A stretch of 64,000 bases of DNA from Candidatus Poribacteria bacterium (GTDB lineage Bacteria; Poribacteria; WGA-4E; WGA-3G). Of this stretch, positions 1 to 64,000 are shown in pieces. The position numbers were made by a program, and so were the translations under genes. How positions within the stretch are numbered: position 1 is the first letter of the stretch; every line of letters begins with the position of its first letter. The stretch lies in contig JAJDTM010000062.1 in assembly GCA_022827185.1 (NCBI GenBank), positions 124,001 to 188,000 on the forward strand, read 5' to 3'. Under the pieces are notes generated by a model, which was given only the letters and a program-made list of their open reading frames with translations, searched no databases and was not told the origin of the DNA.

Positions 1-183
1 AACATGCTGACGCGTTTTTTCTAAGTCTTGGGTGAGCGTTCGCAACCGCTTGTTATAGTTCCGAATATACCTTCCAACGATACTATCGCGGAGGTATTCC
101 TCTAACTGCTGTGCCTTCCGCGCATCCGTCTCAGTTTCCGTATCGTCAATTTCCGGTTCTTGAACATCTATAGGTGTTTGCAT
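1..183 (-). CDS. Hypothetical protein, 3' end cut by window edge
   Basis: An open frame starts with ATG at 181-183 and runs off the left edge, giving 61 residues beginning MQTPIDVQEPEIDD. A GGAGAG ribosome binding site lies about 8 bases upstream. The N-terminus is acidic and threonine-rich. The following 40 residues are charged and probably helical (ARKAQQLEEYLRDSIVGRY), as in a small coiled-coil or adaptor protein. No family is recognised and the rest is not visible. Confidence 0.5.
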   Translation of the reverse strand, partial: MQTPIDVQEPEIDDTETETDARKAQQLEEYLRDSIVGRYIRNYNKRLRTLTQDLEKTRQHV

Positions 184-234
184 GTTTGTGACTCTCCGTC
201 CTTAGTGACCTTACACACGTTTTGACCGCTTAAA

Positions 235-323
235 GACTTACGCATTTTTCCATGATAACGGACGTATGACGCACTGCAGTCGGGGTTTAAAACCCCGACT
301 GCAGTGGGGCTGCGTAAGTCCTA
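235..323. repeat. MITE-like element with GACTTACGCA terminal inverted repeats
   Basis: Ten-base inverted termini, GACTTACGCA at 235-244 and TGCGTAAGTC at 311-320, enclose a strong palindrome at 272-306 (17-bp stem around a single central A, arm CACTGCAGTCGGGGTTT). The same termini bound another non-coding element at 16384-16487, and one terminus stands alone at 59968. No transposase is inside. A non-autonomous element mobilised in trans is the simplest reading. Confidence 0.6.
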
Positions 324-327
324 CGCT

Positions 328-1392
328 TTAAGGATAATTATAGACATTATCAGGGTGTACTGGGTTGTCGGCATCTTGGAAACCGTCGTCTGATTTGGAA
401 GCGGTTTCTCGGTTTGCATTGAATTCTCGCAAGATACAACTGACGATTTCTTCCGTATACGCCTGTGCATCTACACGTTGCTGATTTGCTTCCCACGCCA
501 TCCGTGCAGCGGCTTCAAAATATTCGGCATGCTTATAAGCATCAAGGATATCACTGCCGCGTGAAAACGTTCCGTGTCCGACCCAATAGAGGATATGCCG
601 CGCTGGATTGCCGCCATTCTGGAAGAGCCGTAGACTCTCATAAGAGAGTTCTGGGATCCCCGGTGCGCGTTCTTCAACGAAGCCGATACCGCCGGAGGGG
701 TCATATATAATAGGCGTTTCCGGTTCGTATCCTCTGAGAAAATCATAAAATTTATCGGGTGCGCCGTGTTCTGTCCGAGAAATGAGGTTCAGGAACTTCG
801 GTTGTAGATGGACGAGTGCATTAAACCCGTGTTCCGCTAATTGCTCAAAGATAAGGAGATAATGGAACATTTCACTCGTTGGTGCAGGCGGTGCGACCCC
901 ATTTTGACTTTGATCCAAAGTCGTCTGATCTGGCGTGCCAAAGCGCATCCGATAATGTGTGCCATCCGGCTCCACCTCAACGAGCGTTAGGTTGAGTGCA
1001 GGATGCTCAATGCCAATCATATCCAAACGTGACCCTGATTTTGTGAGTAGCACGTGTTTGCCTGCCAACCCCTTAACAACGATCTGTGGTGGTAATTGGT
1101 AGCGTGGTGATGCTTCATAAGAGATGAGGCACGCATCGTCAATCGTTTCAGTTAAAATTGCCCCCATATTACCAGCAGTCGCCCATAGATAGTCGTGAGC
1201 GTGTGCATGCGCACCGACCCAGCCCATCTGTCCTATCAAAGTCCCGCATTCACTATCGGGAGAAATAGGGTGTAAGTTGGGGTGGTATCCGCGTTCTCGC
1301 CAACGTTCGTAGCGATACGTCTGCGGGGATGGTACTGTTAAGGCATTTATGAGGTACGGATTGACTAATGTTGAATCCACTCGCGATTCCAC
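328..1392 (-). CDS. Class II aldolase/adducin-fold protein, RhaD-like
   Basis: The 354-residue product aligns by eye with rhamnulose-1-phosphate aldolase. Shared landmarks are a VVKGLAG-type strand near 105, PTSE with the catalytic-position Glu174, VHLQPKFLNL near 194-203, and VGHGTFSRG at 271-279. RhaD enzymes cleave ketose 1-phosphates with a zinc held by an HxH pair and a later His. Here His195 and His273 remain, but the second His of HxH is Gln197, so metal binding may be altered. The start is a GTG; the GAGGA preceding it is very close, and a second GTG at codon 5 would be better spaced. It stands alone on the minus strand, so no pathway partner is visible. The fold is fairly sure, the substrate unknown. 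Confidence 0.6.
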   Translation of the reverse strand: MESRVDSTLVNPYLINALTVPSPQTYRYERWRERGYHPNLHPISPDSECGTLIGQMGWVGAHAHAHDYLWATAGNMGAILTETIDDACLISYEASPRYQLPPQIVVKGLAGKHVLLTKSGSRLDMIGIEHPALNLTLVEVEPDGTHYRMRFGTPDQTTLDQSQNGVAPPAPTSEMFHYLLIFEQLAEHGFNALVHLQPKFLNLISRTEHGAPDKFYDFLRGYEPETPIIYDPSGGIGFVEERAPGIPELSYESLRLFQNGGNPARHILYWVGHGTFSRGSDILDAYKHAEYFEAAARMAWEANQQRVDAQAYTEEIVSCILREFNANRETASKSDDGFQDADNPVHPDNVYNYP

Positions 1393-1608
1393 TCCTCAAT
1401 TAGGATTACGGTTCAGTTTCTCGTGCAAACTTCCCCTCTATTTAACTATACCATGTCTGAGAAAAAATAGCAAATTTTTAGCGTGTTTGTTCATATCTTT
1501 ATCCTTAGCTGCGGGACTTAGGCAACATTTTATGTATTGGACCGCCCTGGGAACACTCCAAATTTAATTGCAATGTCAGGCGGAAGTGTGCTAAATTTTA
1601 AAGACATC

Positions 1609-1637
1609 TTGAGAGCCACGTACGACTCTGGTAAAAT
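1609..1637 (+). promoter_or_regulatory. Predicted sigma-70 promoter of fumC
   Basis: TTGAGA (1609-1614) and TAAAAT (1632-1637) are separated by 17 bases, about 110 bases before the fumC start. The 356-base gap 1393-1748 holds nothing else that I recognise. Confidence 0.5.
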
Positions 1638-1748
1638 AAAAATAATTCTAAGGAAATCCTATTTCTTTTACAAATTCATAAGACGTTTTTATATCCAAAA
1701 CGTTGAATGGAAAGTTCGCAAGTTAACGAAAGGAAATCGAAAAACGCT

Positions 1749-3137
1749 ATGAGAACTGAGACAGATAGTATGGGGACGCTTCATGTTCCATCCGACCGGT
1801 ACTGGGGTGCACAGACACAACGTGCGCTCCAGAATTTTAAGATCGGCGACGAACGCCTACCTCGCGCCGCTATATGGGCACTTGGGACTATCAAACAGGC
1901 AGTCGCGCATGTTAACGCCGACCTCGGTTTGCTTGAAACCGAACTTGCAGAAGCGATTAACGAGGCAGCACAAGAGGTTATTGACGGCACTTTGGATGAC
2001 CATTTTCCACTCCGTATCTGGCAGACAGGCAGCGGGACGCAGACGAATATGAATGTCAATGAAGTCATTGCGAACCGCGCAATAGAAATGCTCGGTGGCG
2101 AAATGGGCAGTAAACATCCTATCCATCCCAACGACCATGTCAACAAATCCCAATCAACAAACGATGTTTTTCCGACAGCCATCCATCTGTCAATGGTTCA
2201 GCAAATTCAGGCACATCTCTTACCACGCCTAACAGCCCTGCGGGAGGCGTTTGTCGAAAAGGCATCTGCGTTCGCAGAGATCGTTAAGATTGGGAGAACA
2301 CATTTGATGGATGCGACACCGCTCACCCTCGGTCAGGAATTTAGTGCCTACGCGCAGCAACTGATCGCTGCGGAACAGCGCATTACGACTGCGCTACCGC
2401 ATCTCTGCGAACTCCCGATTGGTGGTACGGCTGTCGGGACGGGTTTGAATACACACCCTGACTATACAGCACGGGTCGTGGCAAGGCTTTCGGAAACGAC
2501 AGGCTACCCACTCGAACGCGCCCCGAATGCTTTCGAGGCACTTGCATGCCGGGATGCCGTTGTCAGTGCCAGCGGTGCTTTGAAAACGTTGGCGGTCGCA
2601 CTGTTCAAAATTGCGAACGACATCCGATGGCTGGCATCAGGACCGCGGTGTGGACTCGGTGAATTGCGGTTACCAGAAATGGAGCCGGGGAGTTCCATCA
2701 TGCCCGGAAAGGTGAATCCAACGCAGTGTGAAGCGGTTACAATGGTGTGTGCACAAGTCATCGGTAACGATGCGACGCTGTCGTTTTCAGGCGCGAATGG
2801 CGCGTTGCAGCTGAACGTATTTATGCCTGTAATTGCCTACAATGCTTTGCAGTCTATACAACTGCTTGGAGATGGGTGTGAATCCTTCCGTGTTAATTGT
2901 GTAGAAGGGATTGTACCGAACAGTGAGGCAATCGGACAACATCTTTCAGAGTCCTTGATGCTTGTGACGGCATTGACCCCCCATATCGGTTACGATACGG
3001 CAGCGAAAGTGGCACAATACGCGCATGAACAGGGGTGTACACTCCGTGAGGCTGCAATTGCGATGGAAGTTTTGACAGGAGAGGCTTTCGACGAGCTTGT
3101 CGTGCCGGGGGATATGACGCGCCCGAATCTCGGATAG
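1749..3137 (+). CDS. fumC: Class II fumarate hydratase
   Basis: The 462-residue product hydrates fumarate to malate in the TCA cycle. All fumarase/aspartase landmarks are present: GSGTQTNMNVNEVIANRA, HPNDHVNKSQSTND, the GRTHLMDATPL motif, and the GSSIMPGKVNPTQCEA signature loop with the catalytic serine. Length matches the family (about 465). The ATG at 1749 is preferred over an in-frame ATG at 1707, because family homology begins just after MRTETDSMG and an AGGAAA lies upstream, although rather distant. It converges with rpoC across a shared terminator. Succinyl-CoA synthetase genes lie elsewhere in the window. Confidence 0.95.
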   Translation: MRTETDSMGTLHVPSDRYWGAQTQRALQNFKIGDERLPRAAIWALGTIKQAVAHVNADLGLLETELAEAINEAAQEVIDGTLDDHFPLRIWQTGSGTQTNMNVNEVIANRAIEMLGGEMGSKHPIHPNDHVNKSQSTNDVFPTAIHLSMVQQIQAHLLPRLTALREAFVEKASAFAEIVKIGRTHLMDATPLTLGQEFSAYAQQLIAAEQRITTALPHLCELPIGGTAVGTGLNTHPDYTARVVARLSETTGYPLERAPNAFEALACRDAVVSASGALKTLAVALFKIANDIRWLASGPRCGLGELRLPEMEPGSSIMPGKVNPTQCEAVTMVCAQVIGNDATLSFSGANGALQLNVFMPVIAYNALQSIQLLGDGCESFRVNCVEGIVPNSEAIGQHLSESLMLVTALTPHIGYDTAAKVAQYAHEQGCTLREAAIAMEVLTGEAFDELVVPGDMTRPNLG

Positions 3138-3156
3138 GAAGCGTCGTAGATAAAGC

Positions 3157-3186
3157 AAAAGGGAACCGTTGAGGTTCCCTTTTCTT
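3157..3186. terminator. Bidirectional terminator between fumC and rpoC
   Basis: An 11-bp perfect stem (AAAAGGGAACC at 3157-3167, GGTTCCCTTTT at 3173-3183) with a 5-base loop. T-rich tracts follow on both strands, so it can end fumC on plus and rpoBC on minus. Confidence 0.85.
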
Positions 3187-3209
3187 TATTGCGTGAATCC
3201 TATTGGACA

Positions 3210-6200
3210 CTATTCATCACCCGAAACAACAGTATCTTCGGCATCCGTGTCGGAGATGGCGACAGCGTCGTCAGATTCAATCTGTCCATCGCCGTTGGAT
3301 ACCTCTTCCGGCTGGGCCTGTTGGGTCACTTCCAGGTTCTGGAAGCTGGAGAATCCACTGCCTGCGGGGATGAGGCGACCGAGGATGACATTTTCTTTCA
3401 GCCCAAAGAGTCTATCGGTTTGTCCACTGACAGCGGCATCGGTGAGTACCTTCGTTGTCTGCTGGAAGGAAGCAGCAGAGATGAAGCTATCCGTGCTCAA
3501 AGAGGCTTTACTGATACTCTGGAGGATCGGCTCACCCGTAGCAGGCGTGCCGCCTTGTGCCTCAATATCGCTATTGACGCTCTCAAAGCGGCTGCGATGC
3601 ACCTCATCATTCGGATAAAAGTCTGTGTCACCAGGCTCGGTGATGCGAATCTTGGTTAGCATCTGCCGTACGATTATCTCAACGTGTTTATCGTTGATAG
3701 TGCCTTTGCCATAGACTTTCTGTACTTCATCAACGAGATACGCCCAAACAGCCTCTTCACCTTCAACAGGTACGCCCTCAATAGTGGTGCGTCCGATACT
3801 TAAAATATCGTGCGGATTGAGGAAACCATCAGTGAGCGGTTCGCCGGCGTTCACCCAATCGTCTTCAGCGACACGTCGCTTTTCATCAGGAATCTGGTAG
3901 ATTCGACTGACATATCCCTCATGCTCAATGCGATATGTCGGAACACCTGCCTTTGTGCCTGCGGATCGGATGTATCCCTCAATTTCGGCGATTTGCGCAG
4001 CATCACCGCGTTTTAGGCGGCGCGCTTCAAACAGATCGGTAACCCGTGGAATTCCGGCAACGATATCAAGGTTCGCTGTTCTCTCATGGAGTTCGGCGAG
4101 CGTTTCTCCTTGTCGGATGCTATCGCCTTCAGCTAAAGCGAAGGAGTAATCTGCGGGAATAACATGCGGTACTCGGGTCCCATCAGATGTTTCCACTTCA
4201 ATCCGCATCTGCAGAGATAATTCATCTACTTCAAATCCGCGGAATTTCACCCGTGCATCTATGTAGTCGGCCTCTGACAATTCATCGTCAACAGCATACT
4301 TGCAATTCGGGTGATAGACAGCAGTTACGGTGTGGGAAACTTTCTTGTTTGCTTTCTCCAAGGCACGGTATTCCTTCGAGGGAAGAATTGTGCCCGGTTC
4401 AAGCGGTGTATCTGTGTCCCGGCTGTCCTTAACGATCTCGTAGACGAGTTCAGTATCAAATCCTTTGAACTTTCGATTGTATGCCTTGTAGTCCGCATCG
4501 GTGAGTTCGGTACCGATCTCGAGTTCGAGTTCAGGATGATGTACGCTAATAACCTCAAAGAGACTTGTGACTTTTTCTGTGAGTGCAGCATCTGCCTTAC
4601 GGAGTGCCTTATATTCAATCTCCGTGAGACGGTCACCAACGTTGACCGTTGTGGTTCCGTCTTCAACGCTCGTCACTTCATAATAACGGGCGACTTCCAA
4701 CCCCTTATATTGTCGCCGCTCTGCGGTCGCCTTTTGTTGGGTAAGCAGCTCGTCTACCGCCAATGGGCAATCGGGATGATTGACAGCAGTTACGCGATAT
4801 AAGCGTTTCGTCTCAAAACCACCTGTAGCAATCTCGCGTGTAGAAGTCGTCAACCCTGGATAGCGTTCTCTATCCTGTTTTTCCTCACTCTCACCGAGTA
4901 AGTCTCCCGGCTTAAGCGGGCAGTCAGGATGATGAACTTGCGTTACGCGGTGCCGTAGTTTTTGTACATCGAAACCGGTAAACCGTCTGTTTGCCTTGGT
5001 TAAGGCTTCCTCTGTTAGTTCTTCGCCAACTTCAAGGGGACATTCAGGGTGATGGACCTTTGTTACGCGATGCCGCTCAACTTCTTGTTTTTCAACCTTA
5101 AACGCCCACCCATTATCTCGATATGCAGTGCAAGCGCGCTCGTATTCGCTGGCGTTTAACTGATGTTCAGCCTTAAGCGGCGCAGCATCTGACTGCTCGC
5201 TATCACTCGGCAAAGTAGGCTGTTCAAGGAGGGAAGACCCACCGGGAATTTCTTTATTGACCACGTAAATTGGCTTTGGATCCACTTCAAATGGTGTCAA
5301 CCACGGGGTCATTTCTTCTGCTGGCACTTCCTGTCCTACCTTAAACGGGAAGGACTTTTGGACCTCGTTATCTACCTCAATGACTCGATAAACACGCTTG
5401 AAGCCAACATCGCCTTCTTCGTCATCCGCGGCGGCATTCAGCTGCTCCAGAGGTGTATTACTTGTTAACTTAAGGTCTTCTTCCTTAACAAGTTCGTCTG
5501 TTTCTGGATTCAAGTAGTATAATTCTACATCAAATCCGTGTCGTACGCCATCCTTCAGCTGCTTCACTTCTTCTTCAGTAAGCAGGCCGCCAACAGCCGC
5601 GGAGATGTCGGGATGTTGCACTTGCGTCACGCGGTAGTGAAGTGTAACAAAGCGTTGGAAGCCGTATTCCGCGAGTGCCTTGGTGTATTCTGCCTGTGAT
5701 AACTGATCACCTACCGCCAAACCGCAGCCGTTATCCAAAACAGCAGTAACTTCGTACAGCCACGTCTTGGTATCAAAACCTTTATATCGCTCTGCGTTTT
5801 CGCTATACTGTTTCTCACTAAGTAACTCACCTTCATGCAGTTGGCAATCGGGGTGATTGACCTGTTGAACCTTGTAGGCGGGTCCATCAAGGTTTGCGCG
5901 GTTTTCGGTAGCGATCCAGAGGTCTCGTTCCTGTTTGACCGTTCGTCCGGGCTGGAAATCTCGAAAATGCACGGTGCCAGTAACTTTGGATAGAATCCTA
6001 TGTTGACGCGCTTCGGAAACATCTTCAACAGCACCGCCTGTGTGGAATGTACGCATGGTTAACTGCGTTCCGGGTTCACCAATAGATTGGGCAGCGATGA
6101 TCCCGACAGCTTCGCCGACATTCACAATGCCATTCGTTGTAAGATCGTTACCGTAGCATTTGGCACAAACGCCTTCGTCAGCCTGGCAGGTAAGCACGGA

Positions 6201-9059
6201 GCGTACCCTCACCACCTGGATGCCGAGGGTCTCAATCTGGTTCGCCATCTGCGCGGATATAAGGGTGTTGGCAGGCACCAGCGCATCACTGTCCTCTGGG
6301 TGGACAATATCCTCGGAGGTGGTACGTCCACTGATTTTAAAGGCGAGATCACCGCCTTCTGTCGCGAACTTCTGGATGCCATTCAGCGTATGGCAATCTT
6401 CAGTAGTAACGCGGACATCCTGTGCAACATCCACAAGTCTCCGGGTGAGGTAACCCGAAGATGCGGTTTTGAGCGCGGTATCCACCAGTCCTTTACGCGA
6501 TCCGTAGGTAGAGTTAAAATAGTCGAGTACATCCAACCCTTCGCGATAAGAACAGAGAAAACCGCCTTCACGCTGTGTAGAGGTCCCTATCGGTGGAATG
6601 AGGATGTCGCCGTCCTGCTTTGCCTTCAACCCGACAAAGGCACTGATCTGCATAAATGGATCTTTTCGGGCGCGTGCGCCACTATCTGCCATAATATGAA
6701 CCGGACTGAAGCCTTCCACTGTTTTATCGCGGATCTCTGCGCCATCAGAATCAACATACGGATGAACCTTACGCGGGTCTCCACGCTCAACAAGGGAGGT
6801 CTCTATCTGCGGTAAGGTTTCAAACATCTCACCTTCTATCTGGTCCTTCGCGTTCAGCCAGATGCGAATCTGCTCGTTTTCGTGTTCTTCATGCTCAGTT
6901 GTGGAAGCACCGTCAAGGAGGTCCTCAATTTCTTCCTTTGCTGTATTCACCAACTCGTTCCGGTTGTCAGGTGTGATATAATCCGCGATACCGGGTGAAA
7001 TACCGCTCAGGGTTGCGTATTCAAAAGCGAGCTTTTGGACGTTTTCAAGCACCTCGGTTGTGACTCGGGTGCCTAACTCGCGGAAGCAATCCTCAATGAT
7101 TGTAGACAATTCTCGTCCACCTGCCTCTGCATTGAAAAACGGAATAAGCTGCTCTGAATGTTCATCTTCCCATTTTAATTCAGCGGGTAGCACTTCGTTA
7201 AAGATAACCCTACCGACTGTTGTGAGAATTGGCTCCGCCCCTGCCTCGGTTTCATCATGTCCGTTAGATGTACAGAAGAGTTGGATACTGTCGTGTAGCT
7301 TAAGTTGGCCGGCGGCATGTGCGGTGATAACCTCTTCAGGATGCGCGAAGCGTCGATGGTACCACGGTTTGTCTTGGAAAGCCTCAAAAGCAGCAGCATC
7401 GCCTGTCGTGTACGCTTCGTGCAAAAGTACAGCATCTTCAGCGTGTTCTGGCAGCGTCTTTGTGAGAAAGCTGGGTCCAAGGACCATGTCAAGTTCAGGA
7501 ACAGCGATTGGACGCCCGTGAGAAGGTTTCAAAATATTGTGACTGCTGAGCATTAATAACTTCGCTTCAGCCTGTGCTTCCACTGTCAATGGCACATGAA
7601 CAGCCATCTGATCGCCATCAAAATCGGCATTGAACGCTTTACAGACAAGCGGCGGGATTCTGATAGATTTACCTTCCACCAAGACGGGTAAAAATGCCTG
7701 AATACCGAGTCGATGCAAAGTCGGTGGTCGGTTGAGTAGGACCGGATGATCGGCAATGACTTCCTCTACAACTTCCCAAACCGGCGAATCGGAGTCAACG
7801 TGTTCAGCGATATGCTTCGCCCGCTTAATCGTCTGTGTAAAACCGTACGCTTGAAGTCGCTCAATGATAAACGGTTTGAACAATTCAACCGCCATCCGTT
7901 TCGGTATACCACATTGGTGTAGCCCTAATTCGGGTCCGACAACAATCACGCTACGTCCGGAGTAGTCAACGCGTTTACCGAGCAGGTTCTGACGGAACCG
8001 TCCAATTTTACCCTTGAGTACCTCAGCGAGAGATTTGAGCGGACGATTACCGGGACCGGTGACACGCCTACCGTGTCGTCCGTTGTCAAAGAAAGCATCA
8101 ACTGCCTCCTGTAGCATCCGTTTTTCGTTCCGAAGAATCACCTCTGGCGAACGGAGTTGTATCAACTTACGGAGTCGGTTGTTGCGGTTGATGACCCGAC
8201 GATATAGATCGTTGAGGTCGCTGGTGGCAAAGCGTCCACCTTCAAGCGGAACAAGGGGACGCAAATCGGGTGGAATCACAGGGATAACATCAAGAATCAT
8301 CCATTCGGGTCGCTGTCCAGCGTCCACAAAATCCGCCATCTGCTTTAGCTGCTTGGCGACCTTAGATTTCTTCTGATGGCTTGTGGTTTCCGCCAATTCT
8401 TGGGTTAACTCTTCTACCTTCGCTTCAAGGTCAATGTCGCTGAGAATTTCGCGGATGACTTCTGCCCCGGTCCCTGCGCGAAAACCGCCCCAATGCTTAT
8501 TACTGTGCTCTACGTATTCAACTTCGGTTAACACTTGACCGACTTCAAGTGGGCAATCTGGATCCGTTACCTCAACAACAATAAAGCCTTCAAAATAGAG
8601 GACCCGTTCAACATCACGTGAGGAAAGACCACAGAAAACACCGATACGTGATGGGAGTCCCTTGAAGTACCATATATGAGAAACAGGCGCAGCGAGTTGG
8701 ATATAGCCGAGCCGGTCTCTACGGACGCGTTGTTGCGTGATCTCAACGCCGCAGCGGTCACATATCATGCCTTTATGTTTAATACGTTTATACTTACCAC
8801 AGTTACATTCCCAGTCTTTTTGGGGTCCGAAGATCGCTTCACAGAAAAGCCCTTCAGGTTCCGGACGAAAGGAACGGTAGTTAATAGTTTCTGCCTTCTT
8901 GACCTCGCCGCAGCTACACGTCCCTTTTTCTGGGCAGATAAAGGGGCCATCTGTAGTGTCAGCAGGGCTCCGTCGCTTGCAACTGGTTTCCTTCGCCGAG
9001 TCCTTGATCTGATCGGGCGAGGCTATTTTTATGGAGATGCTGTCAAATGCCGTGTTCAT
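3210..9059 (-). CDS. rpoC: RNA polymerase beta' subunit with giant trigger-loop insertion
   Basis: This 1949-residue beta' is some 500 residues longer than usual. Conserved parts, in order: N-terminal zinc ribbon (Cys85, 87, 100, 103), clamp, the NADFDGD active-site loop at 477-483 that binds the catalytic Mg, a second zinc site (Cys889, 958, 965, 968), the first trigger helix MRTFHTGG at 1002-1009, the second trigger helix IVAGIPRVTDLFEARR ending near 1681, and the C-terminal GLKENVILGRLIPAG. Residues about 1016-1661 interrupt the trigger loop where the E. coli SI3 insertion lies; they contain about 12 copies of a motif like VTxVxHPDCPLxxG followed by LTExEY. An extra Cys-bearing stretch (27, 42, 48, 50) precedes the zinc ribbon. 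The C-terminus is acidic. ATG start with AAGGAG seven bases upstream; 18 bases separate it from rpoB. Confidence 0.97.
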   Translation of the reverse strand: MNTAFDSISIKIASPDQIKDSAKETSCKRRSPADTTDGPFICPEKGTCSCGEVKKAETINYRSFRPEPEGLFCEAIFGPQKDWECNCGKYKRIKHKGMICDRCGVEITQQRVRRDRLGYIQLAAPVSHIWYFKGLPSRIGVFCGLSSRDVERVLYFEGFIVVEVTDPDCPLEVGQVLTEVEYVEHSNKHWGGFRAGTGAEVIREILSDIDLEAKVEELTQELAETTSHQKKSKVAKQLKQMADFVDAGQRPEWMILDVIPVIPPDLRPLVPLEGGRFATSDLNDLYRRVINRNNRLRKLIQLRSPEVILRNEKRMLQEAVDAFFDNGRHGRRVTGPGNRPLKSLAEVLKGKIGRFRQNLLGKRVDYSGRSVIVVGPELGLHQCGIPKRMAVELFKPFIIERLQAYGFTQTIKRAKHIAEHVDSDSPVWEVVEEVIADHPVLLNRPPTLHRLGIQAFLPVLVEGKSIRIPPLVCKAFNADFDGDQMAVHVPLTVEAQAEAKLLMLSSHNILKPSHGRPIAVPELDMVLGPSFLTKTLPEHAEDAVLLHEAYTTGDAAAFEAFQDKPWYHRRFAHPEEVITAHAAGQLKLHDSIQLFCTSNGHDETEAGAEPILTTVGRVIFNEVLPAELKWEDEHSEQLIPFFNAEAGGRELSTIIEDCFRELGTRVTTEVLENVQKLAFEYATLSGISPGIADYITPDNRNELVNTAKEEIEDLLDGASTTEHEEHENEQIRIWLNAKDQIEGEMFETLPQIETSLVERGDPRKVHPYVDSDGAEIRDKTVEGFSPVHIMADSGARARKDPFMQISAFVGLKAKQDGDILIPPIGTSTQREGGFLCSYREGLDVLDYFNSTYGSRKGLVDTALKTASSGYLTRRLVDVAQDVRVTTEDCHTLNGIQKFATEGGDLAFKISGRTTSEDIVHPEDSDALVPANTLISAQMANQIETLGIQVVRVRSVLTCQADEGVCAKCYGNDLTTNGIVNVGEAVGIIAAQSIGEPGTQLTMRTFHTGGAVEDVSEARQHRILSKVTGTVHFRDFQPGRTVKQERDLWIATENRANLDGPAYKVQQVNHPDCQLHEGELLSEKQYSENAERYKGFDTKTWLYEVTAVLDNGCGLAVGDQLSQAEYTKALAEYGFQRFVTLHYRVTQVQHPDISAAVGGLLTEEEVKQLKDGVRHGFDVELYYLNPETDELVKEEDLKLTSNTPLEQLNAAADDEEGDVGFKRVYRVIEVDNEVQKSFPFKVGQEVPAEEMTPWLTPFEVDPKPIYVVNKEIPGGSSLLEQPTLPSDSEQSDAAPLKAEHQLNASEYERACTAYRDNGWAFKVEKQEVERHRVTKVHHPECPLEVGEELTEEALTKANRRFTGFDVQKLRHRVTQVHHPDCPLKPGDLLGESEEKQDRERYPGLTTSTREIATGGFETKRLYRVTAVNHPDCPLAVDELLTQQKATAERRQYKGLEVARYYEVTSVEDGTTTVNVGDRLTEIEYKALRKADAALTEKVTSLFEVISVHHPELELEIGTELTDADYKAYNRKFKGFDTELVYEIVKDSRDTDTPLEPGTILPSKEYRALEKANKKVSHTVTAVYHPNCKYAVDDELSEADYIDARVKFRGFEVDELSLQMRIEVETSDGTRVPHVIPADYSFALAEGDSIRQGETLAELHERTANLDIVAGIPRVTDLFEARRLKRGDAAQIAEIEGYIRSAGTKAGVPTYRIEHEGYVSRIYQIPDEKRRVAEDDWVNAGEPLTDGFLNPHDILSIGRTTIEGVPVEGEEAVWAYLVDEVQKVYGKGTINDKHVEIIVRQMLTKIRITEPGDTDFYPNDEVHRSRFESVNSDIEAQGGTPATGEPILQSISKASLSTDSFISAASFQQTTKVLTDAAVSGQTDRLFGLKENVILGRLIPAGSGFSSFQNLEVTQQAQPEEVSNGDGQIESDDAVAISDTDAEDTVVSGDE
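4077..6014 (-). repeat. Repeat array inside the beta' trigger loop (SI3 position)
   Basis: Residues 1016-1661 of RpoC hold repeats beginning near 1061, 1101, 1141, 1223, 1263, 1329, 1369, 1419, 1459, 1500, 1538 and 1575. The best copies (1329, 1369, 1419) carry VTxVxHPDCPL then LLxE-like and end in YxGL or FxGF. The copies at 1223 and 1263 are degenerate. SBHM-like sequence, as in ordinary SI3 domains, flanks the array on both sides. The spacing is about 40 residues for neighbouring copies. Confidence 0.85.
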
Positions 9060-9077
9060 CAGTTCTCCTTGTAGTGG

Positions 9078-12000
9078 TTAATCTTCATCTTGGTCGAGGG
9101 ATACATGGAGTCCGAGGGTTTGGAGTTCACGGACTAACACTTTGAACGATTCGGGTGTTCCGGGCGGATCCGGGTTTAGTCCCTTCACAACCGATTCATA
9201 AATTTCTCTTCTGCCAAGTACATCATCCGATTTGAGCGTAAGCATTTCTTGGAGCGAATGCGCCGCGCCATAGGCTTCCAATGCCCAGACTTCCATCTCA
9301 CCGAGTCGCTGTCCGCCGTGTTGTGCCTTGCCCCCGAGGGGTTGCTGCGTAACGAGAGAGTAGGGACCTGTGGAGCGAGCATGCATCTTATCAGCGACGA
9401 GGTGGTTCAATTTGAGGAAATAGACATATCCGACTGTCACCTCTTGTGCAAACGGTTCACCCGTCCTACCATCAAAAAGGATGCTCTTACCCGTGCGCTT
9501 ACTTCGTTCCGGGAGATCGGTTTCGCCAAGCATATCAAAGACTTCATCCTCGGTTGCGCCGTCAAACACCGGGGATTCGACGTAGATGCCGAGTTCATGG
9601 CACGCCCATCCGAGGTGGATTTCCAAGATTTGACCGACGTTCATACGGGATGGTACACCCAAGGGGTTCAACACTAACTCAACCGGTGTGCCATCAGGGA
9701 GATAGGGCATATCCTCAGCGGGCAAGATTTTGGCAACAACGCCTTTGTTACCGTAACGCCCAGCCATCTTATCACCGACAGAAATCGGACGTTTGCTGGC
9801 AACGTAAACTTTGACGCGTTTGATAACCCCGGGTTTGAGTTCATCGCCCATTTCTAATTGCTGAAGTGCCCGCTCTTTTTCCTCTGTGTAAGCCGTGATC
9901 CGACCCTGTGCCATCTCTTCAACACGTTGAATATGCTCTCTCACGCGGGTATTGGTCACGTGGATGTCCGAAAAAGACAAGTTAGACGCTTTACGTGCCT
10001 TCTGATAGTCGGCATCAGAAACGTCCGCTCCAACCGATAGTGTGCACTTCGGATCGAAAACGGCGGTAATATGCCATACGCTTTCGGTTTTTAGGTCTTT
10101 GGCAGTTTTACTGAGTTCCTGTTTATCTTCTGGGGTCAATCGCTGATCTGCGGTTACAGGACGTGACGGAAAATTCTTAGATGCCTTCTGGTAGTCGACA
10201 TCGGAAAGATCATCTCCCTCTGCCAATGGGCACGCTGGATCGAAAACGTCTGTAATGTGCCAAAAGATCTCTGCTTGCAAACCAGGGTAGATTTCACTGA
10301 AGTCTCTCCATTGTTCCTCAGTCAGTTTATCGCCTTCCGAAACGGGACACCCAGCTTCTGCAAGCTGCGCGACAACAGCTTCTTCAAACTCGGAACGTGC
10401 TTTCGGCGTCAATTCCGTGTTGTCCACGAGTTCATAGAAATCCCAACTATCAGGTTCAACGTCTTCTTCAGTTAGCAATACCGCGAATCGCGCGTCTGCT
10501 GCAGCAAGTATCTCCTTGAGCGGCTCGGTATCTTGTTCGCCCTCGGTGTCTTCATCGTCAGCATGCGTGTCTTTATGCATAGCAATAGCGACCACACTCC
10601 CATCGTAACCCAGCAGCGAAACATCAGCGTGTTCAGCTTGGGCACTCAGAGGTTCATCTTCCAGCAAATAGAGTTCACTATCTCCCAAGAGCGGCTTGCA
10701 AACTTCACCGAAATATGCCGCCACTGCGTTGACGATTTCGGGAGGTGCGACTGCGGATATTCCTACATCTTCAAAGTTATCACTCTCGTCGCTATCAGGC
10801 GTTATCGCTTCTTCATCAGAAGCGTCTGAAGGACGTGTTGCGATAGTAGGAATTGGCTCAGGGATGCTCGTTACGCTATAACGTGGTTCAGCAAGGAAGG
10901 CTTCAGCAACCGTATCTTCCATTACCCGATGATATTCATCTGCCTTGAAACCGGAAATATAGGTATCTAAAACCTCAGCAGTTAGGGTATCACTGGCATT
11001 AGCGAAAGGTTCGGAACTATCTACTGCATAAAGTGGATCAACAAGTTCACATCCGATGAGAGTATTGCGAATCTCCTCAATTTTTCGGCGGCGGATTGAA
11101 GCAGTTTGTTGACGCCAAGTCTCTTCAATTTGCTTACGCTTCGATTCATACCGCAAGTCCTCAGCCTTTGCCTGTCCAGCATCCGTTTGCGTCCAGTTCC
11201 CACGCCGTTGTGCGCCATCAGGTTTACGTGAAAATACCTTTACATCAATAACGACACCTTCAACGCCCGGTCGGACATAAGTGGAGGCATCTCGTACCTC
11301 TTTAACCTTCTCACCGAAGATCGCTCGTAGGAGTTTCTCTTCGGGCCCATATTCGCTTTCACCTTTCGGTGTAATTTTCCCGACAAGGATACTGCCAGCT
11401 TTAACAACACTGCCGACTCGAATAATGCCCTCTTCATCAAGTTGACCGAGTCGTTGTTCGCTGACGTTCGGGATGTCACGCGTAATCTCTTCGGGTCCGA
11501 CCTTCGTTTCGCGCGCCTCTACCTCAAATTCCTCAATGTGAATAGAAGTAAAGGTATCGTCTTTAATGAGCGTCTCACTGATGAGAATAGAGTCTTCATA
11601 GTTGTGACCGCCCCACGGCATGTAAGCACATAATATATTCCGACCGAGGGCAAGTTCACCATTTTCCGTAGAGGTGCCATCAACGATGACCTGTTCAGCT
11701 TCAACCTTATCCCCGACTGCGACAATCGGGTGCTGGTGGATACAGGTCCCGCTGTTACTCCGCTTGAAGGTTTGGAGTTTATAAACATCGTACCCCATCT
11801 CACTGAACGTGTTTTCACCTTCATCGTGGTGAAGTGCTTCACCTGTGTATATGAGGATTTCGTCGGCAGAAACACTTGTAACGGTCCCTGCCCGCTTAGC
11901 CGTGATAAGCGCGCCAGAATATCGTGCAGCGGGACCTTCCATTCCGGTTCCGACAAGCGGTGCTTCTGGACGGACCAGCGGAACTGCTTGGCGTTGGTGG

Positions 12001-14318
12001 TTGGCACCCATCAATGCACGGTTTGCATCTTCGTGCTCCAGAAATGGTACAAGCGCAGCAGAAATTCCGACGATCTGCTGTGGTGAAACGCCGATGTAGT
12101 CTACTTGTTCCATCGGTAGGGACAGTACATCCTCGCCACTGCGGACAGGGAGCAGTGCTCCTGCAGCATCTGTATCACCATTTGTAGTTTGTGAGCCATC
12201 ATGCTGTATCACCTTCGCGGCAATGTGAGCAGTGTCTTCGCTATCTGCTGTAAGATATTCAACAGGTCCCAGAGTTGGACCTTCCTCGACTTTATGATAT
12301 GGCGTTTCAATAAAACCGTAGGGGTTTATCCGCCCGTAGCAAGCGAGAGACACAATGAGTCCGATTGAGGGCCCTTCAGGCGTTTCCAATGGACAAACAC
12401 GTCCATAGTGTGTTCGGTGTACATCCCGAACAGCGGCTGTTGCCCGGTCTCGGTGCAGCCCACCAGGACCGATTGCTGAGATACGACGTTTGTGGGTTAA
12501 TTCATCCAGCGGATTAATTTGTTGCATAAACTGCGACAACTGGTTTGAACCGAAGAATTCACGGAGTGCCATCATGAGCGGTTTTGGGTTCACAAGCGAA
12601 GATGGCACGACTTTAGCGACATCGTTAGTGGTACTTAACCGCTCGCGCGTCGTCCGGCGAATTTGAAATAACCCCATTCGGAATTGGTTTTCGAGGAGTT
12701 CACCGATAACACGGACACGTCGGTTGCCGAGATGGTCGAGATCATCTTTCGGTGCAAGCCCGTTATGGACTTTCAGCAGGTGCGCTACCGTAGCAGCAAT
12801 ATCTTCGGGACGGAGTGTGCGCAATGTTTCCTCAGGTGGCTCTCCGTAAACAGATATTCCACGAAATTTTCGATTAAGCTTGTATCGTCCAACGACCCCC
12901 AGATCATAGCGATGTGCATCAAAAAGTAACCATGCGAGGTGTTTACGTGCGTTTTCTATACTGGTGGCATCCCCGGGTCTCAGTGTGCGGAAAATCGTAA
13001 GTAGTGCTGCGTCCTGTAAAGCGTATTGCTCGTCATAATCCGCTTGCCGGTCGCGCTCCAATGTGTTACGTAAGAACCGGATATGCTGACAATCTTCTGT
13101 ATCGAGTACTGTGAGTGCCTCAACACCGGATTCCTTGAGCCGTTCCAACTCGGCTTCGGTGAGGAGTGTATTTGCGGTGAGTAGCACTTCACCGGTCTCT
13201 TGATGGATAACATCTTCGGCACAGACTCTATCCTGACCATTCTCAGACAAAATTTGCTCAGCGGTAAATGCTTTTTCTCCGTAGCGATCGAGTGCCACTT
13301 CATATTCTGAATTTGTCAGCACCTGTCCAATTGTGAATTCACATCCGCTGTTGTGGGTATCAATGACGCGTCGGAGCAGTTCAGTTTCAAAGCCCTTCCA
13401 TTTTCTGCGGTGGCTTGTGCGTTCATTATACGAAATCTCCTGTCCAATTTTCAGTGGGCAGTCTTCTTCCGTTACTTCAGTAACGCGATAACATCTCTCA
13501 GCCTCAATGTCTGGGTAATCCTTCTCCGCCTGCCGAAATTCCGCAGCATTTAGCAGGTCTCCAGGTTTAACCTGTTTTGCGGGGCCTTCAACGTGCGTGA
13601 CCCGCCATCCGGAGAGCACAAGCCGTTCGGTCTTGGCATAGAGTTTCAGGATGTCTGCGTCCGACTCCCAACCGAGGGCGCGCAGCAGCACAGTCGCAGG
13701 CAGTTTTCTGCGCTTGTCGATACGGACATAAATCTGATCTTTTGTGTCTATTTCAAATTCGACCCACGCGCCTCGATACGGAATAATTTGGGCGGTCGGT
13801 GTCCGTCTCCCTGTGGGTAAAGATTTTTCGAGAAAGATGACCCCCGGCGAACGGTGCAGCTGACTCACGATTACACGTTCACTGCCGTTGACAATGAAGC
13901 TCCCATTTTCGGTCATTAATGGCACTTCGCCGAGATAGACATCCGATTCACGAATATCCACGACGTGCGGTTCATCTGCATCTGGGTCCGCTTCACGCAG
14001 GACGAGCATGATACGCGCTGTGAGGGATACCTGATAGGTTACGCCGCGCGCAACACACTCTTGTAATGTATATTTCGGGGTACCGAGGGTGTAATTAACA
14101 AATTCAAGGCTATTGACCTCCGAAAAGTCTCGGATTGGAAACACTTCCTTAAATACTGCTTGGAGGCCTGTATCTATACGTTGATCGGGTGAGACATCTC
14201 GCTGTAAAAAGGCATCGTACGAAAGCCTTTGGGTTTCTATAAGATTCGGGAGTTCTGCCCGAACTGGCGTTTTGGCAAAAGACACTCTCATATTTTTCTG
14301 GCTGGGTTTTTTGTTCAC
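9078..14318 (-). CDS. rpoB: RNA polymerase beta subunit with two repeat-bearing insertions
   Basis: The product has 1746 residues against roughly 1150-1350 in most bacteria. The core is intact: GSFIVNGSERVIVSQLHRSPGV near 139-160, the rifampicin-pocket region 590-655 with THKRRISAIGPGGL, ETPEGPSIGLI, MPWGGHNYEDSI at 900-911, KMAGRYGNKGV at 1517-1527, and the switch/clamp C-terminus ending in LDQDED. Insertion one (about 228-356) lies at the SI1 position in lobe beta2. Insertion two (about 1036-1478) lies at the SI2 position and includes a long acidic linker. Both contain motif copies related to those in RpoC. Translation starts at GTG with a G-rich AGGGGG about 10 bases before. The usual rplKAJL genes are not upstream. 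Confidence 0.97.
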   Translation of the reverse strand: MNKKPSQKNMRVSFAKTPVRAELPNLIETQRLSYDAFLQRDVSPDQRIDTGLQAVFKEVFPIRDFSEVNSLEFVNYTLGTPKYTLQECVARGVTYQVSLTARIMLVLREADPDADEPHVVDIRESDVYLGEVPLMTENGSFIVNGSERVIVSQLHRSPGVIFLEKSLPTGRRTPTAQIIPYRGAWVEFEIDTKDQIYVRIDKRRKLPATVLLRALGWESDADILKLYAKTERLVLSGWRVTHVEGPAKQVKPGDLLNAAEFRQAEKDYPDIEAERCYRVTEVTEEDCPLKIGQEISYNERTSHRRKWKGFETELLRRVIDTHNSGCEFTIGQVLTNSEYEVALDRYGEKAFTAEQILSENGQDRVCAEDVIHQETGEVLLTANTLLTEAELERLKESGVEALTVLDTEDCQHIRFLRNTLERDRQADYDEQYALQDAALLTIFRTLRPGDATSIENARKHLAWLLFDAHRYDLGVVGRYKLNRKFRGISVYGEPPEETLRTLRPEDIAATVAHLLKVHNGLAPKDDLDHLGNRRVRVIGELLENQFRMGLFQIRRTTRERLSTTNDVAKVVPSSLVNPKPLMMALREFFGSNQLSQFMQQINPLDELTHKRRISAIGPGGLHRDRATAAVRDVHRTHYGRVCPLETPEGPSIGLIVSLACYGRINPYGFIETPYHKVEEGPTLGPVEYLTADSEDTAHIAAKVIQHDGSQTTNGDTDAAGALLPVRSGEDVLSLPMEQVDYIGVSPQQIVGISAALVPFLEHEDANRALMGANHQRQAVPLVRPEAPLVGTGMEGPAARYSGALITAKRAGTVTSVSADEILIYTGEALHHDEGENTFSEMGYDVYKLQTFKRSNSGTCIHQHPIVAVGDKVEAEQVIVDGTSTENGELALGRNILCAYMPWGGHNYEDSILISETLIKDDTFTSIHIEEFEVEARETKVGPEEITRDIPNVSEQRLGQLDEEGIIRVGSVVKAGSILVGKITPKGESEYGPEEKLLRAIFGEKVKEVRDASTYVRPGVEGVVIDVKVFSRKPDGAQRRGNWTQTDAGQAKAEDLRYESKRKQIEETWRQQTASIRRRKIEEIRNTLIGCELVDPLYAVDSSEPFANASDTLTAEVLDTYISGFKADEYHRVMEDTVAEAFLAEPRYSVTSIPEPIPTIATRPSDASDEEAITPDSDESDNFEDVGISAVAPPEIVNAVAAYFGEVCKPLLGDSELYLLEDEPLSAQAEHADVSLLGYDGSVVAIAMHKDTHADDEDTEGEQDTEPLKEILAAADARFAVLLTEEDVEPDSWDFYELVDNTELTPKARSEFEEAVVAQLAEAGCPVSEGDKLTEEQWRDFSEIYPGLQAEIFWHITDVFDPACPLAEGDDLSDVDYQKASKNFPSRPVTADQRLTPEDKQELSKTAKDLKTESVWHITAVFDPKCTLSVGADVSDADYQKARKASNLSFSDIHVTNTRVREHIQRVEEMAQGRITAYTEEKERALQQLEMGDELKPGVIKRVKVYVASKRPISVGDKMAGRYGNKGVVAKILPAEDMPYLPDGTPVELVLNPLGVPSRMNVGQILEIHLGWACHELGIYVESPVFDGATEDEVFDMLGETDLPERSKRTGKSILFDGRTGEPFAQEVTVGYVYFLKLNHLVADKMHARSTGPYSLVTQQPLGGKAQHGGQRLGEMEVWALEAYGAAHSLQEMLTLKSDDVLGRREIYESVVKGLNPDPPGTPESFKVLVRELQTLGLHVSLDQDED
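9885..11213 (-). repeat. Insertion two in RpoB (SI2 position)
   Basis: Residues 1036-1478 separate VIDVKVFSRKP from the conserved ELKPGVIKRVKVYVASKR. The first part is a charged helical segment, followed by an acidic, proline-containing linker (about 1160-1265). Then come three motif copies starting near 1294, 1351 and 1414, the last two beginning FWHITDVFDPACPL and VWHITAVFDPKCTL. Confidence 0.8.
13251..13637 (-). repeat. Insertion one in RpoB (SI1 position)
   Basis: Residues 228-356 follow LLRALGWESDADIL and contain three motif copies starting near 237 (WRVTHVEGPAKQVKPGDLL), 277 (YRVTEVTEEDCPLKIGQ) and 316 (RRVIDTHNSGCEFTIGQVL). The ordinary SI1-like sequence resumes near 357. Confidence 0.8.
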
Positions 14319-14438
14319 TGAAAGGAGTCCCCCTATTTGGCGGTGGTTGTGCAGCTTACTGAATAGATTTCTGAAAAAGCCCGCCCCCGAGCTGCTTTTT
14401 CCATCTTAATATGGTGAAACAGTATAGCATAACAGAAT

Positions 14439-14467
14439 ATTATACATTATAATTTGGAGAATGTCAA
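14439..14467 (-). promoter_or_regulatory. Predicted consensus sigma-70 promoter of rpoBC
   Basis: Read on the minus strand, TTGACA (14467-14462) and TATAAT (14444-14439) are separated by exactly 17 bases, a perfect consensus. Initiation near 14432 would leave a leader of about 115 bases. The leader contains a weak GC-rich hairpin (14374-14400) bounded by AAAAAGC and GCTTTTT, which might act as an attenuator. Confidence 0.8.
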
Positions 14468-14564
14468 GAAAAAAGTAAAAAAATACATTTTTTGATCGTT
14501 TTAATGAAAAAAAGTTTGATATTGACTGCATTAATCTTCAATTTTAGGTGTGATGAACGAAACA

Positions 14565-14593
14565 TTGACACGTGAAACGCTGTCTGCTATACT
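14565..14593 (+). promoter_or_regulatory. Predicted sigma-70 promoter of the DUF4416 gene
   Basis: TTGACA (14565-14570) and TATACT (14588-14593) with a 17-base spacer, about 70 bases before the gene. It is divergent from the rpoBC promoter, and together the two account for most of the 341-base intergenic gap. Confidence 0.8.
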
Positions 14594-14659
14594 CAATATA
14601 TGAAATTTATAGTGGCAAGACGTAGGAAACTCGTCCCCGGTTAGATGATGGAGCGCGAT

Positions 14660-15208
14660 ATGGGAACTATTACGATACCGCAACCTGTTAAAGGCATTAT
14701 CGGCGTGTTGACCTCGGAATCTTGTCTCCTACCCACCGTTTACACGGCACTTACACAACGTCTGGGACCCATTGACTTCACAAGCGAGCTGTTGCCTTTT
14801 ACAAGTACAACTTATTATGAAGCCGAGATGGGGTCGAACATTCAAAGGCAATTTATCAGTTTTGAGAGGCTTATTGACGCGGGCATGTTGGCAGAGATGA
14901 AGCTATTTACAAATACAGTAGAGCAAACTTTTGCTATAAAAAAGCCTGCAGGAGATGTACGGCGTGTCAATTTAGATGCGGGTTACCTCTGCTTGGCAAA
15001 GTTAGTACTCGCATCAACGAAGGATCACGCCCACCGTATTTATCTCCGTGATGGTATTTATGCCGAGATTACGCTCCGCTTCCATCGTAAAACGTTTCGA
15101 CCGTGGGAGTGGAGTTACCCAGACTATCGGCTGCCAACATATATCGCTATCTTTAACCACATTCGCGAAATCTATAGGAATCAGTTGGAAAATGCAGAAA
15201 ATTATTGA
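14660..15208 (+). CDS. DUF4416 family protein
   Basis: About 182 residues, with the whole DUF4416 pattern recognisable: KGIIGVLTSE at the start, YYEAEMGSNIQRQFISFERLI, RRVNLDAGYL, and LVLASTKDHAHRIYL followed by GIYAEITLRF. The family is common in anaerobes and environmental bacteria and has no assigned function. An ATG at 14645 is also in frame, but the ATG at 14660 has a GGAG six bases upstream and is preferred. The 3' end overlaps the next gene by about 17 bases, suggesting translational coupling. Confidence 0.85.
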   Translation: MGTITIPQPVKGIIGVLTSESCLLPTVYTALTQRLGPIDFTSELLPFTSTTYYEAEMGSNIQRQFISFERLIDAGMLAEMKLFTNTVEQTFAIKKPAGDVRRVNLDAGYLCLAKLVLASTKDHAHRIYLRDGIYAEITLRFHRKTFRPWEWSYPDYRLPTYIAIFNHIREIYRNQLENAENY

Positions 15209-16376
15209 ACAAATGCGAGGCACCGAATTCTCGTATCGGACGAAAATATTGTACTATGTCATTGTTATCACTGTTCTTTGGACATATTCGATATACAGGG
15301 CAAATGCTGAACCTGTAGAAGAAATGGATACCCGCGCACGGGCACGCGACATCGGCATCGAAATTGGGAGCCTTCCAACCGGTACACATAATGCTATCAC
15401 CGACGTAGCGGGTGTGAAGGTTGGACATGTCACGCTGAACGAAGGTGATTCGATTCGCACCGGTGTGACTGCTATCCTGCCGAGTGATGATATTTGGACA
15501 GCGCGTCTGTTCGGCGCAGGGTATACCATCCATGGTAACGGGGAAGCAACCGGTATTGCCCGCATCAATCAAGCTGGATGGATCGAATCTCCCATATTAC
15601 TTACAAATACGCTCAGTGTCGGTGCCGTCCATGACGGTGTTGTTCGCTACATTGTGAAAAGGTATCCCAACAATAACATTGTACTGCCGATTGTAGCAGA
15701 ATGTTATGATGGTGGTTTGAACGACATCAGCGGACTCCATGTCACAGCGGCACATGCGATTGAAGCCATTGAAAATGCCACCGATGGTCCCGTAATCGAA
15801 GGTTGCGTCGGTGGTGGCACCGGTATGCGATGCTACGGATTCAAGGCTGGTATCGGTACGTCCTCCCGCGTATTATCTAAAGAACGGGGCGGATGGACAG
15901 TCGGCGTACTCGTTAACGCCAATGGTGGTCGGCGGCATCAATTGCGGATTGACGGCGTACCCGTTGGTAGAGAAATCACTGGATCCCCACCGAAGCCGAC
16001 GAGAGATGGTTCGTTTATTATTGTTATTGCGACGGATGCGCCGTTGACGCATCGTCAGTTGAAACAGTTAGCGATCCGCGCAACGCATGGACTTGCCCGG
16101 ACAGGAACACCGAGTACTGACGGCAGCGGTGAATTTGTCATCGCGTTTTCCACGGCGAATATCTTCCCAAGGAGAACCGAAACGGGTACCTTTCAAGTCA
16201 AAATGCTCGTCAACGGACGTTTGAGTTCACTTTTTCAAGCAGCCATTGAGGCGACAGAAGAGGCTATTGTCAATTCAATGACAATGGCAACGACAACCAC
16301 CGGACGTAACGGTAGAACGATGTACGCCATTCCGTTGACAGAACTACAAAAAGTGATGACAACATACGGACGTTAA
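15192..16376 (+). CDS. P1/S58 family peptidase (DmpA-like)
   Basis: About 394 residues. An N-terminal hydrophobic segment (ILYYVIVITVLWTYSIY) ending near ANAEP is probably a signal or anchor. The N-terminal nucleophile peptidase domain follows: GSLPTGTHNAITDVAGVKVGHVTL, EGCVGGGTGMRCYGFKAGIG, then GTSSR, the region where DmpA enzymes cut themselves to free the catalytic residue. DmpA peptidases release N-terminal residues or hydrolyse amides; the substrate here is unknown. ATG at 15192 overlaps the end of the DUF4416 gene. An upstream in-frame ATG at 15048 would overlap far more and is rejected; ATG 15207-15213 is another possibility. Confidence 0.85.
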   Translation: MQKIIEQMRGTEFSYRTKILYYVIVITVLWTYSIYRANAEPVEEMDTRARARDIGIEIGSLPTGTHNAITDVAGVKVGHVTLNEGDSIRTGVTAILPSDDIWTARLFGAGYTIHGNGEATGIARINQAGWIESPILLTNTLSVGAVHDGVVRYIVKRYPNNNIVLPIVAECYDGGLNDISGLHVTAAHAIEAIENATDGPVIEGCVGGGTGMRCYGFKAGIGTSSRVLSKERGGWTVGVLVNANGGRRHQLRIDGVPVGREITGSPPKPTRDGSFIIVIATDAPLTHRQLKQLAIRATHGLARTGTPSTDGSGEFVIAFSTANIFPRRTETGTFQVKMLVNGRLSSLFQAAIEATEEAIVNSMTMATTTTGRNGRTMYAIPLTELQKVMTTYGR

Positions 16377-16383
16377 TAGTGTC

Positions 16384-16487
16384 AGGACTTACGCAAATTT
16401 AGCGCACGATAATAGATTTTTTTTAGTTGTAAACCCCCTAAATCCCCCTTATCAGGGGGACTTTAAGAAGAAATGCGTAAGTCCTAA
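16384..16487. repeat. MITE-like element, second copy
   Basis: AGGACTTACGCA at the left and TGCGTAAGTCCT at the right form perfect 12-base terminal inverted repeats around about 80 non-coding bases. The interior has a CCCCCTTATCAGGGGG hairpin. The termini match the element at 235-323; the interior differs. Confidence 0.7.
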
Positions 16488-16493
16488 GTGTAT

Positions 16494-18653
16494 CTAAATT
16501 GAAGCGATAGGATTCGCACCCGGGGCAAGAGACTCAGGAACCACCTCGTAATGTGAAAATTCCAATGTGAAGGTCCCCCGTCCTTGTGTCATTGAGCGGA
16601 GTTGTGTTGTGTATTGAAACGTCTCCGATAACGGGATAACAGCATTGATGACGCTCCGTGCCGATTGCGAGGCGCGTCCTGTATCGGATGTGTCTTGCGT
16701 CGTACTCTCGTTAATCTGTGCGCGGCGTGAATTCAGATCGCCGATGACTTTACCGACGTGTTCGTCAGGCACAGTGATATGTATCTGCATAATTGGCTCT
16801 AAGAGCAAGGGATTCGCCTTTCTTACGGCGTTCTCAAAGGCGAGGGCTGCTGCTGCCTCAAATGCAACCTCTGAGGAATCTGTTGGATGATAGGAGCCAT
16901 CTGTCAGCGTTACCTTGATATCTTGCATCGGGTATCCGATGCGGGGTCCTGTTCCCATCGCGCCTTCGAGTGCCTTCTCAATAAAGGGGATATATTGCCG
17001 TGGAATCTGCGACTCGTCGGTATTATCTTCAAACTGAAATCCGTCGCTGCGTTCTAACGGCTCGACCGTGAGTAACACATCACCGTAGATGCCTTCTTCA
17101 TCCGTTTTATGGATGTGTGTCCCGCGCGCTTCCGCAACGGTGCTAATAGTCTCGCGATACGCCACTTGGAGTTTGCTCACCCGCGCGTTGACGCCAAATT
17201 CACGTACCATTCTGTCCGTTAAAATCTCCAAATGGAGTTCACCCATGCCAGAGATAATCCGCTGTCCGCTTTCCTTATCGATGCCGACAGTGAAGGTCGG
17301 GTCCTCGTCCATTAATTTTTCGAGTGTCTCTTCTAATGCGTCTGCATCGCTTGCCCGGTCAGGTTCAATAGCAATGGAGATAACCGGTTCTGGGAAAGTA
17401 ATGTTTTCTAACAGAATTGGCTCTTTTGGACCCGTTACGGTATCGCCGGTCTTCGTGTCTTTAAGCCCGACGAGCGCAACAATGTCCCCGGCGTAAGCCG
17501 CGTCAGATACCGCCTCTTTATTGGCATGCATCTGCAAGATACGATTGACCCGTTCTCGCTTCTCAGAACGGACGTTATAGATTGCCTCTCCGCGCCTGAG
17601 TGTGCCAGAATAGACGCGACAGTAGACGAGTTTGTCGACTGTTGGGTGACTTGCCACTTTAAATGCTAAGGCTGCCAAAGGGGCAGTGTCATCTGCGGGA
17701 CGCGTGGCTTTATCATCTTCCTGAGCGGTCGTGTCTGCTTTGGGTTTGGAACGCGCGCTTTTAGAGACAGGTTGTGGTATAGTCCCCTCAATAGGCGGTA
17801 CATCAATAGGGGACGGCAAAAAATCAATGACTGCATCAAGGAGCGGTTGAACCCCTTGATTCTTCAGAGAGCTCCCACATAGGACGGGTACGAGTGTCCC
17901 GTTTAAAGTAGCCACCCGAATCGCTTGTAGCAACTCATCGCGGGTTATCTCTTCACCGTTCAAGTATTTTTCAAGTAACGCCTCATCTTCAACGGCGACA
18001 CTTTCAAAAAGGGTCTCGCGTGCCTGCTCCACTGCATCCTGAAATTCAGGCGGGATTTCCGTCTCCATGTATGTCTGCCCTTGGTCTGCCGCATCCCAGT
18101 GTATCGCTTTTTGGGTCATCAGATCAATAACGCCAGCAAAGTCCGAGCCTTCGCCGATTGGCAGTTGCAGGGGGAGCGGGTTCGCGCCTAAGCGTTCTTT
18201 CATCATGTCCAGAGCGCGGGTGTAATTTGCCCCAACCCGATCCATCTTATTGACAAAAACGATACGCGGCACATTGTAGCGTTCCGCTTGATGCCAGACG
18301 GTTTCTGACTGTGGCTCCACGCCGCCGACAGCACAGAAAAGTGCTATGGCTCCGTCCAAAACTCGTAAGGAACGCTCGACCTCTACTGTGAAATCGACAT
18401 GTCCGGGTGTATCGATGAGGTGAATTGCGTGTTCGCGCCAGAAACAGGTTGTTGCAGCAGCAGTGATCGTCACCCCGCGTTCTCGTTCCTGCACCATCCA
18501 ATCCATCTCAGCGGTGCCATCATCTACCGCGCCGATCTTATGTTTTTTGCCGGTATAGAAGAGAATCCGTTCAGTCGTCGTTGTTTTGCCAGCATCAATG
18601 TGTGCTGCTATGCCGATGTTGCGTACATTTTCAATCGGATATTCGCGTGCCAT
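16494..18653 (-). CDS. fusA: Translation elongation factor G
   Basis: The 719-residue GTPase drives ribosomal translocation. G motifs: [13 protein letters not shown] (17-29), RERGVTIT switch region, DTPGHVDF (81-88), NKMD (135-138). Domains II to V follow, including the GMGELHLEI strand and domain [23 protein letters not shown] lysine/aspartate-rich linker (about 293-325) between the G domain and domain II is not usual. rpsL, rpsG and tuf are not beside it, so it is outside the classical str operon. A second EF-G elsewhere in the genome cannot be excluded, so whether this is the housekeeping copy is open. ATG with AAGGAA about 10 bases upstream; that site lies inside an interspersed repeat. 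Confidence 0.93.
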
Positions 18654-18785
18654 TTTTTAATTATTCCTTGCGGTTAAGGGACGTGGGTTGGGCTTTCACG
18701 TTCCTTTCCATAAATCTGAAGAAACACCCAAGCAAAAACCCTTCCACTTCGTTTCAGGCTGCGCGCTTTGGTATATTAAGAGGGT
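18654..18785 (-). repeat. Interspersed repeat carrying the fusA ribosome binding site
   Basis: Read on the minus strand this segment contains GCAGCC, AACGAAGTGGAAGG, a GGAAAGGAACGTGAA stretch and CCGCAAGGAATAATTAAAAA immediately before ATG. The same order of blocks occurs at 47892-48003 before trpG. The block GAAGAAACACCCAAGC inside it (18719-18734, plus strand) recurs at 33081 and 51885. Confidence 0.7.
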
Positions 18786-18847
18786 CGTTTTTGTTTTTTA
18801 ATGTGAAGTAACAGGACACAACAGTTCAGAAGCAATCGTTAGAAAAT

Positions 18848-19849
18848 CTACATGCTATTGTTCCACTGAAGAACAACACCGAGTAAGCCGGGATTCCATT
18901 CCATGAGGAGTTGATATGCCTTCGGTGCGTCTTCGCCAGGAACGCGATGACTAATCAAAGGCGCGACGTTGAAGCGTTTCTGTGCGATGAGCGTCAACAA
19001 TAAGCGGCTATCATCTTCAAGCGTCCAGAAGTTTGGTGCGGACTCTTGGCGCGGGCGGATAGAGTTATGCGCCCCATAAAGAATAAGTCCTTTTTTATGC
19101 ACATCGCGATAAAAGTTCACCTTTGGCGTTTCGCCGCGTGTGCTCGCTAACAACACCATACGCGCACCCCATCCCGCCACATCTAAGGCAGTGCTGATTG
19201 CGTCGGGATGCCCAGTCGCCTCGATAACGACAACCGGTCCATCACCTTTTGTAGCATCGCTTAACTGTTCAGAGAAATTAGCGTCTTCGGGGTTGAGGGT
19301 GTAGTCTGCGCCCATGCTTTTGGAGATTTCGAGACGGCTATCGGTGAGGTCCGCTGCAATAAGTGGGAGTGCGCCGCTGAGTTTCGAGAGTTGCAGTGCC
19401 AGCAGCCCGATAAGTCCCTGTCCCAAAACTAAGGTCGCCTCTCCTAATTCAATGCGTGCCTTTCGGACACCTTGCAAGGCGATTGCCCCGAGGTTAAAGA
19501 AAACTGCTGCTTCGGATGGAACGTCGGTCGATGCTACTTTTAGCAAACGACTCGGTGCGGTTACGAAGTGGCTGGTGTGTCCCTGTGTTGAAGCGACACG
19601 ATCGCCTACCTGCAAGCCCGTGACTGCGTTTCCGATTTCTACGACTTTACCGATATTGCTGTACCCGGGACGGGACGGATACCGTCCTTGTGCGTTCGGG
19701 AGTCCTAATAGGAACGCGCGCTCCGTACCGGGACTAATGAGCGTACACGCTGTAGCGACAAGTACTTCATCGTCTCCAATAGGCGGCAACGTAAATGTCT
19801 CAACGTCAACTTTGGCGCGGCTTGGCCAAATAACGCGTTGTGCTTCCAT
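18848..19849 (-). CDS. Medium-chain dehydrogenase/reductase (Zn-binding alcohol dehydrogenase-like)
   Basis: About 333 residues of the MDR superfamily: an N-terminal GroES-like domain (EVLVATACTLISPGTER), VGDRVAS, then a Rossmann domain with LVLGQGLIGLLALQL near 160 and an acidic AADLTDSR turn favouring NAD(H). In zinc alcohol dehydrogenases the catalytic cysteine lies where this protein has SPGTE, so it probably does not bind the catalytic zinc in the usual way. Proteins with this signature are often annotated as threonine dehydrogenase-like; the substrate is unknown. ATG at 19849, with AGGT about seven bases before it, is preferred over the upstream ATG at 19921. Confidence 0.8.
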   Translation of the reverse strand: MEAQRVIWPSRAKVDVETFTLPPIGDDEVLVATACTLISPGTERAFLLGLPNAQGRYPSRPGYSNIGKVVEIGNAVTGLQVGDRVASTQGHTSHFVTAPSRLLKVASTDVPSEAAVFFNLGAIALQGVRKARIELGEATLVLGQGLIGLLALQLSKLSGALPLIAADLTDSRLEISKSMGADYTLNPEDANFSEQLSDATKGDGPVVVIEATGHPDAISTALDVAGWGARMVLLASTRGETPKVNFYRDVHKKGLILYGAHNSIRPRQESAPNFWTLEDDSRLLLTLIAQKRFNVAPLISHRVPGEDAPKAYQLLMEWNPGLLGVVLQWNNSM

Positions 19850-19967
19850 CAAAAACCTGACCCCATAATATAAAGGATAGTTGCTTTCAAGCAGTATACC
19901 AGAAAAACAACTATCCGTCAAGCATTAATCCGAGAATTTTGCAATAAAGCGAGTTCACTACATTGAA

Positions 19968-21527
19968 TCACCGGTCAGATGTGCGAACATTAATTGTAAC
20001 ATACTCCCCACCGCGTCCATTTGGCACTTTGACATAGAGGAGTACTTGTTCTCTATTGTTTTTCACGAGTTGATTAACAGTGCGGGAATATGTCTCAAGG
20101 CTATTAATCGGTTCCCATTCAATCTCTTGGATGAGGAAGCCGGGTCTAATACCCTTTCGCTGCGCGTCGCTGTCGGATTCGACATCTATAACGACAACAC
20201 CTATTTCGCTTGAGGCGTAGCCATAACGTCTCGCGATTGCAGGGGTCAGGTCTCCGACGCTGATGCCTGCGAATACTTCTTCAAGTTCTCCTCGCTCCAC
20301 TTCCTGATTGTGTTTAGCGACGACTTCTGCGTTACGTTCTACTAATTTAACAGTCAGTAGTTTTTCTTGTTTTCCGCCACGGAGTACCTTTAGTTTAACA
20401 GGTTTCCCGACTTTTGTGGCAGCGACAGTCTGCTGCAGATGCTGAATATCCCGAACCTTTTCACCATCAAATTCAACAATCACGTCACGCGGACGAATGC
20501 CAGCCTTCTTCGCCGGGCTATCTTTAGAAACTATATGCACGACGACACCGCGCGGGGACTCGAACTGCAGTTTATCCGCTAAATCATGACTCACTGCGCC
20601 CATGGTGATTCCGAGCCAACCGCGGACAACTTTTCCGTGTTCAATCAGATCTGGCATCAGTGATTGCGCTATGTTGCTTGAAATAGCGAAACCGATGCCA
20701 ATATTCCCCGGAGAACCGCTGGTGAAAATTAGGGTATTAATACCGACTAACTCACCACGGATGTTAATCAGTGCCCCACCGCTATTCCCGCGATTAATTG
20801 GGGCATCCGTCTGGATGAAATCGCTGAATCCAGATCCAAGTCTACTTTTAGCACTAACGACACCGCGCGTCACGGTCTGCGCTAAGCCGAGGGGTGATCC
20901 GATTGCAATCACCCATTCGCCGACCTCAAGTGCGTCTGAATCGCCGAATTGTAGAGCGGGCAGTCCCTCCGCATCAATTTTAATAAGTGCTAAATCGCTG
21001 CCACCACCGGTACGTTGTGCAGGATCACTTCCGATTAATTCCGCGTTGTACTCGCGACCGTTCGCTAAGGTAACCGTAATGTTGTTTACACCATCGACAA
21101 CGTGGTTGTTCGTTAGAATATAGCCGTTCTCACGGACGATAACGCCAGAGCCGAGACCTTTGACCGGATCAGATTCGGGACCAAAGAAAAATCTATAAAA
21201 TTCATCGCTGAAAGGAGTACTCGACTGCTGTCTTTGATTTCGCTCTGTTTCTGTTGTGATTTGAACAACTGCGGGGCGGGTCCGCGCTACCAGATTAATG
21301 AACGCTTGATTTGCGCGTTCGAGATACTGAAAATCTAATGCTTGGGGCGCATTTTCCAGATACTCGGGAGCTTTTGACGCTTCAGGTGTGTCATGCGTCT
21401 GTCCGATTGCGGTTTGTAATGTGAACTCATCTGTATCCCAATTGATGACGATACCTACTACCACGATGAGTACTGCTAAAATTAATATTACCCGTACCGG
21501 GTTCCGAAGTGTGTTTCTGAGTTTCAT
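19968..21527 (-). CDS. Do/HtrA family periplasmic serine protease
   Basis: The 519-residue product has an N-terminal membrane segment (13-28), a trypsin-like domain with His142 (TNNHVV), Asp178 (SDLALIKI) and Ser249 (NRGNSGGALIN), then two PDZ domains (about 300-398 and 415-515). HtrA proteases degrade or hold misfolded envelope proteins. The mature domain is expected on the periplasmic side. A near-perfect GGAGGT lies 8 bases before ATG. No operon partner is visible. DegP, DegQ and DegS cannot be told apart from sequence alone, though two PDZ domains fit DegP/DegQ. Confidence 0.92.
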   Translation of the reverse strand: MKLRNTLRNPVRVILILAVLIVVVGIVINWDTDEFTLQTAIGQTHDTPEASKAPEYLENAPQALDFQYLERANQAFINLVARTRPAVVQITTETERNQRQQSSTPFSDEFYRFFFGPESDPVKGLGSGVIVRENGYILTNNHVVDGVNNITVTLANGREYNAELIGSDPAQRTGGGSDLALIKIDAEGLPALQFGDSDALEVGEWVIAIGSPLGLAQTVTRGVVSAKSRLGSGFSDFIQTDAPINRGNSGGALINIRGELVGINTLIFTSGSPGNIGIGFAISSNIAQSLMPDLIEHGKVVRGWLGITMGAVSHDLADKLQFESPRGVVVHIVSKDSPAKKAGIRPRDVIVEFDGEKVRDIQHLQQTVAATKVGKPVKLKVLRGGKQEKLLTVKLVERNAEVVAKHNQEVERGELEEVFAGISVGDLTPAIARRYGYASSEIGVVVIDVESDSDAQRKGIRPGFLIQEIEWEPINSLETYSRTVNQLVKNNREQVLLYVKVPNGRGGEYVTINVRTSDR

Positions 21528-21701
21528 GATATGACCTCCAGTATATTTTACGGAAGATTCCGATCTCGGAGATGACCGGAACCATTTTATTTGCGTTTTT
21601 TGTGTTTACGTCCTAAAGACACACCTATTGGAAAAAAAAGTTTCAAAAAAGTTCAAAAAAACGGTGCGTCTGAAAAATACTTCGTACGTAACGAGATTCT
21701 T

Positions 21702-22052
21702 TCACTCTTTACGTGAAATTCGATCCACATGTTCACGGACAATATGTTCAGGACATAATTTAATAAAGAGCCATGCGCCGGGGACAAGGATCACAAAAGC
21801 GCCAACAATGAGATCGTCCAGTTTACCAATGATCGGCAGAAAATCAAAATCAAGCGGGTTCACCAAGTAAACGATGGCAAAGACAACTGCTAATAATTCG
21901 GTAAGGATGAGGATCGCCTTCCGATAGACCGGAACACGTTCATCAACAAACAGTCGCCACGCCAACTTGACGAAATTTGGGAAATGGAGGAGGAGGCGGA
22001 AAAGTCGAAACGGTCCTCGACTGTTACCGCCGAATAAGAAAGAGTTCAACAT
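21702..22052 (-). CDS. DUF1232 (YkvA-like) membrane protein
   Basis: A 116-residue protein with the DUF1232 core: RVPVYRKAILILTELLAVV, YLVNPLDFDFLPIIGKLDDLIV, then a hydrophobic GAFVILVPGAWLFI. Two membrane segments are likely. The family has no assigned function. No clear Shine-Dalgarno sequence precedes ATG at 22052. The gene diverges from the isomerase-like gene at 22180. Confidence 0.75.
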   Translation of the reverse strand: MLNSFLFGGNSRGPFRLFRLLLHFPNFVKLAWRLFVDERVPVYRKAILILTELLAVVFAIVYLVNPLDFDFLPIIGKLDDLIVGAFVILVPGAWLFIKLCPEHIVREHVDRISRKE

Positions 22053-22179
22053 AATTTTAAAGTGTATCAGAACGGTTTTTTATATGCAAATCAATTTTTT
22101 TAGAAGTTATCAGTTGTCGGTTTTCAGTAATTTTGGTATACTACCGACAAATCATATATGCCAAATAGAAGGAGTCATT

Positions 22180-22965
22180 ATGGCAACACAAAACGCGCTT
22201 TCTGCGAAACAAATCGCGGCGCAGCTTTATACTGTCAGGGAATTTACCAAAACCGAGGCGGATATTGCTGAGACGATCAAAAAGGTTCGGCAACTCGGCT
22301 ATGAGGCGGTGCAATGTTCCGCACTCGGTCCGATCGAACCTGCAGCCCTGAAAAACATTGTTGACGGTGAAGGCATCAGCATCATCGCGACACACACGAG
22401 TTATGAAAGGATGCGCGATGAACCGCAGGCTGTCATTGATGAACATCAATTGTGGGGATGCAAACATGCTGCGATTGGTGGTCTTCCGGGTGAATACCGT
22501 ACGGCTGAAGGATACGCAACATTCGCGAAAGAGGCATCCGAAGTCGCAGCCCGTCTCGCTGAAGGCGGTTTGACCTTTTCTTATCACAATCATAGTTTCG
22601 AGTTGGAACGCTATAACGGACGCACTGGCCTGGAGATTTTATATGCGGAAAGCGATCCCAACTATTTTAAAAGCGAATTGGATACCTACTGGATTCAACA
22701 CGGTGGCGGCGACCCGGCGGAATGGGTCCGCCAGTTAAAGGGACGTGCCGATATTATTCATCTCAAGGACATGGCGATGGAAGGTTCCTCACAACGCTTT
22801 GCGGAAATCGGCGAAGGCAACCTCAATTGGCCAGCCATCTTAAACGCTTGTGTCTATGCGGGTGTTGAATGGTATATTATTGAGCAGGATAGCTGCTACG
22901 AACGCGATCCGTTTGACAGTTTAGGTATCAGCTTCAGGAATCTGAAAGAGATGGGGTTCGCGTAG
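22180..22965 (+). CDS. Sugar phosphate isomerase/epimerase-like TIM barrel protein
   Basis: 261 residues with xylose-isomerase-like TIM barrel features: AAQLYTVREFTKTEADIAETI, FSYHNHSFELE, ELDTYWIQHGGGDPAEWV, IIHLKDMA and the glutamate-bearing GEGNLNW. These residues usually hold a divalent metal. Members act on sugars, inosose or hydroxypyruvate; the substrate is not predictable. ATG at 22180 has AAGGAG five bases before it and opens directly on the barrel (MATQNALSAKQIAAQLY). The longer in-frame extension back to 21967 overlaps the opposite-strand DUF1232 gene and is rejected. Confidence 0.85.
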   Translation: MATQNALSAKQIAAQLYTVREFTKTEADIAETIKKVRQLGYEAVQCSALGPIEPAALKNIVDGEGISIIATHTSYERMRDEPQAVIDEHQLWGCKHAAIGGLPGEYRTAEGYATFAKEASEVAARLAEGGLTFSYHNHSFELERYNGRTGLEILYAESDPNYFKSELDTYWIQHGGGDPAEWVRQLKGRADIIHLKDMAMEGSSQRFAEIGEGNLNWPAILNACVYAGVEWYIIEQDSCYERDPFDSLGISFRNLKEMGFA

Positions 22966-22990
22966 ACTTGCCAAATTATGTGCGAAATCA

Positions 22991-23015
22991 AGGGCGAGGC
23001 ACAAAACCTCGCCCT
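22991..23015. repeat. Palindrome of the GGGCGAGG type
   Basis: A 9-bp stem (AGGGCGAGG, CCTCGCCCT) with a 7-base loop follows the isomerase-like gene by about 25 bases. It lacks a T-run. Similar gene-end palindromes of other sequence occur at 272-306, 44698-44719 and 53754-53777. Confidence 0.5.
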
Positions 23016-23104
23016 GCACGTCCTACAGTATTAAGCGACAAAGAGAGAAATAACCGGTTTGTTCCATGCAGACTGAGGGTTTCTACCAACAGTCAATTTT
23101 TTAT

Positions 23105-23133
23105 TTGACTTTCAAAGTGGCTTATGATACAAT
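23105..23133 (+). promoter_or_regulatory. Predicted promoter of tRNA-Pro
   Basis: TTGACT (23105-23110) and TACAAT (23128-23133), spacer 17, start of RNA expected about 6 bases before the tRNA. Confidence 0.7.
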
Positions 23134-23145
23134 TAAAGGGATTAA

Positions 23146-23219
23146 CGGGGCGTGGCGCAGCCCGGAAGCGCGCTTGAATGGGGTTCAAGAGGTCGCTGGT
23201 TCGAATCCAGTCGCCCCGA
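23146..23219 (+). tRNA. tRNA-Pro, anticodon GGG
   Basis: A complete cloverleaf folds: acceptor CGGGGCG/CGCCCCG, D stem GCGC/GCGC, anticodon stem CTTGA/TCAAG with loop ATGGGGT (anticodon GGG, reading CCC and CCU), T arm with TTCGAAT. The C1-G72 pair is a proline identity feature. A is the discriminator at 23219. CCA is not encoded, as ATTT follows. A prolyl-tRNA synthetase gene lies at 38155. Confidence 0.95.
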
Positions 23220-23302
23220 TTTCTGATATATTAAATTCGGTTTGTTAGCGTTGCGGTTACGAGCCGTGGCGCGAGTGACACAGAAGAGAGGGAGTTGTAA
23301 GA

Positions 23303-24625
23303 GTGGACAAGTCGTGCATTAATGTCGGCATTTTAGGATGGGGCACCGTTGGCACCGGTGTTTCCAAAATCCTATTAAATCAGAATGCCCTGATTGCGAA
23401 AAATAGTGGCATCGAATTATGCCTAAAAAAAATAGTCAAACGGACGCTGCCCGCGACACGGGAAGGCGTTGAACTCCCCGCCGACTGTCTGACAAACGAT
23501 CCCGCTGAAGTCGTTGATAATCCGGATATTGATATCGTCGTTGAGCTCATTGGTGGTACCACGGAAGCGCACACCCACATTAGCCGTGCGATCCGAAATG
23601 GCAAACACGTCGTCACAGCCAACAAAGCTCTCCTCGCAGAACACGGCAGTGAATTGTTCCAACTCGCTTCAGAACACCAAGTTAGCCTTAATTTTGAGGC
23701 AAGCACAGCGGGGGGTATCCCGATTATCAAAACGCTGCAAGAGAGTTTTGCAGGTAACCAAATTCACTCCCTCTACGGCATCGTGAATGGAACGTGTAAC
23801 TACATTCTAACTGAGATGCATGAGCGCAGTGTCGATTTCTCGGACGTTCTGAAAGCCGCACAAGACAAAGGATATGCTGAAGCCGATCCAACGTTCGATG
23901 TTGATGGTATTGATGCCGCACAGAAACTGATCCTCCTGATCGCGCTTGCCTATCGAAGCAATATCTCACTATCGCAATTCCATGTTGAGGGCATCACAGG
24001 TATCACCCAAAAAGAGATCCAATACGCACGCGAACTGGGTTACGTCATAAAATTGCTCGCTATCGCGAAGTTGGGCGACGGAAACCGTGTAGAAGCGCGC
24101 GTGCATCCGACACTTGTGCCGGAACGGAGTCTGTTAGCGAATGTCGGCGGCGCGTTCAATGCAGTTTGCGTTATCGGTGATGCGGTGGGTCCCACACTCT
24201 TTTATGGGCAAGGCGCGGGTGAGATGCCGACAGCGAGTGCGGTTGTTGCGGACATCATTGATGCTGGAAAATCTGTGCAACAAGGTGTGAGCACCCCAAT
24301 TTCGCGAGCATGGCTTGCCGGTGCCCAAGCCGAAGTTGATGTCTCTCCGATTGACGATATAGAGACGCGCTACTACCTCCGTTTTGTGGTTGCTGACCGG
24401 CCCGGTGTTCTTGCGAAAATTGGTACTATTTTGGGGAACTGGCAAATCAGTATCGCTTCTGTGATTCAAAAGGACCCGCACGGTATGGAGACTGTGTCAC
24501 TCGTTATGCTGACGCACACTGCGCGGGAAAAGAATATGAAAGCAGCACTCGCGGAAATCCATACGCTTGAAGCGGTGAAAGGTGATACACACCTCATTAG
24601 GATTGAGGAAGAAGTCGATTTTTAA
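23303..24625 (+). CDS. hom: Homoserine dehydrogenase
   Basis: 440 residues. The enzyme reduces aspartate semialdehyde to homoserine for threonine and methionine synthesis. The Rossmann start [15 protein letters not shown] is followed by [13 protein letters not shown], the catalytic domain with [14 protein letters not shown] and [18 protein letters not shown], and a C-terminal ACT domain ([18 protein letters not shown]) that usually mediates threonine feedback. Monofunctional form without aspartokinase. GTG start with GGGAG about nine bases upstream. It may be cotranscribed with the tRNA 80 bases earlier. Confidence 0.95.
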
Positions 24626-24739
24626 TTTTTTCAGTGTTAGGGACAGGACTACGTGTTCGTCCATTCTTTCTTGCCGTTTGATTGTCATCGTAAGGGAAAC
24701 CTGAAGACTGTTTGATAGATACTTGTGAGGAAATTGGAT

Positions 24740-25285
24740 ATGCAGGAAGGCATAAAAGACACGTTAGTATTCGACATGAAAGACCTTCGACACGAGGACT
24801 TCAAAGAATACGAAGCACTTGTGCCGCCCGCGTCCTTGAGTTTGAATTACGAAGAAGCAGAATTTATTAAACCGCTGTCATGTACAGTCCAGCTGTTTCG
24901 CCAAGGCGACGACAATGTTTATGTGACAGCCGATATTGAAACGGAAATTTCGGTAGAGTGCCGACGTTGTATTACGCCGTTTGAGGTAGATATAACAACA
25001 AAACTTGAACTGTTATTCTCTATCGGCAGTGAATCGTCAGAAGAGAGTGAAGCGGATGAGCGATATTACGATGGAGAGACCTTAGACATTTCAGAAGATG
25101 CGCGGCAAATGCTCGTCCTTGAGATACCGGCATGGTCGCTCTGTTCCGAGACATGTGAAGGTCTATGTCCGCAATGTGGTGAAGAATTCAATAGCGACGC
25201 ATGTTCTTGTGAGACAGATGATGCGTCACCGGCACCTGCTTCTAACCCGTTTTCGGTTCTGTCAAAAATGCTGGAAGATAACTAA
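24740..25285 (+). CDS. DUF177 (YceD-like) protein
   Basis: About 181 residues with the DUF177 signature: an internal CRRC pair, a long acidic stretch, then CEGLCPQCGEEFNSDACSC near the C-terminus, a likely zinc knuckle. In bacteria this gene usually precedes rpmF, as here, and has been linked to 23S rRNA accumulation. A GTG at 24725 is in frame, but ATG at 24740 with GAGG about nine bases upstream is favoured. It heads the rpmF-fab cluster. Confidence 0.85.
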   Translation: MQEGIKDTLVFDMKDLRHEDFKEYEALVPPASLSLNYEEAEFIKPLSCTVQLFRQGDDNVYVTADIETEISVECRRCITPFEVDITTKLELLFSIGSESSEESEADERYYDGETLDISEDARQMLVLEIPAWSLCSETCEGLCPQCGEEFNSDACSCETDDASPAPASNPFSVLSKMLEDN

Positions 25286-25357
25286 AACCATCAAATTGTG
25301 TAGCGAACTTCAAAACTACGACTCTTAAGACTGCAAAGAATTGTAAGGAGTTAAACG

Positions 25358-25543
25358 ATGGCGCATCCAAAACGGAAAACGTCAAAATCAAAAAAAAGAA
25401 TGCGACGGAGCCATAACGCGCTCCATGACAAAGCCACAAGCGTCTGTTCATATTGCGGAGAAACGATCATTTCTCATCGTCTCTGTTCCGGATGTGGACA
25501 TTATAACGGACGGCCCGTGCTAAAATCCACTGACGAAGCGTAG
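25358..25543 (+). CDS. rpmF: 50S ribosomal protein L32
   Basis: 61 residues, the classical L32 form: N-terminal AHPKRKTSKSKKRMRRSHN and a zinc ribbon of two Cys pairs (CSYC, CSGC). AAGGAG stands before ATG. The DUF177-rpmF-fab order is a widespread arrangement. The plsX gene that normally follows is absent. Confidence 0.97.
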   Translation: MAHPKRKTSKSKKRMRRSHNALHDKATSVCSYCGETIISHRLCSGCGHYNGRPVLKSTDEA

Positions 25544-25637
25544 ATAAGGTGTCGGTCAGAAAAACCGATGGGATTTCACAGCGAGTCTCGGCTTGCAAGT
25601 AAGACCTTACAACGCCAAAAACGCCAAGAGAGATATA

Positions 25638-26633
25638 ATGACGCAACTTCGATATGCAACCATCACAGGAACAGGTTCTTACCTCCCCGAACGGGTCGTT
25701 ACCAACTTTGACCTTGAGAAAACGGTGGATACAAGTGACGAATGGATTCGTCAACGCACGGGAATTACGGAGCGACGTATCGCTGAAGATGATGTCGCTA
25801 CCTCTGATCTCTGTGTGCATGCCGCACGATGGGCTATTAAAAACGCTCACATAGATCCGCTTGACATTGATATGATTCTTGTCGCTACCGTTACACCTGA
25901 CACGTTTTTCCCGTCAACAGCGTGCTACGTCCAGAAAGGTATCGGCGCAAAGAACGCTGCCGCGATGGATGTATCTGCTGCATGTGCGGGTTTTCTTTAT
26001 GGGCTGGATTTAGCTGACGGAATGATTAAATCTGGACGGTACGACACTATTCTTGTTGTCGGTGGTGAGATTTTCAACAACATCGTCGATTGGAATGATA
26101 GGAGTACATGTGTGCTCTTTGGAGATGGTGCGGGTGCCGCCGTAGTTCAATCTACGGATGAACCGAAAGGCATTCTCGCATCTTACATCGGGTCCGATGG
26201 AGATTATGCTGATATCGACCTCCTTGGTATCCCTGCGGGCGGGTCCAGAATGCCGATTACCCCGGAAGCAATTGACCAAAAACTCGACAAACTGCAGATG
26301 AATGGTCGTGAAGTTTTTAAACTGGGGGTGCGGCTTATGCCCGAAGCGGCGCAGCGTGTTTTACGTGAAGCAGATGTCAGCGTTGAAGAGATTGACCTGT
26401 TGATCCCGCATCAAGCGAATTTGCGCATCATTGAAGCAGTCGGTGACAGACTCGGTATGCCACGAGAAAAGGTCTATATTAACGTTGATAAATATGGGAA
26501 TACCTCTGCAGCGACAGTGATCATCGCCTTGGACGAAGCAATTCGCGAGGGGCGCGCAAAGCCGGGCGACCTGCTTCTGTTTGTGACTTTTGGCGCAGGC
26601 TTAACATGGGGCAGCACTCTCCTACGGTTATAG
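25638..26633 (+). CDS. fabH: 3-oxoacyl-ACP synthase III
   Basis: FabH starts fatty acid synthesis by condensing acetyl-CoA with malonyl-ACP. About 331 residues from ATG 25638, with the catalytic triad Cys116 (DVSAACAGF), His258 (IPHQANLRI) and Asn288 (YGNTSAAT). DEWIRQRTGITERR and the C-terminal FVTFGAGLTWGS are typical. An in-frame ATG at 25593 would add 15 unconserved residues. Confidence 0.96.
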   Translation: MTQLRYATITGTGSYLPERVVTNFDLEKTVDTSDEWIRQRTGITERRIAEDDVATSDLCVHAARWAIKNAHIDPLDIDMILVATVTPDTFFPSTACYVQKGIGAKNAAAMDVSAACAGFLYGLDLADGMIKSGRYDTILVVGGEIFNNIVDWNDRSTCVLFGDGAGAAVVQSTDEPKGILASYIGSDGDYADIDLLGIPAGGSRMPITPEAIDQKLDKLQMNGREVFKLGVRLMPEAAQRVLREADVSVEEIDLLIPHQANLRIIEAVGDRLGMPREKVYINVDKYGNTSAATVIIALDEAIREGRAKPGDLLLFVTFGAGLTWGSTLLRL

Positions 26634-26767
26634 CCGTCGGCTATCAGCATGCTTCGCAGTGAGAACAATCAGTAAAGAGGCTTTATCTAATTCTATCAGT
26701 TTTCTGTTTGATTTGAGGGTTTTAGAAAACCGAAAGCGTCCTGCCGACATCTATTCACGAGATAAAA

Positions 26768-27700
26768 ATGACAAAACCGGCGTTTATTTTCCCGGGACAA
26801 GGTTCACAACAAGTTGGCATGGGGGCGGAATTAACGCGGACCTATCCAACTGCCAATGACGTTTTTCAGGAAGCCGACGCAGCCCTTGGACGTGCCTTGA
26901 GCCAACTCTGTTTTGAAGGACCGGAATCAGACTTAAAACAGACCGAAAATACACAACTGGCGATTTTGACCTGCAGCGTCGCAACATTGCGAGTTCTAAA
27001 AGAGTTCGGTATTGGACCAAACGCAGTCGCAGGACATAGTTTGGGAGAGTACTCCGCACTCGTGGCAGCAGAGGTTCTTGATTTCTCGGACGCTTTGCGT
27101 TTGGTGAACGCACGTGCCAGTTTGATGGCAGAAGCAGGTGAAACACAGCAAGGCACCATGGCGGCAGTCCTCGGAATGGAGATAGAACAACTTCAACAAC
27201 TCTGTGACGGGACCGAAGGGATTGTAAACATCGCTAATTACAACTGTCCTGGACAATTAGTAATTTCTGGAGAAGTGGATGCCGTCAATCACGTTGTTGA
27301 ACTGGCGAAAGCTGAAATTGGGGCGAGACGGTGCCGCCTCTTACCTGTAAGTGGGGCATTTCATTCACCTTTGATGGCACCCGCACAACAAAAATTTGGA
27401 TCCGTACTTAACTCGGTGACAATGCAACCGCCGAAAGTTGATATCGCAATGAACGTAACCGGTGAGTTTGCGACAGATGCAGAAAACATTAGGGACCTTC
27501 TATTTCAACAGATAACACAGCCTGTTCGATGGGAAAAGATACTGCATACCGTTGAACAAACTGACATCACACATTTTGTAGAGGTGGGACCAGGGAAGGT
27601 GTTGTCCGGCTTAGTAAAACGGACACTGCCGGAAAGTCGTGTTATGAATGTTGAAGATGTTGAGACGCTGTCCCTCGTAGCAGATGAAATGGGAAAATAA
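26768..27700 (+). CDS. fabD: Malonyl-CoA:ACP transacylase
   Basis: 310 residues. It moves malonyl groups from CoA to ACP. The oxyanion motif FIFPGQGSQQVGMG opens the protein, the nucleophile elbow is GHSLGEYSAL, the catalytic His lies in SGAFHSPLM, and VEVGPGKVLSGL marks the C-terminal part. Sits in order between fabH and fabG. Confidence 0.96.
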   Translation: MTKPAFIFPGQGSQQVGMGAELTRTYPTANDVFQEADAALGRALSQLCFEGPESDLKQTENTQLAILTCSVATLRVLKEFGIGPNAVAGHSLGEYSALVAAEVLDFSDALRLVNARASLMAEAGETQQGTMAAVLGMEIEQLQQLCDGTEGIVNIANYNCPGQLVISGEVDAVNHVVELAKAEIGARRCRLLPVSGAFHSPLMAPAQQKFGSVLNSVTMQPPKVDIAMNVTGEFATDAENIRDLLFQQITQPVRWEKILHTVEQTDITHFVEVGPGKVLSGLVKRTLPESRVMNVEDVETLSLVADEMGK

Positions 27701-27704
27701 ATAA

Positions 27705-28481
27705 ATGGATGTGACAACGGAACAGAGTACCTTTAGAGCAGACCTACTGAGCGGTAGAACGGCAATTGTTACCGGTGCCTCGCGTGGTATCGGCGCAGCA
27801 ATTGCACAGAGACTTTGCGAAGTTGGGGCGAATGTTGTACTTTGCTCACGTTCTGCTGAGTCAGTCGCACAGATTGCCGATACACTGCAGAGCAAAGGCT
27901 ACGCTACCTATGCAATGGCTGCCAATATCTCTGAAAAGGCTGATGTTGAAGCACTTATTGAAAAAACGATTGATCAGTTTTCGCAAATCGACATTCTCGT
28001 GAACAACGCAGGGATTACCCGCGACATGTTACTCATGCGTCTCAAAGATGAGGACTGGGACGCTGTGCTACAGACGAATCTCACCGGCACGATGTATTGC
28101 ACCCGTGCAGTCCTTCGTCCTCTGATACGCCAGAAAAGTGGACGAATTATCAACATCTCATCGGTTGTTGGATTGGTCGGGAACGCGGGACAAGCGAATT
28201 ACGCCGCTGCGAAAGCGGGCATCATTGGCTTCACAAAGGCGACAGCAAAGGAAGTCGCCACCCGTGGTATCACAGTAAACGCTATTGCCCCGGGGTTCAT
28301 AACAACAGACATGACAGCACAAATACCGGAAGAGCATCAGAAACAACTGCTTGAACTCATCCCACTACGGGAGTTTGGGCGCCCAGAAGATGTAGCAAAC
28401 GCTGTCTGTTTTTTAGCATCGGATGCTGCACGTTATATCACCGGCCAAACCCTTCAGGTTGACGGTGGCATGGTGATGTAA
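27705..28481 (+). CDS. fabG: 3-oxoacyl-ACP reductase
   Basis: 258 residues, short-chain dehydrogenase. The cofactor loop TGASRGIGAAIA, NNAG, catalytic Ser (INISSVVG) and YAAAK are present, with PGFITTDMT and the C-terminal GQTLQVDGGMVM typical of FabG. It starts 4 bases after the fabD stop, so the two are surely coupled. Confidence 0.96.
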   Translation: MDVTTEQSTFRADLLSGRTAIVTGASRGIGAAIAQRLCEVGANVVLCSRSAESVAQIADTLQSKGYATYAMAANISEKADVEALIEKTIDQFSQIDILVNNAGITRDMLLMRLKDEDWDAVLQTNLTGTMYCTRAVLRPLIRQKSGRIINISSVVGLVGNAGQANYAAAKAGIIGFTKATAKEVATRGITVNAIAPGFITTDMTAQIPEEHQKQLLELIPLREFGRPEDVANAVCFLASDAARYITGQTLQVDGGMVM

Positions 28482-28485
28482 TTCA

Positions 28486-28575
28486 TCGGCTCTCGGCTCT
28501 CGGCTCTCGGCGTTCGGAAACCCAACGGTTTTCTTGCTGACCGCCGACGTCTGACCCCCGATAGCCATAATTTAT
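28486..28575. repeat. GGCTCTC/GCCGA short-repeat tract before acpP
   Basis: Three CGGCTCT units followed by imperfect inverted copies (GACCGCCGACGTC, GATAGCC). It belongs to the same GGCTGATAGCCGA-type family as 28838-28972, 39640-39668 and 26632-26660. Confidence 0.6.
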
Positions 28576-28594
28576 AGGAGATCAGAGAACGCTT

Positions 28595-28828
28595 ATGGCA
28601 ACAAATCAAGAACGCCTTATCGAAATTATTGCGAACCAACTCGGTGTTGACGAAGATAACGTCACTCCAGATGCCTCTTTTATGGAAGACTTGGGTGCCG
28701 ATTCGCTCGACACCGTTGAACTGGTCATGGCACTTGAAGAGGAATTTGAGATCGAAATTCCCGACAGCGATGCCGAGAAGATTCAGACTGTTCAAGATGC
28801 CTTGAGTTACCTTGACGAACACGTATAG
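28595..28828 (+). CDS. acpP: Acyl carrier protein
   Basis: 77 residues, highly acidic, with the phosphopantetheine site serine in [23 protein letters not shown] lies upstream of ATG. It is flanked on both sides by GGCTGATAG-family repeats inside the fab cluster. Confidence 0.97.
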
Positions 28829-28837
28829 TTCAAGACA

Positions 28838-28972
28838 TATCGGCTGTCGGCTGTCGGCTGTCGGCTTTCAGTAAAGAGGGTTTCTGATAAACCAGAGTCC
28901 TTTGCTGATTGCTAACGGCTGATAGTTGACCGCTATTCTTCTGACTGCTGACGGCTGATAGCCGACGGCTAA
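28838..28972. repeat. GGCTGTC/GGCTGATAG repeat tract between acpP and fabF
   Basis: Three tandem TCGGCTG units, then TTTCAGTAAAGAGG and several ACGGCTGATAG or GACTGCTGACGG units. Similar words lie near 22106, 26632, 28486 and 39640, always between genes. Confidence 0.65.
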
Positions 28973-28990
28973 TCAAAAAGGATCGGTCTC

Positions 28991-30229
28991 GTGGAGCGTG
29001 TAGTTATTACAGGAATCGGTGTCGTCAATGCGATTGGCAACACGAAAGAAGAATATTGGGATGCGCTTGCCAGCGGTAAAAACGGAATCGGACCTTTAAC
29101 GTATTTTGATGCCTCCGAGCATCGCACCCAAATCGCCGGAGAGGTAAAGGATTTTCAGGCGGAACAGTACATGGATCGCCGCGCCGCGTCCAGACTTCCG
29201 CTATTCATTCAGTACGCGCTTGCAGCTGCAATCATGGCGCACGAAGATGCCGGTCTGGACCTTGATAAAGTTGATCCTTACCGCGCAGGGGTTCAAATCG
29301 GATCTGGGATTGGCGGCATCGGTGTCCTTGAAGATAACGCAAAGATCCTTGCTGAAAAGGGTGCTAAACGCGTGAGTCCGTTTCTTGTCCCGTACATGAT
29401 TATTAACATGGCGGCGGGGCAGATCTCCATCCACTTTAACCTCAAAGGTCCCAATTCAACGTCCGTCACTGCCTGTGCAAGCGCGAACCATTCTATGGGG
29501 GATTCGTTTCGGACCATCCAGCATGGGGAAGCAGATGTGATGTTCACTGGTGGTACGGAATCGGCGATTACGCCTTTGGCTTTTGCTGGGTTCTGTTCAA
29601 TGCGTGCGATGTCGGAGCGGAACGATGAACCTGAACTCGCTTCTCGCCCTTTCACGAAAGACAGGGACGGCTTTGTCATGGGCGATGGTGGTGGTGTCCT
29701 GATCTTTGAATCGCTATCGCATGCGAAAGCGCGTGGCGCCCATATCTATGCGGAAATCGTTGGGTATGGGAGGACCTCAGATGCTCACGATATGGTCAGC
29801 CCCCCTGAAGACGGCGAAGGTGCAGCAAAAGCGATGGAATTCGCACTCAAAGATGCTGAATTGCCCTTAGATGCTGTCGATTACATCAATGCACACGGCA
29901 CCTCCACACCGATCGGCGATGTCGCTGAAACGAACGCCATTAAAATGCTGTTCGGCGAACAAGCATACAAAATTCCCGTTAGTTCTACGAAATCGATGGT
30001 TGGGCATCTGCTCGGTGCTGCGGGGGCTGTGGAACTTATCGCCTGCTTAGGCGCGATGGAGAAAGGTTTCCTACCACCAACTATCAACTACGATATGCCA
30101 GATGAGGCCTGTGACCTGGATTACGTCCCAAACGAAAGCCGTGATGCGAAAATTTCGGTCGCACTCTCCAATGCATTTGGCTTTGGTGGACACAACACCT
30201 CTATCGCTATCCGCAAGTTTACAGGTTAG
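28991..30229 (+). CDS. fabF: 3-oxoacyl-ACP synthase II
   Basis: 412 residues; elongates acyl chains by condensing acyl-ACP and malonyl-ACP. Active site Cys in [14 protein letters not shown], His in [12 protein letters not shown] and His in [11 protein letters not shown] are all present. GTG start. Fifteen bases separate it from folK. Confidence 0.96.
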
Positions 30230-30244
30230 TGCTTTGGAGAATCT

Positions 30245-30739
30245 ATGCCCGTAGCCTACGTCGGTTTCGGAAGTAATATTGGCGACCGACTGGCGCATAT
30301 CCAGAACGCTATCCATGCCTTATCGAAAACGGAGGGGGTCATTTTACAAAAGATTTCCTCCGTTTACAAAACCGATCCTGTAGGGTATGAAGCGCAGGCA
30401 CACTTTCTGAACGGTGTCGCTGCAATCCAAACCGACCTCCTACCCTTATCCTTACTACACGCCTTAAAAGACATCGAGACCGCTATCGGTAGAAAACACC
30501 GCATCCGCTGGGGACCGAGAGAGATCGACTTAGACATACTCATTTATGGAGATTTGCGCCTCCAGACCGAGAAACTCGTCATCCCGCACCCAGAGATGCA
30601 TCTGCGCCGTTTTGTGCTGGCTCCATTAGCAGAGATTGCACCCGATCTTGTGCACCCAGTCTTAAAAGAGACCATTCAGATTTTACTTGAACGTCTTGAG
30701 GATGACAAGTCCGTTCTGAAAACAGATGTATTTCCTTAG
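30245..30739 (+). CDS. folK: HPPK, folate biosynthesis pyrophosphokinase
   Basis: 164 residues. Transfers pyrophosphate to 6-hydroxymethyl-7,8-dihydropterin. Signature [28 protein letters not shown] and [16 protein letters not shown] are all seen. TTGGAG precedes ATG. It is the last gene of the plus-strand cluster, converging on a secreted-protein gene. Confidence 0.95.
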
Positions 30740-30765
30740 ATTGCCCTGAGAGAAAAAAGAAAGAA

Positions 30766-32640
30766 TTACTTCCGTATCAACATCTTCCGCGTTGCCGAGA
30801 AATCGCTGGCTTTCAGTATATAAAAATAAACTCCGCTTGCGACAGGTTCACCGTGTGCGTTTCTACCATCCCAATACGCCGCACGACTCCGAGATTCATA
30901 GATACCGACAGATTGATGCCCTAAATCCAGCGTCCGAACTAACTTCCCATCTGCAGCATAGACGGATATGCTAACATCCGCGGGTTCTGCCAACTGATAT
31001 GGGATCCACGTCTCGGGGTTGAACGGATTTGGATAGTTTGGTAGGAGTGCTGTCTCTTTTGGTGTCAATGCTGCCAAGAGTTGCTCCAAAATCAGAATGC
31101 CGCGTTGGAAAGTGGGATCGGTAAGATTAAGTTGGCGTGCTTCACGTAGCCATGTTGCTACATCTGCCCTTGTAGGGGCGATCTCCAGGTCGCGACTCCA
31201 TAATTCAGGTGCAGCGGCAGTATTCCCAAACGCCGCGGCGACCAACGTCAAATCTATAATATTGACAACACCATCACCATTGACATCCGCAGCATTTTCT
31301 CCTTGCTTACCGAAATTTGAGGCAACCAGCGTCAGGTCTATGATGTTAACGACTCCGTCATCATTAACATCCTCCGGCAGTTGTGGCGGTTCGCTAATCT
31401 CTGCGTTTTCTATTTCTGGGACTGAACTCCCCCCGGAACTGTCAGTCAATAACATGTCAGATAACCGAAGCGTAGAGGCTTTGGCAGCAACGACCTCAAA
31501 CGTGATGGTCGCAAGGGTGCCATCTCCACTGCTGTCGCCTGCAAGCGAGGATGCAGCAAGCGTCACGGTATTCCCCTCCGCAACAGGTGGAATAAAGAAC
31601 GCACCTGAAGGCAGGTAATCCGCATTTTCACTTTCCACATAGCGGAGTGCTGAGGTATCAAAATTCACAGTGGCTTGATAGCCTGCGACGTTTTCTCCGT
31701 CGGCTATATTAAGGGAGAAGGTGAATTGTTCGCCAATAGCCGGTGACTGCACGGTGGCAGGCGAAAGACGAACCGTGACGTTTGGTGATGAAGAGGGTAT
31801 AAGTTCCCATAAAAGCACCGTGCCGTCCAAACCCCCGGTTGCGATCGTATTTCCATCCGGACTAAACGCAACACTACTGACCGGGCTTGTGTGTCCTGTG
31901 AGTGTGTTTATGAGTGTTGCAGTGTGTGCGTCCCATAACCGGACGGTTGTGTCCTGACTCCTAGTTGCGATAGTGTTTCCATCTGGACTATACGCTACAC
32001 TATTGACCACGTCGGTGTGTCCCGTGAGCGTGTTTATGTGTGTCGCAGTGTCTGTGTCCCATAACCGGACGGTTGTGTCCCAACTCCCGGTTGCGATAGT
32101 GTTTCCATCTGGACTATACGCTACACTATTGACCATGCGGGTGTGTCCCGTGAGTGTGTTTATGAGTGTTGCAGTGTCTGTGTCCCATAACCGGACGGTT
32201 GTGTCCCAACTCCCGGTTGCGATAGTGTTTCCATCCGGACTATACGCTACACTATAGACCGGGCTTGTGTGTCCTGTAAGTGTGTTTATGAGTGTTGCAG
32301 TGTGTGCGTCCCATAACCGGACGGTTGTGTCCCAACTCCCGGTTGCGATAGTGTTTCCATCCGGACTATACGCAATACTATTGACCGAGCTTGTGTGTCC
32401 GCCAATCAGTGCCACCTCCCTACCGCTACGCGCATCATACACCCAGATACCGATGCCACCCCCCACCGCAAGACGACTGCCATCCGGGGAATACGCTATC
32501 TGGCTTATTTCGCCTTTGCCCAGACGTGCTCTGGCACCGTCCGGTAAGTCCCACTGCGGGGAATCTTGGGCGAAACTCGTTGTTATGTTGAGGGTTGAGA
32601 CGAAAAATAAAACGGTCAGGAAAGAAATAACGTTTTTCAT
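30766..32640 (-). CDS. Secreted WD40-cohesin-dockerin-FlgD-like protein
   Basis: 624 residues. Signal peptide 1-25 (ends TTSFAQ). Six WD40 blades follow at 42-280; blades 2 to 5 are almost identical copies of a 42-residue unit (GHTSxVxSVAYSPDGNTIAT). Residues 286-415 form a cohesin-like domain (RLSPATVQSPAIGEQFTFSL). 424-474 is a dockerin with two calcium loops (DVNDDGVVNIIDLTL, DVNGDGVVNIIDLTL). The C-terminus (533-624) is a FlgD-like/type A sorting domain starting LLPNYPNPFNPETWI. One polypeptide therefore carries both partners of the cohesin-dockerin pair. Expected on the cell surface or secreted. Its first blade resembles that of the sigma factor fusion at 41457. Function unknown; scaffolding or adhesion is an inference. 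Confidence 0.85.
   Translation of the reverse strand: MKNVISFLTVLFFVSTLNITTSFAQDSPQWDLPDGARARLGKGEISQIAYSPDGSRLAVGGGIGIWVYDARSGREVALIGGHTSSVNSIAYSPDGNTIATGSWDTTVRLWDAHTATLINTLTGHTSPVYSVAYSPDGNTIATGSWDTTVRLWDTDTATLINTLTGHTRMVNSVAYSPDGNTIATGSWDTTVRLWDTDTATHINTLTGHTDVVNSVAYSPDGNTIATRSQDTTVRLWDAHTATLINTLTGHTSPVSSVAFSPDGNTIATGGLDGTVLLWELIPSSSPNVTVRLSPATVQSPAIGEQFTFSLNIADGENVAGYQATVNFDTSALRYVESENADYLPSGAFFIPPVAEGNTVTLAASSLAGDSSGDGTLATITFEVVAAKASTLRLSDMLLTDSSGGSSVPEIENAEISEPPQLPEDVNDDGVVNIIDLTLVASNFGKQGENAADVNGDGVVNIIDLTLVAAAFGNTAAAPELWSRDLEIAPTRADVATWLREARQLNLTDPTFQRGILILEQLLAALTPKETALLPNYPNPFNPETWIPYQLAEPADVSISVYAADGKLVRTLDLGHQSVGIYESRSRAAYWDGRNAHGEPVASGVYFYILKASDFSATRKMLIRK
31801..32400 (-). repeat. 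126-bp tandem repeats encoding WD40 blades
   Basis: About five units of 126 bases, four of them nearly identical at DNA level (shared ACGGTTGTGTCC and GCGATAGTGTTTCCATC words at regular spacing). Such identity suggests recent expansion or ongoing recombination. Confidence 0.85.
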
Positions 32641-33346
32641 TATCTAAATGCTCCTTTGAAAGACAGGGATTGACCGGCTGGTGGATTTCTATAAAGTGAA
32701 TGGCAACGTTGTTGCTATTGGTTTACGTATAGAATACATTATAGTAATGTTTGATATCCGCTTCGCACGGGGTCTCGCGACGCATCGCGAGGTAATTGAC
32801 ACACTTATTCAGTTATAATAGGTCAAATCTTATTTTTATTCAAATAAAAAATAAAATAACCTATATATGACTATAAATTATAGGATACTTTCAGGGAAAG
32901 GCAGATGATAGCCATAAAAATGGCTAATTTTACTTGAAAATACTTTTGGGACTAAAATGTGGTAATTTCATTAGTTGCCACCTATTTATTCTCATTGTGA
33001 AGCAATAGCACTCCTAATGAAGATTAACTTTTTAATTGGGTGATTTTTTAAGGCTGTCCGGTTCGGTTAGGAGGGAAATTGAAGAAACACCCAAGCAAAA
33101 ACACCGAACCTACCGGGTCTGGGAAAACAGAGAATTACCCAAATATTTTATTAAACTTCATATAGGGTGAAGAATTTCCTGAAAATATCTGTTCAAACGT
33201 CCAAAAACTGTTAGTAGCAACTTGGGGTATAATATACAAAAAATGTCGATTTTCCCAAAGTTTTTGGGTGGCATGGTATTTTTACGTCCAAGACGATATT
33301 GGCAGTTTTCCAAATCGGTTTTTCATAGACTTTTACACCGCATATC
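32641..33346. other. Long non-coding gap
   Basis: About 700 AT-rich bases without a credible gene. It holds one copy of the dispersed GAAGAAACACCCAAGC block at 33081-33096, between GGTTCGGTTAGG and CCGAACCTACCGG, which together form an imperfect palindrome. Nothing else is recognised apart from an extended -10 site at the right end. Confidence 0.5.
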
Positions 33347-33355
33347 TGATATAAT
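33347..33355 (+). promoter_or_regulatory. Extended -10 promoter of the ATPase-nuclease gene
   Basis: TGATATAAT is a perfect extended -10 (TG-N-TATAAT). No good -35 lies at the right distance, which fits this promoter class. The leader would be about 25 bases with AAGGAG at 33371. Confidence 0.6.
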
Positions 33356-33386
33356 TTCCGCAGTCCTTACAAAGGAGAATCAAAAG

Positions 33387-34985
33387 ATGAGATGGTTTGA
33401 AACCCGCGGGCCCGTCTATCCTGAAGATAACTACGTCGTCGCACGCACAGATGAACGCACGGATTTTGTGAATCGACTAAAAATGGGCAGGTACATTGTC
33501 CTCTTTGCGCCGCGTCAGACAGGCAAGACCACGTTCTTCCGAAACGCCCTCGACTCACTTGAAGCCGAAGGCAGTACCTATTTCCCAATACAACTTAATT
33601 TTGAGGGGTACGTAGACAGCGATGCCGATGCTTTTTATAGGTCTCTCTGCAAAGAAATTTGTAAGGAAATTAAAGGTGTCTTCCAAAAACGCGGGAAGAG
33701 TCCCTCTGATGCGCTCAATAGATTTTTGGCGAACGCGCAAATAACTGAACCTATTTCGATGCGGGAGTTTTTTGAGGATCTTGGAGGTCTGCTCGAAAAT
33801 CAGCGGTTTGTCATGATTATTGATGAATTTGATAGCATTCCACGGGATGCAATTAGAGGGTTTCTGCATTCGCTGCGTCAAATTTACCTTTCTGGGAGGA
33901 CTCGGTGTCCACACAGTATCGGCATCATTGGTGTCAAGAACATCACACAACTCAACTACGATCGCTCCATCTCTCCCTTTAATATACAAGACGAGTTCAA
34001 ATTGCCCAATTTCACGCTTGAACAAGTGCAAGAACTCTTTTCACAATACACCGATGAAGTCGGGCAACCCTTCACACCTGAAACCATTGAAGCCATCCAC
34101 AAACAGACTGCCGGTCAGCCTGTGCTTGTCAATCGTTTCGCGCAAATTCTTACCGAGGAATTAGACCTCCCGAAAAGCGAACCGATTACAATGGAACACT
34201 TTTCAGAAGCACATATCCAACTCCTCCGTGGAGGACACACGAATATTGATCATCTGGTGACAAATATCCGTAGGGATCGGCGGTATGAGGCATTCCTCAT
34301 GAAAATCGCCTCTTATGATGAAGGTGCAGAATTCAACCTGTACAATGAACTCATCAATGAACTTGCCACTTATGGTGTCATCGCCAAGGGGGATGACGGT
34401 ATGTGTGAAATTATCAACCCAATTTATCACTATTGCATCATACGGGCATTCAAGCCGATAGTCAACGGATTGGAGCAGGAGTATCTACCAGAAGACAATC
34501 GCGCAGGATTTGAGGATTATCTTACACCAGATGGACAGATTCAAATGGCAGCACTCCTTGATAACTTCCGCGACTTTATCGCACGTGCAGGCTTCAAAAT
34601 CTTACAAGTCCCGGATACCCCACAGGAATACGTCGGACAACATCTCCTCTTTGCCTATCTTGAGCAGTTTGTCCAAATTGTGGGTGGGGCTATGTACCTT
34701 GAGGTGCAAACAGGGCGCGGTAGAATGGATCTCCTGATCCTCCACAGAAACCGAAAATACATCGTTGAAACAAAAATCTGGGGCGGAGGTAACCGTTATC
34801 AGGCAGGTAAAACGCAACTTGCAGCGTATGTCAGATCGGAGGGTGCTGAGGAAGGATACTACGTTGTGTTTGACCATCGCAACACGCCGGAACCGCGCGT
34901 GGAGACAGAAACTATAGACGGATTGACGATTCGGAGTTACGTGATCCCTGTGATTCAAGAACGTCCCTCAGACACTGTCCAGTAG
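33387..34985 (+). CDS. AAA ATPase fused to PD-(D/E)XK nuclease-like domain
   Basis: About 532 residues. The N-terminal P-loop NTPase has Walker A APRQTGKTT near 45-53 and Walker B FVMIIDEFD; the middle is a winged-helix-like region. The C-terminus carries YLEVQTGRGRMDLLI and YIVETKIWGGG, the D and ExK of a PD-(D/E)XK nuclease. Proteins of this build (AAA_14/DUF1703-like) are frequent in Bacteroidetes and environmental phyla; some are thought to be defence or selfish genes, but function is not established. ATG 33387 with AAGGAG is clearly better than the in-frame ATG at 33222. It stands alone, with its own extended -10 promoter. Confidence 0.8.
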   Translation: MRWFETRGPVYPEDNYVVARTDERTDFVNRLKMGRYIVLFAPRQTGKTTFFRNALDSLEAEGSTYFPIQLNFEGYVDSDADAFYRSLCKEICKEIKGVFQKRGKSPSDALNRFLANAQITEPISMREFFEDLGGLLENQRFVMIIDEFDSIPRDAIRGFLHSLRQIYLSGRTRCPHSIGIIGVKNITQLNYDRSISPFNIQDEFKLPNFTLEQVQELFSQYTDEVGQPFTPETIEAIHKQTAGQPVLVNRFAQILTEELDLPKSEPITMEHFSEAHIQLLRGGHTNIDHLVTNIRRDRRYEAFLMKIASYDEGAEFNLYNELINELATYGVIAKGDDGMCEIINPIYHYCIIRAFKPIVNGLEQEYLPEDNRAGFEDYLTPDGQIQMAALLDNFRDFIARAGFKILQVPDTPQEYVGQHLLFAYLEQFVQIVGGAMYLEVQTGRGRMDLLILHRNRKYIVETKIWGGGNRYQAGKTQLAAYVRSEGAEEGYYVVFDHRNTPEPRVETETIDGLTIRSYVIPVIQERPSDTVQ

Positions 34986-35014
34986 TCAAGATCGGTCAGT
35001 TGGACTTCATCTTT

Positions 35015-35407
35015 TTATTCTTCTGCCACAGCTAATAATTTACCGGACCCACCTTCAAACAGATAGCGTTTGCCCTCTAAGAAACCGACAACATCGCCAC
35101 GCGCTTCGGCACCGTGTGAATTAACCAGCTGCCAGCCTTTCGGCACATCTGCGTAGGCATTAGCTTCTTCATCGACTAACAATAAAAAATCCGCGGTTCC
35201 TTCACTCTCTTTTGGACTGAAGACCCGGAACTCATGAAAGGAGTCATCACGCTCTGGGGTGCGAAAACGGGCTGTATCCCGGACGCATTCTACTTTCTGC
35301 ATCGCCCGCACGCTTTGACGGGTCTCTGGATGGTGATATGACCAGTGGTATTGCCAATGTAATCGAAAAATCCTTACGAATTTCTGCCAAAATCGAATGG
35401 TCTTCAT
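35015..35407 (-). CDS. Hypothetical protein
   Basis: About 130 residues beginning MKTIRFWQKFVRIFRLHW, basic and aromatic at first, then mixed, with a glycine-rich C-terminal part (FLEGKRYLFEGGSGKLL). No family recognised. GAGG lies about nine bases before ATG 35407; an earlier in-frame ATG at 35440 would add 11 residues. Coding status rests on length, ribosome binding site and composition. Confidence 0.5.
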   Translation of the reverse strand: MKTIRFWQKFVRIFRLHWQYHWSYHHPETRQSVRAMQKVECVRDTARFRTPERDDSFHEFRVFSPKESEGTADFLLLVDEEANAYADVPKGWQLVNSHGAEARGDVVGFLEGKRYLFEGGSGKLLAVAEE

Positions 35408-35599
35408 AAGATCTAACCTCTTTGTGGATTGTTCATTCAATTAGATGGTATCTGTCGCGACATAAGATTATTCTTACGCTATTGGACGATTATCTATGCA
35501 CGTTGTTTATAATAGAGTCCCGAATGCCAAAAAGGAGAGTAAAATGATAATATGCCCTGCAAATACGCCTTAGCAGCGCTGCCAACGCGTTTGAAAAAC

Positions 35600-35628
35600 T
35601 TGCAATTCCTACATAAATATGGTATAAT
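35600..35628 (+). promoter_or_regulatory. Predicted promoter of the sucC operon
   Basis: TTGCAA (35600-35605) and TATAAT (35623-35628) with a 17-base spacer, roughly 85 bases before sucC. The rest of the 305-base gap 35408-35712 shows nothing else. Confidence 0.75.
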
Positions 35629-35712
35629 TTCTGAGATATTAATCCGGGATACACAAGATGTACATGCCAGTATAATGCCAAAGGAGTCTTACCCCAGAAT
35701 CATACCAAAGAT

Positions 35713-36897
35713 ATGAATATCCATGAATATCAAGCCAAACAAATTTTGGAATCCCACGGTGTCAATACACTACCCGGTGAAGTTGCCGAAACACCAGCAG
35801 AAGCAGAAACCGTTGCCCAAGAACTCAATTGTGATAGATACGTTGTCAAGGCACAAATCCACGCAGGCGGGCGCGGGAAAGGCGGTGGTATCAAAGTCGC
35901 AAACTCACCCGCAGAAGTCAAACAGCACGCTGAAACACTCCTCGGCATGCAGCTCGTGACCCCGCAGACCGGTCCTGAAGGGAAACGCGTCCGTAAAGTG
36001 ATGATCGCTCAAGCAGTGGAGATAGAGAAGGAGTACTACCTCGCTATCTTGCTTGACCGCGAGACCTCCCAACTGACTTTAATCGGTAGCGAAGAGGGGG
36101 GTGTCAATATTGAAGAGGTCGCAGCGAAAACCCCCGAAAAAATCATTAGGACACAAATTGATCCGGCTTTCGGGTTAACCGAATTTCAGGCGCGGGCGTT
36201 CGCATACAAATTGGTTACCGACACAACTTACCGTTTGATTATTCCAAACGCCGCAGCACTCATTTTATCGCTTTACAACGCCTTTACCGGATGCGATTGT
36301 TCACTCGTAGAAATTAACCCGTTGGCAATCGTCCGAATAGATAACGAATTAGATATTGTCGCTCTTGATTCCAAGGTCAACTTTGACGATAATTCACTCT
36401 GGCGGCATCCTGATATTGCTGAGATGCGCGATCCACACGAAGAAGATCCGAGTGAGTTAGAAGCGAGCGAATCGGGTTTAAGTTACATCCGTCTTGACGG
36501 CGACATCGGTTGCATGGTGAACGGTGCAGGGTTAGCGATGGCAACAATGGATATTATCAAACAGAATGGTGGTGAACCCGCGAACTTCCTTGATGTCGGT
36601 GGTGGTGCATCCGTTGAGGCGGTGGCACACGCCTTCCGTCTTATCCTCGCAGATGAAAATGTGAAGGCTGTCCTTGTCAATATCTTTGGCGGTATCATGA
36701 AATGCGATACGATCGCGAACGGCATCGTTGAAGCGGCGAAACAGGTCGAACTTAACGTTCCCCTTGTGGTTCGATTGGAAGGAACGAACGTGGAACTCGG
36801 CAAACAGATTATCGCTGAATCGGACTTGAATGTTCGGCAAGCAGAGGGACTCTCTGAAGCGGCACAACTTGCAGTAACGGCGGCGAATTCTGGATAA
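35713..36897 (+). CDS. sucC: Succinyl-CoA synthetase beta subunit
   Basis: 394 residues; the ATP-grasp subunit that couples succinyl-CoA cleavage to nucleotide phosphorylation in the TCA cycle. [40 protein letters not shown] and [11 protein letters not shown] are standard. No close Shine-Dalgarno site is seen: AAGGAG is about 27 bases upstream. Its partner sucD is not adjacent but three genes downstream. Confidence 0.96.
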
Positions 36898-36940
36898 AAG
36901 TGCAGAGAACTTGGATCAAGGTTAGAGGAGAACTTGATAC

Positions 36941-38131
36941 GTGGAGAAACTTGAATTAAAGGATATAGACGTTACCGGAAAACGTGTTCTCGTGCGGGTA
37001 GACTTCAACGTGCCAATGAAGGACGGGAAGATTACAGATGAAACCCGCATTACCGCCGCGCTGCCGACACTTTTATCACTCATCAACGCGGATGCCAAAA
37101 TCATTCTGGTGACACACTTAGGCAGACCCGAAGTGGGTTCGGTCGCTGATCAAAAGGCACTCTCTACAGAACCGATCGCTATAGCCCTCAGCAGAAAACT
37201 CGGCACACGCGTAGCGCACGTCAACAATTGCATCGGTGAATCGGTGCAAAGTGCTGCAGAATCTTTGCGCAACGGTGAGGTACTGCTCCTTGAGAATGTC
37301 CGCTTCTATGCTGAAGAAACCGAGAACGATGCCGTATTTGCTCAGCAACTCGCTTCGGTCGCGGAGGTCTATGTTAACGATGCTTTTGGGACAGCACACC
37401 GTGCCCATGCCTCAACCGAGGGTGTAACCCACTATCTGAGTCCGTGTGTCGCCGGATTGCTGATGGCACGTGAAATCTATTATCTCAGCACGAGTCTTGA
37501 AGATCCGAAACGTCCGTATATCGCTATTCTTGGCGGTGCGAAAGTATCCGACAAAATTACACTGATTGAGACGCTCCTTGAAAAGGTCGATAAACTCCTC
37601 ATCGGTGGTGGTATGGCATATACATTTTTAGCCGCGATGGGACTCAATATCGGCAATTCGCTTGTCGAAACTGAGAAACTTGATGTCGCGGAATCGCTCA
37701 TTAACATGAAGCGTTTCTCGGACACCGTTTTATTACCAGTAGACCACGTTGTGGGTCGAGACTTTGATGCCGAAACCGAATCCCAGATTATCGACGAAAA
37801 GGATATTCCCAATGAATGGCAAGGATTGGACATCGGGCCCGAAACGGTATCAGCGTTTGGTGAACAGATCGCAGCAGCGAAAACGGTGGTGTGGAACGGT
37901 CCCTTAGGTGTCTATGAATTCGAGAAGTTCGCACAAGGCACGATCGCGGTGGCAAAACAGATTGCAGATTCGGCGGCGGTGAGCATCATCGGCGGCGGTG
38001 ACTGTGTCGCAGCGATACAACAAGCCGGTGTTGCGGATCGGATGACACATATCTCAACAGGCGGCGGCGCGTCCTTAGAATTTTTAGAAGGTAAATCTTT
38101 ACCCGGTATCGCGGCTTTAACAGACAATTAA
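36941..38131 (+). CDS. pgk: Phosphoglycerate kinase
   Basis: 396 residues; makes ATP from 1,3-bisphosphoglycerate in glycolysis. Signature VLVRVDFNVPM, THLGRPE, YVNDAFGTAHRAHAS, GGAKVSDKI and the C-terminal IIGGGDCVAA are present. GTG start with GAGGAG upstream. Lies 43 bases after sucC and 23 before proS. Confidence 0.96.
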   Translation: MEKLELKDIDVTGKRVLVRVDFNVPMKDGKITDETRITAALPTLLSLINADAKIILVTHLGRPEVGSVADQKALSTEPIAIALSRKLGTRVAHVNNCIGESVQSAAESLRNGEVLLLENVRFYAEETENDAVFAQQLASVAEVYVNDAFGTAHRAHASTEGVTHYLSPCVAGLLMAREIYYLSTSLEDPKRPYIAILGGAKVSDKITLIETLLEKVDKLLIGGGMAYTFLAAMGLNIGNSLVETEKLDVAESLINMKRFSDTVLLPVDHVVGRDFDAETESQIIDEKDIPNEWQGLDIGPETVSAFGEQIAAAKTVVWNGPLGVYEFEKFAQGTIAVAKQIADSAAVSIIGGGDCVAAIQQAGVADRMTHISTGGGASLEFLEGKSLPGIAALTDN

Positions 38132-38154
38132 TTTAGATCCGCAAAGGAAAAGAG

Positions 38155-39591
38155 ATGTTTGATAAAATAGTTCCCCGTAGTGAAGACTACGCAAAATGGT
38201 ACACCCAAGTTATTCGTCAGGCAGAGATGGCAGACTACGCGCCCGTGCGCGGTTGCATGGTCGTGCGTCCGTACGGTTACGCCCTCTGGGAGAACGTCAA
38301 GGAACAGTTGGATACCCGTTTCAAAGAGACAGGACACCAAAACGCCGCTTTTCCGCTCTTTATTCCGATGAGTTTCATTGAGAAAGAGGCGGAACACGTT
38401 GAGGGTTTTAAACCAGAACTTGCTGTTGTCACCCACGGTGGTGGGAAAAAGTTGGAGGAGCCGCTTGTGGTGCGTCCGACATCTGAAACCATTATCGGGT
38501 ATATGTATAGCCAGTGGATCCAGTCTTATCGCGATCTACCTGTGCTTATCAACCAATGGGCAAATGTCGTCCGTTGGGAGTTGCGTACCCGTCTTTTCCT
38601 CAGAACGATGGAATTCTTTTGGCAGGAAGGGCATACCGCACATGCTACGCACGCGGAAGCAGAAGAGGAGACGCTCCGCATTCTGGATATCTACACCGAT
38701 TTCGCAGTCAATGAAGCTGCGATACCTGTTATTCCAGGACGCAAGAGCGAAAGCGAAAAGTTTCCCGGCGCGCTGACCTCTTATACCATCGAAGCGATGA
38801 TGGGGGATAAACGTGCCGCCCAAGCCGGCACCTCGCACGATCTCGGGCAAAACTTTGCGAAAGCGTTTGATATTCAATATCTTGATGCCAATCAGAAACA
38901 GCAGTACTGCTGGACAACGAGTTGGGGAGTCAGCACACGAATGATCGGTGTGATTATCATGACACACGGCGATGATCAAGGGTTAGTCCTACCGCCGAGA
39001 CTTGCACCTACGCAACTCGTCATCGTACCAATTGTGCCTAAAAACAGGGAGGATGACAAGCAGGCAGTTATGCAAGCTGTTGATGGTATCTGCGAAACCT
39101 TGGGCAGTGTCCGCTACCATGTTGACGACAGGTTTGACCACTCACCGGGATGGCGGTTCAATGAATGGGAACTCAAAGGCGTGCCGCTGCGTATTGAGAT
39201 AGGTCCTCGGGATCTGAGTAACCAGCAGATCGTTCTCGCGCGACGTGATATACTGGGCAAAGAAGGCAAAACGTTCGTTCCGATTGACAACGCTGCGGAG
39301 ACGGTAACAGAGATGCTTGACACCATCCAAGCGGATATGCTGAGACGTGCGACAGAGTTCCGCGATGCGAATACCTCCGAACCGACCACCTACGATGCTT
39401 TCAAAGAGGTCGTTGAGGATGGATTTGTGCGCGCACGTTGGTGTGGGGATGCAGCCTGTGAGGATCAGGTTAGTGAGGAGACTCAAGCGACGATCCGATG
39501 CATCCCGATGGAACAACCCGGTGGAGATGGTGAATGTATTGTCTGCGGTAAATCTGCAGAAGAGATCGCAGTTTTTGCTCGTGCCTATTAA
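38155..39591 (+). CDS. proS: Prolyl-tRNA synthetase, archaeal/eukaryal-like type
   Basis: 478 residues. Class II synthetase charging tRNA-Pro. Motif 2-type RWELRTRLFLRTMEFFWQEGHTAHAT and motif 3-type FPGALTSYTIE are visible, without the editing insertion of long bacterial ProRS. The C-terminal zinc-like domain (WCGDAACEDQV, GECIVCGK) and the terminal Tyr (VFARAY) mark the short archaeal/eukaryal type, which also occurs in some bacteria. ATG follows GGAAAAGAG. Confidence 0.95.
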   Translation: MFDKIVPRSEDYAKWYTQVIRQAEMADYAPVRGCMVVRPYGYALWENVKEQLDTRFKETGHQNAAFPLFIPMSFIEKEAEHVEGFKPELAVVTHGGGKKLEEPLVVRPTSETIIGYMYSQWIQSYRDLPVLINQWANVVRWELRTRLFLRTMEFFWQEGHTAHATHAEAEEETLRILDIYTDFAVNEAAIPVIPGRKSESEKFPGALTSYTIEAMMGDKRAAQAGTSHDLGQNFAKAFDIQYLDANQKQQYCWTTSWGVSTRMIGVIIMTHGDDQGLVLPPRLAPTQLVIVPIVPKNREDDKQAVMQAVDGICETLGSVRYHVDDRFDHSPGWRFNEWELKGVPLRIEIGPRDLSNQQIVLARRDILGKEGKTFVPIDNAAETVTEMLDTIQADMLRRATEFRDANTSEPTTYDAFKEVVEDGFVRARWCGDAACEDQVSEETQATIRCIPMEQPGGDGECIVCGKSAEEIAVFARAY

Positions 39592-39639
39592 AGAGTGGCA
39601 GTCAGTCACAGGGACATTTAACTTAATCAAAACCTCTTT

Positions 39640-39668
39640 GCTGACAGCCGATGGCTGATAGCCGATAA
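39640..39668. repeat. GGCTGATAGCCGA repeat between proS and sucD
   Basis: GCTGACAGCCGATGGCTGATAGCC, an imperfect palindrome of the family seen around acpP. Confidence 0.55.
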
Positions 39669-39681
39669 CCCTAAGAAAAAT

Positions 39682-40587
39682 ATGAGTATACTCGTTAACA
39701 AAAACACAAAAGTGATTGTTCAAGGCATCACCGGTCGTTCAGGACGCTTTCATACAGAACAGTGCGCAGCTTACGGCACCCAAATTGTTGCTGGTGCCGT
39801 CCCCGGTAGAGGCGGGTCTGATGTAAACGGCATCCCCGTATATGACACTGTAGCGGAGGGCGTTGCAGCAACGGGCGCGGATACATCACTGATTTTCGTT
39901 CCCGCGCGCTTCAATGCGGCAGATTCGGTCATGGAAGCTGCGGCGGCTGGGGTGTCGCTTATCGTCTGTATATCTGAACATATCCCGGTCCTTGATATGG
40001 TTAAAGCGAAAGCGTACTTGAAGACAGGCAATTTTGACAATCCTTATATCATTCCGAACGGTCCTCCGAGGCTGGTCGGTCCGAATTGTCCGGGCATCAT
40101 TACCCCCGGTGAATGTAAAATCGGTGTGATGCCTGAGTTTGCATATACGCCCGGCAACGTTGGCATCGTGTCCCGAAGTGGGACGTTAACTTACGAAGCC
40201 GCCTATCAACTGAAACGGCTCGGCATCGGACAGTCTACCTGTGTCGGTATCGGTGGCGACCCGGTGATCGGAACAAACTTCGTTGATGTCCTCAAACTTT
40301 TTGAGGCGGACGATGACACACACGCTGTTGTTCTAATCGGTGAAATCGGTGGAACGGCTGAAGAAACAGCAGCACAGTTCGTGAAGGACAAAATGACAAA
40401 GCCCGTTGTCGGATTTATTGCCGGACAGACGGCACCACCGGGTAAACGGATGGGACACGCGGGCGCAATCATCTCTGGTGGACAAGGCACGGCTGCAGAT
40501 AAAATTAAGGCTCTCAAGGAAGCCGGGATTGCCGTTGCGGATAGCCTCGCCACCATCGGGGAAACTGTCGCTGAGGTCTTGGCTTAA
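39682..40587 (+). CDS. sucD: Succinyl-CoA synthetase alpha subunit
   Basis: 301 residues. CoA-binding Rossmann domain [37 protein letters not shown], and the phosphohistidine loop [10 protein letters not shown] are all present. It is separated from sucC by pgk and proS, though all appear cotranscribed. Confidence 0.96.
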
Positions 40588-40607
40588 GGCGGAGGCAAAA
40601 TAGGAAA

Positions 40608-41438
40608 GTGAAGAAGGACATCGCTTACCTGCACACCAAAAAACAGGAGCAGCAACCGATCACCGTGCTGACCTGTTACGATTATCCGACCGCTTGCCTG
40701 CAAGACGAGGCGGGGATCGACATTGTCTTCGTTGGGGATAGCGTCGGCACGAACATCCTCGGCTATAAAAGCGAGACGGAGGTGACAATGGCGGATATGC
40801 GTCATCACCTCAAAGCGGTGCGTCGTGGTGTGACAGATGCCTACCTCCTCGTCGATATGCCTTACGCCGCTGACCGCGATGTCAAACAAGCCGTTACCAA
40901 CGCCAAACTTTTCTTAGCCGACGGTGCTGATGGGGTTAAGTTAGAAGGTGGGATAGAAAAGGTCTCTATTGTCACCGCACTCGTTGAACAAGGCATAGAG
41001 ACTTGTGCACACATAGGACATAACCCACAAATCCATGGCTCCAAAGCAGCGACACACGGAAAGACCTTTTCTAAAGCGAAACGACTCATCGAAGCAGCCG
41101 AAGCACTTGCGGACGCGGGCGCGAAACTCATCGTCCTTGAGAAAATCACCGAAGAAGTTAGTCAAATCATTACGGAGACTATTGGTATTCCGACCATCGG
41201 CATCGGTGCCGGACGTTTCTGTGACGGACAGGTGCTCGTTATCAACGATATATTAGGCATCGGTCAGCCTTTCAAACACGCCAAACGCTACCAAGATTAC
41301 AATCAACTCACTTTTGAAGCGATCTGTCAGTATCGCGAAGAGGTGGCGAACGGCATATTTCCAACAGATACGAATACCTCACATATCCCCGCCGACAAAC
41401 TTGCACGCGTTCAGAAGTGGCTAAAATCAGAGCGTTGA
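40608..41438 (+). CDS. panB: Ketopantoate hydroxymethyltransferase
   Basis: 276 residues; first committed step to pantothenate and CoA. ITVLTCYDYPTA, FVGDSVGTNILGY, VDMPY, GVKLEGG, CAHIGHNPQ, IGIGAGRFCDGQVLV and the metal-binding acidic residues are in place. GTG start with AGGAA close by. Last gene of the sucC operon; 18 bases separate it from the convergent sigma factor gene. Confidence 0.95.
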   Translation: MKKDIAYLHTKKQEQQPITVLTCYDYPTACLQDEAGIDIVFVGDSVGTNILGYKSETEVTMADMRHHLKAVRRGVTDAYLLVDMPYAADRDVKQAVTNAKLFLADGADGVKLEGGIEKVSIVTALVEQGIETCAHIGHNPQIHGSKAATHGKTFSKAKRLIEAAEALADAGAKLIVLEKITEEVSQIITETIGIPTIGIGAGRFCDGQVLVINDILGIGQPFKHAKRYQDYNQLTFEAICQYREEVANGIFPTDTNTSHIPADKLARVQKWLKSER

Positions 41439-41456
41439 CATGTCTCTGCTTATTTT

Positions 41457-44366
41457 TTACAGATCCGCACCGTTGAGGACGTCCTCCCAATCCCACAGAA
41501 GGATTGTGCCATCACCCCCTGCACTAATAAGTGTTTTACCGTCAGGTGAAAATGAGAACACATTCGGTGAGCCAGTGTGCCCATCAAGTGTGTTGAGAAC
41601 CTTACCGGTGGTCACATCTCGTAATTGAATTCCACCACCAATCAGACTGAGAATAAGCGAGGTATCATCTGGTGAAAACACCGATCCATCCCAAAACAGA
41701 TCCGGTTCAGAGGAAATTTCCTTAAAATGAGGTATTTTCGGACTCCCTAACAGATGAATCTGTCTCATATACACAACAGCAAGTAAGGAACCATCTGAAG
41801 AGAATGTCAAATTCACAAGGGATCCAGATTTCGGCGGCTGCTTATCAAAGAAGGATGTTAAGTGAACCCCAGTTTTAGCATCCCACATCTGAACTTTTCC
41901 GTCACTGGTTCCTGCTACAAGTTTGTTCCCGTCCGGAGAGAAGGCGGCAGCTCTGATCCATGCCGGTTGATCTGAGAAACGGATATCAAGAATTTTATCT
42001 GTTTCTGTATTCCACAAGCGAATTTTACCGTAGGTATGACTGTGAGCACTGAACACTACCGTTTTGCCATCTGGAGAAAAAGTTAGATTTGGCGTAACAT
42101 CTTCGTTAGAATAGGTCAAGCTGGTCAACTCACGTCCGGTGGTGACATCAATCAAGCGAATCTGTGGCGTCGTTCCCAGGGGTTCAGTCGGGGTGTTTAG
42201 TATACCCTTGCTGGCAAGTTTTGTGCCATCGGGTGAAAACGCCAATGGGATGGCTTCTAACCAGTACCTCGTATTCTCAAAAGTAGTTTTAGTCCGGTGT
42301 GTGGTTATTTGTTGTGATGTCTCCAAATCCCATAGAGTGGTTATCCCGCTATAATCGGTACTTGCGAGCGTGGAACTACCATTCATGAAACTTATTGTTT
42401 CCAATTCATTGGTGTGTTCTGTAATTTTTGGCGGTAACTGATCTTCTATTTTGATATTCCAATACAGGACAGTACCATCTTCACTTGCACTCGCGAGTAT
42501 GTTGCCATCTGGTGAAAACGCTAAAGAGTGAACAATACCGATATGCCCTCTAAAGGTTGTAATCAATTCACCGGTGGTAGTATTCCATAATTTCACATTC
42601 TGACCTTCTCCACATGCAAGGATTTTTCCATCCGGAGAGAATAACAGGACATTTGGACCATCAATTAGCTCCTGAGTGGATCGCAACAGATCTGGACTTA
42701 GCGATTGTTTTTGGAGGAGGATAGGTTCATTGTTGCCTGTGGTATCCCATAAACGGACGGTTCTATCTAATCTTCCACTGGCGAGGCGCGTGCCATCGGG
42801 TGAAAACGCCAAGGATATAACACGGTTAAATTCCATTCCTTTAACACCCTCTGCTTGAATCTTTTTTGCTGGTCCTGTGAGTGTAGACACCTTTTTACCG
42901 GACTTTGAGTTCCACAACTCAAGTATCCCACTCTCTTCAGCTATCGCCACTTTGTCGTGTGTGAGCGCGTAGACTTCACGGGGATGTGAATGAAGCCGAT
43001 TTTCAATCTTCTTAACATTATTCTTTCCGGTATCTGTATCTATCCAACATATAGTGTCCCCTGATTCATTCAGAGCGACAAGTGTCTTGTTGTCTTTAGA
43101 GAACCACAACACGGATGCAGCAGGCAGCGAATCGTGTCGCGTAACTCTTCGACCTGTCGCTACCTCCCACAACATAGTGGCGTCATCTCCACCATTGACA
43201 AGGAAACGACCATCGGGTGAAAATGCCAAGGATCTGCATGTTCCCGGGAATAGCGATATCTCCTTACCCGTGTTTACATCGTACAACCACACACCTATGC
43301 TGCTACCAACAGCGAGTTGCGTGCCATCCGGTGAAAACTGAATTGCATTAATCCAACCTTTTCCCAAACGCGCTTTCGCCTTTTCAGGCAATTCCCATTG
43401 TGTATAATCTGTCACGATTTCATCTCCTTGTGCCTCTGCGATTGCTGCAGGCGCATCATTCGGTTGTTGTTGTGGGTGATTCCGCTTATCAAGCGCGTTG
43501 ACACTTCCTATTTGCTTTCGCACATCCGGTTTGGATTCAAGGTGCGCGACTATATGCGCGTCAACGATCTCAACTGTCATTTCTGTGGTGGCATCGAAAC
43601 TGTAGGGTTGCTGGAAACGCGTCAGGTATTGGTGATTTCCAAAACCGAACATGAGCAACATAACTGTTAGTGTGGAAGCGGCTACTGCCCACGGCACAAA
43701 TGGCTTACCGCCAGAAGGTGCAGCAGGTTTAATACGCGAAATCTCACGCATGACGTTCTCCGTGAGATTCGGTGAGATTTGGAAGTTGTCTAACGCCTCT
43801 CGAATCATCGGTTCCCCCTTCTTTAAACGCTGCTGTGCGCGGCGGAGGCGACTCTTAATCGTATTTGCCGATACCCCTAAGAACGCACCGATCTCTGTGC
43901 ATGACATCTCTCCGAAGTAGTGTAGGGTTATGATCGTGCGTTCACTCTCCGGTAGTTTTGCCAGTAGTTTTTTGACAACATGGCGTTGTGTTTGTCCAGA
44001 TATACGCTCGTTTTCTTCCACAACAAATTCAGAGTACGCTCCTTTTTCTAACTGCTCTTTGTCTTCCTGCTCCAGATGCTCCAACGACTGTGTCGGCAAT
44101 CGTTTTTTACGCAGCCATGAGCTGCAGCGGTTCGCTGCAATCACATAAAGCCAACCCACAAAACGTTGAGGCTCCTTCAGAGTTGCCAATCGCTTGTATG
44201 CTTTCAGGAACGTATCCTGTGTAATCTCTTCAGCGATATGAAAATCTCCGATTTTCCGCCACGCGAGCGCGTGCACCTGTTTTTGATATTTTCCGACGAG
44301 CAGAGAAAAAGCGTCATCGTCACCTCTAAGGACCCGTTGAATAAGCTGAACATCTTCGTTTTTCAT
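41457..44366 (-). CDS. ECF-type sigma factor fused through a membrane helix to WD40 propellers
   Basis: 969 residues. Residues 10-88 are sigma region 2 (GDDDAFSLLVGKYQKQV, AEEITQDTFLKAYKRL, WLYVIAANRCSSWLRKKR). Residues 125-182 are region 4 with the helix-turn-helix LPESERTIITLHY and CTEIGAFLGVSANTIKSRLRRA. A single hydrophobic helix spans about 223-243 (FVPWAVAASTLTVMLLMFGFG). A linker and then 12-14 WD40 blades (336-965, SPDG motifs throughout) should lie outside the cytoplasm. Sigma factors with C-terminal sensor domains occur in Planctomycetes and relatives; membrane release or tethering of the sigma part is expected but not shown. No anti-sigma gene is adjacent. ATG has GGAGGTG eight bases upstream. 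Region 334-362 resembles the first blade of the protein at 30766. Confidence 0.88.
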   Translation of the reverse strand: MKNEDVQLIQRVLRGDDDAFSLLVGKYQKQVHALAWRKIGDFHIAEEITQDTFLKAYKRLATLKEPQRFVGWLYVIAANRCSSWLRKKRLPTQSLEHLEQEDKEQLEKGAYSEFVVEENERISGQTQRHVVKKLLAKLPESERTIITLHYFGEMSCTEIGAFLGVSANTIKSRLRRAQQRLKKGEPMIREALDNFQISPNLTENVMREISRIKPAAPSGGKPFVPWAVAASTLTVMLLMFGFGNHQYLTRFQQPYSFDATTEMTVEIVDAHIVAHLESKPDVRKQIGSVNALDKRNHPQQQPNDAPAAIAEAQGDEIVTDYTQWELPEKAKARLGKGWINAIQFSPDGTQLAVGSSIGVWLYDVNTGKEISLFPGTCRSLAFSPDGRFLVNGGDDATMLWEVATGRRVTRHDSLPAASVLWFSKDNKTLVALNESGDTICWIDTDTGKNNVKKIENRLHSHPREVYALTHDKVAIAEESGILELWNSKSGKKVSTLTGPAKKIQAEGVKGMEFNRVISLAFSPDGTRLASGRLDRTVRLWDTTGNNEPILLQKQSLSPDLLRSTQELIDGPNVLLFSPDGKILACGEGQNVKLWNTTTGELITTFRGHIGIVHSLAFSPDGNILASASEDGTVLYWNIKIEDQLPPKITEHTNELETISFMNGSSTLASTDYSGITTLWDLETSQQITTHRTKTTFENTRYWLEAIPLAFSPDGTKLASKGILNTPTEPLGTTPQIRLIDVTTGRELTSLTYSNEDVTPNLTFSPDGKTVVFSAHSHTYGKIRLWNTETDKILDIRFSDQPAWIRAAAFSPDGNKLVAGTSDGKVQMWDAKTGVHLTSFFDKQPPKSGSLVNLTFSSDGSLLAVVYMRQIHLLGSPKIPHFKEISSEPDLFWDGSVFSPDDTSLILSLIGGGIQLRDVTTGKVLNTLDGHTGSPNVFSFSPDGKTLISAGGDGTILLWDWEDVLNGADL

Positions 44367-45012
44367 TCAGACACCTCCAGAAAAAATGGTTGCATCCCTC
44401 TGGGTTCATTAATTGTGACGCTACTTAGGAGAGCAACGGGTGCATAATTCTGAAAATATAGAAGTGTGTTTGGATAAAAGCGTTAGAGATTTATTGGTAA
44501 ATATGAAATCTAAAAGGAATTATCGCGGACTGTATCAAAGTATCGTCTGTTAGTAGAATTATACCATAAACCTGGTTTCTGGGGGTTTTCCTAAAAAATA
44601 AATTTCCTGGGGAGTTCTTAGATTGGGTTTAACGTGAGTTCGGTGTAAGAGAAATGATGTTCTCCAGGTTTGAAATCTACTCTCCTAACCCCCGGTAGGC
44701 GCGGTTTCCTAACCGCGCCGGTACAGAGTGTCTAATTATAGTAAAATCCGAAAATAAATTTACACTTGTCGCACCATCTTTGTAGCATAGGCTGTTAGCC
44801 TGTGGCAGTATAAGACATGCCTTTACAGTTCGCGCTATCATACGAGTGTATAAATAATTATAGAATCTACTATAATTCTAAACTTTATTAGAACTTAAAT
44901 TTGCTGATGGTGTTAAGTTCGAGGGTGGTATAGAAAAATCGAAAGTGGCTACAAAAATACCCTCTTCCTAAATCTGAACACTAATAGGAAGCGGTTTTTG
45001 ATGAATCATCGC
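44367..45012. other. Non-coding gap with palindromes
   Basis: About 640 bases without a credible gene. It contains the GGCGCGGTT/AACCGCGCC palindrome at 44698-44719, an AGGCTGTTAGCCT palindrome near 44788, and AT-rich sequence toward the right end. Confidence 0.5.
44698..44719. repeat. GGCGCGGTT palindrome
   Basis: A perfect 9-bp stem with TCCT loop. An imperfect relative (GGGCGCGGTT...AACCGCG) lies at 53754-53777. Confidence 0.6.
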
Positions 45013-45699
45013 TTACTTTGATCGTAAATTTTCTAAAATCTCAGCCATTTCGCGGATCTCAGCCTCGTATTCACGAATTTCAGCTTTATATCCAGCTGTC
45101 ATCTCTTCTGCTCTTTTTTCGTTTTCCTTCATTTTTTCCAACAACTTTGCAGCAGCTTCTGAGTAAGGCGCGAGATTTTGGAGGGCTTCCTTGCGGCGTC
45201 TCCCGGCATTTTTTAAATTATCGGTTTCGTCCCCTACACGGTCCCAGTCTATCGGTCTTGCTTCCAAAGCGGCTTGTAGCATATCTTGGGCAGCAAGGTA
45301 CTCTGATTCCGCTGTAATATACTTGTCAAATGCTTCGGCTGCTGCTGGGTCATCAACTGAAATATTCTCTCTCGATAGGGGTTCTACAGAATCTGCGTTT
45401 TCGCTATGAACCTGGCTGTCGTCAATTTTTTCTGATGTCGCAGCATTCTCTATGTTTTCTGATGCTGTATCTGTCCCTTCAACGGCTATATCCGTGTCCG
45501 CTTCGCGAGGTGCTTGTGTGGAGTCAGAAGGCATTGGTTTCACCGATAAGTCTCTCAGTGGTAGGGGGGTGGTTTTATACACCTTTTTAGGCTCAGCCTT
45601 GAGTATTTTCTGAGCAGGACGATGATGCCCAAAATACCAAAGCGCGGTCGCACCTATCAAGAAAAGCACAACATAGATTGGCATAGGGTACTTTCTCAT
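45013..45699 (-). CDS. Membrane-anchored coiled-coil protein, function unknown
   Basis: 228 residues. An N-terminal membrane segment (7-23, IYVVLFLIGATALWYFG) is followed by a proline- and acid-rich linker (35-115) and a long charged coiled coil (120-226) ending EIREMAEILENLRSK. Most of the chain would face the periplasm. No family is recognised. It lies downstream of a tandemly duplicated non-coding segment. Probably real by length and composition. Confidence 0.6.
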   Translation of the reverse strand: MRKYPMPIYVVLFLIGATALWYFGHHRPAQKILKAEPKKVYKTTPLPLRDLSVKPMPSDSTQAPREADTDIAVEGTDTASENIENAATSEKIDDSQVHSENADSVEPLSRENISVDDPAAAEAFDKYITAESEYLAAQDMLQAALEARPIDWDRVGDETDNLKNAGRRRKEALQNLAPYSEAAAKLLEKMKENEKRAEEMTAGYKAEIREYEAEIREMAEILENLRSK

Positions 45700-45707
45700 T
45701 TTCAGAC

Positions 45708-45790
45708 TCCGTAGAAGATTGAACAGGCTAACAGCCTATTTTACGGAAGATTGAACAGGAAACCAACAGCCTATTCTACAGAAAATTGTC
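45708..45790. repeat. Direct repeat GATTGAACAGG...CAGCCTATT
   Basis: Two copies of about 35 bases: AGATTGAACAGGCTAACAGC then CTATTTTAC, and AGATTGAACAGGAAACCAAC then AGCCTATTCTAC. A palindromic AGGCTGTTAGCCT word recurs near 44788. Confidence 0.6.
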
Positions 45791-45905
45791 CAAACTACAG
45801 TAAGAATTAGTATACATTTCTCATCAAGATAAGTCAAGGAAAACGGATGGGAAAACCTATCTTCAGTCAAACTTGCATGCGTACAGAGCGGTTAAAATCA
45901 GGACA

Positions 45906-46541
45906 CTAAATTGCTTGTTCGTAGGTGAGGTAGCAATACTCGTCAACATCAACTACACGTGTGCCTTCTAACTGCACTGACTCCTTGAAAAACGGTGCAT
46001 CTAACACCCATGTGTGGTATTCGCCTTGTTCGCCGCACGCGTCAATCGGCAGCCGCTTCAGTTCTGAAATGAGTTCGGCATCGAAATACCTACCAGCAAT
46101 AGTCGTCTGGAAATGCTTTTTGTACGCGAGGGAGCAGATAACTTTAAACTTATTGGCGATTAGGGTTTCCAGTATCGCATGCCGATCCAATTCCCACAAC
46201 GGTTTGTAGGCTTCCACCAAACCCGCCGCAACATCATCAATCCAATTCGGCATCCCACCTATAGTAGAAATATCGCCCGTAATTAGTATCTCAATTCCGG
46301 TGTCTCTAATCGACTTAATTTGTTGGTGGTAACTCTGTTTGTAGGGTTCAGAAATCGGCACGAATTCAATAGGAATTCCGATCTTTCGTGCCTGTAATTC
46401 CATGAGTTCCGTCGGATGGGCATAGAATTGGCGACCATCCGCTGGCACAAAACAGACAAGTCTCCCTATATCGTAAAGATTTAAGGAGACTTGAAATGCA
46501 AGGGCAGAATCTTTTCCGCCTGTCCACAATATGGCTGCTTT
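45906..46541 (-). CDS. DUF71/Dph6-like PP-loop ATPase, second copy
   Basis: About 211 residues. PP-loop ILWTGGKDSALAF near the start, then GGMPNWIDDVAAG-type core and the family hallmark GEQGEYHTWVLDAPFF near the C-terminus. ATG 46541 begins 7 bases after the previous stop; an open frame extending upstream to 46736 overlaps the preceding gene and is not used. DUF71 (COG2102) proteins amidate diphthine in archaea and eukaryotes; comparative genomics links bacterial subgroups to B12 salvage. Bacteria lack diphthamide, so the substrate here is unknown. Confidence 0.82.
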   Translation of the reverse strand, partial: KAAILWTGGKDSALAFQVSLNLYDIGRLVCFVPADGRQFYAHPTELMELQARKIGIPIEFVPISEPYKQSYHQQIKSIRDTGIEILITGDISTIGGMPNWIDDVAAGLVEAYKPLWELDRHAILETLIANKFKVICSLAYKKHFQTTIAGRYFDAELISELKRLPIDACGEQGEYHTWVLDAPFFKESVQLEGTRVVDVDEYCYLTYEQAI

Positions 46542-46548
46542 CATCAAT

Positions 46549-47307
46549 TTACCCATCCAGCGGCACCACATCAGCATAAACGTAAGTCGGTGAGGTGTTG
46601 CTGCTTGTGTGAATTTTGTCATCGTCATCCTTTTTAGAAACGATGTCTCTCTGGACGACTTCCCCCGGTTTCGCGGCGACAGGTGAACTGAACATCGGTC
46701 CGTCCACGACACACGTATGGAACTCCCCGTTTTCACCGAGCGGGTCTACGCCGTCCGGCAAATCCGCGAGAAGATCAGCATCGAACCATCGTCCTGCCAA
46801 GTCAGCAGGGACTTTGGTAGGATTCAGTGCAGTGATGATGGCGCGCAAGCCGGCAGCGATCATCTTTTCCGCAAGCAGCGGTGTGTCCTCTCCCCACACT
46901 GGAAAAATCGGCGTGAAACCGGTGCCTTTGAGTTTATCCTCGCGGTATTCACGAATATCTTCCAAAAAGAGATCTCCGAATGCGAAATGCGATGCTGTCA
47001 AATCTTCAGGCAATGCTTCCACTTCAGCAAGGAACTTTCGCATCGCCTCTTCATAGATTGCATTGGAACAGGGATACGGAATCGGTATCTCATACAACGG
47101 CACGCCGAGTTTCTCTGCTTGCTGTTTCAACACCCATGCAGGCGTAGAATGAATAGAGACGCGGTCAAACGTTTTTGTGACAGTCGTAAAGATACCGCGC
47201 ACGTCGTAGCGTTCAGACTGTTGGCGCAGGGTATGAAGTGCCCACGCCGAATCTTTACCTGATGACCAGGAGACTAAGACCGGCGTAGGACTTGTCTGTT
47301 TTGTCAT
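46549..47307 (-). CDS. DUF71/Dph6-like PP-loop ATPase, first copy
   Basis: About 252 residues. PP-loop VSWSSGKDSAWAL, middle ASHFAFGDLFLEDIREYRE, and GENGEFHTCVVDGPMF as the family C-terminal motif. ATG 47307 follows AAAGG. Twenty bases separate it from trpG and 7 from its paralogue, so the three look cotranscribed. The two ATPases are divergent rather than recent copies. Confidence 0.85.
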   Translation of the reverse strand: MTKQTSPTPVLVSWSSGKDSAWALHTLRQQSERYDVRGIFTTVTKTFDRVSIHSTPAWVLKQQAEKLGVPLYEIPIPYPCSNAIYEEAMRKFLAEVEALPEDLTASHFAFGDLFLEDIREYREDKLKGTGFTPIFPVWGEDTPLLAEKMIAAGLRAIITALNPTKVPADLAGRWFDADLLADLPDGVDPLGENGEFHTCVVDGPMFSSPVAAKPGEVVQRDIVSKKDDDDKIHTSSNTSPTYVYADVVPLDG

Positions 47308-47327
47308 TATTAAACCTTTCTGTTTCT

Positions 47328-47891
47328 CTACAGTGCTAAGAAGTTGCTGAGTAGGCTTTTCCCGGAGGCTGTCAAAATCGACTCCGGATGGAATTGCACG
47401 CCCCAAATTGGCAGGGTCTTATGCCGAAGTCCCATGATCTCGTCCTGATCTGTCCAAGCCGTGATCTCAAGACAATCGGGTAAAGTCTCTTTTTTAACAA
47501 TAAGCGAATGGTAGCGTGTCGCTTCAAATGGGTTATCCAATCCCTCAAAAAGTTCAGTGCCGTTATGGAGGATCATTGAAGTTTTACCGTGCATCAATCG
47601 ATCGGCACGAACAACATCACCGCCGAAGACATCGCCGATACATTGGTGTCCAAGGCAGACCCCTAAGATCGGAACTTTCCCAGCGAAATGCTGTATGGCA
47701 TCGTTGGATATTCCCGCCTCTTTCGGTGTGCAAGGACCGGGTGAAATGACAATCCGTTCCGGTGCCAGGGCGTCTAATGCATCCAATCCTATCTTCCGAC
47801 TCCGATGGACCTCTAATTCAGCACCGAGCTCGCCCAAATACTGAACCAAGTTATAGGTGAAGGAGTCGTAGTTATCAATCATTAAAACCAT
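47328..47891 (-). CDS. trpG: Anthranilate/aminodeoxychorismate synthase glutamine amidotransferase
   Basis: 187 residues, class I amidotransferase. [19 protein letters not shown], the oxyanion loop [12 protein letters not shown], the nucleophile [15 protein letters not shown] and the [10 protein letters not shown] His-Glu pair are all present. It supplies ammonia to TrpE. It could also serve PabB for folate, since one subunit does both jobs in many bacteria. Its ribosome binding site lies in an interspersed repeat. Confidence 0.93.
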
Positions 47892-48003
47892 ATTTTTAAT
47901 TTTCCTTGCGGTTCGGTAAGGCGGATTTGGACATTGAAGTTCTCTTCCGTAGATCCGCCCTCCACTTCGTTACGGGCTGCCTATCTTTGGAATACGTTTT
48001 TTT
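47892..48003 (-). repeat. Interspersed repeat carrying the trpG ribosome binding site
   Basis: On the minus strand: CCAAAG, GGCAGCCCGTAACGAAGTGG, GAACCGCAAGGAAAATTAAAA and then ATG. Matches in order the element before fusA (18654-18785). Between the conserved blocks, GGCGGATCTACGG and CCGCC form a stem. Confidence 0.7.
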
Positions 48004-48025
48004 AACAAAAATCGCCGATTATGCC

Positions 48026-49528
48026 TCACAATAAGAAACCTTGTTCTGCCAATGCGATAGCACTGAGCATTGCTTTCGCTTTATTCAAAGTTTCGTAATA
48101 CTCAGTTTCAGGCACAGAATCGGCGACAATACCAGCACCCGCTTGCACATAAGCCGTGCTATCTTTGATAACCGCGGTTCGGATCGTAATCGCTGTGTCT
48201 GTGCTGCCGGAGAAACTGAAGTACCCCACCGCACCTCCGTATGTCCCGCGGCGTGTCGATTCGAGTTCATCAATGATTTCCATTGCCCGGACCTTCGGAG
48301 CTCCAGAAAGGGTGCCTGCGGGGAGGCACGCTCGGATCACATCGAAAGCCGTGACATGCTCACGCAGTCTCCCAATCACGTGTGAAACGATGTGCATCAC
48401 ATGTGAGAAGCGTTCAACTATCATGAGATCGGTGACTTCAACCGTATGATACTTACAGACGCGCCCGAAGTCATTCCGTCCCAAATCAACGAGCATGACG
48501 TGCTCCGCGCGTTCCTTCGGATCCGCGAGGAGTGAGCGTTCCATCTCAAGATCCTCCTCTGTCGTTTTGCCGCGCGGGCGGGTTCCGGCAAGCGGTCGAT
48601 GCTGAGCGAGTCCATCCTCTACCCTTACCATCATCTCCGGCGATGCGCCTACAATATCAAAACCATCCAGTTTCAGATAATACATGTAAGGCGATGGGTT
48701 GACGATCCGCAATGCGCGATACACCTCGAATGAGTCTACAGATACTGGACAGCTCAACCGCTGCGAGATTACCGCTTGGATGATGTCGCCTGCGGTTATG
48801 TATTCTTTCGCACGCCGAACCGCGGCTTCGTAACCAGACTTTGTGAAATTCGATTGCGGATCGGATAGGATTTCATCATACCCGTCCTGCGGATCGCTAT
48901 GCTTGCTGCGTAAATGCGGTTCGGAAGTCGCTGTAAGCTTCTCGACTAAAGCGTCAATTTTCACAAGCGCATCCGTGTAAGCCTCGTCTACATCTCCATC
49001 AATATGTGCGTTCGCCACAATCTTGATCTGATGGTTCACATGATCAAATATCAAAAGCGTCTCGGCAATCATGAAAAAGCAATCCGGAAGCTGCAGGTCA
49101 TCTTCGGTATTATCTGGCAACTCCTCGACGAAGCGGACCATGTCGTAACTCATATAACCCACCGCGCCACCGTGGAATTTTGGTAACTCTTCAGTGTCAA
49201 CAGGTCGGTAATTCTGCATCAATTCCTCAAGCGCACGCAACGGATCTTCATATTCCTGAACGACGGTTTCGCCTTTTTCCAAGTACTCAATCGTCACCTG
49301 ATGCCCTTTACTATGGAAAAGCACTGAGGGTTGACTCCCCAAAAAAGAGTAACGCGCAAGGTTTTCACCGCCTTCCACACTCTCCAACAAGAACGCAAAA
49401 TTATCAGATTTCAATTTATAGAACGCAGACACCGGGGTCTCCATATCCGCCAAAATCGATCGATATACCGGTATTGTGTTTCCTGATTTCGCTGCCTCGC
49501 GAAAGTCTTCCAATGTGGGATAATACAT
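48026..49528 (-). CDS. trpE: Anthranilate synthase component I
   Basis: About 500 residues; makes anthranilate from chorismate with TrpG. The tryptophan feedback site motif FLLESVEGG lies near the N-terminus. The catalytic domain shows RPLAGTRPRGKT, HVMLVDLGRNDFGRVC, LPAGTLSGAPKVRAMEII and AGAGIVADSVPETEY. ATG 49528 with AAAGGA eight bases upstream is better than the in-frame ATG 49546. ridA lies 38 bases upstream and trpG downstream. Confidence 0.95.
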   Translation of the reverse strand: MYYPTLEDFREAAKSGNTIPVYRSILADMETPVSAFYKLKSDNFAFLLESVEGGENLARYSFLGSQPSVLFHSKGHQVTIEYLEKGETVVQEYEDPLRALEELMQNYRPVDTEELPKFHGGAVGYMSYDMVRFVEELPDNTEDDLQLPDCFFMIAETLLIFDHVNHQIKIVANAHIDGDVDEAYTDALVKIDALVEKLTATSEPHLRSKHSDPQDGYDEILSDPQSNFTKSGYEAAVRRAKEYITAGDIIQAVISQRLSCPVSVDSFEVYRALRIVNPSPYMYYLKLDGFDIVGASPEMMVRVEDGLAQHRPLAGTRPRGKTTEEDLEMERSLLADPKERAEHVMLVDLGRNDFGRVCKYHTVEVTDLMIVERFSHVMHIVSHVIGRLREHVTAFDVIRACLPAGTLSGAPKVRAMEIIDELESTRRGTYGGAVGYFSFSGSTDTAITIRTAVIKDSTAYVQAGAGIVADSVPETEYYETLNKAKAMLSAIALAEQGFLL

Positions 49529-49566
49529 GAATAGTTCCTTTCTCATATCCTGCTTTTTTAGAACGA

Positions 49567-50025
49567 TTAGTCCGCAATTTCGACAACCATTTCAATGATA
49601 ACCGGCACCCCAAGAGGCAGTTGCACCGCGCCGATTGAGGCGCGGGCATGTCTGCCTTTATCGCCGAATACCTCAACGAAAAAGTCGGATGCACCGTTGA
49701 CAACCGCGGACTGGTCAGTGAAGTCGCGTGCTGAATTGACAAATCCAACCACTTTGACGACACGCTTGATTTGGTCGAGGTCGCCAAGTGCGTGTTTAAG
49801 GGTGCTTAACAAGCAGATCGCCACCTGACGCGCGGATCTATAGCCTACTGTGATCGTCGCATCGGTGCCGAGTTGACCTTTATCAATTCCTTCGTCCGTC
49901 ACGGGTCCATGCCCTGACACAAATATGAGATTGCCAGTCTGCCCCGTTGTGACGTAATTCGCTACGGGACCTGTCGGCTCTGGGAGTTGCACATCTAATT
50001 CTTCAAGCCTTTGTTCTGTTTTCAC
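49567..50025 (-). CDS. RidA/YjgF family deaminase
   Basis: 152 residues with the RidA fold: NLIFVSGHGPV, the long helix ARQVAICLLSTLKHALGDLDQI, FVNSARDFTDQ, and the C-terminal RASIGAVQLPLGVPVIIEM. RidA proteins hydrolyse reactive enamine/imine intermediates from PLP enzymes, protecting amino acid pathways. Placement before trpE is consistent with that. It belongs to the longer 150-residue subgroup, whose activity is less certain. AGGTG lies about eight bases before ATG. Confidence 0.88.
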   Translation of the reverse strand: MKTEQRLEELDVQLPEPTGPVANYVTTGQTGNLIFVSGHGPVTDEGIDKGQLGTDATITVGYRSARQVAICLLSTLKHALGDLDQIKRVVKVVGFVNSARDFTDQSAVVNGASDFFVEVFGDKGRHARASIGAVQLPLGVPVIIEMVVEIAD

Positions 50026-50226
50026 CTGATGACTCCTTTACAAACGGGTTGAATTCTAAAGCATCAAAATTCTTTGCACTACTGCACCGGACATCGCCAA
50101 GACACGGCTGAAAATCGTGTCTCCAGCTGCCGGCACTTTCTTATGAGAGCCAAATCATATAGGTGGACTGAATCAAGCGATTCCCGAGCGGATACTTAGA
50201 TACGGAAACTGACGAAATATTGAAGG

Positions 50227-50607
50227 TTAGTAGACAGCATCTGCATCGAAAATCTTTTCACCTACGACCCGCGTTGACTCTCCATCGGGGGAGACTTCCC
50301 TAAAAAAGCAGGAGCGATAGCCGACATGGCACGCTGCGACCTTCTGCTCGACCTTTATGAGTAGGGCATCGCCATCACAATCAACTGCGACAGACTTAAC
50401 CTCTTGTGTATGCCCTGAAGTCTCCCCCTTGATCCAAAGTTTTTGGCGGGAACGGCTCCAGAAGCAGACACGCCCGGTTGACAGGGTTTGTTTGACCGCT
50501 TCAGCGTTCATATAGCCTACCATCAGGATTTCGTTGTTTGTGAAATCTTGAATGACCGCGGCGACTAAACCATCGCGGTCATATTTGAGTTCCGATAGAA
50601 TTTTCAT
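50227..50607 (-). CDS. hisI: Phosphoribosyl-AMP cyclohydrolase
   Basis: About 126 residues; third step of histidine synthesis. VGYMNAEAV, CFWSRSRQKLWIKGETSGH, VAVDCDGDALLIKV and CHVGYRSCFFR are the HisI signatures with the zinc cysteines and Mg aspartates. HisE is not fused. AAGGAG lies seven bases before ATG 50607. An intrinsic terminator sits directly upstream of that site. Confidence 0.94.
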   Translation of the reverse strand: MKILSELKYDRDGLVAAVIQDFTNNEILMVGYMNAEAVKQTLSTGRVCFWSRSRQKLWIKGETSGHTQEVKSVAVDCDGDALLIKVEQKVAACHVGYRSCFFREVSPDGESTRVVGEKIFDADAVY

Positions 50608-50625
50608 GTAGTTTCTCCTTATTAA

Positions 50626-50665
50626 AACAAAAAACCTTATGCTACCGGGATCGGTGTGCATAAGG
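50626..50665 (-). terminator. Intrinsic terminator in the hisI leader
   Basis: On the minus strand CCTTATGC and GCATAAGG form an 8-bp stem with an inner ACCG/CGGT stem, followed at once by TTTTTTG. It ends a few bases before the hisI ribosome binding site, so it must be conditional if hisI is read from the upstream promoter. Confidence 0.8.
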
Positions 50666-50728
50666 CTTCAACAGGACTTAAAAATGAAAAACGACGATTT
50701 TTAATCTCTATTTCAGTTATCCGTTTGA

Positions 50729-50807
50729 GCGCACACTCCCCCGCAAGCAATTGGAATGCCACCAATGCCAATGGTTAGATACGCTATGCAGGTTGGAGTG
50801 TGAACGC
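50729..50807 (-). ncRNA. Candidate structured leader RNA before hisI
   Basis: CACACTCC (50732-50739) and GGAGTGTG (50795-50802) form a perfect 8-bp stem, extended by GCG/CGC, around about 55 bases with repeated AATGCCA and ATTGG words. It lies between the predicted promoter and the terminator. No known riboswitch class is recognised. Confidence 0.4.
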
Positions 50808-50896
50808 AAAAGTTTCATGTTTATCACTTTCCACAGATAGATTAACAATTGTCAAATATTCACGCGTCAGCATAAAATTCCATAATAACAATAATA

Positions 50897-50925
50897 ATGA
50901 TACCACATTTATTTTGCATTGTCAA
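50897..50925 (-). promoter_or_regulatory. Predicted promoter of hisI
   Basis: On the minus strand, TTGACA (50925-50920) and TATCAT (50902-50897), spacer 17. The leader would be about 280 bases. Confidence 0.7.
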
Positions 50926-51013
50926 GTTTTTAACTAAAGGTGTATAAAAACTCAAAGACTTTGTTCGCGCATAAGCAAAACACTATAAAACAAAATTATC
51001 TAGCACAAGTTGT

Positions 51014-51229
51014 TTATCTGCTTCTCCATTCCCAACCAGCTTGCCGGTAGATGCTTCGTAATGTCCCTGTCGGGATATTGTCCTTTGTGCGTGAAGGTCG
51101 AGGAACAACGACCCGTTTCCCCGTATCTGGATGTTTATAGTGATAGTGACTGCCGCGCGCATGAGAAAATTCAAAACCGTCCTGCCGGAGCCTTTTATCG
51201 ACCTGAAGAAAAGTCAGAACGAAAGCCAA
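51014..51229 (-). CDS. hicA: HicA-like toxin
   Basis: About 71 residues. The core KRLRQDGFEFSHARGSHYHY with the catalytic-type histidine, followed by RVVVPRPSRTKDNIPTGTL, is the HicA double-stranded RNA-binding mRNA interferase pattern. The start appears to be TTG (51229), which may keep expression low; no strong ribosome binding site is seen. It lies 51 bases after the antitoxin gene. Confidence 0.75.
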   Translation of the reverse strand: MAFVLTFLQVDKRLRQDGFEFSHARGSHYHYKHPDTGKRVVVPRPSRTKDNIPTGTLRSIYRQAGWEWRSR

Positions 51230-51280
51230 ATCAATTTCTCTTCTCTACGAAGCAGCCTTGAAAAATATTTGATTTTCCAC

Positions 51281-51598
51281 TCACAGAGTAGAAACCTTGG
51301 ACAAGCTGACTACCTTCTTCGGAGTCACTTCACGCACTAATGCCGCCAGATTAATTGATACGGTTTCCCATAGCCCACCAGCATAATCGGGGTTGTTTGT
51401 ATGAAATGTAATATCCTTAGGATTAGGAATTGGTTCGCTATCAAGCAGCAAACCTTCAAGGTAACACTCAACCGCTTCCGCAGCTTGCATCAGGGTTTCC
51501 TCAATGGTATTTCCGGCACTGAAACACCCAGGCAAATCCGGAACCGTAACCCCGTAACAACTCTCTGGATCTTTGTGGATAACAATAGGATAGCGCAT
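51281..51598 (-). CDS. hicB: HicB-like antitoxin
   Basis: 105 residues. RYPIVIHKDPESCYGVTVPDLPGCFSAGNTIEETLMQAAEAV is the partially degraded RNase H fold of HicB. The C-terminal part is short, and a DNA-binding domain is not evident. The antitoxin precedes the toxin, the less common order. ATG 51598. Confidence 0.82.
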   Translation of the reverse strand: MRYPIVIHKDPESCYGVTVPDLPGCFSAGNTIEETLMQAAEAVECYLEGLLLDSEPIPNPKDITFHTNNPDYAGGLWETVSINLAALVREVTPKKVVSLSKVSTL

Positions 51599-51741
51599 AA
51601 AACACCTCTTATTCTCATGAATTCGCCCACAAGCTGCTTCTTACAAAGACGTAAAAATAATTCAGCCATGCTGTAAGCGGAAGTTGTTAGTCAACAAATG
51701 GAACTCACGTTAATATTATTAATAATACTGCAATACTACTA

Positions 51742-51770
51742 ATAATACCACATCCAACCTACGTTGTCAA
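51742..51770 (-). promoter_or_regulatory. Predicted promoter of hicBA
   Basis: TTGACA (51770-51765) and TATTAT (51747-51742) on the minus strand, spacer 17. Repeated AATAATACT words around the -10 could be an operator. To the right, the dispersed GAAGAAACACCCAAGC block lies at 51885-51900. Confidence 0.65.
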
Positions 51771-52001
51771 ATTATTTGTTCAGGGCGATTTAGTTTTAAG
51801 AAATTATGAGATTTTTCACCTTTTTTGGAACCGGGTGCGATTAGGAATGCAGATCACATTTGGGTGAGTACACCGCAAAACCGTGAAGAAACACCCAAGC
51901 GGAAACCCTACCGGGCCGGGGCAGCCAAAATCTGTGTAGAAAACTGAGAACTAAATCGCCTTGATTATTTAGTAGCGATTCCTGTACATTTCACAATAAA
52001 T

Positions 52002-52030
52002 TTGCAAAAAATGTTGCAATGTGATATAAT
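52002..52030 (+). promoter_or_regulatory. Predicted promoter of the riboswitch operon
   Basis: TTGCAA (52002-52007) and TATAAT (52025-52030) with a 17-base spacer, 25-30 bases before the aptamer. Confidence 0.8.
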
Positions 52031-52054
52031 ATACGCATTACAATAGAATAACTA

Positions 52055-52232
52055 ACGGTTCAGGTGCCGGAGAGAGCCGGAGAATAGGGAAGTGCGGTGA
52101 GAATCCGCCACGGCCCCGCCACTGTGAACGATCACAAATACCCGTTGAAAAACCACTGTCAATTTACTGATGGGAAGGTTCAGCGGACGCAAGATCGGAA
52201 GTCAGGAGACCTGCCTGGATCGTGTTTCACGC
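52055..52232 (+). ncRNA. Cobalamin riboswitch aptamer
   Basis: The class hallmarks occur in order: GGTGCCGG...GGGAAG near 52063-52092, GTGAGAATCCGCCACGGCCC near 52097-52116, the CCGCCACTGTGA segment, and the B12 box AAGTCAGGAGACCTGCC near 52199-52215. Coordinates of the outer stem are approximate. Binding of adenosyl- or another cobalamin normally lowers expression of downstream uptake or synthesis genes. Confidence 0.93.
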
Positions 52233-52364
52233 ATCTGCTTTCGCGGGAAAGCGGTGGAACAGCGCACAGCAGTATCCTGTTAGAATCAGTATAGAAGTAC
52301 CGATTAAAGTATCATGGCTTCGGATTTAATTGCAGGATCAGCATTATACGAAGTGTCGCCTTAT

Positions 52365-52400
52365 CCCCTGTCTTTTCGAGAGAGCAGGGGTTTTTTGTTT
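52365..52400 (+). terminator. Riboswitch expression platform terminator
   Basis: CCCCTG and CAGGGG with an extended TCTTT/AGAGA stem and one bulge, then TTTTTTG. It lies between the aptamer and the ribosome binding site GGAGG of the first gene, so repression is probably by transcription termination. Confidence 0.85.
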
Positions 52401-52416
52401 CATTACGGAGGTTTTA

Positions 52417-53742
52417 ATGAACAGATTTTTTTTCTTGCGGCGACATTTTTCGTGCTATTTACCCCTACTTATAGTTCCAATTCTTTTTATATTTCTCGTC
52501 AGTCCAGCCTTTGGACAAACAGAGGTTCAAGACCTTGCGGTTGTCATAAACGCGCTGACGCATCCCGACTTGGAGATCACCGCTTCACTCTCACTCATTG
52601 ATCTAATGGAACCGAATGAAAAACGGGCTGTTGACAATGAGATACTCCATTTTAGCAACCAAGTGCTTCAGCGGAAGCGGGCAGTTGGCCTCGCTATTCG
52701 AGGACATCTCGCTTATATTCCGACTTTTAACTTACCTGTTACAGGTGCCGCAAGTAACGGCGATAATATTTTTATTGTCAATTTGGAAGATCGGGAGGTT
52801 GTTGGCGAGATTCCGATTCAGGAAGGTGCGACCCCTCAGCAGATCGTTTTTATTAATGATGAGAAGTTGTACGTTACGTGTGCAGCGGCACATGAGGTGC
52901 ATGTCGTTGACATTCCGAATCGTAGTGTAACGAAGGTCCTGACGGGTGCTTTCAACAAACCGACAGGTATCACGCTACTCAACGGCAAAGCCTACGTCTC
53001 GAATCCTGCATGGGAGTGGGATCCAGAGGCACGGATGACTACCTATTATGAGAGCCGTGTCACAGTCATTGATACAGCGACGGACATCGTGCTGAAATCC
53101 ATTCCGGTACCTACAAATGCAGGCGCAATCCTCAACGATGGTGAATCCACTATCATTGTCAAAACAGTTGGTAATTACAATGATGTTTTGGGACATCTCG
53201 TTCTGATTGACGCGAATACCGATGAGATTGTGGAAACGGTTAAACTCAAATTGACACCTGGTGCCTCTGCCCTCAACGCGGAAAAACGGCTGTTTATCCA
53301 AGGCAGTTGGCAAAAACCGGGCTTGCTCATCTACGATGTCGCGACGAAGGATTGGATCCGCGACGCAGATGACACGATTACCAATTTCAGCAACGATGCA
53401 GATGCATCTATTAGTGGTGGCTTGACTTTTGCACCGGACGGAAAACTCTATATCACCCAACCCGACTGGGGAGGTGGTGGACAGGATTACGTTCGCGTTA
53501 TGGATGTCATGGATGCCTCACTTTTGCAGACCTATCACGTTGGTCCGGGTGCTTCTATTCTGGCATTTGCACAGATTATCTCGCGCCGCGAAGATGTAAA
53601 CAACGACGGGATTGTCAATATCTCGGATCTGGTAATCGCGGTTCAGTTCTTGGGGGATCAGGGACCCGGAATCATCGCCGATGTCAATGGCGACGAAGTG
53701 GTCAATATCCTTGATCTGGTGCTGATAGGACAAGCACTTTAA
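52417..53742 (+). CDS. Secreted YVTN-type beta-propeller protein with C-terminal dockerin
   Basis: 441 residues. Signal peptide or anchor 11-33 (ends SPAFGQ). Residues about 92-388 contain propeller strands of the YVTN type (NIFIVNLEDREVVGEIPI, KLYVTCAAAHEVHVVDI, RVTVIDTATDIVLKSIPV, GLLIYDVATKDWI, GKLYITQPDW). Residues 391-441 are a dockerin with two calcium loops (DVNNDGIVNISDLVI, DVNGDEVVNILDLVL). It is the first gene after the cobalamin riboswitch. In Bacteroides the B12-capturing surface protein BtuG is also a propeller, so a role in binding corrinoids is plausible but inferred. ATG 52417 with GGAGG; an earlier in-frame ATG at 52330 overlaps the terminator and is rejected. Confidence 0.85.
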   Translation: MNRFFFLRRHFSCYLPLLIVPILFIFLVSPAFGQTEVQDLAVVINALTHPDLEITASLSLIDLMEPNEKRAVDNEILHFSNQVLQRKRAVGLAIRGHLAYIPTFNLPVTGAASNGDNIFIVNLEDREVVGEIPIQEGATPQQIVFINDEKLYVTCAAAHEVHVVDIPNRSVTKVLTGAFNKPTGITLLNGKAYVSNPAWEWDPEARMTTYYESRVTVIDTATDIVLKSIPVPTNAGAILNDGESTIIVKTVGNYNDVLGHLVLIDANTDEIVETVKLKLTPGASALNAEKRLFIQGSWQKPGLLIYDVATKDWIRDADDTITNFSNDADASISGGLTFAPDGKLYITQPDWGGGGQDYVRVMDVMDASLLQTYHVGPGASILAFAQIISRREDVNNDGIVNISDLVIAVQFLGDQGPGIIADVNGDEVVNILDLVLIGQAL

Positions 53743-53753
53743 CCAATATTCGC

Positions 53754-53777
53754 GGGCGCGGTTTAGAACCGCGTCCC
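53754..53777. repeat. GGGCGCGGTT imperfect palindrome
   Basis: Lies in the 112-base gap between the first and second riboswitch-linked genes. It resembles 44698-44719 and lacks a T-run, so it is not an obvious terminator. Confidence 0.5.
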
Positions 53778-53854
53778 GTATTCACTCATAAAATTTGTAA
53801 CCTTTCACCTCAGAAAACGCGCAACGGCAAAGGTGTTCTCAAAGGAAATCATAC

Positions 53855-55858
53855 ATGACGCATTTCCTGAATCGAACTACAGTAGGATGGGCACAGTTTC
53901 CGGGTAGGTACAGTTTGCAACCGCACCTACCGCAGGGTCATAAGGGATTCTGGTGTCTGCCACTGCTCGTTTTCCTAATCAGTTGTGCTTCAACCCCCAA
54001 AAAAGAACCGTTTTCATGGAAAGTGACCTTCTTTTCGTTGGGGGCAAGGGTGCAGTTCAGTGCAGAAGCACCCATACAGCGTCTGAATGCCTTTAATGCA
54101 GACGGCGTGAGGGTCGCACAACTTAACTTTCCTACACCACCCCGGCGGACAGAGCCACTCTATTTTGAATGGGATGCGGGAGAGACCTATAGATTTGAAG
54201 CGGTATTGTCAACAGGAAGCGTTGATATGCAAAGGGTAACCGCGCCGCGCGTATACACACAAGGCAATTTAGAGATTGCTATTCCGTACGGTGCTGCGAT
54301 GCAATCAGATCCGGAAAATGGGTCGAGCAGCAATCAGAAAGCACTCGTTTTGCACGAAAGCGAAATGACAGCCACAGTTCTTGTTACAAATGGGAATGTA
54401 CCGACAACCTTTGATCTCAAAATCTGTTTGCCTCGGACGTTAACTATTGTTCGATCGCCAGCAGATTGGGAACATGAAACAACCGACACCGAAACCTGTC
54501 TTTCTACTGCTGGCAGATTTAACATCGCATCAGAAGTTTGGTATCGGGAGTTAGTTTTAAAAACATCCGAGGTGAACCAAACAGGCGATCAAGAAATTTC
54601 CGGGATTGCTCGTTTCAGAACAGATACAGGACAGGTGTGGGAACAACAGACAACGGTGCAGCTGCAGATAGCAACTGTTCCAGAGATCGCCGAACACCTC
54701 TCCATCGTATCGATCGAGATGCCTACAGATGCGACAGGTACAGTGGACTCCAGGCAGCGAGAAGATACGATCCACCACGCACGTCCGTTATTCAGTTGGC
54801 TCGGAACACTACAGACGAATGCGTTCGAGCCGATGACCTACCAGACAATACGGCTACGCAATACGGGTGAAGAGACCATCCATGTGGTCGTCTCGTCTGT
54901 CAACACGGATATGAAGAGTGGTGCAACTGTTCCGTTTCTCGCCCCTCCAGAAACAGCGAACGGCGGGACAAATCGGAGCATAGCGTTCGCGAGTCTACCG
55001 GCAGGCGTGGTTACAGAAATTCCGCTACCTATCTATTTTCACCCCGTGTATATAAGACAAGGCGAGCCAGAACAGGCGATCCCTGGGGAATATATGCGTG
55101 ATATTGCGGTGAAAGTCTGGGGAAGTGACGCGACGGTTCTGCGCGAACAACGTCCACTACACTTGGTTGTTCCAAACCAACAAGCACTATTCATTAGTCT
55201 ATTGGCAATTATTAGCAGTAGTATCGGCTTTGCAATCGTCGGGCGATTTCACAAGCGAATTTTTGCGGGCTTCACAACAAAACAGATCATTGTCATCGCG
55301 CTATTCGGTACGACAGTTTTCGTGACGGTGATGGTCCCGTCAACGCTGTTTCTGAACTTAATCAGCGCGCTCCTCGGTCCAATCTCTGTGCTGGTGAGTG
55401 GTTTGATTAATGAGACGCTCTATTACGCCTTGCTAACTGCCTTGTTAATTTATATTAACGGGGATCCGATGCGTTCCAATCGCGCGGACGCGAAGCTGAG
55501 CAATAAAGGGAGTGGTGTAATCTTGCTGGTCTCAGCGGTGCGCTTACTGCTTAGCGGCGTCACGTTCGGACTTTTCACACCGATGGCGATTGTCTATACC
55601 GGCACAAGCGTCTTGCTACTCGAAACAGGATTCCTGTTTGTGCGAGGACGGAGTATATTCGCGTGGGCTGTCGTGCTCGGGATCTGCGATGCCCTTGCTG
55701 TCTATGTCGAACTCCAACTTTCTATGCTGTTTTACCGACTTTTCTATGCCGATTGGTATATTGTGCTTCGGATCCTGATAGAAGGGTTTGTCTATACATT
55801 TATCGGCGTGCTTCTCGGTGCGAGATTAGGTAGAGGTTTATGGCGTGTAGCGGATTAG
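53855..55858 (+). CDS. Lipoprotein ectodomain fused to multi-pass membrane domain, ECF S-component-like
   Basis: 667 residues. The N-terminus has a hydrophobic stretch ending in a lipobox (VFLISC, Cys44). Residues 45-440 form an all-beta-looking ectodomain. From 443 onward about six or seven membrane helices appear (443-463, 478-498, 500-532, 555-575, 577-597, 601-623, 638-658). The segment IALFGTTVFVTVMVPSTLFL then NLISALLGPISVLVSGL resembles YkoE/ThiW-type substrate subunits of ECF transporters. With the upstream cobalamin riboswitch, a corrinoid or precursor transporter subunit is suggested. ECF ATPases and EcfT are not in the window. A palindromic repeat (53903-53931) lies within the N-terminal codons. 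AAAGGAA precedes ATG. Confidence 0.72.
   Translation: MTHFLNRTTVGWAQFPGRYSLQPHLPQGHKGFWCLPLLVFLISCASTPKKEPFSWKVTFFSLGARVQFSAEAPIQRLNAFNADGVRVAQLNFPTPPRRTEPLYFEWDAGETYRFEAVLSTGSVDMQRVTAPRVYTQGNLEIAIPYGAAMQSDPENGSSSNQKALVLHESEMTATVLVTNGNVPTTFDLKICLPRTLTIVRSPADWEHETTDTETCLSTAGRFNIASEVWYRELVLKTSEVNQTGDQEISGIARFRTDTGQVWEQQTTVQLQIATVPEIAEHLSIVSIEMPTDATGTVDSRQREDTIHHARPLFSWLGTLQTNAFEPMTYQTIRLRNTGEETIHVVVSSVNTDMKSGATVPFLAPPETANGGTNRSIAFASLPAGVVTEIPLPIYFHPVYIRQGEPEQAIPGEYMRDIAVKVWGSDATVLREQRPLHLVVPNQQALFISLLAIISSSIGFAIVGRFHKRIFAGFTTKQIIVIALFGTTVFVTVMVPSTLFLNLISALLGPISVLVSGLINETLYYALLTALLIYINGDPMRSNRADAKLSNKGSGVILLVSAVRLLLSGVTFGLFTPMAIVYTGTSVLLLETGFLFVRGRSIFAWAVVLGICDALAVYVELQLSMLFYRLFYADWYIVLRILIEGFVYTFIGVLLGARLGRGLWRVAD
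53903..53931. repeat. GGTAGGT/ACCTACC palindromic repeat within a coding start
   Basis: Seven-base arms around GTTTGCAACCGC. It resembles the intergenic palindromes but lies in codons 17-26 of the gene at 53855. Confidence 0.5.
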
Positions 55859-55948
55859 TTCAGACCGATAGGTATTATCTCCGTAACCACACCGAGCAAC
55901 ATACAATAACTTGCAATCTGCAACAAAGACAACATAAGGAATATAACA

Positions 55949-57655
55949 ATGAAACGAATCCCATTTTTGTGTCTACTTTGTCTGTTCGTCATTTTACCCA
56001 TTAGCATTGCAACAGCCGAGATAAGTGTCAACTGGATCCGGACAGGTGTAGTGCTTGAATTTCCACACAAAGACGATGTGAAGGGTAGTATCAACGTCGC
56101 AACTGTATCTAACGGTACAACACAGGAATTAGCTGAACGTCCCACAGGCACACAACTTGATGCCAATCGCATGCTGCTCCAATTTCCATGGCAACCGAAC
56201 AAAGATTATCAATTTCATTATCGCTTAAATGATATTAAAATAAACGCCACTTCTCCACTTAAGCCGACACCATATCTTATTCAGACGGTTGAGTTAGATG
56301 GATTGTTGTCGCTGATGGAGAACCTGCGTCAGCCTGCGAAACCGACTGCAGTTGCCTTGGGACATCGGAAAGCACCTTCTACCCATAGATTGGCAATCGC
56401 TACGGATAGCGGCCACCTTGCAATTCTCCAAACACTTACAGGCAAAACACTCTGGAGAACTCGGATTTCGGAAGGCTACGTCAGAAGAATGGCGTTCAGT
56501 CCAGATAATTCCCTACTCTATATCGGCGAGCAGGCAGCAGATGGATTCATCTACTGCTATAATTTCGCAGCCTCTGAATCGACACTTCGCTGGAAATATC
56601 GTACCGCCGATGACATCGAAACCTCTACGCCGAGCAATCCGGACAGTGTCTACGCTTGGGTCAGCTACCCCGGTCCAGCGTGTATGCGAACACTATCTGA
56701 CGGGGACCTCTTGGTCGCGGGTGTGCATTCATGGACACAAAACGATACACCCCTTAAGAAATCGCAGCTTTATAGGTTTGACAGTGAAACCGGAAATGTT
56801 ATCTGGAAATGGCCCCGTGACGGGGCAACGCGGAAGATAATCCGCTGGTTTGATGTAAGTGCTGACGGGAAAACCCTTGCACTTGTAATGGATAGTGGAC
56901 ATAATCTACAAGGGAGCACAACCGATGGAAACGGTGTCGGTAATGGAAAACTCGTTGTTCTTAATGCGGAAGACGGAACAGAGAAGTGGCAAGCAGATAT
57001 TGAACCGCTGCGCGAGTATTTCTCACAGGTCACGTTTTGGCGGGGTGTCAGCATGTCACCCGATGGCAAATTCATAAACGTAACAACAGACGATGGACGT
57101 GCATTCATTTTTGATGTAAATACGTCGGAACTGATATGGCAGGAGAATTTGACGACACCACTGGAGGTGAGTGGTATCCCTATCGTCGCAACTTCTGGCA
57201 CGATCGGTGCAACAGATGCGGCGGCACTCTTCGTTACCGGGGACACCTATATCCCGTATCATCTCCGAAAAGGAGCACAAAAGCCATCGGCAGCGCATCC
57301 AAACGCGATGACGCTATTTGCCTATTCGTGGACGGGTGAAAAAACTTGGCAGTGGCAACTTGAGAATATGCCGCAAGGTCTACGTATCGATGCGAAAGAT
57401 CGGTATGCCGCGTTGTCTGTCTCCAAGCGTACGCAGGATCCGAATGAAAGCCTCCACGGCGTATCAATATTTGACCTGACAGCGGAAGGTAGCGGTTTAT
57501 CGAAATACCTGTACACCTATCGAACAGAGGGGCAGCTGCCTTATGATACGCTTGCGATCAGTGCGGATGGCGCGTTCATCGTTGTCGTTGAGGTACCGAT
57601 AGCGATGCCAGATGAAACGGTGCGTGGCAAGAATCGGGTGCATGTGTTGTATTGA
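55949..57655 (+). CDS. Exported PQQ/WD40-like beta-propeller protein
   Basis: 568 residues. Signal peptide 1-23 (ends IATAE). An N-terminal beta domain (24-110: VNWIRTGVVLEFPHKDDVKG, LQFPWQPNKDYQFHYRL) looks like a short relative of the ectodomain in the upstream gene. Then a propeller with PQQ-like blades (LAILQTLTGKTLWRTRI, LYRFDSETGNVIWKWPR, LVVLNAEDGTEKWQADI, AFIFDVNTSELIWQENL). No catalytic residues can be named. It lies 90 bases after the previous gene without an obvious terminator, so cotranscription from the riboswitch is likely. Confidence 0.8.
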   Translation: MKRIPFLCLLCLFVILPISIATAEISVNWIRTGVVLEFPHKDDVKGSINVATVSNGTTQELAERPTGTQLDANRMLLQFPWQPNKDYQFHYRLNDIKINATSPLKPTPYLIQTVELDGLLSLMENLRQPAKPTAVALGHRKAPSTHRLAIATDSGHLAILQTLTGKTLWRTRISEGYVRRMAFSPDNSLLYIGEQAADGFIYCYNFAASESTLRWKYRTADDIETSTPSNPDSVYAWVSYPGPACMRTLSDGDLLVAGVHSWTQNDTPLKKSQLYRFDSETGNVIWKWPRDGATRKIIRWFDVSADGKTLALVMDSGHNLQGSTTDGNGVGNGKLVVLNAEDGTEKWQADIEPLREYFSQVTFWRGVSMSPDGKFINVTTDDGRAFIFDVNTSELIWQENLTTPLEVSGIPIVATSGTIGATDAAALFVTGDTYIPYHLRKGAQKPSAAHPNAMTLFAYSWTGEKTWQWQLENMPQGLRIDAKDRYAALSVSKRTQDPNESLHGVSIFDLTAEGSGLSKYLYTYRTEGQLPYDTLAISADGAFIVVVEVPIAMPDETVRGKNRVHVLY

Positions 57656-57782
57656 TTTCCGGTACGTTTAAGTTGGAAAATCGTTCTCCGCATCCCAGTA
57701 ACAGGTGGGGACCCCGGGCGTGCTTCGCAGTGAGAATCCTACAGATTAATCTGTATTCCATCTTTCTGCAGATACAAAAAAT

Positions 57783-57812
57783 ATAAGGGGAACAACAAGA
57801 TTGTTCCCCCTA
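57783..57812 (-). terminator. Terminator after the small minus-strand operon
   Basis: On the minus strand GGGGAACAA and TTGTTCCCC form a 9-bp stem with a TCTTG loop, followed by TTATATTTTTTG. It ends the RHH operon. The rest of the 200-base gap holds a GCTTCGCAGTGAGAA word (57722-57736) shared with 26652-26666. Confidence 0.7.
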
Positions 57813-57855
57813 TCGCAACTTTAAAGCAGACACAAACGGCACTGAAGATGGCTAC

Positions 57856-58053
57856 CTACTTTGAGATTGACCGTTGAGCGGCGGCGTTTTGCGTCGCTGC
57901 AATCACACTTTGTAACGCCTGAAAATAACTCATTTCAGCCATTTTGATTGTGTGCGTATCCTCGTTTTCGCGTGCGCGTCTGAGTGCTTCCCAACTCAAT
58001 GCCAGCATCTGGTTGGTTTTCTCTAAGATTCTCCAATGTGCATTTGAAATCAT
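57856..58053 (-). CDS. Small helical protein, unknown
   Basis: 65 residues, almost wholly predicted helical (LEKTNQMLALSWEALRRARE, MSYFQALQSVIAATQNAAA). A GGGGG lies a few bases before ATG. It follows the RHH gene by 17 bases and precedes a terminator, so it is the second gene of a two-gene operon. It could be the partner of the RHH protein, but no toxin family is recognised. Confidence 0.6.
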   Translation of the reverse strand: MISNAHWRILEKTNQMLALSWEALRRARENEDTHTIKMAEMSYFQALQSVIAATQNAAAQRSISK

Positions 58054-58070
58054 GGTATCCCCCGAAATTG

Positions 58071-58310
58071 TTACGCTATTGGCGGCTTATTGTTCCGCTC
58101 AAATAGCGCGTTCAACGCTTCGCTTAGCAGATGTTGGATACTCGTGTCCCTCTCAATGGCGAGCATCTTCAACTGCCGATGTACGTCTTTATTGAAATGC
58201 CCTGAAATCATCTTTTTGCCTCGACGGGATGGCGGTATCGTCGCAGTCGGTTCCGGTGTTGTCCCGACAGCGATCTCACTCTCGCCCGGCAGAATTGCTA
58301 CTGTTTTCAT
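58071..58310 (-). CDS. Ribbon-helix-helix DNA-binding protein
   Basis: 79 residues. The C-terminal RGKKMISGHFNKDVHRQLKM then AIERDTSIQHLLSEALNALF is a ribbon-helix-helix fold like ParG or antitoxin regulators, preceded by a flexible proline/threonine N-terminus. ATG 58310 with GGAGG ten bases upstream is chosen over 58367. An ACATGT-rich palindromic tract lies just upstream, a likely autoregulatory operator. Confidence 0.75.
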   Translation of the reverse strand: MKTVAILPGESEIAVGTTPEPTATIPPSRRGKKMISGHFNKDVHRQLKMLAIERDTSIQHLLSEALNALFERNNKPPIA

Positions 58311-58326
58311 AATGTGTATGCCTCCG

Positions 58327-58361
58327 CACATGTGCACATGCAAACATGTATACATGTGTGC
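58327..58361 (-). promoter_or_regulatory. Candidate RHH operator with ACATGT repeats
   Basis: Overlapping palindromes CACATGTGCACATG and ACATGTATACATGTGTGC place four ACATG/CATGT words in 35 bases, within 17-50 bases upstream of the RHH gene start. Confidence 0.5.
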
Positions 58362-58508
58362 AAGCATAAAACGTTAGGTTTACAGATCGGTTTCAGGTTT
58401 GGGAGATTTAATTTTCGGTTTTTCGGTGGAAGGTTGGGACAACTATGCACACCTCGCTCAATGTGCCTCAAAACAGCACACTAAATTCCTTTAGATGTCC
58501 AGTTTTTC

Positions 58509-58537
58509 TTGATTAAGATTGGCACGGGTATTAAAAT
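58509..58537 (+). promoter_or_regulatory. Predicted promoter of the LamG protein gene
   Basis: TTGATT (58509-58514) and TAAAAT (58532-58537) with a 17-base spacer, about 70 bases before the gene. Confidence 0.45.
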
Positions 58538-58607
58538 AGAAACACTTATCACGCCTATTTTGCTGATTTTGACACGGGGAACGAGAAATAGAAAAGGAGA
58601 CGAGAAG

Positions 58608-59441
58608 ATGAGAAGACTTTTCTTGATTTTCGCGGTTCTTGCGTTTTGTGTTGTAACTTTCGAGGCAACCGCGCAAGTGACGAAAGGCTTACACTTTTAC
58701 CTACCGTTCAACGAAGGGAAAGGCGATGTTGCGAAGGATGTCGGTCCGAAAGGATTTGAAGCCGAACTCCACGACAGCGCGAAATTTGTTGCGAAAGGCA
58801 AGGTCGGTGGTGCGATCGAATTTTCAGGCGGACCTGCACTGATAATGGATCCGGGGGGTCAGAGCGAACTCTACGTGGAACATCTGACTGTCGCCGTTTG
58901 GATACACCCTTTTGAAATATCGGACATCGCACTCGGCAATGGACACGTCTATGGGAACATCTTTTACGATAAATCGGGCACAAGCGACGATAACGTCGAA
59001 TTTGGACTCGGTAGCGGTGAGGGGTTGTATTGGTACATCAATTCTGGGCAAAAGAAGATGGGACCTTTCAATGGTGCCGATGTTGATACGACGGTTTCAC
59101 TGCCGAATTTAGGCTTAAAACCGAAAAACTGGTATCACGTCGTCGGGACTTTTGATGATGAAAAACTTAAAGTCTATGTTGATGGTGAACTTGTCGGTGA
59201 GAAAGCGACACCAAAGAATGGTCCCGTGATGGTCTGGAACGACAATAACATCGAAATCGGTGGACGACCCGATACAAACGGCGGTGCCAATCTCTATAAA
59301 GGCTTGCTTGACGAATTGGCGGTATACGATCGCGCGTTAACGGCGGAGGAAGTTGAGACGGTCATGAATGCGAGGGACATCCTGACTGTGGACATTGCGG
59401 GCAAATTAACGACAACATGGGGTGCGCTCAAAACAAGGTAG
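58608..59441 (+). CDS. Secreted LamG/concanavalin-fold domain protein
   Basis: 277 residues. Signal peptide 1-22 (ends ATAQ). The rest is a LamG-like jelly roll: LHFYLPFNEGKGDVAKDVG, AIEFSGG, LTVAVWIHPF, NWYHVVGTFDDEKLKVYVDG and LLDELAVYDRALTAEEV. Such domains bind carbohydrates or proteins outside the cell. ATG 58608 with AAGGAG. The ligand is unknown. Confidence 0.85.
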   Translation: MRRLFLIFAVLAFCVVTFEATAQVTKGLHFYLPFNEGKGDVAKDVGPKGFEAELHDSAKFVAKGKVGGAIEFSGGPALIMDPGGQSELYVEHLTVAVWIHPFEISDIALGNGHVYGNIFYDKSGTSDDNVEFGLGSGEGLYWYINSGQKKMGPFNGADVDTTVSLPNLGLKPKNWYHVVGTFDDEKLKVYVDGELVGEKATPKNGPVMVWNDNNIEIGGRPDTNGGANLYKGLLDELAVYDRALTAEEVETVMNARDILTVDIAGKLTTTWGALKTR

Positions 59442-59479
59442 TAGGCATACTCCGTATGCCGTACACAATTTCTGTTCTG

Positions 59480-59623
59480 TTAGGGTAAGTGGCTCCCGCC
59501 GCCGGTTTGCGACCAGAAATCTTCGGCAGCCTGTTGATGGTTTTGATGCAACCAGCGATGAATTTGCCTAAGGATGCGCGGCAACCCTTTCTGCGGCAAA
59601 TTTTCTGATTCCCAACTTGCCAT
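59480..59623 (-). CDS. Small protein of 47 residues downstream of an AbrB-type antitoxin
   Basis: A short frame, MASWESENLPQKGLPRIL to FWSQTGGGSHLP, has a perfect CGGAGG five bases before ATG 59623 and starts 42 bases after the antitoxin stop. It is rich in His, Gln and Trp. Too short for a PIN or MazF toxin. An alternative frame in the same region (84 residues) lacks a good ribosome binding site. Family unknown. Confidence 0.45.
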   Translation of the reverse strand: MASWESENLPQKGLPRILRQIHRWLHQNHQQAAEDFWSQTGGGSHLP

Positions 59624-59665
59624 CTGCCTCCGTAGAGAAACATCAATTGGGTTTTCAACCGCAAT

Positions 59666-59893
59666 TCAAAAGATAAGGTCATCGCCGCTCACCTCGGACA
59701 AATCAAGTGCTGAGGTATTCCCTATTTTGAGTTTCTCGGCATAAATCTCGTCCCACGTCTGGGCAGTGTAGGGACGGATTAGGATGCCATCATCTGTCCT
59801 TTCAAGCACAACACCGGATTCCAACCCTAATTCTTTTACCCAGTCAAGGGGTAATTTGATTTTATGATCAGTCTCTAACGCAAGCGTTTTCAT
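59666..59893 (-). CDS. AbrB/MazE-type antitoxin-like protein
   Basis: 75 residues. MKTLALETDHKIKLPLDWVK then ELGLESGVVLERTDDGILIR is the SpoVT-AbrB swapped-hairpin DNA-binding fold of VapB/MazE antitoxins. The acidic C-terminal tail could wrap a toxin. ATG 59893 has GAGGTG six bases upstream. No PIN-domain toxin follows; only the 47-residue frame does. Confidence 0.75.
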   Translation of the reverse strand: MKTLALETDHKIKLPLDWVKELGLESGVVLERTDDGILIRPYTAQTWDEIYAEKLKIGNTSALDLSEVSGDDLIF

Positions 59894-60421
59894 GGTATTC
59901 ACCTCTTTCTATAAGCAGTTAGGGAAAGTATATCACGACTTGCGGTGAATTATCAATTGTCCCTGTCTGCGTAAGTCCTAAAAAATTAACTCATTGTTAA
60001 TTTTTTCTCGTTTCGTGGACAACGGGTTTTTCGGACGTAAATTATGAACATTTCGTGAACATGGCACGGATTTTCATGAACATTCGCGATCTGTTCAATT
60101 TTCGTGTTTACCGTATACGAGGTTGTGAACCTATTCAAGGCGTGGGTTTATGAGCGTGATGGATTCTGGGCATGATGATCTTTTTCCCAGGATGTTCATA
60201 AATGTTCACGAAATTGTTCACGATTCTTTTTTCTCCTTTGTAAACAGAGAAAACGCAGTCAGAACAATGGTTGATGACGTTTTTGAATTCTGGGTTTCTG
60301 GAATTTTCGTGAACAATAATGTAGGAAGTCAAATTTATTCAGGATCGCGGATTTCGCGGATTGGCACTCTGTAACATCAGGTGATTTGCTAAGAGGACAG
60401 TCTTTCGTTCTATCACTATGC
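59894..60421. other. Non-coding gap with TGAACA motif array
   Basis: A lone MITE terminus TGCGTAAGTCCT lies at 59968-59979, followed by an 11-bp A/T hairpin (59980-60006). Between 60045 and 60315 eight TGAACA/TGTTCA words occur. The short frames here lack ribosome binding sites and are not considered genes. The right end repeats sequence found downstream of the other TPR gene. Confidence 0.5.
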
Positions 60422-61678
60422 CTACGAGGGAGTTAGCATTACAGCGATGTCTTCTGGTAGGTTGACATCGGGGATATGTTCAAGATTTACGATGTTTCTG
60501 TTGATAGGATGGAATAGGTTGATGCTGTTTTTTTCTATGATATTCGCAACAGTCAGGTCCAATCTGGCATTTTCCCACTGCTGCAGCCTTGACCATACCA
60601 CGCCGCGATTGTAATAGGCTTCGGCATAATCCGGATTAGATTCAATTGCTTTGTCCATGTCGTTGATGGCAAGTTCCAGTTCACCTTCGGCTAAGTAAAC
60701 AAGACCACGATTGTTATATGCTTCGGCAAAGTTTGGCTTGAGTTCTATTGCTTTGTTGCAGTCTACAATAGCTCGGTCAAATTCGCCTTTGGCATAATAA
60801 GCGTAACCACGACTACCGTACGCGTGAGCAAAGTCTGATTTGAGTTTTATCGCCTTGCTAAAGTTTTTGATAGCAGGCTCAATTCTACCCATTTTGTTGT
60901 AAACTACGCCGCGATTGTTATACGCTACTGCATAATCAGGTTGAAGTTCTATCGCTTTTGTATAGTCTTGGATGGCACATTCAAGTTCACCACTATTTTC
61001 ATAAGCAACGCCACGATTGCAATAGGCTTCGGCAAGCTCCGGATTTAGGTGTATCGCTTTGTTAAAGTCTTTGATAGCGAGGCTCGTTATGCCTTTCCTG
61101 ACATAAGCATTACCGCGATTATTATAGGCGTATGAGAAATTAGGCTGAAATTCTATTGCTTTGCTGGTGTCTTCGAGTGCCTTATCAGCATCGCCTTTAT
61201 CTGTATAAGCAAGAGCACGGTTGTTATATGCCTTGGCAAAATCGGGTCTGAGTTCTATTGCCTTGTTGAAGTCTTGAAGGGCTTGGTCCACTTCATTCAT
61301 CTGATGGTACGTCAAGCCACGACCGTTATAGGCATCGGCGAAATTCGGTTTAATTTCCATCGCCTTACTGAAGTCCTGAAGGGCACGCGCAAAGTCCCCT
61401 TTTTTGCTGTAGGCGATCCCGCGATCGCAATAGGCATCAGCATTATCGGGCCTGAGTTCTATCAGTCTATTATAGTCTTTGATAGCAGATTCAAAATCAC
61501 CTTTGATGCGATAAGCGTAGCCGCGTATACTGTAGATAGGTGCGTAATCGGGTTTCAGTTCAATCGCCTTATTGTATTCTTCAATGGCTTCGTCATATTT
61601 TCTCGCGAACAGCCTCTGGTTACCGCGTCGCGAATGTTTGGAAAAAAGGTTGTCCATGCCGGTTAATTTGTTGTTCAT
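60422..61678 (-). CDS. Tetratricopeptide repeat protein
   Basis: 418 residues with about eleven 34-residue TPR units (for example AYNNRGxxYxxKGDxxxAIxD patterns) from about 15 to 390, and a conserved tail ending LPEDIAVMLTPS. No signal peptide, so probably cytoplasmic. It begins 11 bases after the FRG gene, as a coupled pair. TPR arrays bind other proteins. The gene at 62732 is a paralogue with the same tail. Confidence 0.9.
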   Translation of the reverse strand: MNNKLTGMDNLFSKHSRRGNQRLFARKYDEAIEEYNKAIELKPDYAPIYSIRGYAYRIKGDFESAIKDYNRLIELRPDNADAYCDRGIAYSKKGDFARALQDFSKAMEIKPNFADAYNGRGLTYHQMNEVDQALQDFNKAIELRPDFAKAYNNRALAYTDKGDADKALEDTSKAIEFQPNFSYAYNNRGNAYVRKGITSLAIKDFNKAIHLNPELAEAYCNRGVAYENSGELECAIQDYTKAIELQPDYAVAYNNRGVVYNKMGRIEPAIKNFSKAIKLKSDFAHAYGSRGYAYYAKGEFDRAIVDCNKAIELKPNFAEAYNNRGLVYLAEGELELAINDMDKAIESNPDYAEAYYNRGVVWSRLQQWENARLDLTVANIIEKNSINLFHPINRNIVNLEHIPDVNLPEDIAVMLTPS

Positions 61679-61689
61679 AACAGTGTTCC

Positions 61690-62463
61690 TCAGGAGTCAA
61701 GTGCATCAACTGATAAGTTATAAGGTTGTGTAGCACTATTTCTTTCAAAAAAACCGAGTAAGTCGGAAAACAAGGTCTTTTCCGAGATTCCCATTTTTTC
61801 TAACGCCGTTCTGATATCTGCTTTGTCACCACTACGGATTGTGATTTCTTGTGTAATCATTTCTGTATCTATCTCCGGTAAGCCAAATAGGAACACCGAT
61901 TGCTGCATAATCAGCCGTTGGGTTTCCACTATTTGACTGTCCAGCGTGGGAGACCATAGATACCAATTCTCCTGGTCAATCGGAAAAAATACTGCCAAAT
62001 CCTGCTGAAGCTGCTCAACAGTTGTTATTTCTTCAATTTTCTCACTATCGTTTTCCAGCACAATAACTTTGCCATTTATGTTCTCATCAGTGCAGGCAAA
62101 CCAGAGGGCGACTAATGGAGCAAGGGTAAAATCAATTAAACCTGTAGCAACGCGATTATGTTGTAAATGCGCCATGCACTCTAAAGCGGACAGGTCTCTA
62201 TATGTAGATGGATACCTCAGTTTAATCTCATCGATAATTTCAAGGAGATAGTTCTGGTACAAATCTCGCAACGGATAAGGCAGAAGATCATCTTCCCGTC
62301 CCAAATCCTCGAAACTGCTTACCAAGCGACGATAGGCACTACTGGTTATACGCCATGTCTCGTTTTCCTGACCACGATAGAGGTAACTTTTTTCGGGATC
62401 GGTTATCGCGTCTATTTGATTGATGTAGTCTGCTAAACTGGATATTTCTACGGGTGTGTTCAT
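61690..62463 (-). CDS. FRG domain protein
   Basis: About 257 residues. YLYRGQENETWRITSSAYRR and LECMAHLQHNRVATGLIDFT then LAPLVALWFAC are the FRG domain landmarks. FRG proteins are common in mobile and defence contexts; their activity is not established. ATG 62463 is taken as start; a TTG at 62499 in the same frame would add 12 residues and has AAGGA close upstream. Forms an operon with the TPR gene. Confidence 0.85.
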   Translation of the reverse strand: MNTPVEISSLADYINQIDAITDPEKSYLYRGQENETWRITSSAYRRLVSSFEDLGREDDLLPYPLRDLYQNYLLEIIDEIKLRYPSTYRDLSALECMAHLQHNRVATGLIDFTLAPLVALWFACTDENINGKVIVLENDSEKIEEITTVEQLQQDLAVFFPIDQENWYLWSPTLDSQIVETQRLIMQQSVFLFGLPEIDTEMITQEITIRSGDKADIRTALEKMGISEKTLFSDLLGFFERNSATQPYNLSVDALDS

Positions 62464-62539
62464 GCGATATTTTTTGATTCTCTGTCCCTTCAACCACAAT
62501 CCTTAATCAGATTATACAATTTAGGGATGTGTTTGTCAA

Positions 62540-62731
62540 TTGCTGTTTTATATGAATCGCGGATTATCGCGGACTAAATAGATGACGCGGATTTTAAGAG
62601 TGCCTCTGTTCGTAGTTGCGCAATTCATTGCGCCTTTTTCTGAATCGCGGATTATCACGGATTTCACGGATTGACTCTCTGTAACATCAAATCATCTGCT
62701 AAGCGGGTAGTTTTTTGTTTTACTGCTATGC
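62540..62731. repeat. ATCGCGGATT repeats and duplicated TPR 3' flank
   Basis: Units of GAATCGCGGATTATCGCGG at 62555 and again near 62642, then TCTGTAACATCA and a CTATGCCTACG block. The order matches 60340-60430 behind the other TPR gene, so gene and flank were duplicated together. Confidence 0.65.
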
Positions 62732-64000
62732 CTACGGGGGTGTTAGCATTGCGGTGATGTCTTCCGGCAACTGAATACCGGTTTTTTGTTCAAAGTCTGC
62801 AACGTTTTCGTAATCACTATGGAGTGCAGCAATGAGATCCATTCCCAGGTTTTGGGCTGTGATGAGGTCTGATTTGGCTTTTTCCCATTTCTTCATGTAT
62901 AACCATACCACCGCACGGATGACATAAGCTTCAGCAGGATCGGGACTGAGTTGTATCATCTTGGTACAGCCTTCAATGGCATTGTCAAAATCGCCTTTAG
63001 TATAGTAAATAGCACTTCGATTGTAATAAGCTATGACATCATTCGGTTTGAGTTGTATCACTTTGGTATAGTCTTCAATAGCACTATCAAAATCGCCCTT
63101 TTCCCTATAAACATTGCCCCGATCGCGATACGCCTTGACATAATCAGAATCAAGTTTTATGGCTTTGGTATAGTCTTCAATAGCAAGATCAATCTCACCT
63201 TTTTCCTCGTAAACAGTGCCTCGATTGTAATAAGCGTTGGAATAATCAGAGTCAAGTTTTATCGCAGTGTTGTAGTCTTTTATAGCATTATCAACATCGC
63301 CTTTGTCAGCGTAAGCAGTACCTCGATTGTTGTATGCCGTGCTATAATTAGGATCAAGTTTTATCGCAGCGTTATAGTCTCTAATAGCATTATCAACATC
63401 GCCTTTATCCCTATAAGCATTGCCTCGATTGCTGTATGCCTGGGCATCATTAGGCTTAAGTTGTATCGCGGTGTCATAATCTCTGATAGCCTTATCAAAT
63501 TTACCTACGTTAGCATAAACATTGCCCCGATTGTTATAGGTACTTGCATCACAAGGGGCCAGTTTCATAGATTTGTTCAAATCTTGAAGGGCCTTGTCAA
63601 TCTCACCTTTTTGGAGATAGGCTGTTCCTCGGTTGCTGTGGGCTGTGGCATTATCAGGGTTAAGTTGTATCGCTTTGCTATAGTCTTTAATAGCTTTGTC
63701 AATTTCACTTTTTTGGAGATAGGCTGTTCCTCGGTTGCTGTGGGCTGTGGCGTTATTAGGGTTGAGCTGTATCGCTTTGCTCAAATCCATAATAGCTTTG
63801 TCAAACTTGTCAAGACCTATATAAGCAGCACCCCGGTTACTATAGGCTACAGCATCTTTTGGACTGAGTTCAATTGTCCGGGAGTATGCCTTTAATGCCT
63901 CGTCTATTTGACCCAAAATCATCATAAAATTACCCCGGTGGAATGCTAAAAAAGCGAGTGTTTCTATTTCCTCGGGTGTTACATTAGGTGAAGGTTTTGC
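62732..64000 (-). CDS. Tetratricopeptide repeat protein, 5' end beyond the window
   Basis: The frame is open through the right edge (AKPSPNVTPEEIETLAFLAF ahead of the first internal Met at 63925), so at least 422 residues with about eleven TPR units and the tail QLPEDITAMLTPP. Units near the N-terminus are almost identical (NATAHSNRGTAYLQK twice), showing recent duplication. Paralogue of the gene at 60422; an FRG gene may precede it outside the window. Confidence 0.88.
   Translation of the reverse strand, partial: AKPSPNVTPEEIETLAFLAFHRGNFMMILGQIDEALKAYSRTIELSPKDAVAYSNRGAAYIGLDKFDKAIMDLSKAIQLNPNNATAHSNRGTAYLQKSEIDKAIKDYSKAIQLNPDNATAHSNRGTAYLQKGEIDKALQDLNKSMKLAPCDASTYNNRGNVYANVGKFDKAIRDYDTAIQLKPNDAQAYSNRGNAYRDKGDVDNAIRDYNAAIKLDPNYSTAYNNRGTAYADKGDVDNAIKDYNTAIKLDSDYSNAYYNRGTVYEEKGEIDLAIEDYTKAIKLDSDYVKAYRDRGNVYREKGDFDSAIEDYTKVIQLKPNDVIAYYNRSAIYYTKGDFDNAIEGCTKMIQLSPDPAEAYVIRAVVWLYMKKWEKAKSDLITAQNLGMDLIAALHSDYENVADFEQKTGIQLPEDITAMLTPP

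Follow-up and report, generated by a model that had tools for sequence, protein, structure and literature searches.

The leader that precedes hisI in the window, the whole 64,000-nucleotide stretch of Candidatus Poribacteria DNA analysed here, probably acts as a ribosome-mediated transcription attenuator of a hisI-(ridA)-trpE-trpG operon and senses the charging of both tRNA-His and tRNA-Trp, a reading to which the sequence evidence lends a probability of about 0.87. The model is supported by the leader open reading frame (ORF), its codon run, the RNA segments, their covariation, the gene order and the conservation of the element; ribosome stalling, the extent of regulation and an OR-type response in which shortage of either amino acid suffices are the parts of it that we infer. 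If the reading is true, a single operon answers to two amino acids of different pathways through one leader peptide, which makes it a natural two-input switch for asking how mixed control codons add up. Conservation of the element extends over families of an uncultured phylum in which the leader peptides share almost nothing except the run of Trp and His residues, and the element would represent translation-coupled attenuation in the Poribacteria, with duplicated leaders that carry changed control codons as a case for comparison.

The leader peptide and the operon

All of the elements described lie on the minus strand, in the order sigma-70-like promoter, structured leader, intrinsic terminator and hisI, and the first-pass annotation was right to place the first three of these upstream of the hisI ribosome binding site. 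The promoter-like site, TTGACA-17-TATCAT with an extended -10 (50897-50925), matches the consensus at 11 of 12 positions, and TTGACA-(17)-TATxAT is likewise found 5' of the leader in the aligned relatives of the genus. The ribosome binding site AAGGAG (50615-50620), which like the leader ORF is read from the sequence, serves the hisI start at 50607. The hisI gene itself (50227-50607) encodes phosphoribosyl-AMP cyclohydrolase (PRA-CH; Pfam PF01502, E 7.8e-37), an identity upheld by the NCBIfam equivalog NF000768 above its cut-off. It is followed by a RidA-like gene (49567-50025; Pfam YjgF_endoribonc), by trpE for anthranilate synthase component I (48026-49546; TIGR00564 above cut-off), by trpG for the glutamine amidotransferase of anthranilate/aminodeoxychorismate synthase (47328-47891; TIGR00566 above cut-off) and by two overlapping diphthamide-synthase-like genes (45906-47406; Pfam PF01902), which also come after trpG in most of the relatives examined. 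The earlier proposal of a terminator-relieved attenuator of hisI thus holds, although hisI is not regulated alone, the predicted unit being hisI-trpE-trpG. The RidA-like gene is accessory, being present in 3 of the 22 genus g1 loci examined downstream of the leader (L085, L094 and L096-L115). In the window and in L085 it separates hisI from trpE, in L110 and L111 it separates trpE from trpG, and most of the relatives examined do without it.

Within the leader an ORF of 33 codons plus a stop codon (50717-50818), MKLLRSHSNLHSVSNHWHWWHSNCLRGSVRSNG, carries the in-frame control codons CAT TGG CAT TGG TGG CAT (50756-50773), which spell HWHWWH; the first-pass annotation had recognised no His-rich leader peptide and was mistaken on this point. 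The ORF, with predicted translation, is accordingly rich in codons for both amino acids that the operon serves. It is the same in all 30 g1 loci L001 and L004-L032, and all 70 loci examined in the various families have a leader peptide, 68 found by script and two (G026 and G014) apart from it, these having been missed because of the terminator pattern that the script uses. Among the 68 script-found peptides WHWW occurs in 56 and HWHWW in 47. Across the phylum, 53 of 84 genomes contain the exact pattern CAYTGGCAYTGGTGG, and the reversed control pattern, searched for in 72 genomes of the order, has matches in 3. Second HWHWW matches occur in G021, G030 and G033, with further matches at G025:C70 and G035:C51. 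In L062, L094 (G025) and L059 (G035) a 13-codon in-frame insertion separates HW from WWH within the control run.

Alternative structures of the leader RNA

How might such a peptide govern transcription? In the classical attenuator scheme the segments of the leader form mutually exclusive 1:2, 2:3 and 3:4 helices, and the Poribacteria leader can be laid out in the same manner. Transcription of the leader would start at its own promoter, and the 33-codon peptide would be translated by a ribosome. With both tRNAs charged the ribosome would reach the stop codon and mask segment 2, allowing the 3:4 terminator to form and transcription to end 5' of hisI. When His- or Trp-tRNA runs short the ribosome would instead stall on the CAT or TGG codons, leaving segment 2 (GGGGAGUGUGC) free to pair with segment 3 (GCACAC..UCCC), so that the terminator would not form and the operon would be transcribed. 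Without translation segment 1 would pair with segment 2, making termination the default. An OR response to shortage of either amino acid is the simplest prediction, because stalling at either kind of codon should free segment 2.

The complete leader (50890-50600) has a folding energy of -80.5 kcal/mol (z -3.34), which none of 200 shuffles equals, and this is also the case for the part from terminator to ribosome binding site (50700-50605; z -4.88, 0 of 200). Taken by itself, the middle part (50890-50710) shows only mild structure, at z -1.66 and with 14 of 200 shuffles folding equally well. The intrinsic terminator (segments 3:4; 50624-50665, -18.5 kcal/mol), CCUUAUGC / GCAUAAGG with a T-run at 50624-50634, stands between the leader ORF and the first gene. 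Its stem is formed by AAGCCTTATGC, a loop and GCATAAGGTTT ahead of the T-run, and it was not listed by a simple terminator scan, which allows loops of 3-8 only. Across 28 leaders from families f1, f2, f4, f5, f6 and f7, 98.6% of the terminator cells are paired and 7 of 10 pairs have changes on both sides. Column shuffles give 82.9% paired cells and 4.1 such pairs, and sliding the arms leaves no more than 51.1% paired, in controls that ignore the relatedness of the leaders. When terminators were swapped, a leader's own terminator ranked top for only 4 of the 28, a test that is uninformative as a control for covariation, given the conserved core and the differences in G+C content among species. 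Among g1 leaders the helices show little variation: of the 22 RNAalifold consensus pairs only 1 changes on both sides.

Segment 1 (CACACUCC, 50795-50802) is complementary to segment 2 (50731-50741), whose GUGUGC lies 17 nt before the stop codon and which is complementary to segment 3 as well. In the window the 1:2 duplex reaches -25.1 kcal/mol, a value that none of 300 shuffles attains, and over the 28 leaders the support for this helix is moderate (mean z -1.62; z positive in 3 of 28). In 66 of 69 leaders the distance from the start of segment 2 downstream to the stop codon is 5-17 nt, the exceptions being G010 and G013 (-7) and G007 (23), and the leader of G049 gives no match to the segment-2 motif.

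The antiterminator portion of segment 3 (50647-50659), identified by folding and covariation, comprises the lower 5' arm of the terminator and its loop, such that pairing with segment 2 is predicted to exclude the terminator. If the transcript starts past segment 1, the GGGGAGUGUGC/GCACAC..UCCC helix forms at -29.0 kcal/mol, a value matched by 7 of 200 shuffles; trimming the outer bases of segment 3 brings the fold down to chance level. For the core of eight pairs over the 28 leaders 198 of 224 cells are paired, against a mean of 179 and a maximum of 190 in 2000 row permutations, and when five segment 2 picks made by eye are left out the count is 167 of 184 against a maximum of 163 in 5000, permutations that again take no account of relatedness. 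Sliding the helix by 2 still pairs 149 and 142 of 224 cells, because the segment is a GU/CA repeat. Covariation among the leaders of relatives, which the first-pass annotation had proposed as a check, is thus seen in both the terminator and the predicted antiterminator.

Conservation within and beyond the family

By DNA search 55 of 97 related genomes carry the element, and a covariance model (R1), built on the 3' half of the leader, places it in 55 of the 58 genomes of the family (g1, 37 of 38; g3, 18 of 18; g2, 0 of 2), so that the structure is conserved in relatives. In the single g1 miss, G037, hisI sits at a contig end and only the terminator end is in view. All 40 family loci examined have hisI, trpE and trpG 3' of the leader (g3, 18 of 18; g1, 22 of 22). 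The region between stop codon and terminator keeps neither its sequence nor its length outside g1.

In other families of the phylum leaders rich in Trp and His, together with terminators, precede hisI-trpE, with peptide and RNA sequences that are almost entirely different. For instance, in f2 (G057) and in six g7 genomes of f4 the peptide differs (e.g. MQTLNRQPQFQIASHHWHWWHCVEGSSVPLLR) and the terminator is AGCCGTAGGC..GTCTACGGCT, with HWHWW and hisI-trpE kept. The sequence upstream of hisI was inspected in 18 further genomes, leader ORFs being chosen for their H/W content. Leaders with a terminator and adjacent hisI-trpE were found in f4 (G070, RWHWWH; G069, HHWHWRWH; G059, HNWHWWH), in f7 (G073, HHHWCWWH), in f5 (G078, HWHW; G079, RWWWHW; G075, HWHWGWCVW) and in f6 (G076, HICWWPWW), and G071 is a weak case. 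In G038, G040, G063 and G072 hisI and trpE are adjacent and no Trp/His leader is present; in G058, G061 and G081 the two genes are on separate contigs and no leader was seen; G074, G077, G080 and G082 have no hisI match; and the loci of G037 and G060 are interrupted by contig ends. A search for HWHWW through a collection of 84,980 genomes returned 83 stretches, of which 35, counted by eye, bear Poribacteria in their title, and those that match any of six operon proteins are all Poribacterial (Candidatus Poribacteria among the named records). L124 (G063) was taken as a chance hit.

Competing explanations, known systems and duplicated leaders

Could the attenuator sense Trp only, its His codons being kept by a constraint on RNA structure or by spacing? 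This main rival, which is considered unlikely, can draw on the three Trp codons of the core and on a first His that is not invariant, becoming Tyr or Asp in several relatives, as well as on the four Trp and single His of G076; yet His, at 12.0% of leader-peptide residues against 2.6% in six window proteins, is as enriched as Trp, at 9.4% against 1.0% (values biased upward because the script picks the W/H-richest ORF), and at least three His are found in 64 of the 68 peptides. His is also kept in families with unrelated RNA sequence, and the first gene of the operon is hisI. The main argument for dual sensing is that both kinds of codon are kept across families with unrelated peptides, 5' of an operon that holds hisI and trpE/trpG, and an attenuator of these sponge-associated Poribacteria in which one peptide senses His and Trp is the most likely reading of the sequences. 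We considered a PriA-like HisA/TrpF link as the basis of joint control and rejected it, since trpF and two His_biosynth proteins over cut-off are separate genes.

The leader's own promoter and terminator and its extra copies distant from hisI might instead suggest a trans-acting small RNA or a metabolite riboswitch in which the ORF is incidental, yet this is very unlikely given that the ORF with its control codons is the part conserved across families and that no Rfam family matches the leader at the gathering threshold, in keeping with the first-pass annotation, which had recognised no known riboswitch class. There is no conserved aptamer core among relatives, because the region from stop codon to terminator is not conserved beyond g1. 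A standalone small RNA, first suggested by the extra copies, was rejected and cis control favoured because every examined hisI copy has an in-frame His/Trp ORF with hisI-trpE-trpG downstream. At the gathering threshold the Rfam scan of the window returned only tRNA and a cobalamin riboswitch (RF00174, 52045-52232, plus strand, 111.6 bits), and that of 13 loci from several families only the same riboswitch, without a match to Trp_leader or His_leader; a freshwater-2 match (19.4 bits, gathering 49.9, E 1.6) was taken as chance. The cobalamin riboswitch, on the strand opposite to the attenuator, lies 5' of an ORF (52330-53742) with a dockerin type I match. Of the switch types that had been suggested the translation-dependent one is favoured, and a small-molecule ligand such as AICAR or PRPP is not needed. 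It is hardly conceivable that the terminator simply ends the transcript of the hicB-hicA toxin-antitoxin pair (51014-51598, minus strand; Pfam HicB_lk_antitox and HicA_toxin), for while these genes lie directly 5' of the leader promoter on the same strand, that promoter comes between hicA and the terminator. Moreover, of 69 loci, 32 have their nearest upstream ORF on the same strand, 10 have none in the locus and 27 have it on the opposite strand; in these 27 the leader is retained and, because of this orientation, the terminator cannot end the upstream gene's transcript.

How does the dual attenuator compare with those already described? The ilvGMEDA and thrABC leaders respond to several amino acids, which share a pathway. 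The Poribacteria leader resembles them in mixing control codons within one peptide and differs in that its two amino acids, His and Trp, come from separate pathways. In the enterobacterial trp (trpL) and his (hisL) systems, as given in the available part of PMC1183508, a leader peptide with control codons and a terminator lie 5' of the first structural gene. The Poribacteria leader likewise has a control-codon peptide, predicted exclusive helices and an intrinsic terminator, but trpL and hisL each serve one amino acid and a single-pathway operon, whereas here His and Trp codons are interleaved before hisI-trpE-trpG. Comparative genomics has also revealed leader peptides with runs of His codons in Gram-positive bacteria (PMC9413887) and of Trp codons in Actinobacteria (PMC1262725), which, in the available portions of these papers, concern a single amino acid, other phyla and other genes. 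In the open-licence literature neither a leader that combines control codons for His and Trp nor a report on the regulation of hisI-trpE in Poribacteria was found.

Some genomes carry further copies of the leader besides that of hisI. Eight full-length loci have other codons at the control positions, with FKRWHNKRPN or FKRWHNRRPN in L082, L083, L086a and L092a, FKPCPCGW or variants in L084, L089 and L095, and a third type in L081; L095 (C31:213643-213761), with a full-length ORF, belongs to the window's own genome. The same ABC-transporter-like ORF, checked against Pfam in the own-genome copy L003, follows some 200-320 nt downstream in five of the eight (L082, L084, L086a, L089 and L095). It is possible, if rather doubtful, that an RNA OR-gate coupling two unrelated amino acid pathways is old in Poribacteria and that its leader was duplicated and re-tuned, so that the paralogues, with segments and terminator kept, other control codons and mostly a place 5' of an ABC exporter, may respond as attenuators to other amino acids or act in trans as leader RNAs. 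For the latter, Sinorhizobium trpL, whose terminated leader or peptide may act in trans according to the available part of PMC7298713, may by analogy offer a model. Several of the full-length paralogues lie 3' of adenosine-deaminase-like ORFs and 5' of the ABC-transporter-like ORF. Other copies (L086b, L092b, L093, L087, L088, L090 and L091) are shortened to the 3' end with the terminator, the first three of them directly 3' of adenosine-deaminase-like ORFs.

Follow-up and report, generated by a model that had tools for sequence, protein, structure and literature searches.

How do bacteria that apparently cannot synthesise vitamin B12 obtain it, and does the locus at positions 52002-57655 of the window (a stretch of 64,000 nucleotides from a Candidatus Poribacteria contig) serve this purpose? 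The plus strand of the locus carries, in order, a promoter, a cobalamin riboswitch, a terminator and three genes, here called P1, P2 and P3, whose products are all exported (Table 1). These elements had been listed by an initial annotation made from the letters of the sequence, and every one of them was confirmed. The best reading of the locus, to which we assign a probability of roughly two in three, is a B12-repressed importer, that is, a corrinoid acquisition operon belonging to one order of Candidatus Poribacteria. Together the three proteins resemble a B12 capture-and-import system of a new kind, made up of a propeller similar to BtuG, an apparent ECF-type transporter subunit to which a lipid-anchored arm is fused, and another propeller.

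Table 1. Positions in the window of the regulatory elements, genes and domains of the operon
Feature	Position	Strand	Evidence
Sigma-70-like promoter TTGCAA-17-TATAAT, extended -10 (TG)	52002..52030	+	17-nt spaced pair recurs in relatives
Cobalamin riboswitch aptamer, RF00174	52045..52232	+	111.6 bits, E 5.7e-28
Intrinsic terminator of the expression platform, CCCCTGT...GCAGGGG-TTTTTT	52365..52396	+	conserved across loci
P1, exported BtuG-like YVTN beta-propeller, C-terminal dockerin	52417..53742	+	domain and PDB comparison
Type I dockerin of P1, residues 392-440	53590..53736	+	PF00404, E 6.4e-7
P2, lipoprotein, Ig-like arm fused to ECF S-component-like membrane domain	53855..55858	+	
P2 lipobox LISC, Cys44	53975..53986	+	pattern in 24/27 orthologues
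P2 ectodomain, array of Ig/FnIII-like beta-sandwiches	53990..55174	+	model pLDDT 83.5
P2 membrane domain, one extra helix and YkoE-like S-component fold	55154..55855	+	model pLDDT 82.2
P3, exported PQQ/BamB-like propeller	55949..57655	+	PF13360, E 1.2e-11

The regulatory region was compared with Rfam and with the corresponding region of related loci. The aptamer spans the complete RF00174 model (1-189 of 189), easily passes the cut-off of 31.5 bits, and is the sole copy in the 6.1 Mb genome. In each of the 17 loci read, the riboswitch is preceded by a -35/-10 pair with 17-nt spacing, with up to 12/12 consensus matches in one clade. Of 23 loci, 19 have an equivalent stem and T-run in the gap between aptamer and gene, whereas shuffles would yield 0.45. 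Translation of P1 most likely starts at the ATG at 52417, which is preceded by GGAGG. A mir-297 match at 58302-58370 scored under its threshold and was discarded as a chance hit.

The initial annotation had proposed looking for conservation of this arrangement among other Poribacteria, and the riboswitch-P1-P2 order does recur. The riboswitch lies directly upstream of P1 in 70 of the 72 genomes of the order; in one exception P1 is at a contig end, and in the other the riboswitch is on another contig. P1 adjoins P2 in 67/72 genomes, P3 adjoins P2 in the relatives read, and in one species with a split operon each half keeps a riboswitch of its own. About 70 species retain both the P1-P2-P3 order and the riboswitch, including lineages in which protein identity falls to about 38-50%. 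These genomes encode many dockerins and propellers, and P1 and P3 could be generic surface proteins of these types that came under the riboswitch by chance, with only P2, or none of the three, related to B12. Such deep conservation, and the finding that the riboswitches detected in these genomes occur nowhere else, with the exception of a single copy on a short contig, make a chance association extremely improbable.

P1 comprises a signal peptide, a YVTN propeller and a type I dockerin (29.9 bits for PF00404, with a cut-off of 22.9). In a single-sequence search of solved structures, the BtuG chains 8ptd, 8ptf and 8blw were the best matches. In a profile search of the PDB, a generic YVTN protein (1l0q) ranked first and the BtuG chains second, these three at E ~1e-21 and other BtuG at ~1e-16, a similarity whose weight is limited by the large size of the YVTN superfamily. 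The published BtuG structures include 8BMX, 8BLW, 8OKV, 8P97 and 8P98 (PMC10404256). The match of P1 to PF16819, a propeller family linked to B12 loci (PMC13398666), is weak at 20.8 bits, and an outgroup homologue of P1 reaches 26.8 bits, both against a cut-off of 27.2. In outgroup families (four loci) the riboswitch, a TonB receptor and a lipoprotein homologue of P1 occur together, and the receptor and propeller would form a BtuB-BtuG-like pair. This pairing behind the same riboswitch, taken with the sequence comparison, supports the BtuG-like role suggested for P1.

No lipobox was found in P1 of the order, which has a dockerin instead, whereas the outgroup homologues do have a lipobox. The proposal that P1 is held in place by cohesin-dockerin pairing gains support from four relatives in which a cohesin gene lies directly 3' of the dockerin-bearing P1. 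This anchoring is not essential, because P1 lacks a dockerin in two families. The outgroup operons suggest an evolutionary route in which a dockerin and an ECF S component took the place of the propeller's lipid anchor and its TonB partner.

For P2, searches of Pfam (S-component families included), NCBIfam and the PDB sequences gave nothing above cut-off, and a fold model was therefore needed. The profile of its membrane domain matched no PDB sequence up to E 10, including those of CbrT and BtuM, and Pfam ABC_cobalt (PF09819) matched one of 27 P2 members at E 0.0023. The membrane domain has about seven helices in the model and models as a six-helix ECF S-component fold with one additional helix. 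Its top and only high-probability fold match is 5EDL, the structure of YkoE (Foldseek probability 1.00), although the match is modest (E 0.015, TM 0.49-0.56, 17% identity). The comparison with transporter subunits, suggested at the outset, thus points to an ECF S component at the level of the model. The ectodomain fold resembles Ig-like arrays such as integrin ectodomains with a TM of about 0.2, which is low because the domain arrangement differs, and no known B12-binding fold (e.g. DUF4465/BtuJ) was among the matches listed. An N-terminal domain common to P2 and P3 was considered and rejected, the match covering only 34 columns at 14% probability. P2 homologues were found only within the phylum (61/61 matches from Poribacteria), in a search constrained by its peptide patterns.

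The genome encodes one EcfT and one EcfA-EcfA' fusion, as is the case almost everywhere in the order. In this genome the fusion lies beside a gene for a B12-dependent (B12-binding) radical SAM protein, and both ECF genes are unlinked to the P1-P2-P3 operon. Two other S-component families were tested: BioY was not found in the order, and PF12822 had no match above cut-off in this genome. The S-component fold is reused by 5TMR receptors and by MreD (PMC11109136), and P2 could likewise present its Ig-like arm from a membrane anchor or sensor of this fold, which would suit its large ectodomain and the location of EcfT and EcfA elsewhere. The AxxxA motif of S components has been linked to docking on EcfT and is lost in MreD and 5TMR receptors (PMC11109136), whereas P2 has small residues at the equivalent positions in 27/27 members (A/S/T at 49, T/A at 53), a relaxed rather than strict AxxxA. 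The membrane helices of P2 also carry invariant charged and polar residues, and no cytoplasmic signalling domain was found in P2. As EcfT and EcfA occur throughout the order and the searches for the two tested S-component families were negative as above, an anchor or sensor role is unlikely.

Another explanation would have P2 move a corrinoid without the ECF module, in the manner of BtuM, while EcfT and EcfA serve another S component. BtuM binds cobalt through a cysteine (PMC6072759), and this solitary S component is proposed to work alone. P2 has an invariant Cys178-Asp179 (membrane-domain numbering) in helix 168-193, and its operon is, as noted, separate from the ECF genes. Almost all genomes with P2 have a single EcfT and EcfA-EcfA', which, together with the same negative results for BioY and PF12822, argues for P2 as the partner of the module and makes solitary transport very unlikely.

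The nature of the cargo was approached through the B12 metabolism of the order. CbiC, the corrin-synthesis gene tested, is absent from every genome of the order, and these Poribacteria, sponge-associated and related, appear to be unable to synthesise B12. The sole strong FecCD (BtuC-type) permease of this genome sits in an HmuY haem operon, on which ground a BtuCDF route for B12 was rejected, and strong FecCD matches are absent from several complete genomes of relatives (five examples). With no CbiC in the order and the BtuC-type permease confined to a haem operon, the locus is best read as a corrinoid importer repressed by B12. A cargo other than corrinoid for which demand rises under B12 shortage, e.g. 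cobalt or a thiamine-like vitamin, was also weighed. B12 riboswitches also control cobalt transporters, YkoE is a thiamine-type and not a B12-type S component, and the weak ABC_cobalt match of P2 points the same way. However, cobalt for corrin synthesis would be pointless in an order without CbiC. The BtuG-like character of P1, whose outgroup homologues share the cobalamin riboswitch with a neighbouring TonB receptor gene, further makes a non-corrinoid cargo quite unlikely.

The operon in the window contains no TonB receptor. TonB receptors occur in every genome, with 3-20 unclassified Plug domains per genome of the order. A P1 located at the cell surface would require an outer-membrane receptor between it and P2. 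The interpretation given in the initial annotation is partly supported. None of the three outcomes that it named as refuting arose: the aptamer passes the Rfam model, relatives retain the riboswitch, and the membrane domain resembles a transporter subunit. The BtuG-like role of P1 is supported as well, but the direct hand-over from P1 to P2 is unsupported as stated, since the operon lacks such a receptor.

Under the corrinoid-importer reading, the riboswitch would fold when B12 is plentiful and transcription would halt at the terminator, whereas B12 scarcity would allow the operon to be expressed. P1, as a BtuG-type propeller, would bind corrinoids outside the inner membrane, and in most members the dockerin would tether it to a cohesin scaffold. 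A TonB-dependent receptor encoded elsewhere probably carries the corrinoids across the outer membrane, and P3 is probably a periplasmic partner. P2, lipid-anchored and with its Ig-like arm in the periplasm, would act as the S component, accepting the corrinoid and docking on the single EcfT/EcfA-EcfA' module of the genome for ATP-driven import. The computations show the regulatory element, the conserved gene order, the fold classes, the ECF module and the absence of CbiC, whereas the ligand, the direction of transfer, the outer-membrane step, the role of P3 and the pairing of P2 with EcfT are inferred. We hold it an even call that this is a previously undescribed B12 importer of Gram-negative-type cells, in which the lipid-anchored Ig-like arm of an S component collects corrinoid from propellers and the BtuF-BtuCD route is absent. 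If this is true, the proposed toppling of the S component must occur with a large tethered ectodomain, and the fusion would put the toppling model of ECF transport to a natural test. The operon would also join BtuG-type capture propellers to ECF transport, two systems that, to our knowledge, are not known to meet. How Poribacteria acquire B12 bears on sponge-microbe exchange, since these uncultured symbionts of sponges are auxotrophic for the vitamin as judged by CbiC.

Among known systems, BtuB-BtuG of Bacteroides (PMC10404256, PMC6143338) shares the cobalamin riboswitch and the YVTN-type propeller, and in the poribacterial outgroup families the likeness extends to a lipoprotein propeller encoded immediately next to a TonB receptor. 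In contrast, the operon of this order has no TonB receptor and also encodes an inner-membrane subunit and a second propeller, and its P1 lacks a lipid anchor and in most cases has a C-terminal dockerin. ECF-CbrT of Lactobacillus (PMC5997447) is alike in its S component, in serving B12 auxotrophs without BtuCDF, and in sharing one ECF module. P2 differs from it by a lipid anchor, an Ig-like arm of approximately 390 residues, an extra first helix, the lack of a sequence match to solved S components, a fold match to YkoE, and a Gram-negative-type envelope.

YkoE (5EDL) is the one structure that the P2 membrane domain credibly matches; it has about 200 residues and no ectodomain. BtuM, a predicted B12 S component with a conserved cysteine within its membrane domain, shows no detectable sequence similarity to P2, has no arm and works without a dedicated ECF module (PMC6072759). 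Finally, cohesin-dockerin scaffolds resemble this system in the type I dockerin that ends P1 and in the cohesin gene that follows it in four relatives, yet here the dockerin is carried by a putative vitamin-capture protein and not by a glycoside hydrolase.

An Rfam search returned the proposed cobalamin riboswitch as a complete aptamer (111.6 bits, E 5.7e-28), the only one in the whole 6.1 Mb genome. The promoter, terminator and three same-strand exported proteins described in the initial annotation were also borne out. The promoter lies 14 bases upstream of the riboswitch; a promoter with this 17-nt spacing recurs in each of the 17 loci read, and one clade fits the consensus perfectly (12/12). 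Of 23 loci, 19 have an equivalent of the terminator between aptamer and first gene, where shuffled sequences would give 0.45. Downstream of it follow the propeller P1, the lipoprotein P2 and the propeller P3; terminator-like sites were looked for on the + strand of the P1-P2 and P2-P3 gaps and none was found. B12 shortage would relieve termination and switch the operon on.

Features of the operon, its surroundings and related loci
Location	Strand	Feature
Window 51281-51598	-	Small protein, presumably resembling HicB-type antitoxins; divergent from the operon, just upstream
Window 52045-52232		Cobalamin riboswitch
Window 52365-52396		Terminator
Window 52417-53742	+	P1, YVTN propeller with C-terminal dockerin
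Window 53855-55858	+	P2, Ig-like arm fused to S-component-like membrane domain
Window 55949-57655	+	P3, PQQ/BamB-like propeller
Window 60422-64000	-	Two long TPR-repeat proteins either side of a smaller gene (61690-62499); possibly a signalling or defence cluster
L084:1534-3210 (G020)		Transposase-like genes near P2
L084:5484-9418 (G020)		Tandem P3 duplication downstream of P2
L085:10819-14667 (G022)		Transposase-like genes near P2, separating riboswitch-P1-cohesin from P2-P3
L074:2234-9255 (G024)		Riboswitch and dockerin-less P1, then 1753-residue leucine-rich-repeat protein with dockerin and FlgD tail
L071:210-5675 (G004:C51)		Riboswitch upstream of anaerobic NrdD reductase gene with LAGLIDADG-type intein, followed by radical-SAM activase-like gene and lipoprotein-like propeller homologous to P1
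L114:3886-7476 (G000:C1)		B12-binding radical SAM (DUF4070) gene, EcfA-EcfA' fusion directly downstream
L112:4751-11646 (G000:C46)		Haem-type uptake operon: TonB-dependent receptor, HmuY-like proteins, periplasmic binding protein, FecCD permease, ATPase

The suggested riboswitch-propeller-S order proved to be conserved. Among the 85 genomes of the phylum, P2 occurs in 70, every one in the window's order, and P3 in 72, in the same order; when 84,980 species genomes were searched, all 61 relatives of the P2 membrane domain found with the peptide patterns used were labelled Poribacteria. In the 72 genomes of the order having P1 or P2, the riboswitch precedes the P1 match in 70, at 136-435 nt (median 212), and P1 adjoins P2 in 67. 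In the two exceptions, P1 is truncated by a contig end or the riboswitch is on a different contig; beyond the exceptions noted, none of the riboswitches found lay elsewhere in these genomes. G016 has a split operon, with one riboswitch ahead of P1 and a cohesin gene (L079) and a second ahead of P2-P3 (L078); that each half retained a riboswitch is a strong argument for both being B12 genes. In G024, P2 was looked for and not found, and P3 stands alone on another contig than riboswitch-P1.

The best PDB relatives of the single P1 sequence are the BtuG chains 8ptf, 8ptd and 8blw (E 4e-5 to 2e-4). With a 19-member profile, these BtuG chains reach E ~1e-21 and are outscored by a single entry, 1l0q, a generic surface-layer protein of the YVTN type. 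Near-identical alignment to 8blw suggests that 8ptd and 8ptf are BtuG1; 8BMX, 8BLW, 8OKV, 8P97 and 8P98 show BtuG or the BtuBG complex (PMC10404256). P1 also weakly matched PF16819, a propeller family associated with B12 loci (PMC13398666). In four genomes whose families lie outside the order (G001, G002, G005, G012), a TonB receptor is part of the riboswitch operon, after two other genes in G005, and the very next gene encodes a lipoprotein homologue of the P1 propeller. This pair is BtuB-BtuG-like, sharing with BtuG both the lipoprotein anchor and the adjacent receptor. P1 of the window's order, by contrast, lacks an adjacent BtuB and showed no lipobox when one was looked for; a dockerin is usual instead. 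The proposed cohesin-dockerin anchoring was upheld in part. A cohesin gene follows P1 in four relatives (G016, G018, G020, G022), and FlgD/type IX-like sorting tails end two of those cohesin proteins and the G016 P1, suggesting surface display. Anchoring varies, however, because P1 has no dockerin in families f2 and f4.

The resemblance of the P2 membrane domain to ECF S subunits was recovered by structure comparison. Its model (pLDDT 82.2), an extra first helix plus another bundle of helices, matched the YkoE S component 5EDL in a Foldseek search of the PDB (probability 1.00, E 0.015, TM 0.49-0.56), the other matches listed having probabilities of at most 0.30. The Pfam family ABC_cobalt was weakly matched by one of 27 P2 members. 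S components are reported to dock on EcfT through an AxxxA motif that receptors and MreD have lost (PMC11109136); at both equivalent positions of helix 1, all 27 members carry small residues (A/S/T and T/A), a relaxed form of the motif. No sequence match to CbrT or BtuM was found, so P2 cannot be classified with either. A lipobox pattern is present in 24 of 27 orthologues. The ectodomain was modelled (pLDDT 83.5) as a beta-sandwich array matching integrin and other Ig-like arrays, with no B12-binding fold among the matches listed, and reads as an arm.

The window's genome encodes one EcfT (G000:C12) and one EcfA-EcfA' fusion (G000:C1). In G014, EcfA, EcfT and a B12-binding radical SAM-type gene are clustered, as apparently in G023 and G029; clusters similar to L114, with EcfT, were seen in relatives (L099, L095, L098). 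Because BioY is absent from the whole order and no PF12822 S component scored above cut-off in the window's genome, P2 stands as the sole S-component candidate after searches for these two families. No genome of the order has CbiC, which implies that corrin-ring synthesis has been lost. The window's genome gave a single strong match to BtuC-type permeases; its operon also encodes HmuY, a TonB receptor and a binding protein and is a haem-type system. Several complete relatives with P1-P2-P3 have no strong FecCD match.

The computations show how the operon is regulated, the order of its genes, its fold classes and the existence of an ECF module; beyond these, we infer that P1 captures a corrinoid, which would cross the outer membrane via an unlinked TonB receptor. 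The direct hand-over from surface P1 to inner-membrane P2 put forward initially is unlikely, since the two would be separated by an outer membrane that has TonB receptors. P3, whose conservation across the order equals or exceeds that of P1 and the P2 arm, may serve in the periplasm as a carrier or release partner. P2 would then receive the corrinoid and pair with EcfT, EcfT/EcfA-EcfA' supplying the energy. The open literature searched contained no such combination, and in particular no S component fused to a lipid-anchored Ig-like arm. Its component parts are of known kinds, and the operon would combine capture in the manner of BtuG with import in the manner of ECF-CbrT.
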